A DNA stretch of 34,092 nucleotides from Verrucomicrobiales bacterium (lineage in GTDB: Bacteria; Verrucomicrobiota; Verrucomicrobiia; Verrucomicrobiales; V1-33): positions 1 to 34,092 of the forward strand of contig JAGNEJ010000053.1 of the NCBI GenBank assembly GCA_018003315.1. Direction: 5' to 3'. A program made the translations under genes and the position numbers. The notes under the pieces are model-generated. The model had not been told where the DNA came from. It saw only the letters and a list, made by a program, of their open reading frames with translations, and made no database searches. Positions 1-34,092 of the stretch are shown piece by piece. How positions within the stretch are numbered: position 1 is the first letter of the stretch; each line of letters begins with the position of its first letter.

Positions 1-1103
1 ATGATGGGGCCATACACAAAAAAGCCGATGGCGATGATTGCCGCCTGGTCGATCCACAGCGGTCCCCTGGCATTCATCGCGTAGGCCAGGACGGCCAGCA
101 GCGTCGCCGCCATGAACACGATGGTGGCCGGGGCGCGGCGGCCCTTGAAAACTTTATCCGACATCCAGCCGCAAAGAATCGTGCCCGGAATGGCTGCGTA
201 TTCAAACAGCGCCCACGCCAGACTGGAGTCCTTGAAGGAAAACCCCTTTGCTGTCTGCAGGTAGGTGGGAATCCAATCCACCACGCCGTAGCGCACGAAG
301 TAAGCGAAGGCGTTGGCCAGGGCGATGAACCACAAAAACCGGTTGGGCAGCACATGCTCCATGAAGATTTCCCGGAAGGTGAACGTCCGCTCGTGCTCTG
401 CCGAATAGTTTTGCGGGTAATCGTTTTTGTATTCCTCCACTGGCGGCAGTCCGCAGCTTTGCGGCGTGTCCCGCAGGAGAAACCAGGTCCACACGGCGAG
501 CGCCGCGGCCACTGCGGCATTGAAATAAAATTTCGCGTTCCAGTCGGAAAAAATCCAGACGCCGAGCAATGCGAGCGGCGCCGCCGTGCCGTTGCCGACG
601 TTGTGCGCCACATTCCAGTAGGCCACGGTGCGTCCGCGCTCCCGCGTGCTCCACCAATGCACGATCGATTTTCCACAGGGCGGCCAGCCCATGCCGTTGA
701 CCCACCCGTTGAGCGACATCAGGGCGACCATCAGGAACAGCGACGCATAAATGCCCCGCACCGTGCCGAACACGAACAGCACCGCACAGGACAGCAGCAG
801 CCCCAGCGGCATGAACCAGCGCGGATTGCTGCGGTCGGAGACTGATCCCATCAGAAATTTTGACAGTCCGTAGGCGATGGACAAGCCCGTCATTGCCGTG
901 CCCAACTGCGCTTTATTGTATTGCGGGTAATCCCGCAAAATGTCCGGCATCGCCAACGCAAAGTTTTTGCGGACCAGGTAGTAGGCCGCGTAGCCGATGA
1001 AGATGCCGGCAAACACCCGCCAGCGCAGCCGGCGGTATTCAGGATCGATGCGGTCGTCGGGCAGACGTTCGCGGACGGGAGCAGGTTTGAGCAGGGAAAT
1101 CAT
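1..1103 (-). CDS. glpT: Glycerol-3-phosphate:phosphate antiporter GlpT (MFS/OPA family), C-terminus off the window
   Basis: Inner-membrane antiporter that takes up sn-glycerol-3-phosphate in exchange for phosphate. Translating from the ATG at 1103 gives 367 codons to the left edge; enterobacterial GlpT is about 450 residues, so roughly 85 C-terminal residues are missing. The N-terminus (FKPAP-like start, then IDPEYRRLRW and GYAAYYLVRKNFALAMP) closely follows what I remember of E. coli GlpT. The substrate-binding Arg45 is in YYLVRKN, the GMGWPPCGK and HNVGNG motifs of the OPA family are present, and the second substrate Arg is in FVRYGVVDW. DTPQSCGLPPVEEYKNDYP is also GlpT-typical. The start is fixed by this match. 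The neighbouring glycosyltransferase is divergent. UhpT or PgtP are alternatives within the family, but the N-terminal and central-loop match favours GlpT. Confidence 0.92.
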   Translation of the reverse strand, partial: MISLLKPAPVRERLPDDRIDPEYRRLRWRVFAGIFIGYAAYYLVRKNFALAMPDILRDYPQYNKAQLGTAMTGLSIAYGLSKFLMGSVSDRSNPRWFMPLGLLLSCAVLFVFGTVRGIYASLFLMVALMSLNGWVNGMGWPPCGKSIVHWWSTRERGRTVAYWNVAHNVGNGTAAPLALLGVWIFSDWNAKFYFNAAVAAALAVWTWFLLRDTPQSCGLPPVEEYKNDYPQNYSAEHERTFTFREIFMEHVLPNRFLWFIALANAFAYFVRYGVVDWIPTYLQTAKGFSFKDSSLAWALFEYAAIPGTILCGWMSDKVFKGRRAPATIVFMAATLLAVLAYAMNARGPLWIDQAAIIAIGFFVYGPI

Positions 1104-1104
1104 G

Positions 1105-1138
1105 TTGGCGTCGCAATGAGAACATCAGAACACGCCAA
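1105..1138. promoter_or_regulatory. Inverted repeat abutting the glpT start (possible operator or leader hairpin)
   Basis: TTGGCGT (1105-1111) is repeated in inverse as ACGCCAA (1132-1138), 20 bases apart, with the inner arm two bases from the glpT start codon. In mRNA it could form a stem that masks the initiation region; in DNA it could be a repressor site. The arms are perfect over 7 bp. No Shine-Dalgarno sequence lies between it and the ATG. The function is inferred only from position. Confidence 0.3.
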
Positions 1139-1379
1139 CCTGGCAAGCCATTTGCGGGCAGCACCTCCGCTCGTGCGGGGCCGACGCTGCGAACCTGCCC
1201 ACATCCTTTCTGCGGGAGCAGGCGGGGCTGTCATTCCAGCACCGGGAAACCGGCCGTGGTGGCGCACCGCTGCGTTGGGAACGCAGAGCCTCCCGCAGCC
1301 GTCGGACCTGCATTCCGGCAGTCTGCCAAATCCATTTCGATGCCGCTCCAAAACGGTGGCCCAGCGGCTGAGGCGGAAC

Positions 1380-1394
1380 ACCATTTGAAATGGT
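1380..1394. promoter_or_regulatory. 15-bp palindrome overlapping a possible -35 box of the glycosyltransferase gene
   Basis: ACCATTTGAAATGGT is a perfect dyad with 7-bp arms and a single central base, ending 50 bases before the glycosyltransferase ATG. It overlaps TTGAAA (1385-1390), which sits 17 bases before TAGGTG (1408-1413). That pair has a fair -35 box but a poor -10 box. The arrangement fits a repressor operator on a promoter, but neither element is proven. Confidence 0.35.
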
Positions 1395-1444
1395 TTCCCT
1401 TCCGGGCTAGGTGGACGCGCGATGTCCGCTGCTGCGATCCATTC

Positions 1445-2794
1445 ATGACCCCTCCATTTGCCTACGTTTTTGAACGCTTTCCGTCGTTCACCCAGACGTT
1501 CTGCGTCCGCGAAGTCCTGGAGATGCAGCGCCAGGGCATGCGCCCGCTGATTTTTTCCATTCACGATGTTTCCGATGAGGCCGTACAGCATTTTCCGCGG
1601 GAGCTGATGCAATGCGTGCAGGTTCTGCCGCAGGAGGCGGAACTGGTGGCCGCGGTGAATCGGCTGAAGGATGAACGCAGGCTGCCGCAGTCGGCGGTGC
1701 TGACTCTGCGGCATTGGGGGGAGCGTCCGGACAAACTGCGCGTCTATGAAGCGGCCTTCATCGGCCATCGGATGCGCGAAGCCGGCGTCCGCCATGCGCA
1801 TTCCCATTTCGCGGGCATTGGCGCCCGCACCTGCTGGTGGCTGCGGCAGTTTTTCCATTTCACCTACAGCTTCACGGGACATGCCAATGATCTTTTTTGC
1901 GATGCCGGACTCCCACTGACCCTGCGCCACCTGGTTCAGGATGCCGCGGTGGTTGTCACGGTCAGCGATTTCACGGCCAACTGGCTGCGCGGACAGTTTC
2001 CATTCGCCAGGCGCAGGGTGCGGCGCGTTTACAACGGCCTGGATCTGGCTCCGATCACTGCCGCCGCCCGCGGTGCAGCGAAGGCCCAGCCGCCGCTGAT
2101 TTTCAGCGTGGGCCGGCTCATTGAGAAAAAGGGGTTCGATGATTTGATCCGCGCCTGCTCGCATTTGCAGAAGCGGAAGGTGGATTTCCAGTGCGTCATC
2201 GCCGGTGACGGCCCGCTGGAAATGGAACTAACCGAATTGATCGCCCAGACCGGACTGGAAGGGCGTGTCACCCTGGCCGGACCGCAGCCGCAGGAGGAAA
2301 TTGTGCGGTTGCTGGGAAGGGCGTCGGCATTCGCACTGCCCTGTGTGACGGAAAAGGACGGCGGAATGGACAACCTGCCGACCGTGCTCATGGAGGCGAT
2401 GGCGGCGGCGCTGCCGTGTGCTTCCACGCGGTTGGCGGGTGTTCCGGAAATGGTGGTCCACGCAGAGACCGGCCTCCTGTGCGAGGAACGCCGCCCGGAG
2501 GATTTCGCCGCGCTGCTGGAGCGGCTCCTGACAAATCATGACGAAGCGATGCGGTTTGGCCGGGCGGGACTGGAACGGGCCGGAGCTCTTTTCGCCAAGG
2601 AAAAAACCGTGGCGCAGCTCGCAGCACTGCTGGTGGAATTTGGCGAGGTTCCTGCCGCCGGTCTGCCCGTTGCGGGGGCCGCCGTGCAGCGCCAGCGGTG
2701 GCAGCGGCTGCTCCGCAGGTTCCAGAGAAAACCGCCCCGGAAGCGCGGCATCTTTCCGGAACCGGACGGGTCCTGCCGCATCGTTGCGGAATAG
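1445..2794 (+). CDS. GT4-family glycosyltransferase (GT-B fold)
   Basis: A 449-residue cytoplasmic glycosyltransferase that would transfer a sugar from a nucleotide donor onto a surface or exopolysaccharide intermediate. The start is the ATG at 1445, where the family's usual opening begins (AYVFERFPSFTQTFCVREV, as in WcaL-like enzymes); a longer frame extends upstream but reads as non-homologous sequence. Visible GT4 features are FTGHANDLF in the N-terminal domain, VVVTVSDF before the linker, IFSVGRLIEKKGFDDLI opening the donor-binding domain, GDGPLEMEL, and DNLPTVLMEAMA, which is the E-x7-E motif with Asp in the first acidic position. The C-terminal 40 residues are basic. No other polysaccharide genes lie beside it, so the acceptor is unknown. 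Confidence 0.88.
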   Translation: MTPPFAYVFERFPSFTQTFCVREVLEMQRQGMRPLIFSIHDVSDEAVQHFPRELMQCVQVLPQEAELVAAVNRLKDERRLPQSAVLTLRHWGERPDKLRVYEAAFIGHRMREAGVRHAHSHFAGIGARTCWWLRQFFHFTYSFTGHANDLFCDAGLPLTLRHLVQDAAVVVTVSDFTANWLRGQFPFARRRVRRVYNGLDLAPITAAARGAAKAQPPLIFSVGRLIEKKGFDDLIRACSHLQKRKVDFQCVIAGDGPLEMELTELIAQTGLEGRVTLAGPQPQEEIVRLLGRASAFALPCVTEKDGGMDNLPTVLMEAMAAALPCASTRLAGVPEMVVHAETGLLCEERRPEDFAALLERLLTNHDEAMRFGRAGLERAGALFAKEKTVAQLAALLVEFGEVPAAGLPVAGAAVQRQRWQRLLRRFQRKPPRKRGIFPEPDGSCRIVAE

Positions 2795-2941
2795 CGCGGC
2801 TTCCGCTGCCAGGTCCCGGGACCATTCCACCCGCTTCCTGACAATGCCGCACCCACCGCCGGGGAGCCGTTCCCTGCTTGCGGGTTTTTCGCGCAGCAAG
2901 CCGATTTGACTGAATCGGAATACCCGTGGCATGGTGCATGC

Positions 2942-3817
2942 ATGATGCGACGCGCCTTTTTGATCCTCTGCCTGTCTCCGTTTCTCACATGGGGAACACC
3001 CTCCACCGCAGCGGAGAAATCCGGCAACACCACCGCAGCGGAACTGGAAATACTGACATTCAACATCCGGTATCCCAACCGGGAAGACGGAGAAAACTTT
3101 TGGTCCCACCGCATTGAATTTGTCGCCGCTGTGATGCGGGAGCGGATGCCGGACATCATCGGCGTGCAGGAGGCCATGCGCAGTCAGCTCGACGATGTTC
3201 GAAAACACCTGCCCGAATACGGCGAAATCGGAGTGGGCCGCGACGATGGCCGGCAGGGCGGCGAATACTCCGCGATACTTTTTCGCAAGGACCGTCTGGA
3301 ACCAAAGGAAACCGGCACCTACTGGCTCTCTGACACTCCGGAAGTGCCCGGTTCGCGCACCTGGAAAAATGTCTGCCCGCGGGTCTGCACCTGGGCGCGG
3401 TTTCGCCATGCTGCTTCCGGACGCACGTTTTATCTGTTCAACACCCACTGGGACAATGCCAGCGCCGAGGCGCGCACCAACGGAAGCAAGCTGATGGCCG
3501 AACGCATTCGGGCCCGCAGCGCAGCGCAGGATCCCATCATCGTAACCGGCGATTTCAATTGCGCCGAGAGCAGCGCGCCGCTGAGTGCCCTAAAAACCTC
3601 CCTGAACGTGCGGGATTCTTTCCGCGACGTGCATCCCGATGCGAAGGATGCCGGCACCATCCACTTCTGGACGGGCACCAAAACCAGGGCAAAAATCGAC
3701 TACATCCTGGTGGATGCCGCGGCCAAAGTCACCGAGGCGGACATCATTCACACCAGCCGCGACGGACGCTTTCCTTCCGATCATTTTCCGGTCCGCGCCA
3801 AAATCCACCTGAAATGA
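2942..3817 (+). CDS. Secreted endonuclease/exonuclease/phosphatase (EEP) family protein
   Basis: A 291-residue metal-dependent phosphodiesterase/phosphatase of the DNase I-like fold, probably exported. An N-terminal signal peptide (MMRRAFLILCLSPFLTW, cleavage near residue 23) precedes the domain. The fold's catalytic landmarks are all present: Asn41 in LTFNIRYP, Glu77 in IIGVQEAM, a THWDN motif, GDFN (Asp204, Asn206), KIDYILV, and the closing SDHFPV with His281. The start is ATG 2942 (or the next codon, 2945); a TTG 36 bases upstream would bury the signal peptide. Substrate cannot be read from sequence: lipid phosphodiesters, sugar phosphates and nucleic acids are all known in this superfamily. 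No Shine-Dalgarno sequence is seen. Confidence 0.88.
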   Translation: MMRRAFLILCLSPFLTWGTPSTAAEKSGNTTAAELEILTFNIRYPNREDGENFWSHRIEFVAAVMRERMPDIIGVQEAMRSQLDDVRKHLPEYGEIGVGRDDGRQGGEYSAILFRKDRLEPKETGTYWLSDTPEVPGSRTWKNVCPRVCTWARFRHAASGRTFYLFNTHWDNASAEARTNGSKLMAERIRARSAAQDPIIVTGDFNCAESSAPLSALKTSLNVRDSFRDVHPDAKDAGTIHFWTGTKTRAKIDYILVDAAAKVTEADIIHTSRDGRFPSDHFPVRAKIHLK

Positions 3818-3991
3818 TCCAAGCCGCGGCGACACTCCGCATCTGCGTTGCGGCCCTCCACTGGAAAGCATTTGTCATCAAAGCCTTGCGGGGCATAAAT
3901 CCAGCCGGAGCCAGATCCATACCGGGATCGCTCACGTCGTTGCTCAAGGTTCATCCATGATCCGCGTCCCTCAACATTCCTGACATCAGCC

Positions 3992-6346
3992 ATGCGATTG
4001 AGTTTGTTATTAGTGCCTGCGGTGGTTCCCGTTTTTTCTGTCTGGAGCCAGGAGAAGGTGACCTATCAGGATCACATCCGCCCACTGTTTGAGAACCGGT
4101 GCTTGAACTGCCACAACCCGGACAAAAAAAAGGGAGGACTGGACCTTTCCACCTACGGAAATGCCCTGGCAGGCGGGAGCGGCGGCGTTTGCGTGGAGGC
4201 GGGCGACGGCACCGGATCCAAAATGGTGCAATGCGTCAAATACGAAGCCGAGCCGTTCATGCCGCCAAAGAGCGACAAAATCCCGCAGGCGGAAATCGAC
4301 CTCATCATCAAGTGGATCAACGGTGGACTGCTGGAAACGTCGGGCAGCACTGCCAAGGTGAAGAAGAAGCAGAATTTCGAGATGGCAGCGGCGAATCCCA
4401 CCGCCAAGCCGGAGGGGCCGCCGCCCATGCCGGAACATTTGCTGCTGGACCCGGTGGTGGTGCCGCCGCGTCCGGATGTCATCAAGTCCTTCGCCCTCAA
4501 TCCCTGGGCGCCGCTGCTTGCCGTGGCCAGCGAAGGGCAGGTTTTGTTGTTTCATTCGGAGAACGGCGACCTGCTGGGAGTGCTGCCGTTTCCGGAAGGC
4601 AAACCCGAGTGCGTTGGATTCACCCGCAACGGATCCATCGTGTTTGCCGGAGGCGGCCGGGCCGGAAAAAGCGGCATGGTGGCGCTCTGGGAAGTCAAAA
4701 CCGGCAAGCGGATCGCCACGGTGGGCGAGGAATTCGACAGCGTGCTGGGGTGCGATGTCTCGCCGGACCACAAACTCGTCGCGCTGGGCGGCCCCGGAAA
4801 AAAAGTGCGCATCTACAGCACGGCCAGCGGTGAAAAACTCGTGGAGATCAAAAAGCACACCGACTGGGTGATGCATTGCGTGTTCAGCCCGGATGGCGTG
4901 CTGCTGGCCACGGGCGACCGCAACGGAGGCCTCTACGTCTGGGAAAGCGCCACCGGCAATGAGTTCTACACGCTCAAGGGCCATGAAAAGGCCATCAACA
5001 GCATCGCCTGGCGGCCGGATTCCAACCTGGTGGCCTCGGCGAGCGAGGACGGCACCGTTCGCTGGTGGGAAATGCAGGGCGGCACGCAGGTGAAAAGTTT
5101 CCCCGCCCATGGCGGCGCTGGAGTGCTCTCCGTGGGCTATGCGCTGGATGGCCGGCTCATCACTGGCGGACGCGACGGCAAAGTCCGCCTGTTCAAGCCT
5201 GACGGGACGCAAGCGCGCGAATTCGTGCCGGCGGATGGGTCAATGATTCTCTGCTGCGCCTACACTCCGGACGGAAAACGCTGCGCCACCGGTGCGGAAA
5301 ACGGACAGTTGAAGATCTGGGATTGCGAGAAGGAAGCCAAGGACTCCCCTCCCCTGGCCATTCTGGCCAATCCCCCTGCAATCGAAACCCGTCTGGCGCG
5401 CCTGAACCAGGAACTCGCCGGAAAGCAATCGCTCGTGCAGCAGGCCCAGGCAGCGGTGGCGGAAAAAGAAAAACAGGTGACCGCCGCCAAGACCGAAGCC
5501 GAAGCAGCGCAGGCCCGCATGGCCGCCATGCAGAAGGAGATGGAAAAAACCGCCCAGGTGCGGGATCAGCTTCAGTCCACCCTCACCAGACTAACAGAAA
5601 CCCGCACGAATTACACCGGGGAGCTTGAGGCGGTGAAAAAGCAACTGGCGACCCTGCAGCATCCGCCTGCCGCCCCGCCCACAACCGCTCCGGATCCCGG
5701 TGTCAGCGAACCGGTGCGCAATGCCATTCAGCAGGCAACCCAGGCTCAGACCGCGGCCAATGCGGTGGCCATTGCCGTTGCGCAGGCAAAACTCGACGAC
5801 CTGACGGAAATTCTGACCCGGCATGATGCGGAGATTGCCCAAATACAGCAGCGCATGCCCCAGGTGGAAGGCCAGGCTGCCGCTCTGGCGGGAAATGCCG
5901 CGGAGATTCAAAAAAGCCTGGAACCCAAAAAGCAGGCCATTGATGCCGCCATGAAGGTTTACACCGACGCGAAGGCCGGAGCCGATGCCGCTACGGCGCA
6001 GGTTGCCGGATTCCAGCCGGTGATCAACCGATGGCTGGCCGCCAAAGAAAACAAAACGGTGCTGTTCATCCGCTCGGAAGTGAATCAACTGAAGGAAACG
6101 GTGCAAGCCCTCAAGGAGGAAATTCCCGCACTCGAAACGGAAATCAGCAAACTCAACCAGCAGAAAGCCGCCAGCCCGCCTCCGCCCGCCGAACTGCTGC
6201 CCAAGCTGGACCGTCAGTTGGCCGCTGCCGTGAAGCGCCTCGGCGAAGTGAAGCAGGAACTGGCCGCCAGCGAACCGCAGATGAGTGACAAAACCAAACT
6301 GCTCGACGAAGCCCTGAAGAAATACCTCTCGCTGCTCCCGAAATGA
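3992..6346 (+). CDS. PSCyt1-type cytochrome c / WD40 propeller / coiled-coil protein
   Basis: A 784-residue exported protein. Residues 1-19 are a signal peptide. Residues 22-115 form a Planctomycete-cytochrome-C-type domain: haem motif CLNCH (Cys37, Cys40, His41) followed by the typical KKGGLDLSTYG and a likely distal Met90 in EPFMPPKSD. About residues 160-450 are WD40 repeats (HTDWVMHCVFSPDG, HEKAINSIAWRPDSN and LKIWD are clear blades). About residues 460-780 are an Ala/Gln/Lys/Glu-rich coiled coil broken by a Pro-rich linker near 565. The role is probably a periplasmic or cell-surface haem scaffold; no enzymatic domain is visible. PSCyt1 domains usually occur with PSD1 partners, and none is adjacent here. 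It is convergent with the dihydrolipoyl dehydrogenase gene, with 47 bases between them. Confidence 0.88.
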   Translation: MRLSLLLVPAVVPVFSVWSQEKVTYQDHIRPLFENRCLNCHNPDKKKGGLDLSTYGNALAGGSGGVCVEAGDGTGSKMVQCVKYEAEPFMPPKSDKIPQAEIDLIIKWINGGLLETSGSTAKVKKKQNFEMAAANPTAKPEGPPPMPEHLLLDPVVVPPRPDVIKSFALNPWAPLLAVASEGQVLLFHSENGDLLGVLPFPEGKPECVGFTRNGSIVFAGGGRAGKSGMVALWEVKTGKRIATVGEEFDSVLGCDVSPDHKLVALGGPGKKVRIYSTASGEKLVEIKKHTDWVMHCVFSPDGVLLATGDRNGGLYVWESATGNEFYTLKGHEKAINSIAWRPDSNLVASASEDGTVRWWEMQGGTQVKSFPAHGGAGVLSVGYALDGRLITGGRDGKVRLFKPDGTQAREFVPADGSMILCCAYTPDGKRCATGAENGQLKIWDCEKEAKDSPPLAILANPPAIETRLARLNQELAGKQSLVQQAQAAVAEKEKQVTAAKTEAEAAQARMAAMQKEMEKTAQVRDQLQSTLTRLTETRTNYTGELEAVKKQLATLQHPPAAPPTTAPDPGVSEPVRNAIQQATQAQTAANAVAIAVAQAKLDDLTEILTRHDAEIAQIQQRMPQVEGQAAALAGNAAEIQKSLEPKKQAIDAAMKVYTDAKAGADAATAQVAGFQPVINRWLAAKENKTVLFIRSEVNQLKETVQALKEEIPALETEISKLNQQKAASPPPPAELLPKLDRQLAAAVKRLGEVKQELAASEPQMSDKTKLLDEALKKYLSLLPK

Positions 6347-6393
6347 GGGGGCTTCCGGCGAGCGGCGGCCTGGACTCGACCTGTGCCAGAGCC

Positions 6394-7773
6394 TCAGATG
6401 TGAACGGCCCGCCCCTGCGCCGCGCCAGCAGCTTCATGGATCGCTTCTGACAGGGTTGGGTGCGCGTGAATGGTGGTCTCGATGTCCTCCAGCGTCGCCT
6501 CCAGGGAAATGGCCAGACCCATTTCGGCGATCATTTCGGTGGCTTCGCTTCCAATGATGTGGGCGCCCAGGATTTCTCCGTGCTCCTCGCCAACGATGAG
6601 CTTCACAAATCCCTCGCTTTCACCGACGGCCTGCGCCTTCCCGCTCGCTTGAAATGGGAAGACTCCGGTTTTGTATTTCAGTCCCTTTTCCTTGGCGGCC
6701 CGCTCGGTGAGCCCCACGCTGGCCACCTGCGGCTGGCAGTAGGTGCAGCCGGGGTAAAGTTCAACCTTCTTTGGTGCATGGTTCGTGAACATGCCTTCCA
6801 CGGCCTGAATCGCCTCCCAGCTCGCCACGTGGGCCAACCACGGAGGACCAATGATGTCGCCGGCGGCATACACTTCACGGAGGCTCGTTTGATAGCGCGC
6901 ATCCACCTTGATGTAGCCGCGCTCGGTGAGCTGCAGTGCCGCGCCGGGCGGCAGCAGCGGTTTCACTCCAATGGCCACCAGGCATACCGCCGCGGACACG
7001 GTCTGCGTTCCCTGGGCGTTCTCCACCGTGAGTTCCGCTCCGGCTTCGGTGGTTTTGGTGCCGGTGACTTTTGTTCCCAGCAGGAGATTCAACCCCTGGC
7101 GCTTGAAACTTTTTTCCAGTGCCACGCTCACGTCCGTGTCCTCCACTGGCAGCAGATTCGGCAGCATTTCCACAATAGTCACCCGGGTGCCGAAACTGTT
7201 GAAAAAATAGGCAAACTCAACCCCGATGGCGCCGGCGCCAATGATGATGATGTCTTTTGGCTGCTCCTGCAGAATCATCGCATCATGCGATCCGATGACC
7301 CTCCGGCCATCGAAGGGAAATCCTGGCAAATCCCGGGTCGCACAGCCGGTCGCCAGGAGCACTTTCGCGGATTCCAGCGTCTGCTTGGCACCGTCTGCCC
7401 CCTCCACCTCCACGTTGCCCGAACCGACCAGCGTGGCCTTGCCGCGGATGTAGTCGATCTTGTTCTTTTTGAACAAAAACTCGATGCCCCCAGCCAGCCG
7501 GTCTGAAACCTTGCGGCTGCGGCCAATCACCTTGCTCCAGTCGAACGACAAGTTGTCGAACTGCAGTCCAAACTCACCCGCCTTGTGCTTGAGCAGGTGG
7601 TAGAGTTCGGCGTTGCGGATCAGTGATTTGGTGGGGATGCATCCCCAGTTCAAACAGGTGCCACCGGCGCGGTCCATCTCGACGCAGGCCACTTTTTTCC
7701 CCAACTGTGAAGCGCGAATCGCCCCCACATAGCCGGCCGGGCCGCCGCCAATAACAATGAGATCGTATTTCAT
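6394..7773 (-). CDS. lpdA: Dihydrolipoyl dehydrogenase (E3)
   Basis: A 459-residue cytoplasmic flavoprotein that reoxidises dihydrolipoamide with NAD+ as the E3 subunit of 2-oxoacid dehydrogenase complexes and the glycine cleavage system. It shows an FAD-binding GGGPAG at residues 9-14, the redox disulfide GGTCLNWGCIPTK (Cys40/Cys45), an NAD-binding IIGAGAIGVEFAYFF, the second FAD motif VYAAGDI, and the C-terminal catalytic HAHPTLSEA. The start is ATG 7773, where the FAD fold begins; a longer frame to 7842 adds non-homologous residues. The leader is pyrimidine-rich with no Shine-Dalgarno sequence. No E1 or E2 gene is nearby, so which complex it serves cannot be told. Confidence 0.95.
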   Translation of the reverse strand: MKYDLIVIGGGPAGYVGAIRASQLGKKVACVEMDRAGGTCLNWGCIPTKSLIRNAELYHLLKHKAGEFGLQFDNLSFDWSKVIGRSRKVSDRLAGGIEFLFKKNKIDYIRGKATLVGSGNVEVEGADGAKQTLESAKVLLATGCATRDLPGFPFDGRRVIGSHDAMILQEQPKDIIIIGAGAIGVEFAYFFNSFGTRVTIVEMLPNLLPVEDTDVSVALEKSFKRQGLNLLLGTKVTGTKTTEAGAELTVENAQGTQTVSAAVCLVAIGVKPLLPPGAALQLTERGYIKVDARYQTSLREVYAAGDIIGPPWLAHVASWEAIQAVEGMFTNHAPKKVELYPGCTYCQPQVASVGLTERAAKEKGLKYKTGVFPFQASGKAQAVGESEGFVKLIVGEEHGEILGAHIIGSEATEMIAEMGLAISLEATLEDIETTIHAHPTLSEAIHEAAGAAQGRAVHI

Positions 7774-8240
7774 GGGATGAATGGAAAGGGAAAATGAAGT
7801 TTGGGAATGCCCGCACGTAAACCGCCGCCCCACCCATTGCAAGGGGATTGCAGCGTTGGGTTGCCCGGCATCAGGCGTCCTCTTGCTTTTCCTGACAACC
7901 GCCGATTCCGCAGCGCGGCGCGCCCCGATTCTGGTGCTGGATGGTCGTGGCGGTGGTGCTCATGCAGAGAATGACGCCGTTCGGTTGGCTGGTGGCCGCA
8001 ACTTCCCGACAAGCTCAGAGTTCCGTGCGCCGCGGCCCAGGCTTCAATTGGTATCCGGTTTTCGTCGATGAGCGCGATGGCAGAGCCTTGCCGCGCCATG
8101 CCGGAAGAATGCGCCCGCAACATTTCAATGACGCTGCATTCCCGCGATGAAACCCTAGCGCAATTCCCTGCTTTGCCCAAGAGAATCCACGCAACAACCC
8201 TTGTCATTCATGCAAATCCGCCCAATTTTCCCGATACCCA
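7774..8240. other. 467-base divergent intergenic region with no convincing gene
   Basis: It lies between the divergent lpdA and the 1399-residue PVC protein. Several short frames cross it with no recognisable homology and mixed third-base use unlike the neighbours. Two small candidates are noted: a 30-codon minus frame (7871-7963) with a CGIGGC core, and a 58-codon plus frame (8068-8244) whose TGA overlaps the ATG at 8241. TTGTCA (8201-8206) spaced 17 bases from AATTTT (8224-8229) is a weak possible promoter for the downstream gene; it would leave a leader of only a few bases. No riboswitch or terminator was recognised. Confidence 0.5.
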
Positions 8241-11200
8241 ATGAAAATGCTCTCCACGCTCCTCTCCACGGCTCTGGGTCTCGCCATGCACGCCACCGCA
8301 GCCGGCCCCGAGGCTCTGTTCAACGGTGCCTCACTCGACGGATGGTCGGGCAAACCGGAGCACTGGCGGGTGGAGGACGGTGCCATCACCGGCGAAATCA
8401 GGGATGGGGCCGCGCTCAACCACAACGAGTGGCTCTACTGGAAGGATCCGGTGCATGATTTCGAGCTGGAGCTGGAATACAAAATCACCGGTGGACCGAC
8501 GGCCAACAGCGGCATCCAGATCCGCTGCCAGCGCGATGCAAAGGGAGTGGCCAGCGGACTCCAGTGCGATCTGGACGACGGAGCGGTGTGGTTGGGGCGC
8601 ATTTACGATGAACATGGGCGTGCGCTGGTGATGGAGCGCGGCACGCGGGTGAGCCTTTCGCCAGATGGCAGGAAATGGGTGGATCCCTTCGCCGAAGCGA
8701 AGTCGTTCCTTGCAGTGCCGAAGGCAAACGACTGGAACCGCTACCGCATCCGCGCCGAAGGATCGCATGTGCAGGTCTGGGTGAATGGAGTGTTTTTTGG
8801 CGCACTCGATGATCACGATGCAAAGCAGGCGGAATGGAGCGGCCTGCTGGCCTTTCAACTGCACAGCGGCCGCGGCCCGGCGAAGGTGCAGTTCCGCAAC
8901 ATCCTGCTGCGCGATCTCGGCAAAACGGAAAAACCCGGCGCGGAAAACCAAGCCGTACCGGGCGACACGGAAAGCATTCGTCCTCTCGGCGACAACGGCC
9001 AGCCGTTGAACCTGAATTTTGAAACCGGCACGCTCCAGGACTGGACCGTGGAAGGCGCAGGCTGGACGCGCCAGCCGGTGAAGGGCGACACCGTGCAGGC
9101 GCGCGGTCGCGGGCAGAACAGCCGCCACACCGGCGACTGGTGGGTCGGCGGCTATGAATCCGGCGCGGGCGATGCCGGCACCGGAACGCTGACCTCCGCA
9201 CCGTTCAAGGTCACGCATCCCTGGGCCAGCTTTCTCGTCGGCGGCGGCAGCGAAGTGGCGGTGGTGCGCGTGGAAATCGTGAATGCAGAAACGGGAAAAA
9301 CCTTCCACACCGCCGCAGGCCGGGAGGAAGAGGACATGCGGCGCGAAGTGGTGGACATGCGCCCCATGCTTGGAAAGAAAGTGTTGGTGCGCCTGCTCGA
9401 CCGCGGCACACGGCCCTGGCATCACATCAACTACGACGACTTTGTCTTTCACCAGGAACCGCCGGTGGCCCTTGCCAGGGAAATGAGTCGGCAGATGCAA
9501 AGCCCGGTGCTCTGGCATCTGCATGACAACCCAGCCAAACCCACTGCGATCAAAAACGAAACGGCTCAGCGCACCGTAGCTGACATGAAGCTGACTGCCG
9601 GCTTCCAGGCGGAACTCATCGCCGCCGAACCTGACGTGACGCAGCCGATCGCCTTCTGCATCGATGAACGCGGCCGCCTCTGGGTGCTCGAAGCCCACAG
9701 CTACCCGAACAAGCAGCCGGAAGGCAAAGGCCGGGACCGCATCGTGATCTTCGCCGACAACGACGGCGACGGGGCCTTCGAAACGCGCACCGTTTTCACG
9801 GAAGGCATCAACCTCGGCAGTGGAATCGAGGTCGGATTCGGCGGCGTCTATGTCGGTGCGGCGCCGGAGCTGTTGTTTTTCCCTGACAAAAATCGCGACG
9901 ACAAGCCCGACGGCCCGCCGGAGGTTTTGCTGGACGGCTGGGGCTATCAGGACACGCACGAGACGCTGAACAGTTTCTCCTGGGGCCCGGACGGCTGGCT
10001 CTACGGCTGCCACGGCGTATTCACGCATTCGGAAGTCTGCAAACCAGGCACACCCAAGGAACAGCGCCAGGTCATTCATGCCGGGGTGTGGCGCTTTCAT
10101 CCGGTGCGGAAGGAATTCGAGGTTTTCGCCCACGGCGGCAGCAACCAGTGGGGGCTCGACTACAATGAAAACGGCCACTTCTTTATGACGCACTGCCGGA
10201 GTTTCTTCGGCGGCGGCGGCACCACGTATGTCATCCGCAATGGCCACTACTGGAATCAGGCCAACCACGGCTACGCGCCCTTCATCAGCAACGAAGGTCC
10301 GGACTTTGCGCCCAATCTGAAGAACTACCTGCCCGCCGCTGCGCTCTACGACAGCGGCGAAGGCGGCGCGGGAAAACCCGGCACCACCGCAGTCTTCGGC
10401 GGACACTCGCACGTCGGCACGATGATTTACCAGGGCAACAACTGGCCGGCTGCCTATCGCGGCCATCTGTTCACGCACAACCTCCACGGGCATCAGATCA
10501 ACCACCAGATCCTTGTGCCGCAAGGCAGCGGCTATGAAGCCATGCACGCAGGCTTCGACCTCGCCTGGACGCCCGACCCGCGCTACATGGCCGTGGACCT
10601 GCAAAGCGGTCCCGACGGTGCAGTTTACATCATCGACTGGTTCGACCAGCAGCACTGCCACACGCCCATCGAGGAAAAATGGGACCGCACCAACGGCCGC
10701 ATTTACCGCATCTCCTGGGCTGCAAACTACAAACCGGTGAAGGTGGACCTCTCCACCCTGCATGGCGGCGAACTCGCGGAGATGCAGCAGCACGAAGACG
10801 AATGGCACCGCCGCACGGCACGCCGTTTGCTGATGGAGCGCGCTGCCGAAGGTGGTGCGAAGGGGCGCGCCGCGGAAATCCTGAAGGAGTATGCCGCCAG
10901 CCCGGATGCAAGCCTGGCACTCCGTGGGCTGTGGACCTTGCATCAATGCGGGCAGATCGACGAAGCGATGCTCGCAGCTGCTTCGAGGCACTCCAGCGAT
11001 GCGGTTCGCTCCTGGGCCGTGCAACTCGGCACCGAACCGGCCGGTCCCAAACTCGGCGGTAAAGCCCTCGTGGAGGCCGCACAGGGCGATCCTTCCGCCA
11101 CTGTCCGGATGGCGCTCGCCGCCGCCCTCCCGCAACTTCCTTCTGAAATGCGCTGGGATGTCGCCGCCGCTCTGGCCACCCACCGTGAAGACAGGAGCGA

Positions 11201-12440
11201 CCGCTTCCAGCCGAAGATGATCTGGTTTGGACTCGCCACCGTCGCGAATTCCGACTGGCCACGCGCTCTGAAGATCGCCGCATCCACGCCGCTCGCCGAA
11301 CTCGCCGACAGCATCCGCTGGGCGGCCGCGCAGGACGCCGACGGACGCGACGCCCTTGCTGCCGCGGCTGCCGCATCAATGCCCGAGGATGCTGGACGCA
11401 CCGCCCGCATCGCGGCCTTTGCGTTGCGTGACGCCACTAACCTGACGCCCCCCGCCGGCATCGCGGCCGCCGTGGCCGCCATCAGCCACAGCAGCGATCC
11501 CGGCGTGATGGCCGCGGTGAACGAACTCGCGGCTGTCTTTGGCGACACCGGCGTCTTGGCGAAAATGCGTGCGGTGCTCGCTGACGCCGCCGCTCCGCTG
11601 TCGGATCGCAAGGCGGCGTTTTCCCTGCTCAAGCGCACCGGCGACGCCGAGGCACTGCCCGTTTTCGTCTCCCTGCTCAACAACCCGGTGTTTCGCTCCC
11701 AGGTCATACCCCTGCTCGGACGCAGTGACGACCCCGCCACCGCCGCGGCCTTGCTGCAGCTTTTTGGGAAGCTTTCCGCCGCAGATCAAACCGCCGCACT
11801 CGCCGCCCTCACCAGCCGCAAGCCGCTTGCGCTCACATTGGTGCAGGCAATGGCCGCCGGTTCCTTTGACAAGAAGCACATCACCGCGCTGCACCTCCGC
11901 CAGATGCGCAACCTCGGCAGCGATGAACTCAATGCACTGCTGGAAAAAACCTGGGGCAAGTTCAACCCGACGAACGAAAGCGCCCAAGCCACCATCAGGA
12001 AATTCAAGAAGCTTTACAACGAAGCCCCGCTCTGGGCCTACGACGCGGCGAAGGGCCGAGAGGTCTTCATCAAGGTCTGCTCCACCTGCCATGCCCACGG
12101 CGGCGGAGAAGCCAAAATTGGCCCCGATCTCGGCGGCACCTGGCGCAACGGTGTGGATTACTTCCTGGAAAGCATCGCCGACCCGAACGCGGTGATCGGC
12201 GAGGCTTTTCAGATGAACATTGTCACCAAGAAGGACGGCAATGTGGTCGCCGGTGCCCTGGAGAAACAATCCGCTGCCAGCATCACGGTGCGAACGCTCA
12301 CCGAGTCCGTCACCATTCCCACCGCTGACATCAAAGGCCGCGAGACCCTTCCGCAAAGCTTCATGCCGCCAGGCCTTCTGGAAGCCCTCAGCGAACGCGA
12401 AGCCATCGAACTGCTGAAGTTTCTGACCACCGGCCAGTAA
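8241..12440 (+). CDS. DUF1080 (3-keto-disaccharide hydrolase type) / PVC propeller dehydrogenase / HEAT / cytochrome c fusion
   Basis: A 1399-residue exported multidomain protein. Residues 1-21 are a signal peptide (start at ATG 8241; ATG 8247 is also possible). About 23-230 are DUF1080 (EALFNGASLDGW opening, NSGIQIRCQ, closing QFRNILLRDLG); characterised members cleave 3-keto-glycosides. About 255-410 are a beta-sandwich-like domain resembling the C-terminal module of GH32 enzymes. About 449-835 are the PVC-type membrane-bound dehydrogenase propeller (GFQAELIAAEPDVTQPIAF, FADNDGDG, SWGPDGWLYGCHG). About 850-1240 are HEAT-like helical repeats. From about 1265 there is a C-terminal cytochrome c of the PVC haem-binding type with CSTCH (Cys1280, Cys1283, His1284). 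Inference: a periplasmic enzyme that oxidises a glycoside and passes electrons to its own haem. No partner gene is adjacent. Confidence 0.9.
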   Translation: MKMLSTLLSTALGLAMHATAAGPEALFNGASLDGWSGKPEHWRVEDGAITGEIRDGAALNHNEWLYWKDPVHDFELELEYKITGGPTANSGIQIRCQRDAKGVASGLQCDLDDGAVWLGRIYDEHGRALVMERGTRVSLSPDGRKWVDPFAEAKSFLAVPKANDWNRYRIRAEGSHVQVWVNGVFFGALDDHDAKQAEWSGLLAFQLHSGRGPAKVQFRNILLRDLGKTEKPGAENQAVPGDTESIRPLGDNGQPLNLNFETGTLQDWTVEGAGWTRQPVKGDTVQARGRGQNSRHTGDWWVGGYESGAGDAGTGTLTSAPFKVTHPWASFLVGGGSEVAVVRVEIVNAETGKTFHTAAGREEEDMRREVVDMRPMLGKKVLVRLLDRGTRPWHHINYDDFVFHQEPPVALAREMSRQMQSPVLWHLHDNPAKPTAIKNETAQRTVADMKLTAGFQAELIAAEPDVTQPIAFCIDERGRLWVLEAHSYPNKQPEGKGRDRIVIFADNDGDGAFETRTVFTEGINLGSGIEVGFGGVYVGAAPELLFFPDKNRDDKPDGPPEVLLDGWGYQDTHETLNSFSWGPDGWLYGCHGVFTHSEVCKPGTPKEQRQVIHAGVWRFHPVRKEFEVFAHGGSNQWGLDYNENGHFFMTHCRSFFGGGGTTYVIRNGHYWNQANHGYAPFISNEGPDFAPNLKNYLPAAALYDSGEGGAGKPGTTAVFGGHSHVGTMIYQGNNWPAAYRGHLFTHNLHGHQINHQILVPQGSGYEAMHAGFDLAWTPDPRYMAVDLQSGPDGAVYIIDWFDQQHCHTPIEEKWDRTNGRIYRISWAANYKPVKVDLSTLHGGELAEMQQHEDEWHRRTARRLLMERAAEGGAKGRAAEILKEYAASPDASLALRGLWTLHQCGQIDEAMLAAASRHSSDAVRSWAVQLGTEPAGPKLGGKALVEAAQGDPSATVRMALAAALPQLPSEMRWDVAAALATHREDRSDRFQPKMIWFGLATVANSDWPRALKIAASTPLAELADSIRWAAAQDADGRDALAAAAAASMPEDAGRTARIAAFALRDATNLTPPAGIAAAVAAISHSSDPGVMAAVNELAAVFGDTGVLAKMRAVLADAAAPLSDRKAAFSLLKRTGDAEALPVFVSLLNNPVFRSQVIPLLGRSDDPATAAALLQLFGKLSAADQTAALAALTSRKPLALTLVQAMAAGSFDKKHITALHLRQMRNLGSDELNALLEKTWGKFNPTNESAQATIRKFKKLYNEAPLWAYDAAKGREVFIKVCSTCHAHGGGEAKIGPDLGGTWRNGVDYFLESIADPNAVIGEAFQMNIVTKKDGNVVAGALEKQSAASITVRTLTESVTIPTADIKGRETLPQSFMPPGLLEALSEREAIELLKFLTTGQ

Positions 12441-12490
12441 ATCCGCCATCCCCCGCCGGACATCAGGGCGAGCCCACGGAGGTCGGCAGA

Positions 12491-12513
12491 CTGCACGCCT
12501 GGGCCAGGTGCAG
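12491..12513. other. Hairpin between the PVC protein gene and dusB
   Basis: CTGCAC (12491-12496) can pair with GTGCAG (12508-12513) around an 11-nt GC-rich loop, 50 bases after the stop of the upstream gene. The bases that follow are AAAGCGGG, with no T-run, so it is not a standard intrinsic terminator. Its function is unknown. Confidence 0.25.
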
Positions 12514-12570
12514 AAAGCGGGATGACGAATGCGAAATTGAGGCAAAGCTGTCGGACTCACCACTACGCCG

Positions 12571-13593
12571 ATGCTTCCCTGGCTGCACACCTCCCGCATT
12601 CCACTCTATCTCGCTCCCATGGCGGGAGTGACCGATTGCGTCTTCCGCCAAATCTGCAAAGAACTGGGCGCGGATGTGATGGTCACGGAATTTGTCAGTG
12701 CGGAAGGCATCGTCCGTCGGGATGATCGGACTCGCAAATACACGGAATTCACCGACGAACAGCGACCGGTCGGCGTCCAGTTATTCGGCGCGCACCCGCA
12801 AAACCTCGCCGAGGCGGCGAAAAAAATCATCGACTGGAAGCAGCCGGATTTCATCGATCTCAACTTCGGATGTCCGGTCAATAAAGTGGTGGGGAAAAAC
12901 GGGGGATCTTCCCTGCTGCGCGACTGTCCGACACTGGCGGCGGTGGCCGCCACGGTCGCAAAAGCAGTGCCCATTCCGGTCACGGCGAAAATCCGCATCG
13001 GCTGGGATGCACAGAGCATCAATGCGCCGGAGGTGGTGCACATTCTGGAGGACAGCGGTGTAGCCGCGGTCGCCATTCATGGAAGGACGCGCTCCCAGGG
13101 CTACAGCGGACTGGCGGATTGGACAGTGATTGCCCAATGCGCGGAACGGGCGTTGATTCCAGTGATTGGCAATGGCGACATCAGTTCCGGAAGCGATGTG
13201 GCTCGGCGTCTGCAGGAAACAAAAGTTCGCGGCCTGATGATCGGCCGGGCCGCGATGCACAACCCGTGGGTTTTCCAGGAAGCCCGGGCCTGGCTGGCCA
13301 CCGGCCTGCAGCCGGAACCGGCTCCGCTGGAGCAGCGGTGGAAGCTCATCCTCCGTCACTGCCGAATGGCGCTGGACAGCGGACGCTACGGCGGGGAAAT
13401 GCACACCCTGCAAGCCATGCGCACGCGGCTGATGGCCTACACCAAGGGACTCAAGGGCGGCAAGCACCTGCGCAGCCGATTTTGCTCCGTCGCTTCGCTG
13501 ATGGAGCTGGAGCACATTGCCGCCGCACACCTGGCGGAGGCGGAGCGCAACGCTGCAGATATTGTCAGGGAACCTGCAGAGATGCAGTCCTGA
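12571..13593 (+). CDS. dusB: tRNA-dihydrouridine synthase, DusB type
   Basis: A 340-residue cytoplasmic FMN enzyme that reduces specific uridines in the D-loop of tRNA. The TIM-barrel motifs of the Dus family are in order: LAPMAGVTD (residues 14-22), the EFVSAEGI segment, VQLFGAHP, the catalytic Cys101 in NFGCPVNKVVGKNGGSSLL, KIRIGW, HGRTRSQGYSGLADW, and FMN-phosphate-binding IGNGDI and GLMIGRAA. The C-terminal helical domain (KGLKGGKHLRSRF region) is present and the length is normal. DusB in many bacteria is paired with fis, but here it stands alone. It is convergent with the next gene. No Shine-Dalgarno sequence precedes the ATG. Confidence 0.93.
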   Translation: MLPWLHTSRIPLYLAPMAGVTDCVFRQICKELGADVMVTEFVSAEGIVRRDDRTRKYTEFTDEQRPVGVQLFGAHPQNLAEAAKKIIDWKQPDFIDLNFGCPVNKVVGKNGGSSLLRDCPTLAAVAATVAKAVPIPVTAKIRIGWDAQSINAPEVVHILEDSGVAAVAIHGRTRSQGYSGLADWTVIAQCAERALIPVIGNGDISSGSDVARRLQETKVRGLMIGRAAMHNPWVFQEARAWLATGLQPEPAPLEQRWKLILRHCRMALDSGRYGGEMHTLQAMRTRLMAYTKGLKGGKHLRSRFCSVASLMELEHIAAAHLAEAERNAADIVREPAEMQS

Positions 13594-13690
13594 GCGCGTG
13601 GGTCACCGCCGGGCGCGTGACACCGCGCTTCCAGTCGGTGCGGGTCAAGCGGCATCCTGCCCCTCAGCCTTCCGGCCATGCCCGTTGAGG

Positions 13691-13719
13691 AAAAAAGCGA
13701 TCCGGAATGTCCTGACATT
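13691..13719 (-). terminator. Possible weak terminator after the coiled-coil membrane protein gene
   Basis: Read on the minus strand, the palindrome AATGTCAGGACATT (13719-13706) overlaps the TAA stop and is followed after about ten bases by six Ts (13696-13691). The stem is only 5-6 bp with a very small loop, and the T-run is displaced, so this is a weak candidate. Confidence 0.3.
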
Positions 13720-15082
13720 ATTTGAAAAAACGCTTCAGCACGCGTTTTTCTTCCGGCATGAGGCTTTCTTTCCAGACGGCTTCTCCGCCTTTGGCTTCAC
13801 TGCCCACCGTTCCGGCATCCACCGGTCCGGTCTTGGTTTTGTCCACTGGGTGTTCGCCGCTGGTGGTACCGAGCAAATCTCCCGGAGTCAGCCGGTTGAG
13901 GTCGCGTGAAGATTCCTTTTCGGGATGGTTGGTGCCCAGTTCGCTCGGTTCCTTTTTCATCCCCAGCGGAGCGACCCCAGGGCCGCGTTCCGGCGTGCCA
14001 TCCCCCTCGTATGCCATTTCTTGCTGGCCGGGACCTGCACCCAAATTCCCGTTTTCCGCTTTTTCCAATGCCTCGCGCAGCGCCTTTTCGGTGTCACCCA
14101 TCGGGCGGCCATGTCCGGACGTCTGACCGGCACACTGTCCGTTTTTTTTCAGCTTCTGCCGCAACTGCTCCAACTGCTCCCGGCTCATCTGTTTGGAAAG
14201 CGTTTTGGGATCCAGTTGCTCCAGCGCCTTCATCAGTTCCTTGTTCGGCTGGAGCGGTCCGTTTTTCAGCCCCTGCACGGCATTGGCAAACTCTTGCGCC
14301 GCCTGTTGGCGGACGGATTCGCCAAGCGGACCATCGGATTCGTCCAATGCTTCGAGACTGCCTGCGGCCTGGTCATAGTGGTTCCCAAGTTCCGCCGCGG
14401 CCTCGCTGATGGCCTCCTTGAGGTTGTCAGCGGCTTCCAGATTGGAATGGCTGTACCAGTCCTCCGCGGGAGTGTGCTTCAACGCTTCAATGGCCTTTTC
14501 AAACCGTTCCAGGTCCTCCTTGCGTGCCAGATCCTCCTTCTTCAGTTCGTTGACCATTTTCTCCGCCTGCTGCAGAGAGCTGGGCGGAGGGTAATGATCC
14601 TCCACCGTTTCCGGAGGGCGGACCGGAATCAAAAAGGCCAGCAGCAGCGATGCCGCTGCAATGCACACCGGAAGGGCCAGCCATTGCCAGCGCCAGTGAA
14701 ATCCATCGCAGATCTGATCCCGCGGCGGGGGCGTTGGCCAAGGAGAAACGCCCGCGGCAGCGGCGCTCAGCGCATTATGAAGCCGCATCCGACTTTCGAT
14801 CCTAACAAGACATTCGTCCACCGTGAAAAACTTCCTCCGCGCCCACCACCAGGCGGCAGCGGCGCAAATCAGCACGGCTCCGCCGAGGGACGCGGCGGTG
14901 ACCCACGGAATCATGGGCTGCCAGGTGGTGCGCAGGTAGAGGACCGCGCCAAATGCGACCGCACCGAAAACCGCCAGAAGCGGTGCAAATGACTGGACCC
15001 ACCAGGCGGCATTGATTTTCATCCGGGTGCGCCCAGCGATGTTCCGCCAGGCGGCGGCGTGGTGAAGATCGAGGTCAGCCAT
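13718..15082 (-). CDS. Membrane protein with long coiled coil (DUF4175-like), function unknown
   Basis: 454 residues, probably inner membrane. Two adjacent transmembrane segments (about 28-54 and 57-83) and a third (about 134-156, QWLALPVCIAAASLLLAFLI) are followed by a charged helical stretch (about 170-330, rich in Glu, Lys, Ala and Leu) and a Gly/Pro/Glu-rich disordered tail, ending with a basic KRVLKRFFK. The layout recalls DUF4175-like proteins that in this phylum often accompany MoxR ATPase, DUF58 and Bat-type genes; none of those is in this window, so the assignment is tentative. ATG 15082 gives the longest product; ATG 15022 (MKINAAWW) would also keep every transmembrane segment. It is divergent from the export operon, with 132 bases between starts. 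Confidence 0.75.
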   Translation of the reverse strand: MADLDLHHAAAWRNIAGRTRMKINAAWWVQSFAPLLAVFGAVAFGAVLYLRTTWQPMIPWVTAASLGGAVLICAAAAWWWARRKFFTVDECLVRIESRMRLHNALSAAAAGVSPWPTPPPRDQICDGFHWRWQWLALPVCIAAASLLLAFLIPVRPPETVEDHYPPPSSLQQAEKMVNELKKEDLARKEDLERFEKAIEALKHTPAEDWYSHSNLEAADNLKEAISEAAAELGNHYDQAAGSLEALDESDGPLGESVRQQAAQEFANAVQGLKNGPLQPNKELMKALEQLDPKTLSKQMSREQLEQLRQKLKKNGQCAGQTSGHGRPMGDTEKALREALEKAENGNLGAGPGQQEMAYEGDGTPERGPGVAPLGMKKEPSELGTNHPEKESSRDLNRLTPGDLLGTTSGEHPVDKTKTGPVDAGTVGSEAKGGEAVWKESLMPEEKRVLKRFFK

Positions 15083-15214
15083 GGCATCCGCACACTACGC
15101 CAGGGGCGCGCTTCGGCAACCGATGGGGGTGATTTTCCATGCCGGCACGATCCGGAAATCCCTTGCCGATTCGGCAGGACCAATGGAGCATTGGCCCTTC
15201 CTTCACCCCGCCCC

Positions 15215-16435
15215 ATGAGTTCGGAAACTCCCTCACTTCACGCGCTGCGCATCGACCGCTCCACGGCACCCGCCCGGCGCTTGCCCGGTTGGCTCTTGCC
15301 GGGCGTGCTGATGCTGGGTGCTGCGGCGGGGGTGTTCTGGTGGCTGAAGCGCCCTGCAGGAATCGAAGTCCGGACCTTCACGGTGCAGGAGGAACCGGCG
15401 GCAGCCGTCTCTGCCGGTCCGCGCACGGCGCTCAATGCCTCCGGCTATGTCACCGCGCGGCGGGAGGCCACCGTTTCCTCCAAAATCACCGGCAAAGTAG
15501 TGGAAGTGCTGGTGGAGGAAGGAATGAAGGTGGAGAAGGATCAGGTAGTGGCCAGGCTCGATGCCTCCAATGCCGAAGCCGGACTCCGGCTCGCAGAGGC
15601 GCAGGTGGAATCCGCCAAAAAATTGCTGGCCGAAGCGCAGCCGCCGCTGACGCTTGCGGAACGGGAACTGGAGCGCTTCCACCAATTAAAAAGCACCGGC
15701 GCCGCCAGCGAACTGGACATCCTGCGGGCGGAATCCGCCGCCGCCGCCGCCAAAGCGCGCATTGCCCGGCTGGAAGCGGACGTGGGCGTTGCGGAACGAA
15801 CCCTGACACAATTTCAGCAGCAACTGGACGACACCGTCATCCGCGCTCCGTTTGCCGGGGTGGTCACCACCAAGGATTCGCAGCCCGGCGAGATGATTTC
15901 CCCCATGTCCTCCGGCGGTTTCACCCGCACTGGCATCTGCACCATCGTGGACATGACGTCGCTGGAAATCGAAGTCGATGTCAACGAAAGCTACATCAAC
16001 CGCGTCCAGTCCGGACAGGCGGCTGAGGCGGTGCTCGATGCCTATTCCGATTGGCGCATCCCTGCGAAAGTGATCGCGATTATCCCCACGGCCGACCGCC
16101 AAAAAGCGACCGTCAAGGTCCGGGTCGGATTCGACCATCTCGACGCCCGCATCCTGCCCGAGATGGGGGTCAAGGTCAGTTTCCAAACCACCGCCAGTGA
16201 AACTCAAACGGCGAAGAAAATCCTCACCGTTCCCGCTGCAACCGTCGCGCAGGTGAACGGACGGCAGATCGTCTGGGTGCTGAAGGACGGAGCCGTGGAA
16301 CGCCGCGCCATCACCGCGGAACTGCGCACCGACGGAAAATTCAACATCACCGCCGGACTCGCCGCCGGCGAAAAAATCCTCCTCGATGCCCCGGCCGGAC
16401 TGGCTGATGGCGCAAAAGTCACAGAAAAGCCATGA
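15215..16435 (+). CDS. Periplasmic adaptor (membrane fusion protein), HlyD/MacA-like
   Basis: A 406-residue adaptor that would link an inner-membrane ABC transporter to an outer-membrane channel. One N-terminal transmembrane helix (about residues 22-43, LLPGVLMLGAAAGVFWWL) anchors it. A split lipoyl domain follows (NASGYVTARREATVSSKITG and VIRAPFAGVVTTKDSQPGE) around an alpha-helical hairpin of about residues 110-210, then beta-barrel and membrane-proximal domains (TIVDMTSLEIEVDVNE, ILTVPAATVAQVNG). The start is ATG 15215; a longer frame upstream has no family match. The stop overlaps the next start (ATGA), so it is the first gene of a four-gene operon. The outer-membrane partner is not in the window. 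Confidence 0.9.
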   Translation: MSSETPSLHALRIDRSTAPARRLPGWLLPGVLMLGAAAGVFWWLKRPAGIEVRTFTVQEEPAAAVSAGPRTALNASGYVTARREATVSSKITGKVVEVLVEEGMKVEKDQVVARLDASNAEAGLRLAEAQVESAKKLLAEAQPPLTLAERELERFHQLKSTGAASELDILRAESAAAAAKARIARLEADVGVAERTLTQFQQQLDDTVIRAPFAGVVTTKDSQPGEMISPMSSGGFTRTGICTIVDMTSLEIEVDVNESYINRVQSGQAAEAVLDAYSDWRIPAKVIAIIPTADRQKATVKVRVGFDHLDARILPEMGVKVSFQTTASETQTAKKILTVPAATVAQVNGRQIVWVLKDGAVERRAITAELRTDGKFNITAGLAAGEKILLDAPAGLADGAKVTEKP

Positions 16436-17124
16436 GCACTCCCCCACTGGTTCACGTTCGCCAAGTCACCAAAAATTTTCGCCGCGGTGCGGAAGATGTG
16501 CATGTCCTCGCCGGGCTCGACTTGGAAGTCGCCACCGGTGAATTCCTCGCGCTCATGGGCCCGTCGGGTTCCGGGAAATCAACCCTGCTCAACCTCATCG
16601 GCGGCCTCGACCGCCCGACCGGCGGCACGGTCGAGATCGGCGGGGAGCGCATCGACCAGCTCTCCGAGCGCCGCCTTGCCGCATGGCGGGCCCGCCACGT
16701 CGGATTTGTCTTTCAATTCTACAACCTCATGCCGGTCCTGACAGCGGAAAAGAACGTGGAACTTCCGCTGTTTCTGACCCACCTATCCAAACGCGAACGC
16801 CGCCAGCATGTGGAGGCGGCCCTGAAAATCGTAGGACTGGGCCACCGCATGAAGCACCTGCCGCGCACCCTCTCCGGCGGCGAGCAGCAGCGCGTCGGCA
16901 TCGCCCGCGCCATCGTCACCGACCCCACCCTGCTGCTCTGCGACGAACCCACCGGCGACCTCGACCGCAAGTCGGGCGATGAAATCCTGGGCCTGCTCCA
17001 GGCGCTCAACCAGGAGCACGGCAAAACCATCATCATGGTCACCCATGATCCCCACGCCTCCGCCCGTGCCACCCGCACGGTGCATCTGGACAAGGGGCAG
17101 CTCTCCACCGCGCCGACGGCATGA
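16432..17124 (+). CDS. ABC transporter ATP-binding protein, MacB/LolD type
   Basis: A 230-residue cytoplasmic ATPase that powers the export system. Walker A is GPSGSGKST (residues 43-51), the Q-loop lies in FVFQFYNLMPVLTAEKNVELP, the signature is LSGGEQQRVGIARAI (from residue 147), and Walker B is LLLCDEPTGDLD (from about 167) followed by the H-loop in MVTHDP. These are exact hallmarks of the MacB/LolD/FtsE group. It overlaps the adaptor gene by 4 bases at its start and the first permease by 4 bases at its end (ATGA both times), which implies translational coupling and a 1:1 complex. Confidence 0.95.
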   Translation: MSTPPLVHVRQVTKNFRRGAEDVHVLAGLDLEVATGEFLALMGPSGSGKSTLLNLIGGLDRPTGGTVEIGGERIDQLSERRLAAWRARHVGFVFQFYNLMPVLTAEKNVELPLFLTHLSKRERRQHVEAALKIVGLGHRMKHLPRTLSGGEQQRVGIARAIVTDPTLLLCDEPTGDLDRKSGDEILGLLQALNQEHGKTIIMVTHDPHASARATRTVHLDKGQLSTAPTA

Positions 17125-18278
17125 AGTTTCTCGCCTTCATCTGGAGCAACCTGCGGCGACGCAAACTGCGCACCGCCCTGACGCTGCTTTCCATCTTCGT
17201 GGCCTTCGTGCTCTTCGGCTTCCTCATGGCCATCACGGAAGCCTTCACCGTCGGCGTCACCATGGCCAATGCGGACCGTCTCGTCACGCGCCACAAAGTT
17301 TCCATCATCCAGACCCTGCCGGTCAGTTATGAAAATCGCATCGCCTCCCTGCCAGGCGTGGCGGCGGTGATGCACCATACGTGGTTTGGAGGCATTTACC
17401 AGGAACCGAAAAATTTCTTTGCCACCATCCCGGTGGAACCGGAAAAATTTTTCGACATGTATCCCGAATTCGTGCTGCCGGAGGACCAGAAGCAGGCGTG
17501 GCTGCGACAGCGCAACGGTGCCATTGTCGGCAGAACCCTGGCAGACCGGTTCGGATGGAAAGTGGGCACGCATGTTCCGCTCACCTCTCCGATCTGGGGG
17601 CAGCCCGCCAATCAGGATGCATGGGACTTTGAAATCATGGGCATCTTCACCGCCGACAAAAAAAACACCGACACCTCCGGCATGTATTTCCGCTATGACT
17701 ATTTCGAGGAAGCACGCCAGCGCAACAAGGGGCAGGTGGGCTGGTATATTGTCAGGGTCAAGGATGCCGGCCAGGCTGCGGAGGTGGCCAAACAGATCGA
17801 TGCCCAGTTTGAAAACTCCCCGCATGAGACCAAGTCGGAGCCGGAAGGGGCCTTTGCGGCGGGTTTTGCCCAGCAGGTGGGGGACATTGGAGCGATCATG
17901 ACGGCGGTGCTCAGCGCGGTTTTTTTCACCATCCTGCTCATCGCCGGCAACACCATGAGCCAGTCCGTGCGCGAACGGACGGAAGAACTCGGCGTGCTCA
18001 AAGCCATGGGCTACCCCAGCCGTCTGGTCATGCTGCTGGTGCTGGGGGAATCCTGCAGCCTGGCCCTGCTCGGTGGCATTGCCGGCATCGCCTGCGCCTG
18101 GGGACTGCTCGCCGCCGGGAATCCGGTGCCGAATCTGCTGCCGGTCTTCCATGTTCCCAACCGGGCATTGGTCATCGGACTCGTTCTGGCCGTCGTCCTT
18201 GGCCTTGTCACCGGACTGCTCCCCGCGCTGTCGGCCCTGCGCCTGCGCATCGCCGAAGCCCTGCGCCGCAACGGATGA
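17121..18278 (+). CDS. ABC transporter permease, FtsX/MacB type (first of two)
   Basis: A 385-residue inner-membrane permease. It has the FtsX/MacB layout: one N-terminal transmembrane helix (RTALTLLSIFVAFVLFGFLM, about residues 15-38), a large periplasmic MacB-PCD-like domain (about 40-250), and three C-terminal helices (AVLSAVFFTILLIAGNTM; the Gly/Ala/Leu-rich LLGGIAGIACAWGLL; ALVIGLVLAVVLGLVTGLLPAL). The family motif ERTEELGVLKAMGYP is clear and is the coupling helix to the ATPase. It overlaps the ATPase gene by 4 bases. The second permease follows after 79 bases, so the transporter is probably a heterodimer. The substrate is unknown: lipid, peptide and drug exporters all use this fold. 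Confidence 0.92.
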   Translation: MKFLAFIWSNLRRRKLRTALTLLSIFVAFVLFGFLMAITEAFTVGVTMANADRLVTRHKVSIIQTLPVSYENRIASLPGVAAVMHHTWFGGIYQEPKNFFATIPVEPEKFFDMYPEFVLPEDQKQAWLRQRNGAIVGRTLADRFGWKVGTHVPLTSPIWGQPANQDAWDFEIMGIFTADKKNTDTSGMYFRYDYFEEARQRNKGQVGWYIVRVKDAGQAAEVAKQIDAQFENSPHETKSEPEGAFAAGFAQQVGDIGAIMTAVLSAVFFTILLIAGNTMSQSVRERTEELGVLKAMGYPSRLVMLLVLGESCSLALLGGIAGIACAWGLLAAGNPVPNLLPVFHVPNRALVIGLVLAVVLGLVTGLLPALSALRLRIAEALRRNG

Positions 18279-18341
18279 GAACCCGCACCACCAACCACCT
18301 GGGCGATTGTTTCCGGACGCCGGTGTTTTCTCCCGTGCAGG

Positions 18342-18349
18342 GGAGGAGG
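18342..18349 (+). promoter_or_regulatory. Strong Shine-Dalgarno sequence for the second permease
   Basis: GGAGGAGG sits 8 bases before ATG 18358. It is the only canonical ribosome-binding site I found before a gene in this window, and it decides this start against upstream in-frame codons. It suits a gene that cannot rely on stop-start overlap because a 79-base gap separates it from the preceding cistron. Confidence 0.8.
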
Positions 18350-18357
18350 AGCGTGCT

Positions 18358-19557
18358 ATGGAAACGGGTATGAACTGGTTTCTGCAGATTGTTTCGATTG
18401 CCTGGGTCAGCCTGCGGACCATTCCGCAACGTCTCGGAGCCTCGGTCTCTGCCGCGGTGGGCATTGGCGGAGTGGTGGCGGTGCTGGTGGGCGTGCTGGC
18501 GATTGCCCAGGGATTCCGCAAGGCGATGACGGCGTCCGGATCTCCGGATGTAGCGGTGGTTTTCCGCAGTGGAGCGGACAGTGAAATGACCAGCGGCCTA
18601 ACCCGTGACGACGTCAGGCTCATCAAGGAAGCGCCCGGCATTTCCCGCTCCGGCGGCGGTGTGCTGGCCTCTGCGGAATTGTTCGTCATCATCAATCTCC
18701 CCAAACGCTCCACCGGAACGGATGCCAATGTGCCGCTGCGGGGCGTGGAACCGACCACGGCGGCAGTCCGCGGCAACATCGAACTGGTGAAAGGACGGAT
18801 GTTCGAACCCGGAAAAAATGAAATCATTGTCGGCAGCGGAGCCGCCCGGGCCTTTGCCGGGCTGGACTTTGGGAAACAGATCAAAATCGGCCAACTAACG
18901 TGGGATGTGGTGGGCGTCTTTACCGCAGGGGGCGGGCTGCCGGAGAGCGAAATCTGGGTGGACGCACCCATTCTGCAAGCCGCCTACAACCGGCAGGATC
19001 AATTCCAGGCCGTCTATGCACGGCTGAATTCAGCGGAGGCGTTTTCTGACTTCAAAGATGCCCTGACAACCAATCCTCAACTCAAAGTCAAAGCGTTGCG
19101 GCTCAGTGAATTTTACGCTGACCAGTCGGAAATGCTCACCCAGTTCGTCACGACCATCGGCGTGTTCATCACCACCATGATGTCAGCAGGGGCGCTTTTT
19201 GGGGCACTGAATACCATGTACAGCGCCGTATCCGCACGAACCAGGGAGATTTCCACCCTGCGCGCACTGGGCTTCGGGGCCGGCCCGGTGATGGCCTCCG
19301 TATTGGCGGAATCCGTGCTGCTGGCACTGTGCGGCGGGGCCGTGGGGGCTGCGGGAGCCTATCTGGCGTTCAACGGCTACCAGGCGGAAACGGTGAACTG
19401 GCAGTCCTTCAGCCAGGTCACGTTTGCTTTTGCCGTCACGCCAGCGCTGCTGACGGCAGCAGTGCTCATCGCAGCACTGCTTGGTTTTATCGGCGGATTC
19501 TTCCCCGCGCTGCGGGCCGCCCGCATGCCGGTGGCCAGCGGGTTGCGGGAAGTGTGA
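18358..19557 (+). CDS. ABC transporter permease, FtsX/MacB type (second of two)
   Basis: A 399-residue inner-membrane permease, partner of the preceding one. It has an N-terminal transmembrane helix (VGIGGVVAVLVGVLAIAQGF, about residues 35-56), a periplasmic domain, and three C-terminal helices (FVTTIGVFITTMMSAGALFGAL; VLAESVLLALCGGAVGAAGAYL; ALLTAAVLIAALLGFIGGFFPAL). The coupling motif is ARTREISTLRALGFG. The start is ATG 18358, supported by a strong Shine-Dalgarno sequence. The sequence differs clearly from permease 1, so this is an old paralogue pair rather than a recent duplication. It closes the operon; its stop lies only 6 bases from the stop of the convergent SGNH/cytochrome gene. Confidence 0.92.
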   Translation: METGMNWFLQIVSIAWVSLRTIPQRLGASVSAAVGIGGVVAVLVGVLAIAQGFRKAMTASGSPDVAVVFRSGADSEMTSGLTRDDVRLIKEAPGISRSGGGVLASAELFVIINLPKRSTGTDANVPLRGVEPTTAAVRGNIELVKGRMFEPGKNEIIVGSGAARAFAGLDFGKQIKIGQLTWDVVGVFTAGGGLPESEIWVDAPILQAAYNRQDQFQAVYARLNSAEAFSDFKDALTTNPQLKVKALRLSEFYADQSEMLTQFVTTIGVFITTMMSAGALFGALNTMYSAVSARTREISTLRALGFGAGPVMASVLAESVLLALCGGAVGAAGAYLAFNGYQAETVNWQSFSQVTFAFAVTPALLTAAVLIAALLGFIGGFFPALRAARMPVASGLREV

Positions 19558-19563
19558 AAGAAT

Positions 19564-22500
19564 TTATTTGAGCGGGTGCTCCTTGAGGATTTCGTCCACG
19601 GTAAGAATCTGCAGGCGGGCACCGGAACGGCTGCGGATTTTTCCAACCTGTTCCGCAGTCACAGGGGCGGACTGGTTTCCGAAGCTGTTGCGGACATACG
19701 TCAGCACGGCCGCCAGTTCATCGTCCTTCAGCATGCCGCCAAACGGAGTCATCGGCACCGTGCCGTCATATTTTTTGCCGTGGAGTTCCATCGGTCCCAT
19801 CAGTCCGTAGAGCGCGACTTTGATGAGCCGGTCCGGATCGCCGTTCACCCAAGGGCTTTTGGCCAGTGAGGGGAAGGCAGGGTCCAGCCCCAGACCGTTG
19901 GGCTGATGGCAGGTGACGCAGTGGGCGTCCCGGAAATAAACCTCCTGACCGGCGAGATACTGTTTCTGGGCGGTGGCATCCAGATGGGCCGGTGCCGGCA
20001 GCATGGGGTGCTCCGCCTGCGCTTTTTCAGCAATGCCTGCCAGACGGTCTGCGGCCGTTTTGGCGGCAGCCTGGCTCCACCGGTCCAGCGGCTGGGCGGC
20101 GGCGACACTGACAATTTTCCGGGCGGAGGGAATGTCGTTCATCCACGATGCGGCGACGATCGCCTCCAGACGCACACGGCCATGGGGGTCGGCGGCGGCT
20201 TTTTCCAGCAGCGCGGCGTGATGCTGCACCCGGTGCATGTTGTAGCGCAGCACCCGCACCGCGGCGGCGCGGGCATAAAAATCGGGCGACTGCAAAAGCT
20301 GCCGCAGAAGCGCGTCATCCGCCTGATTGAGCCCCCAGGTGACCCAGAGTGCCTCCAGCTTCGGATGTTCATCCTTCTGCTGCGCCGCCCACGCCTTGAC
20401 AGCAGACAGCACTTCGGAAACCGGGCGGCTGCGCAGTTCACGGCGGGTGCGGTAGCGGGTTCGATATTCAGGCTGTTTCAGATTTTCCAACAGTGCGGCA
20501 ATGGGCGCTCCGGCCACCGGTGCTGGCTTCACGAGCGGCCGACTCGGATAGGTGATGCGGTAAATGCGCCCGTGGACGTGGTCGCGCAGGGGATCGCGGG
20601 CGTTGTGCTGCATGTGGCCGATGAGGACATTGTGCCAGTCGATGACGTAGAGCGAACCGTCCGGGGCGAATTCGAGATCCACCGGGCGGAAATTTCCATC
20701 GCTGCTTTTGAGCAAATCCTGACGGAAGGCGGTTTTCCAACCGGTGCCCTCGTCCTGAAGGCTGTGCTGCTTGATTCCCAGGAAGCCGATGGTGTTGCAG
20801 AGCAGGATGTCTCCTTGAACCTCATCGGGGAAATGGCGGCTGGAAATGATTTCCAAGCCGCTGGTGGGGCGGACCGCCTGGCCTTTTGGGATGAGGTCGG
20901 GTCCGGGATTGGTCTTCGACCCAAACGTCGGCTTGACCGAGGCCGGCAGCATCCAGTTCATGGGCGGGCCGGAGGTGTGGATGAGGAAATCCTGCCCCCA
21001 GTTGTCGAAGGCAACGCCCCAGGGATTCGGAATCGACATCTGCACGGTCCGCTCCAGCATTCCCCGCTGTGGACTGTAGCGGAAAAAGCCGCCGTCCACG
21101 CAGCGCACCGGGCCGTAGGGGGTTTCCACGTTGCTGTGCAGGAAAACCCCCTCGCACATCATGAAGGCACCGGACGGGTCCGCGCAAAACGCACTGATGG
21201 CATGGTGGGTGTCGTGGGTGTCGAACCCGCCGAGGATGATTTCCCGGCTGTCGGCATGGTCATCGCCGTTGGTGTCACGCAGCAGCACCAGGTTCGGTTC
21301 CTGGGTCACATACACCCCCTCAGGCGCAAATTCGAAGCCAATGGGCATGTGAAGGCGGTCGGCAAAAACCGTCTCCTTGTCGGCCCTGCCGTCGCCGTTC
21401 GTGTCCTCGTAAATGAGCAGCTTGTCGTTAGGCAGGGCATCGCCGGGGCGGTAGTGCGGATACGTCGGCATGACGCCCACCCAAAGCCGCCCCTTGTTGT
21501 CGAAGCTCATCTGCATTGGATTGGCCAGATTAGGAAACTCCTTTTCGCTGGCGAACATCTCGATTTTATACCCGTCGGGAACCGTCAGGGTCCTCAGCGC
21601 ATCCTGACCGTATTTGTATTCCGGTTTGCCGTTTTTGGAATTGTTCGGGGAATAGTTGGTGGGCACCGGAGGCAGGGCGTGAGTCTTCGAATCGTCCACC
21701 TTGAGATCCTTCTTTTTTCCAGAGGCAACGGCATGGATCAGCTGATCCCGCAGGGCCATCAATTCGCGGGACTTCAGCACTTCGTCAGGATAGTTCTGCG
21801 GCCCGAAGGGATCATAGCGCTGGCCGTGGGTGTGGACGCCGTTGAGGAGGTTGTAGTCGGTGTTCCAAAACCAGTCTTTTTGCTTCACGGCACCGTGCAC
21901 CAGTTTGGGGTCGGCCTGCGAATCGCGGGTGTGCCGGCCATAGATTCCATCGGCCAGAACCACGGCCAGATCGCCGTAGCCCGCCTCAGTAGGCATGAAT
22001 CCATTCGCCGTGAACGGCACTTTTGCCACGGCATAGAGCTTTTTGGTGTGGGTGAAAAAATCAATGAAGGTCAGTCCGTGCTTTTTGGCCACCTTCTCCA
22101 CCGCCGCACTGTAGAGCGTCAGGCTTTCGTTTTCCTTTTTGCCGTCGGGCAGGTCGCGTTTGGCGGAAAGGTCCTCGTAGGCAATCGGCGAAACCAGAAC
22201 GATCCGCGGAGCCGCTGTACCGTTGTAGGCTTTGCCCAGCGTGTGCTGCACCCAGGCATCGAGTTCTGCTTCAAAGTTTCCCACTTTCGCCGGACCATCA
22301 AATGATTCGTTGTAGCCGAAGAAGGCGACGATGGTGTCGGCCTTCAGGTGAGTGAGCCACTGGTCGGGCGTCGGGAAAAATCCCTTGCCGTGATGCGTCT
22401 TCAGTTCCGGATGAAATTGCTCCGCGCCGGGAAACGCCCACTGCGAAGCGCGCGCCGGATGCGGTCGGAAGCCCGGCGTGTCCCCCACATGTCCCATGTT

Positions 22501-22773
22501 CCGCACCATCAGATCCCGTGCCGGAAAACGCAGGTGCAGTTCGGTTTCCAGGCGGCTGTAGTAAACATCCCGCTCCGCCAACCCGTTGCCAAGGAATACG
22601 ATGCGCTCCCCCTGCTGGGGTTCGGCAGCCTGCTGCGGGCGAGCGGAGGTGGCAGCCGGAGGATCGGCATCCGGCGCATGGGGCGCATTCTTTGGAGCAG
22701 CGCTAACGGCAGGCACCAGCAGACCGGTCAGGGCCAGAAGCGCGGGAGAATGGAAGCGGAAAATGGATCGCAT
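19564..22773 (-). CDS. SGNH-like / PVC propeller / HEAT / cytochrome c fusion protein
   Basis: A 1069-residue exported protein. It has a signal peptide (residues 1-25), a Pro/Ala linker, then an SGNH-hydrolase-like domain (about 57-280) with block I FLGNGLAERD, FFGYNESFDG as the block III equivalent, and NGFMPTEAGY where block V normally carries the catalytic His. About 390-760 are the PVC dehydrogenase propeller (GYKIEMFASEKEFPNLANP, YEDTNGDGRAD, DTNGDDHAD, NPWGVAFDNWGQDF). About 770-930 are HEAT repeats. A cytochrome c domain follows with HCVTCHQPNG (Cys952, Cys955, His956) and a likely Met ligand in VPMTPFGGM. It probably acts in the periplasm in haem-linked oxidation. It lies 47 bases downstream of the sulfatase gene, on the same strand, as the likely last operon gene. 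Confidence 0.9.
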   Translation of the reverse strand: MRSIFRFHSPALLALTGLLVPAVSAAPKNAPHAPDADPPAATSARPQQAAEPQQGERIVFLGNGLAERDVYYSRLETELHLRFPARDLMVRNMGHVGDTPGFRPHPARASQWAFPGAEQFHPELKTHHGKGFFPTPDQWLTHLKADTIVAFFGYNESFDGPAKVGNFEAELDAWVQHTLGKAYNGTAAPRIVLVSPIAYEDLSAKRDLPDGKKENESLTLYSAAVEKVAKKHGLTFIDFFTHTKKLYAVAKVPFTANGFMPTEAGYGDLAVVLADGIYGRHTRDSQADPKLVHGAVKQKDWFWNTDYNLLNGVHTHGQRYDPFGPQNYPDEVLKSRELMALRDQLIHAVASGKKKDLKVDDSKTHALPPVPTNYSPNNSKNGKPEYKYGQDALRTLTVPDGYKIEMFASEKEFPNLANPMQMSFDNKGRLWVGVMPTYPHYRPGDALPNDKLLIYEDTNGDGRADKETVFADRLHMPIGFEFAPEGVYVTQEPNLVLLRDTNGDDHADSREIILGGFDTHDTHHAISAFCADPSGAFMMCEGVFLHSNVETPYGPVRCVDGGFFRYSPQRGMLERTVQMSIPNPWGVAFDNWGQDFLIHTSGPPMNWMLPASVKPTFGSKTNPGPDLIPKGQAVRPTSGLEIISSRHFPDEVQGDILLCNTIGFLGIKQHSLQDEGTGWKTAFRQDLLKSSDGNFRPVDLEFAPDGSLYVIDWHNVLIGHMQHNARDPLRDHVHGRIYRITYPSRPLVKPAPVAGAPIAALLENLKQPEYRTRYRTRRELRSRPVSEVLSAVKAWAAQQKDEHPKLEALWVTWGLNQADDALLRQLLQSPDFYARAAAVRVLRYNMHRVQHHAALLEKAAADPHGRVRLEAIVAASWMNDIPSARKIVSVAAAQPLDRWSQAAAKTAADRLAGIAEKAQAEHPMLPAPAHLDATAQKQYLAGQEVYFRDAHCVTCHQPNGLGLDPAFPSLAKSPWVNGDPDRLIKVALYGLMGPMELHGKKYDGTVPMTPFGGMLKDDELAAVLTYVRNSFGNQSAPVTAEQVGKIRSRSGARLQILTVDEILKEHPLK

Positions 22774-22820
22774 AATTCAGAAATGTAACTTGCGGGAAAT
22801 GCGGCGGCCTGGCAGCGGCG

Positions 22821-24299
22821 TCAAGCGGGGTTTGCAGCGCCCACGCGGCGGGGTTTCACCTGAGGGTGCCTGTTGCGATTCTGCGGCTTGTCCGCGGGCG
22901 GAATCCACGCACCGGTGCGCGGCGCATCCACTCGCAGCGGGGCGGCATCGCCAAAGGTCCGGCGTTGCGCCTCCATCAGCGCAGTGAGTTCCGTCAAGGT
23001 GGCGCTGCGGGCGGGATCGGCGGACAGGTCCTTTGTTTCCTCCGGGTCTGCTTGGAGGTCGAACAGCAGGGTGCGGTCAGCAATCGGACAGCGGATGAGT
23101 TTCCACCGGTCATTGCGCACCGCACGCTGCACATGGCGGTAGGCGGTAAAAATATTCGCCCTTCCCTGCTGGGCTGGATCCTGCAGCACCGCGGAAAATT
23201 CCACGCCCTCACTCTCGCGGGGAGGCGTCACTCCACACCATTTTCCCAGCGTGGGCAGCACATCAAAAAGATAGCACATGGCCTCCGTCCGCCGATCACC
23301 CGGCAGCCCCGGCACCTGAATCACCAGCGGCACCCGCACGGAGTGTTCATAGACGCTCTGTTTGCCAATGAGCCCATGACTCCCGCGGGCCACTCCGGAA
23401 TCCGCCGCGAAGACCACAATGGTGTTCTGCGCATGGGGTGACGCTGCCAGGGCGTCGAGCACCCGGCCGATTTCCCCATCGAGATAGGAAATGTAGCGGT
23501 AATAGTCCGCATTCATCGCGCGAATTTGCTGCGGCTCTCTCGGCCAGGGGAGCAGGGTTTCGTCCCGCACGGTCATCTCACCGTTGTCGAAGGGATGCAG
23601 CGGCAGAAAATTTTTCGGCAACGGCATGTCATCCGCCGCATAATGGATCGGAAACCCCTCCGGAACAATGTGCGGGTCATGGGGAGCATCGAACGCCACA
23701 TAGCAAAAGAACGGCGCTTCCCCAGGAGTCTGCAGAAACCGGACGGCCTCGTCGGCGAACACCGCACAGGCATGCTTTTGCGAGGGCTGAGGCTGAGTCA
23801 GCCTGCCGTCCTTGAGATCACTGAGCGGGGCGTGCAGGGGATCGTTGGCCATGCCTCCGGAAAAAACGCTCCGCGCCTGCTGGAACACTTTGGAAATGGA
23901 GGCCGGACCGTTGTGCCACTTGCCCGTGACAAACGTCCGGTAGCCGGCCTGGGCAAAGGCCTCCGGCCAGGTGGCGTCCCGCTGCAGTTTCTCATCGACA
24001 TGAAACAGGCTTCTGCCTGACAGCAGCATCGCCCGCGACGGCATGCAGGTGGCTCCGTGAAATCCACCCTGCATGAAGGCCCGTGAGAAAGAAATGCCGC
24101 TTTTGACGAGCCGATCCAGACTGGGCGTCTTGATGACGTGATTTCCCAGCGCTGCGATGGTGTCCGCCCGCTGGTCGTCAGCAAAGAGGAAAAGCACATT
24201 CCATTTTCGGGGCGAATCGGTTCCGGAAGCACCAGCGACGCCTGCCACTAACAGGGTCAGCAGCAGCAGAAATCGGCAGGACATTTTGATGACACGCAT
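22821..24299 (-). CDS. Exported Cys-type sulfatase
   Basis: A 492-residue sulfatase (alkaline phosphatase superfamily) that would remove sulfate esters from polysaccharides or other substrates outside the cytoplasm. The signal peptide is MRVIKMSCRFLLLLTLLVAG. The metal-binding DD (Asp41, Asp42) in FLFADDQRADT, the formylglycine motif CMPSR (Cys85, with TCMPSRAMLLSGR), the catalytic HD in DAPHDPHIVPEG, and the second metal site in FAADSG...HGLIGKQSVYEHSVRVP are all present. The Cys must be oxidised by FGE or anSME, neither of which is in the window. ATG 24299 was chosen over a TTG six bases upstream; ATG 24284 is also possible. It sits between a small HExxH protein and the SGNH/cytochrome gene in one run. 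SulfAtlas-type subfamily cannot be assigned by eye. Confidence 0.93.
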   Translation of the reverse strand: MRVIKMSCRFLLLLTLLVAGVAGASGTDSPRKWNVLFLFADDQRADTIAALGNHVIKTPSLDRLVKSGISFSRAFMQGGFHGATCMPSRAMLLSGRSLFHVDEKLQRDATWPEAFAQAGYRTFVTGKWHNGPASISKVFQQARSVFSGGMANDPLHAPLSDLKDGRLTQPQPSQKHACAVFADEAVRFLQTPGEAPFFCYVAFDAPHDPHIVPEGFPIHYAADDMPLPKNFLPLHPFDNGEMTVRDETLLPWPREPQQIRAMNADYYRYISYLDGEIGRVLDALAASPHAQNTIVVFAADSGVARGSHGLIGKQSVYEHSVRVPLVIQVPGLPGDRRTEAMCYLFDVLPTLGKWCGVTPPRESEGVEFSAVLQDPAQQGRANIFTAYRHVQRAVRNDRWKLIRCPIADRTLLFDLQADPEETKDLSADPARSATLTELTALMEAQRRTFGDAAPLRVDAPRTGAWIPPADKPQNRNRHPQVKPRRVGAANPA

Positions 24300-24351
24300 G
24301 TTCAATTCTTTGCTGTCGCAGGGAAAATCTCATGCGGTTCCTTCTCCCGCA

Positions 24352-24864
24352 TCACCGGAACGCTGGCGGTGCCTGGCAACTGCGGCTGCGGGCTTCCGCT
24401 TCCAAGGCGGCGTCCCCATAGCCATCGCACAGGCATTGCACCAGATACCGGCGCAGAAAACCGGCCAGCGAACCGCAGCGCTCATACTGCTGGGTGTGAA
24501 CCAGTTCATGGCGCAGCGTGCTTTCCAAAGCAGCCTCCGGTGCTTCTGTCAGGAAAATCCCGTAACGCAGGCACAGGCCGCAGATGCCGTCCCTATCAAA
24601 CCCAATTCTGGCCGCCAGACGGTGCATCCAGGCAGCGCCCGGAAACGGAATGCGCGGCACGAGGACGACCCGAATTCGCTCCGCCTGGCGGATTCCCAGC
24701 CACTGCGCAAACTTCAGGAGCTGTTCCGGCAGCGGCTGCCCAATGCGTGCGGCCCGGCGTTCCTGCCGCCACGCCCACCAGGCGACGTACGGCATGGCTG
24801 GCAGCACCAATGCATGAACCCCGCTGATCCTGACAAGTCTCCAGATTTTTCCTGCGGCATTCAT
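24352..24864 (-). CDS. Small HExxH protein, putative zinc metallopeptidase-like
   Basis: 170 residues. An N-terminal hydrophobic segment (about 12-30, GVHALVLPAMPYVAWWAW) may be a membrane anchor or signal. The only strong motif is RHELVHTQQYERCGSLAGFL near residue 120, a HExxH zinc site in the setting seen in DUF4157-like and related minimal peptidases, with a possible third ligand in a downstream Glu (AALEAEARS). The start is ATG 24864, preceded by GTGAGG; a GTG at 24903 would add 13 residues. It lies 79 bases after mobA and 52 before the sulfatase start, so it is probably co-transcribed. Whether it is an active protease is unknown. Confidence 0.7.
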   Translation of the reverse strand: MNAAGKIWRLVRISGVHALVLPAMPYVAWWAWRQERRAARIGQPLPEQLLKFAQWLGIRQAERIRVVLVPRIPFPGAAWMHRLAARIGFDRDGICGLCLRYGIFLTEAPEAALESTLRHELVHTQQYERCGSLAGFLRRYLVQCLCDGYGDAALEAEARSRSCQAPPAFR

Positions 24865-24943
24865 CCTCACATTGAAATCGCGGACAGAATGCGCGGCCAC
24901 CACAAATCACCAACCGTTGCACTTCCGCAGCCGTTTACCGCCC

Positions 24944-25528
24944 TCACTTCGCACGCGGCAGTTCTTCGGGGTGATTCCAGTTTTCAAAACAGCCAATCCA
25001 CGGTGCTGGCAACGGGATGGGGAGCAGCGCTCCCGCCTCCACCGCCCGGCGAATGAAGTGCTGCAGGCTGAAGTTCCCACGGGCCAGCGACTCCTCGGCC
25101 ATGGCGGAGAGCCCTGCGGGATATACGGCAGCCAGGGGTTCCCAAATTTCACCGTTTCTGAACACCGCTCCCGTTTCCGGACGGATGGCTTTCAGCAGTT
25201 CCTTCAGCACGACCGGTTTCATGCGCGGAAGATCGACGCCCAACGCCAGCAAATGCGTGGAGCGCATCGTTTGCAGAACACTCGCAATTCCCGCCAGCGG
25301 CCCGCAGTCAGCCCAGCGGTCGGTGATGCGCGGTGCGGCCGGGTCATCGAAATACGACTGATCCCTGCGGCAGGAAATGAACAATTCGTCAGGACGCAAC
25401 CGGCGCAGGGTATCGATCTGATGCTCCCAGAGAAACCCCCGGCCACAGGGCAGCAGACACTTGTCCCGTCCCATCCGGGCGGACCTGCCTCCGGCGATGA
25501 GCGCCGCGGCGAGGGTGGTGCTGGTCAT
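24944..25528 (-). CDS. mobA: Molybdenum cofactor guanylyltransferase
   Basis: A 194-residue cytoplasmic nucleotidyltransferase that joins GMP from GTP to molybdopterin to make the MGD cofactor. The N-terminus carries the family's LIAGGRSARMGRDK (residues 10-23), which binds the nucleotide, and LLALGVDLPRMKP holds the Mg-binding Asp. The length is normal for MobA. The start is ATG 25528; a longer frame to 25627 overlaps the end of the upstream ROK-like gene and adds unrelated residues. It lies 58 bases after that gene on the same strand. No molybdoenzyme or other moa/moe gene lies in the window. Related nucleotidyltransferases (MocA, IspD-like) are less likely given the motif and size. Confidence 0.88.
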   Translation of the reverse strand: MTSTTLAAALIAGGRSARMGRDKCLLPCGRGFLWEHQIDTLRRLRPDELFISCRRDQSYFDDPAAPRITDRWADCGPLAGIASVLQTMRSTHLLALGVDLPRMKPVVLKELLKAIRPETGAVFRNGEIWEPLAAVYPAGLSAMAEESLARGNFSLQHFIRRAVEAGALLPIPLPAPWIGCFENWNHPEELPRAK

Positions 25529-25586
25529 GGAAATAACAGCCGGTTTGCCTGCCGACTGTGCGGGCACTTCCACTGGTGAGAACATT

Positions 25587-26978
25587 TCAAATGGCTGGAA
25601 GGCTGGCCGCAGCGACGGCCTGGCCATGGCGTTTCATCTGTTCATCCGGGGTGCGCAGGGCGATGCCGGCGAGTTCAGGAAATTCCTCCCGGAGCACCGT
25701 TGCGGCCTTTTTCAGCAGGATCTCCCCACCCTCGCCGGACGTAACGCGCCCGAGCACCAGAATGTTGCGAATGGTGTAGAACTCCGCATAGCCGGCGATG
25801 GCATAACCAAAACACGTGCCGATGGTGTCATAAATCGCGGCGGCACGTTCATCGCCAGCCTTCATCAGCCGCTGGACCTCCACCAGCCGTTCCGCAAATG
25901 GAATCTCCGCGGCAAATGCGATGCCTGCCTTTGGGGCCAGCCGCGCCACCGCCTGCTGGGAGAAATACTGAACACCGCAGCCAACGTCACCGCTCCATTC
26001 ATCCGCTGGGGCATCCGCCCGGTAATCCACCGGAGCAAATGCCAGCTCATTCAGCCAGGTGGTGATGTGGCCGTCGCCGTCCACGTAACCCGCGGCCTCG
26101 CTGGTGCCCATGGAAATGCCCAGCACGCAGTTGTCATTGAGCGACATGCTGCCGGCCAGGGCCGTCACTTCCCCGTCGTTGACCACTTCAAACGGCACGT
26201 TGTTCCATTCGGCGCGCAGTTGGTGAAACATCCGGCGCACCTTGGACTCAAAGTCGGCTTCCGAAACTCCGCGAAACAGCGATGCCGCCCGCACTTCATT
26301 GTCCACGTAACACCCCGCAGCACTGCCGCCGATGGCGTCCACGCGGGGCAGGTGTGCGGCCGCCCTCGCCAGGGAATGGCGGATGCCTTCCAGGTGATAT
26401 TGCGGATCCTTCTGGAAATAGGGATCCCAGGGCACTTCCTCCGTGAACACCACTTTTCCATCCATGACTGCAGAAGTCTTCCGGTCGCTCCCGCCAAGAT
26501 CAAATCCGATGCGGCAGCCCTTCAGATGGCGTCCCAGCGCGACCGTGGGCTGGCGCTCACCAGGCATCGCTTCCAATGCCAGCGACTCGACACGCAACGG
26601 TTCGCGGTAAATTTTTTCACCGATGAATTTGGCATCGAAGTGCCGCAGCCCGGACGGGCTGTATTTTTCCTGCAGCATGCGGGCGATTTCCGGAGAGCCG
26701 CCGATCAGCAATCGCGAGCCGCCGCGCTGCCAGAGCAGAAATTTCACCATGCGCTCCACATGGGTTTCGTTCAGCGCAATTCCCTCGCCAACATGCGGCA
26801 GAATCCGGGTGCGGGTCACGGAAAGCGAGCCGCCCGGCTGCTCCAGGCCGATCGCCAGATCAGTGCTGCTGCCCGGAGTCGCTGCCACCCGCTCCCTGAA
26901 GGCTCTGTTCCATTTGGAGGCAGGCAGAAAACCGGGGTCCAGCACGGGAGCGTGAGCTAGAGAAACATTGGGGGGCAT
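25587..26978 (-). CDS. ROK-like ASKHA-fold protein (putative sugar kinase), function unproven
   Basis: 463 residues, cytoplasmic. After an N-terminal domain of about 150 residues (DPGFLPASKWNRAF, ARILPHVGEG-like segment) comes an ASKHA/ROK core starting at residue 158 with GFDLGGSDRK (phosphate-1 loop), followed by VVNDGEVTALAGS and LGISMGTSEAAGY (phosphate-2 region), and a C-terminal adenosine-type segment (NILVLGRVTSGEGGE). The unusual long N-terminal domain and the DRK in place of the usual GGT-K/N distinguish it from ordinary glucokinases. The start is ATG 26978, in a CT-rich leader; ATG 27014 is an alternative. It heads a likely operon with mobA, the HExxH gene, the sulfatase and the SGNH/cytochrome gene. 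Confidence 0.78.
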   Translation of the reverse strand: MPPNVSLAHAPVLDPGFLPASKWNRAFRERVAATPGSSTDLAIGLEQPGGSLSVTRTRILPHVGEGIALNETHVERMVKFLLWQRGGSRLLIGGSPEIARMLQEKYSPSGLRHFDAKFIGEKIYREPLRVESLALEAMPGERQPTVALGRHLKGCRIGFDLGGSDRKTSAVMDGKVVFTEEVPWDPYFQKDPQYHLEGIRHSLARAAAHLPRVDAIGGSAAGCYVDNEVRAASLFRGVSEADFESKVRRMFHQLRAEWNNVPFEVVNDGEVTALAGSMSLNDNCVLGISMGTSEAAGYVDGDGHITTWLNELAFAPVDYRADAPADEWSGDVGCGVQYFSQQAVARLAPKAGIAFAAEIPFAERLVEVQRLMKAGDERAAAIYDTIGTCFGYAIAGYAEFYTIRNILVLGRVTSGEGGEILLKKAATVLREEFPELAGIALRTPDEQMKRHGQAVAAASLPAI

Positions 26979-27062
26979 GGCAGAATGGGAGAGTGTTGGA
27001 ACCGTGCCGCACATCTTGCAACCGCATCAAACCGGAGGGACGGCGGACAGGCGGAAAGAGTC

Positions 27063-27077
27063 TTGCGCTAGGCGCAA
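27063..27077. repeat. Short perfect inverted repeat upstream of the ROK-like gene
   Basis: TTGCGC (27063-27068) and GCGCAA (27072-27077) flank a TAG loop, and six As follow on the plus strand. On the minus strand the T-run precedes the stem, so it is not an intrinsic terminator for the repeat-protein transcript. It lies 85 bases upstream of the ROK-like start and could be an operator or leader hairpin. Confidence 0.3.
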
Positions 27078-27151
27078 AAAACAAGCACCCAGATGTTGCC
27101 GGAACGGATTGATACGCCCGCGCTCCCGCGCCAGCGCCACGTCCTTGAACG

Positions 27152-28144
27152 CTACTTCAGGTCCGGCCCGCAGATGGATCCTGACGCATTGCGATACGTC
27201 ACCGAGCCGGTGCTCTTGTTCACCGTTTTTGTCCCGAGAATGCGGCCGCTGCCATCCCGGTAGGTCGTCGTGGAAGAAGATCCGCCTTCGGTGGTCGAAG
27301 CGGTCATCGCAATCCGCCCGCTGGCATCCCGCGTCGTTGCGGTGCCGGTGCTGGAATTCGTATCTGTCCGGCCAATGATGCGCCCTGAGCCGTCGCGGTG
27401 CGTTGTCGAAGTGCCTGACGCCCCCTTGGTAGCGGAAGCGGTTCCGATAATTCGTCCCGAGGCATCCCGGCGGGTGATCGTTTTTCCATCCGGTGAAACA
27501 CTGTTCGACCCCACGATCCGCCCCGAGCCATCCCGCTGCGTGCCAGGGTGCACATCCACCGGAGGCCGCGAGTGGGATTTTCCGGATTTGTCATCCGCAA
27601 CCGAGACCAGGAAACTCTCCGCACCGCCTGACATTTTCCCGCTGCGCTTATCTTTCTGAAAGGCGCGCCACATCTTGGGGATGATGACCCAGCGCCCGTC
27701 CACTTTCACCAAACCGTCAAATGCCATTCCAGAGGACTCCCCCGGCTTCACGTACTTGAATCCGTAGATGCGAAGCCCCTTGGCCAGATGGGACACCGCT
27801 TCTTTATATCCGCCGGGCAGCTCATCCGGACCGCGCACCAGGACTTCGGACTGTTCCGGCCGGCCCTCCATTCCGTTTGGCGGCAGACTGGCGAACATTT
27901 TCTCCACATACGTTTCCAGCATCGCCGCATCCTCCTTCGTGGCCGTGATTTTTCCGATCTCTGCAGCCGTCGGCTTCATTTCCAAAAGCTTTTTCGGGTT
28001 GCCCCGCAGATCGGTGGCCAATTTTTTCACGGCAGCGGCATCATTCTCCTGACCAGCCTGCCCTGTTGGGGCGGTGGCGTTCTCCGCTGCGCCAATCGGC
28101 AGGGTCAGCGTGAAAAGCAGCAACAAGCAAAAGGAGCGGATCAT
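27152..28144 (-). CDS. Secreted protein with C-terminal alternating 22/24-residue repeats, function unknown
   Basis: 330 residues. The signal peptide is MIRSFCLLLLFTLTLPIGAA. Residues 30-200 form a globular region (PNGMEGRPEQSEVLVRGPDE, VDGRWVIIPKMWRAF) ending in a Gly/Ser-rich linker; I do not recognise it. From Arg204 the protein is built of units of the form RD(G/A)SGRI-hydrophobic-GT followed by a Ser/Thr-rich strand, six starts in all (Arg204, 226, 250, 272, 296, 318). The units resemble short YD/RHS-like beta repeats seen in other bacterial surface proteins. ATG 28144 was chosen because the signal peptide starts there; an upstream in-frame start would add unrelated residues. It is divergent from ssrA. 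Confidence 0.82.
   Translation of the reverse strand: MIRSFCLLLLFTLTLPIGAAENATAPTGQAGQENDAAAVKKLATDLRGNPKKLLEMKPTAAEIGKITATKEDAAMLETYVEKMFASLPPNGMEGRPEQSEVLVRGPDELPGGYKEAVSHLAKGLRIYGFKYVKPGESSGMAFDGLVKVDGRWVIIPKMWRAFQKDKRSGKMSGGAESFLVSVADDKSGKSHSRPPVDVHPGTQRDGSGRIVGSNSVSPDGKTITRRDASGRIIGTASATKGASGTSTTHRDGSGRIIGRTDTNSSTGTATTRDASGRIAMTASTTEGGSSSTTTYRDGSGRILGTKTVNKSTGSVTYRNASGSICGPDLK
27155..27535 (-). repeat. Coding repeat array with alternating unit lengths of 22 and 24 residues
   Basis: The six unit starts are spaced 22, 24, 22, 24, 22 residues, and the third position alternates Gly, Ala, Gly, Ala, Gly, Ala (RDGSGR, RDASGR, and so on; the last is RNASGS and stops short). The true period is therefore a 46-residue doublet, present about two and a half times. 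The linkers have diverged, which suggests an old duplication kept by selection rather than recent slippage. Confidence 0.85.
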
Positions 28145-28383
28145 GACACGGGATCTGGTTTGTCGTTTGTATGGTCGAATGCAGTCCGGCCATTCTCTGG
28201 CCGACTCAGGCAAACTTACAGGATTTCCCTCCCGGTGTCAGCACTGAAATTCAACCCATTGCCTCATCCATAAAGACACCAACAATCATCACGATGCCGG
28301 GGCCGGGCGTTCTGGATGCCTCCAGCAAACAGGACACCGTGAGGCAGCTTCGCTCCGGCACGCGAAACCAGGGAAACTATCAG

Positions 28384-28412
28384 TTGCGCAGCGGCGACGG
28401 TGGCGGTAGGGT
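28384..28412 (+). promoter_or_regulatory. Possible ssrA promoter
   Basis: TTGCGC (28384-28389) lies 17 bases before TAGGGT (28407-28412), and the predicted start would fall about 10 bases ahead of the mature tmRNA 5' end, which suits a short leader removed by RNase P. The -10 match is poor, so this is a guess from spacing. Confidence 0.3.
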
Positions 28413-28429
28413 CCGTTTAGCAACCACCT

Positions 28430-28784
28430 GGGGGCGCACCGGTTTCGACTTGTGACTGGACGCGAGGGTAGCATGCCGAGGACGATGCGTTGGCCTCGTA
28501 AAAAAGCGCATCAAAACAAACAAACGCAAACTCCAACGAGCTTGCTCTCGCGGCCTAAGAAACCGCGACGGATCCCGCGGCGAAGTCTGTAGCCGCTGCA
28601 TCCGCCAACCTACAGGCTGGCCTGACGCCGGGGCATCCGCGGCCAGGGTGAGACCAACAGGGTGACCGGGGCGGGAAATTTTGCCGGACGAAGTTTCCGC
28701 CCTTAAACCAAATGACCGGCTGAGCATGGAGAGACCCCCGCGAAAGGCAGCAAGGACACGGGTTCAATTCCCGTCGCCTCCACC
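28430..28784 (+). ncRNA. ssrA: Transfer-messenger RNA (tmRNA), one-piece
   Basis: tmRNA rescues stalled ribosomes and tags the unfinished protein for degradation. The acceptor stem is complete: GGGGGCG (28430-28436) pairs with CGCCTCC (28775-28781), with one G-U pair, and the discriminator is A28782. The 5' domain has the conserved GGTTTCGAC. GCATGCCGAGG and TTGGCCTCGTAAAAAAG match the E. coli pseudoknot-1 region closely, with GATGCG pairing with CGCATC. The T-arm is ACGGG-TTCAATT-CCCGT. CC follows the discriminator but the final A is not encoded (T at 28785), so the 3' end needs finishing by CCA-adding enzyme. About 355 nt, a normal length. It is not the permuted two-piece form. Confidence 0.95.
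28527..28559 (+). other. tmRNA tag reading frame (ANSNELALAA)
   Basis: The resume codon GCA (28527-28529) opens ten codons, ANSNELALAA, ended by TAA (28557-28559). The last four residues are the ALAA degradation signal recognised by ClpXP-type proteases. The resume codon lies 13 bases after the pseudoknot-1 3' strand (11 in E. coli), and A is at position -4. An earlier in-frame GCA at 28509 would give a 16-residue tag but would sit inside the pseudoknot. Confidence 0.88.
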
Positions 28785-28791
28785 TTTTACA

Positions 28792-28816
28792 CCCGCCATG
28801 TCTGGCGGGCATTTCC
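28792..28816 (+). terminator. Probable ssrA terminator hairpin
   Basis: CCCGCCA (28792-28798) and TGGCGGG (28803-28809) form a perfect 7-bp GC-rich stem with a TGTC loop, seven bases after the tmRNA 3' end, followed by CATTTCC. The T-tract is short, so termination strength is uncertain. The end of the convergent aminotransferase gene is only 8 bases further on. Confidence 0.6.
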
Positions 28817-28817
28817 T

Positions 28818-29996
28818 TCAGAGCGTCTGTGCCGCTCGGCAGGCGGAGGCAAAGCGTTCCAGAGCAGTGTGCAGCCGGGCACGAGAACAGCCAAAGTTCA
28901 GGCGGACAAAGCCCGGAGCGCCAAAGTCCGCTCCGTTCGACAATCCCAGACCGTGCTGTTCAAAATGGGCCACGGGTGCGTCGAGGTTCAGGGATCGCAC
29001 GTCGAGCCAGGCCAGATAGGTTGCCTGCAGGTGCGGAACGCGGATGTGAGGGAGGCGGTCACTGACAAAGGAGGCGATGAGATCGCGGTTTCCACGCAAA
29101 TAGGCGCGGAGCCGGTCGAGCCAGGGTTTGCCAAATTTGTAGGCGGCCTCCGTGGCGTGGTATCCCAAGGGATTCACTTCGGCGACGAAGCAGTTTTTCG
29201 CAGCCACAAAACGGCGGCGCAGTTCCGGATTGGGGATGACGGCGAAGGCGCAGGCGAGTCCGGGGATGTTGTAAGTTTTGCTGGCGGCCAGGAGCGTGAT
29301 GGTGCGCTGGCGGATTTCTCCGGACAGGCTCACGGCGCTGGTGTGCGGAGAGATGTCCGGTTCCAGGAGTAGGTCCGCATGAATTTCATCCGAGCAAAGA
29401 ATGAGGTCATGCCGGATGCAAAATTCCGCAATGTCCTCCATTTCTTCGCGGGAGAAGACGCGGCCAACCGGGTTGTGCGGACTGCAGAGAATGAACAGGC
29501 GGGTCCGCGGGGTGACAGCCGCCTCCAGGGCATCGAAATCAATGGTGTAATGCAGCGATGGACCGGGCATTTCACGCAGGGGCACGGTGATGAGACTGCG
29601 GTCGGTATCGCGATTGACCTTCAAAAACGGCGGGTAAACCGGCGTGCAGACCAGCACCGCGTCCCCCTCGCGCCCAACGGCGGCGGAGGTTTGCGCCAGT
29701 GCGGGGACCATGCCGGGGGTGAACACTAGCCAGGACGGGTCCACCTCCACGCCATGCTCGCGAAACAGGTATTCCACCACCGCTTCCACGACTCCGGCAT
29801 GGGGCACGGAGTAGCCCAGAATTTTGTGATCCACCCGGTGGTGCAGCGCTTCCAGCACCGGAGCGGGAACGCAAAAATCCATGTCCGCCACCCACATCGG
29901 CAGCACGTCGCGACCAGCATAGCGCTGCCACTTCAGGCTTCCGGAGTCTGTGCGGTCGGGCGCTTCGTCGAATTCCGGGGACAACTCTGCATTCAT
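28818..29996 (-). CDS. PLP-dependent C-S lyase / aminotransferase, MalY/PatB family
   Basis: A 392-residue cytoplasmic fold-type I PLP enzyme. Family members split cystathionine or cysteine to homocysteine or pyruvate, ammonia and sulfide, and some also act as aminotransferases. Visible motifs: LPMWVADMDF (residues 32-41, diagnostic of MalY/PatB), GYSVPHAGV, SPHNPVGRVF (172-181), SDEIHADLLL (202-211, Asp203 contacting the pyridine N), and the PLP-binding Lys240 in AASKTYNIPGLACAF, with the carboxylate-binding Arg in GFVRLNFGCSR. Its start codon overlaps the stop of the upstream lipoprotein gene (ATGA, 29993-29996), so translation is probably coupled. E. coli MalY also represses the maltose regulon by binding MalT, but nothing here speaks to that. 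Confidence 0.92.
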   Translation of the reverse strand: MNAELSPEFDEAPDRTDSGSLKWQRYAGRDVLPMWVADMDFCVPAPVLEALHHRVDHKILGYSVPHAGVVEAVVEYLFREHGVEVDPSWLVFTPGMVPALAQTSAAVGREGDAVLVCTPVYPPFLKVNRDTDRSLITVPLREMPGPSLHYTIDFDALEAAVTPRTRLFILCSPHNPVGRVFSREEMEDIAEFCIRHDLILCSDEIHADLLLEPDISPHTSAVSLSGEIRQRTITLLAASKTYNIPGLACAFAVIPNPELRRRFVAAKNCFVAEVNPLGYHATEAAYKFGKPWLDRLRAYLRGNRDLIASFVSDRLPHIRVPHLQATYLAWLDVRSLNLDAPVAHFEQHGLGLSNGADFGAPGFVRLNFGCSRARLHTALERFASACRAAQTL

Positions 29997-30328
29997 GACG
30001 GCGGAACAGGCAGGGGTGGAACTTGCAGGAGGCGGCCGAGTGCCGTTGAACCATTTCCGGCATGGATGATCCGGAATGGGAAAATGGGATGCGCCACCCG
30101 CTGCACAACGATGGGCGTTCCTGACGGCCAGTGCAGGGTGGCTCCTTGACCAACCGGCTGAATCGCCCAGCGCGATCCGTCGGAAAGAGTGAGTCGTCCT
30201 CCGTCCTCCGAACGGTTGCTTAAAAATACGCTGCGGCCATGTGCCGTCGGCGTGCTTGGCGGGGCAGACGTGCAGCCGCCCGTCAAGAGTCCACCTAACA
30301 CCATCAGCCAGCCAGCGGTGCGCATCAT
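29993..30328 (-). CDS. Small putative lipoprotein, function unknown
   Basis: 111 residues. The N-terminus MMRTAGWLMVLGGLLTGGC is a lipoprotein-type signal with Cys19 as the likely lipidated residue; the lipobox is imperfect (Thr at -3, Leu at -4). The mature part is short, with SVFLSNRSEDGGRLTLSDGS and QVPPLPVPPS; I do not recognise it. ATG 30328 (or 30325) was chosen; a TTG at 30364 would put charged residues before the signal. It starts 10 bases after the RGG-rich protein gene stops and overlaps malY by 4 bases at its end, so it sits in the middle of a three-gene operon. Confidence 0.68.
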   Translation of the reverse strand: MMRTAGWLMVLGGLLTGGCTSAPPSTPTAHGRSVFLSNRSEDGGRLTLSDGSRWAIQPVGQGATLHWPSGTPIVVQRVAHPIFPFRIIHAGNGSTALGRLLQVPPLPVPPS

Positions 30329-30338
30329 TCGGGCAATC

Positions 30339-32333
30339 TCAAGCTTCAGTCGGGGGAGATTCAATCCCGCTCACTGGTTCCGCAGCGGTTTCGACTGCGG
30401 TTTCGGAAATGGCTGCATCGGTTGTGCCTGAATCCAGCTCCGGTTCGGCCTCCACAGCAGGTGCGGCATCGGTCACGTCGGCGGTTTCCTGCGTGACCGT
30501 CCCTTCGCTGGCGGGTGCTTCCACGGAGGCTGAGGCTTCGGGCACGGCTTCCTCCACCGGTGCCGCGGTTGCCGTTTCATCCGCAGACACCTCCGCCGAG
30601 CCTTCACCGGCATTGTCGTCCTTGGAATCTGCGGTCCCTGTCGAGAGTGGCTGTTTTCCGGCATCCTTTCGCGGCTTTTCCTCCTCGTGGGGACGTTCGC
30701 GGCCCAGAATGTGGAGGTCGCCCCCGCTGAATTCCGTGATGTAGCCTTCCTGCACCAGCCATTTCAAATCCTGCATGATGGCCAGCTCCTCAGTGGAAAG
30801 GATGGGCGCGGCTGGCTCGGCGGTCGCGGGCGCTTCTCCTTCCGCCGGTGTGGGCGTCGCAACGGGCGGTGCAGACGGGGCCAGCGTGGCCACCACCTTT
30901 GAAAACGCAATGCCTGGATTGGCCCTGACCATCTCGATGATGGATCGCACGCGATTGGACAGCACGATGTTGTCACCGATGAAATGGGGGCGGCTGCGGC
31001 AGACAAACGTGGTCTTGCGGTCGCGCTTGAAGAATCGCAGTCCGTGGTTTTCCAGCTCCCTGCACAGTTCCTGCACCAAGTGCATGGGAAAGCGGTTTTG
31101 CCGGTCCACCTCCATCTTCAGGACGTTGAGCAGCGGCAGCGATAGGCTGCGCCCGGGAATGCTGCCGGGCACCGTTGCCTCCCGCACGGTTTTCAGAATT
31201 TCTTCCGCGTGGGACTTGAAGAAATGAGCGTCCCGTTCCGTGAGGGTTTTGAGCACGGGGGCTTCCTCGCCCTCGGCCACCCGGACGGGGATGTAGTGCG
31301 TCGTCTTGGATTGCTGGTCCATCCACTTCTTCACGATCTCCGGGTCTTTTTCGATGCGAATCCGGCTCTTGTAGCGGTCGAGCGGAAGATTGGAAAATTT
31401 CTCGCGGTGCAGCCGGGCCACATTCGGTTGGTAGGCGTGGTGGTTTGGCGGCCCTAACAGCGTTCCGGAGAAGCCGCACACCGCAACCGCGGTGTAGTTT
31501 CCTTTGGGCGCTTCGGTTTCCACGATTTCTTCGCGGTAAAGCTGGGCGAGGATGCCGCTTTCCCGGCAGTGCCGCAGGGCTTCCTCCCGGGTCAGCCAGA
31601 GCGAGCCATCCAGTGCACACTGGATCAATTCCACCGGTCCGGATGGTGCCGGACGTGTCGCGGGCTCCGGCGCAGTTGGTGCGGGGCCTTTCGGCTGCGG
31701 GTCTTTCCTGGGCTGGGGTGCCTTGAAATAAAAGTGCAGAAGGTAGCGGTCGCGGGCGGAAAGAAACAGTTTCGCCACGTCAAACACCGAATAGGCGCGG
31801 CCAGAAGCCTTGATTTGTTTTGAAAGGGCTTCCACCGCCCGGGGTTCCGGCAGCAGCCTGACATACCAGCCAACCGGCAGCACCGGACGTTCCTCGAAAC
31901 GGTGCTCCCTTGGACCGTCGCGCCGGTCACCCCGGCCCTGCGGACCACGGTGGGGGCGCTCCCCTCCACCTGTCTGCGGACCACTGCGACGCCGGTCATC
32001 CGCAGGGCGCGGCCCGCGGTCCTGCCGCGGCCCGGCACCGTGCCGCTGCTGTTCGCGGCCGCCGGTTCTGGGACCGCCCGGTCCATCCCGGCGCGGACCG
32101 CGATTGCTTCCGCGGTCACCAAAATCCCGGCGCGGTCCGCCGCGTCCACGGTCGCCACCGCCGCCGCGCTGGAATCTGTCATCCCGCGCACCGCGTCCCC
32201 CGCGGCCCTGACCTTCGCTGAAGTTCCAGGTGATTTCGCCGGACGCGTCGCTCTCCTCCCCGGCGCTGGCCCAGGACGGACGGAAGCTCAGTTGCTGCAA
32301 TTCGGAAAGATCAATCGGCTGGGAGTCGTTCAT
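30339..32333 (-). CDS. RGG-rich, putative RNA-binding protein with acidic tail
   Basis: 664 residues, no signal peptide. Residues 42-148 are a low-complexity Arg/Gly/Asp tract with many RGG and RGP units (for example GGGGDRGRGGPRRD), typical of disordered RNA-binding regions. Residues 150-480 are a conserved-looking domain I cannot name (LPVGWYVRLLPEPRAVEAL, GPPNHHAYQPNVARLHREKF, FFKRDRKTTFVCRSRPHFIG). About 508-546 look winged-helix-like (STEELAIMQDLKWLVQEGYI). The last 110 residues are an Ala/Glu/Val-rich acidic tail. The opposite charges of the two ends could bind each other. ATG 32333 was chosen; a longer frame adds 21 unlikely residues. It heads the operon with the lipoprotein and malY genes. 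The leader is pyrimidine-rich. Confidence 0.75.
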   Translation of the reverse strand: MNDSQPIDLSELQQLSFRPSWASAGEESDASGEITWNFSEGQGRGGRGARDDRFQRGGGGDRGRGGPRRDFGDRGSNRGPRRDGPGGPRTGGREQQRHGAGPRQDRGPRPADDRRRSGPQTGGGERPHRGPQGRGDRRDGPREHRFEERPVLPVGWYVRLLPEPRAVEALSKQIKASGRAYSVFDVAKLFLSARDRYLLHFYFKAPQPRKDPQPKGPAPTAPEPATRPAPSGPVELIQCALDGSLWLTREEALRHCRESGILAQLYREEIVETEAPKGNYTAVAVCGFSGTLLGPPNHHAYQPNVARLHREKFSNLPLDRYKSRIRIEKDPEIVKKWMDQQSKTTHYIPVRVAEGEEAPVLKTLTERDAHFFKSHAEEILKTVREATVPGSIPGRSLSLPLLNVLKMEVDRQNRFPMHLVQELCRELENHGLRFFKRDRKTTFVCRSRPHFIGDNIVLSNRVRSIIEMVRANPGIAFSKVVATLAPSAPPVATPTPAEGEAPATAEPAAPILSTEELAIMQDLKWLVQEGYITEFSGGDLHILGRERPHEEEKPRKDAGKQPLSTGTADSKDDNAGEGSAEVSADETATAAPVEEAVPEASASVEAPASEGTVTQETADVTDAAPAVEAEPELDSGTTDAAISETAVETAAEPVSGIESPPTEA

Positions 32334-32621
32334 GGGAAGATGGGAAAGGGAAATGCACACTGCCGCACCGCTGGAGGGCAGGCATCGTGAAAGCAATGGG
32401 GATGCGAAAACATGTCAGTCAGAAAAAATATCCGGGAAATGGCAGGCAGCCGATAGCACGGCACCCCGGCTGTCACCAGCGAAAAGCGTCCGCACGGAGT
32501 TTCCCACCGGGCCGCAACCTGCCTCCCGCCAAACCGGTCCATCCAGTTCTGACCAGTCGCAAGGCAAAATCCACGTCCCCTTTGTCCGGCATCAAACCGG
32601 CACGCAATACGCGTGCGGAAC

Positions 32622-33302
32622 CTACCGCCCAGCGGGTGCGAACCGGAGGGTCACTGCGGAAGCAGCACAGGAAACGGCCGTGGTTTGTTTGATGACGGCG
32701 GAGGTTTTTGCATCCTCGCGGTAGCCTTTGAGGATCATGTCATCGAGGAAATCCATCTGCTTGTAGAGATCGGAAAAACCCTGTGAAACGGTGTGACCTG
32801 GCACGGAAATGGAGGAGGTCGCCAAGTGCAGGCCCTTGTCCTTGTGGATGTCCGGCGTCATCTCGATGACGCCGTTGAGGTAACGCTGCTGGCTGAGGAG
32901 CGGCTTGACGGGCAGGCTGACGGTAGTGCGGATGGTGGTGTCGATTCCATCCACCCGGATCATGCCGCGGATTCCGGCCAGGGATGGGTCCCCGCCCAGC
33001 AGCGCGTTCAATTCATCCACGGTCAAGGTCAGAGTGGCTGCGGTGCCGCTGCCGATGGCACCGGCGTAGGTCGCGATTTTTCCCTGCACCGCGGCCAGCA
33101 TTTCCGGTGCGGGTGCGGCCAGGGTCAGGGTCTGTGCGGTTTCCGCGGTGAATTCCTTGATCTCGCGGCTCTGGCGAAAACCCGCATACACAAACCAGGC
33201 AATCAGTACGAGGATACCCACCGCGCCGGTGACAAAAATCGCGCATCCAGCGGCAGGGGATCCGGTAACAACCGGCGCAGGTTTTTTGGTGGGTTCAGCC
33301 AT
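32622..33302 (-). CDS. Single-pass membrane protein, function unknown
   Basis: 226 residues. A short Lys/Pro-rich N-terminus (MAEPTKKPAPVVTG) leads into one transmembrane helix (about 20-42, AGCAIFVTGAVGILVLIAWFVY), then a soluble domain outside the membrane with LTLTVDELNALLGGDPSL and GMIRVDGIDTTIRTTVSLPV, rich in beta strand. I do not recognise the domain. ATG 33302 was preferred; ATG 33326 adds eight residues. It follows the ROK kinase gene on the same strand after 103 bases. The 288 bases between its stop and the RGG-protein start hold no gene I can support. Confidence 0.7.
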   Translation of the reverse strand: MAEPTKKPAPVVTGSPAAGCAIFVTGAVGILVLIAWFVYAGFRQSREIKEFTAETAQTLTLAAPAPEMLAAVQGKIATYAGAIGSGTAATLTLTVDELNALLGGDPSLAGIRGMIRVDGIDTTIRTTVSLPVKPLLSQQRYLNGVIEMTPDIHKDKGLHLATSSISVPGHTVSQGFSDLYKQMDFLDDMILKGYREDAKTSAVIKQTTAVSCAASAVTLRFAPAGR

Positions 33303-33405
33303 GTTCGAAACGGTAGTTCCGCGCATCCACCCGGCGGCGCAAGGCTGAAGACCCGCTCGCCGGCATTTTCTTTTCCTTGCTCCAACGCCACCGCCCTGCC
33401 GGGCA

Positions 33406-34092
33406 TCAAACTTCCTTGACCGCCGCGGCAGCGTCCCTCGCCAGCATGATGGCGCCGCAGACGCCCGCGTTGTCGCCCAGTTGCGGAGGCACGAGGTAGT
33501 GGATGATTCCGGATTCCGTCAGGGATGGAGAGGAAATGTAGCCGGCGAGGATGTCGAGAACGGCACTGCGAAGCCGGGCAAAAAAGGCATGCTCACCCAG
33601 GCGACCGGCCTTGCGCACGCCGCCGCCAAGGATGATCCGGCGCGGAGACAGCACGCAGGTGATGTTGGCCAGGGCGTGGGCCATGTCATGCACCACGGCT
33701 TCCCAGGCAGGATGCTCCGCGGGGAGCTGTTCCGCGGGCATCCCCGTCCGTTTTTCGATCGCCGGGCCGGAGCACAATCCCTCCCAGCAGCTTCCATGTT
33801 TCCTGCAGGCACCGTCGAATGGATCGCCCGGCATCCGCGGGAGCATCATGTGTCCCATTTCCGGATGCACCAGGCCATGCAGCAAACGCCCGCGGGCCAT
33901 GCCGCCGCCGCCAATGCCGGTGCCTGCCGTCACATAAACAAAATCCTCCAGTCCCTGCGCCGCGCCCCAGTGGAACTCTCCAAGCGCCGCCCCGTTGACA
34001 TCGGTATCGAATCCCAACGGTCTGCCTGGAAACGCCCGGCGCAGCGGCCCCAGCAGATCCGCATGTTGCCAGCCGGTTTTGGGTGTGGTGGG
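33406..34092 (-). CDS. ROK-family fructokinase/sugar kinase, N-terminus off the window
   Basis: The C-terminal 228 residues of a cytoplasmic kinase that phosphorylates a hexose, most likely fructose. The visible part begins TPKTGWQHADLLGPLRRAFP and contains GFDTDVNGAALGE (with the catalytic-region Asp/Asn), the phosphate-binding VTAGTGIGGGGMARG, the ROK GH motif in HPEMGHMMLPRM, and the zinc site of the fructokinase branch, GACRKHGSCWEGLCSGPA (Cys, His, Cys in place of CxCGxxGC). The adenosine region is PRRIILGGGVRK. About 70-80 N-terminal residues with the first phosphate loop lie beyond the right edge. Glucokinase is less likely, because the zinc motif and the WEGLCSGPAIE segment follow the fructokinase pattern. 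Confidence 0.88.
   Translation of the reverse strand, partial: PTTPKTGWQHADLLGPLRRAFPGRPLGFDTDVNGAALGEFHWGAAQGLEDFVYVTAGTGIGGGGMARGRLLHGLVHPEMGHMMLPRMPGDPFDGACRKHGSCWEGLCSGPAIEKRTGMPAEQLPAEHPAWEAVVHDMAHALANITCVLSPRRIILGGGVRKAGRLGEHAFFARLRSAVLDILAGYISSPSLTESGIIHYLVPPQLGDNAGVCGAIMLARDAAAAVKEV

Follow-up and report, generated by a model that had tools for sequence, protein, structure and literature searches.

Can a single secreted polypeptide both oxidise a glycoside and cleave it? The question is raised by a long open reading frame in the window, by which we mean the whole 34,092-nucleotide stretch analysed here (contig JAGNEJ010000053.1 of a Verrucomicrobiales assembly, GCA_018003315.1). The original prediction divided its product into DUF1080, a jelly-roll-like domain, a dehydrogenase propeller, HEAT repeats and a cytochrome c with a CSTCH motif, and the frame, with its DUF1080, propeller, HEAT and cytochrome c parts, is confirmed by Pfam and NCBIfam profiles (Table 1). 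PF06439 (3keto-disac_hyd) matches residues 23-223 (E 3.6e-38, 131.9 bits against a cut-off of 26.8), PF23500 (DUF7133) residues 444-825 (E 4.9e-70) and HEAT_2 residues 1123-1190 (E 1.9e-07) in Pfam, while in NCBIfam TIGR02604 matches residues 454-825 (E 2.3e-108, 362.8 bits against 122.2) and the haem-binding TIGR02603 residues 1268-1397 (E 6.4e-29, 100.6 bits against 68.15). TIGR02604 and TIGR02603 above cut-off together with CSTCH are the combination that defines PVC-type haem-binding CxxCH proteins. M1375 is invariant in those orthologues that extend to its position and, as judged from its ligands, the haem site is intact.

Table 1. Features of the fused gene, with positions numbered along the window.
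Feature	Positions	Strand	Basis or remark
Whole fused gene, 1399 aa, ATG start	8241..12440	+	Open reading frame exactly as originally predicted
Signal peptide-like N-terminal segment, aa 1-21, MKMLSTLLSTALGLAMHATAAG	8241..8303	+	Hydrophobic window
DUF1080 / PF06439 3-keto-disaccharide hydrolase domain, aa 23-223, 4jqt-like subfamily	8307..8909	+	Profile match
Beta-sandwich, aa 255-405, found too on a GH32 enzyme of the source genome	9003..9455	+	
TIGR02604/DUF7133 six-bladed-type propeller, aa 441-828	9561..10724	+	Profiles and conservation
HEAT-repeat region, aa 829-1262	10725..12026	+	HEAT_2 match
TIGR02603 haem-binding (cytochrome c) domain, aa 1268-1397	12042..12431	+	Profile; PDB relative 7zs0, diheme protein
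CxxCH haem attachment motif CSTCH, aa 1280-1284	12078..12092	+	Cys/Cys/His invariant in orthologues
Probable axial methionine M1375 (SFMPPGLL)	12363..12365	+	Putative role; residue invariant in orthologues that extend to it

The complete architecture is kept in orthologues at about 50-70% identity. The domain order is identical in seven further genomes and is interrupted by a contig break in an eighth; its recurrence in the seven shows that the fusion did not come about through misassembly. Among the orthologues the propeller is the most conserved domain (71-86% identity) and the HEAT region the least conserved of the large domains (43-58%). The segment first described as jelly-roll-like is a beta-sandwich for which neither a Pfam match nor a significant PDB relative was found; it does recur as a domain, standing N-terminal to a GH32 enzyme (L197) in the source genome, and it is absent from one orthologue (G172). 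None of the gene neighbours compared across the orthologues is conserved, so operon context is uninformative for the fused gene. A scan of genome contigs for relatives returned one match, and a scan of viral contigs returned none.

A survey of the co-occurrence of DUF1080 and the propeller, suggested by the original prediction, found the two repeatedly fused. A haem domain is present in 32 of 40 long DUF1080 frames drawn from across the phylum (that of L164 being counted from a Pfam match), with DUF1080 N-terminal in 29 of these and C-terminal in 3; DUF1080 can thus precede the propeller or follow the haem. In the more divergent fusions that were examined the middle region also matches TIGR02604 (E 9e-22 to 2e-15). 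The DUF1080 tree requires 2-5 label changes per main fusion class, and propellers bearing DUF1080 occupy three distinct regions of the propeller tree; judged by sequence phylogeny, the DUF1080-propeller-haem fusion arose several times. One orthologue, G229, has its sandwich, propeller, HEAT and haem domains in the clade of the fused protein and its DUF1080 in the C76-type clade (100/90), a split which indicates that DUF1080 has been exchanged at least once for another DUF1080 subtype. No description of the fusion was found in the papers searched.

The repeated fusion suggests that one enzyme carries out both the oxidation of a sugar and its subsequent cleavage. The reading that we tentatively prefer, with rather less than even confidence, is that of a secreted, haem-linked oxidoreductase of carbohydrates that carries its own domain for processing glycosides and that oxidises first and cleaves afterwards. 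The propeller would oxidise a hydroxyl of the glycoside, C3 being the likeliest position given that DUF1080 enzymes require a 3-keto-glycoside, and the C-terminal c-type haem would take up the electrons and relay them to the respiratory chain. The DUF1080 domain in the same polypeptide would then cleave the oxidised glycoside, conceivably with some channelling, while the beta-sandwich would hold the carbohydrate. In Caulobacter, the membrane-bound glycoside 3-dehydrogenase LacABC oxidises in the periplasm and the DUF1080 protein CCNA_01705 is proposed to cleave thereafter (PMC9007349). The likeness lies in this order of events; there, however, separate proteins and an unrelated membrane-bound dehydrogenase are involved, whereas the fused protein is a single chain with a propeller. 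In favour of the preferred reading, the LacC-type subunit (PF13618) of the known periplasmic 3-dehydrogenase has no match in the source genome, which contains 16 DUF1080 domains; the Caulobacter control was positive. The same genome encodes 34 GFO/IDH proteins which could make 3-keto sugars, and this counts against oxidation and cleavage within one chain.

Pairs of GFO/IDH dehydrogenase and DUF1080 genes also place DUF1080 beside an oxidoreductase, but as two genes with a GFO/IDH enzyme rather than as one chain with a haem-linked propeller. A same-strand GFO/IDH gene, many with a Tat motif, lies within 80 bp of unfused DUF1080 genes in 14 of 47 cases, as against a GFO/IDH gene within 1.5 kb of 2 of the 44 fused ones (Fisher p 0.0019 with ancestry ignored; not significant when shared ancestry is allowed for, where the comparison is underpowered by too few independent pairs). 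The pattern fits a propeller that replaces the usual dehydrogenase partner.

It is unlikely, though by no means far-fetched, that the DUF1080 domain does not cleave at all and is instead a carbohydrate-binding module (concanavalin/CBM66-like) docking a haem-linked dehydrogenase on polysaccharide. In a planctomycete study, overlapping calls of DUF1080 and of CBM66 were made for one and the same domain (PMC5673643). Elsewhere the same propeller-haem chassis carries ThuA, GDSL, ceramidase, FG-GAP and lectin-like domains, and further partners are Laminin_G, NPCBM and F5/8C, so that many of them (the last three and FG-GAP) are binding modules; with partners so varied, sugar binding might be all that DUF1080 does. 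The N-terminal partners GDSL, ceramidase, FG-GAP and lectin-like moreover have no 3-keto link, which speaks against oxidation followed by cleavage. On the other hand, ThuA, GDSL and ceramidase have enzyme folds, and ThuA, another sugar-pathway domain, is fused to the chassis at its N- or C-terminus, once alongside DUF1080. Some chains have DUF1080 and a separate Laminin_G at distinct places, and the exchange in G229 put in another DUF1080, not another lectin. A purely binding role is also opposed by the polar pocket-type residues N89, R95, Q108, D110, E124, R127, Q206 and H208, all invariant in the orthologues. NSG and Q206/H208 are retained, but Q108/D110 stand where the canonical DUF1080 subtype has E/Q, a departure which weighs against the preferred reading of oxidation and then cleavage. 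The closest solved DUF1080 relative, the putative glycosyl hydrolase 4jqt (E 1e-19), has the same polar residues as the fused protein; unlike it, 4jqt has two DUF1080 domains and neither propeller nor haem.

Whether the propeller merits the name dehydrogenase, as the original prediction had it, depends on its fold and cofactor, TIGR02604 being named for haem-binding proteins and DUF7133 having no assigned function. The best VIA matches of a propeller model built from three sequences (pLDDT 56, moderate) were AA12 pyranose dehydrogenase (Z 22.5) and soluble glucose dehydrogenase (sGDH, Z 20.5), with generic propellers at about 18, and its Foldseek alignments had high rmsd; as modelled, the propeller has the fold of the PQQ sugar dehydrogenases (PF07995 / AA12). 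A single-sequence model of DUF1080, sandwich and propeller as one chain (812 aa) reached pLDDT 33 and was unusable. PF07995 has no match in the fused protein and matches one paralogue (GSDH, E 1.6e-9). The fold is common to the AA12 PQQ pyranose dehydrogenase (6i1q, 6jt5) and soluble glucose dehydrogenase (1qbi), but the fused protein differs from these in its replaced PQQ ligands, c-type haem and HEAT repeats and in a genome lacking a PQQ synthesis gene; AA12 enzymes can carry a haem domain. At the PQQ/calcium ligand positions of the solved enzyme, the PQQ contacts Arg, Lys, Arg-x-Arg and Gly-Pro are replaced in all orthologues (the residues there are S634, H749/H751, M783-V785 and C652-R653, by an alignment that is weak in its first half), and the His base of PQQ dehydrogenases is kept as H573. 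None of 13 family genomes has pqqC, which is found elsewhere in the phylum, and PQQ uptake may still supply the cell. Its sequence makes it unlikely that the propeller binds PQQ in the way that soluble glucose dehydrogenase does, and since most PQQ-binding residues are replaced and pqqC is absent, dehydrogenase activity is something that we infer. The predicted supply of 3-keto sugar from the propeller/cytochrome half to DUF1080 thus gains from the repeated fusion, the GFO/IDH pattern, the fold and the intact haem, and loses from the missing PQQ ligands and pqqC and from those chassis partners that have no 3-keto link.

The propeller also has an invariant His-rich region (H573, H722, H724, H746, H749, H751 and H807). 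We regard as improbable a self-contained glycosidase, oxidising and then cleaving, whose propeller would make 3-keto-glycosides without NAD, FAD or PQQ; its cofactor would be of a kind not yet recognised, conceivably a metal bound in the His region, and electrons would go directly to the built-in haem. Distinctly improbable is the reverse order, in which DUF1080, as a glucanase-like hydrolase, would cleave first and the propeller would then oxidise C1 of the freed reducing sugar in the manner of AA12 and soluble glucose dehydrogenases; these C1-type enzymes are the closest propeller structures. One DUF1080 protein, THTE_1561, is indeed reported to be an endo-xanthanase/lichenase (PMC10881899), but the better-known DUF1080 enzymes use 3-keto-glycosides (BT2157 and, by mutant fitness, CCNA_01705; PMC9007349), and the loss of PQQ ligands sits poorly with such a propeller.

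That glycosidase activity resides in the propeller itself is very unlikely. Such activity has been claimed for Lac161_ORF7 (AGW45552), described as a beta-galactosidase, which was reported to free glucose from lactose (Km 1.8 mM) and whose cosmid complements a Lac- S. meliloti strain (PMC5342196). Compared by description, Lac161_ORF7 resembles the fused protein in its TIGR02604 propeller, HEAT and TIGR02603 haem domains and differs in having no DUF1080. A second reported beta-galactosidase, ORF10, lies on the same cosmid, and a hydrolase would leave the haem unexplained. Lac161_ORF7 was produced with IPTG in BL21(DE3)pLysS, a lacZ+ host, and its Km matches that of E. coli LacZ, so LacZ carry-over is possible in that assay. 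Just as doubtful is domain shuffling without functional coupling, in which the chassis simply gathers many secreted domains, for although its partners are diverse, DUF1080 has been fused repeatedly, in either order, and the fusion long retained, and ThuA is recurrent too.

Oxidation-dependent glycan cleavage is already known from separate dehydrogenase and cleaving enzymes. If the preferred reading is true, one haem-linked protein doing both steps would tie sugar cleavage directly to respiration, and the large propeller-haem family would gain its first secure function; the C29 locus and the contrast between fused and unfused genes offer openings for simple genetic tests. The family, which is little characterised and abundant in the phylum, has about 20 copies in the source genome. 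In one paralogue a plastocyanin-like domain is present and a haem domain was not detected, which suggests that the chassis needs an electron carrier.

The fused gene encodes, as the original prediction held, one polypeptide uniting DUF1080 (PF06439), a sandwich, a propeller, HEAT repeats and a cytochrome; a single frame, the domain calls and the CSTCH haem attachment motif bear this out. In a GH32 enzyme encoded elsewhere in this genome (L197), a homologue of the sandwich sits ahead of the catalytic portion, and for that reason the sandwich is likely to have a carbohydrate-related role.

Layout of the fused protein
Feature	Position	Strand	Remark
Whole fused frame	8241-12440	+	4.2 kb, single 1399-aa chain
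DUF1080	aa 23-223		domain call
Sandwich region	aa 255-405		matches no Pfam model
Propeller	aa 441-828		domain call
HEAT region	ends ~aa 1262		domain call
Haem domain	aa 1268-1397		domain call

The complete architecture is present in orthologues from seven other genomes (G002, G008, G011, G001, G246, G283, G229). The G010 orthologue is a split copy, and that of G172 has DUF1080, propeller and HEAT without the sandwich, on a contig that stops ahead of the haem. Identity to the orthologues is ~50-70%, highest in the propeller (71-86%), with 52-76% in the haem domain, 49-72% in DUF1080 (39% in G229), 38-70% in the sandwich and 43-58% in HEAT. CSTCH and M1375, the probable axial Met, are unchanged in every orthologue long enough to include them. 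The fused gene is standalone: the orthologues compared have no neighbouring genes in common, and the window copy is flanked by dihydrolipoyl dehydrogenase and tRNA-dihydrouridine synthase.

Surveyed across the phylum sample, DUF1080 and the propeller are fused repeatedly and in both orders. In the window genome, three of 16 DUF1080 domains (at C129, C76 and C29) lie within propeller-haem chains, and ~20 propellers score above the TIGR02604 cut-off. This DUF1080 subtype occurs at E <= 1e-30 in 62/387 genomes of the phylum; among 40 examples fetched with long frames, a choice biased towards fusions, 32 carry the haem domain, DUF1080 being first in 29 and behind the haem in three. The remainder are one GH32 fusion and seven HEAT-DUF1080 proteins without haem (HEAT Pfam-confirmed in the three checked). 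A more divergent fusion class has a TIGR02604-like propeller. Fusions are scattered over several distinct parts of the DUF1080 tree and of a quick propeller tree, in which part of the 'no DUF' labels are based on short flanks. The G229 protein retains the window-type propeller with a C76-type DUF1080, and so reads as a like-for-like exchange of DUF1080.

Of the DUF1080 genes unfused to a propeller, 14/47 directly adjoin a same-strand GFO/IDH dehydrogenase gene (within 80 bp), several of these dehydrogenase genes encoding a Tat motif, e.g. SRRQFL. Among the fused ones such a neighbour is rare (2/44, within 1.5 kb; Fisher p 0.0019). In a tree-aware test of this contrast, well-supported branches yielded just four independent pairs, too few to decide. 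Among the exceptions is C29, whose DUF1080-propeller-haem fusion is followed downstream by two GFO/IDH genes with Tat signals; this same-strand cluster (L077) also holds a PQQ-like repeat protein and a GH43-like gene, both assigned by eye only. The window genome encodes 34 GFO/IDH proteins, and a search of it for LacC found none. Seven haem-less long proteins with C-terminal DUF1080 and, in the three checked, HEAT repeats (L144, L145, L146, L148, L149, L174, L181), five from one family (f40), each directly adjoin a GFO/IDH gene.

DUF1080 proteins in the literature include the 3-ketotrehalose hydrolase BT2157 and, beside LacABC, the proposed 3'-ketolactose hydrolase CCNA_01705 (PMC9007349), as well as the reported endo-xanthanase THTE_1561 (PMC10881899); in a planctomycete study, DUF1080 calls overlap CBM66 (PMC5673643). 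Lac161_ORF7, which shares the propeller-HEAT-haem chassis but not DUF1080, has been claimed as a lactose-hydrolysing beta-galactosidase (PMC5342196). Since it was purified from BL21(DE3)pLysS after IPTG induction (PMC5342196) and its Km is close to that of LacZ, the activity is possibly host contamination, and the claim is usable only once host carry-over is excluded.

Compared with solved structures, a three-sequence propeller model (pLDDT 56) scores Z 22.5 against AA12 pyranose dehydrogenase and Z 20.5 against soluble glucose dehydrogenase, with generic propellers lower (Z ~18). HHIP, which shares this fold but is not known to be a sugar dehydrogenase, scores Z ~20. The nearest solved relative by sequence is E. 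coli YliI (E 0.025), and one paralogue matches PF07995 (1.6e-9). At the PQQ site, with ligand positions as in 1CQ1, the window protein has SNQWG for the family's RNPQG, CR for the calcium-site GP and NLHGH in the lysine region, and the Arg-x-Arg is absent; the DTHE histidine aligns with the catalytic His position. pqqC is absent from the 13 family genomes, yet found elsewhere in the phylum. The propeller is thus kin to sugar dehydrogenases in fold, and its sequence speaks against PQQ bound as in soluble glucose dehydrogenase; a metal site at the invariant propeller histidines is speculation.

The chassis also carries FG-GAP propellers, ThuA (at the N- or C-terminus), GDSL, ceramidase, Laminin_G and NPCBM, and L176 joins ThuA, DUF1080, propeller, Laminin_G and haem in one chain. 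This variety supports a general extracytoplasmic oxidoreductase role and weakens the case for the chassis being specific to 3-keto sugars. The proposed coupling of propeller oxidation to DUF1080 cleavage is plausible and has gained support, chiefly from fusion recurrence and partner substitution; oxidation by the propeller, its position, its cofactor and DUF1080 catalysis are all putative.

Elsewhere in the same genome (C53), L094 combines the same propeller type with GDSL, F5/8C and a plastocyanin-like domain, the haem domain being undetected, possibly through exchange of the electron carrier. The window holds a second propeller-HEAT-cytochrome protein with an N-terminal GDSL-type domain (19564-22773, -), adjoined by a sulfatase gene (22821-24305), and a 784-aa protein (3992-6346, +) in which WD40 repeats and a coiled coil accompany a planctomycete-type cytochrome (PSCyt1).
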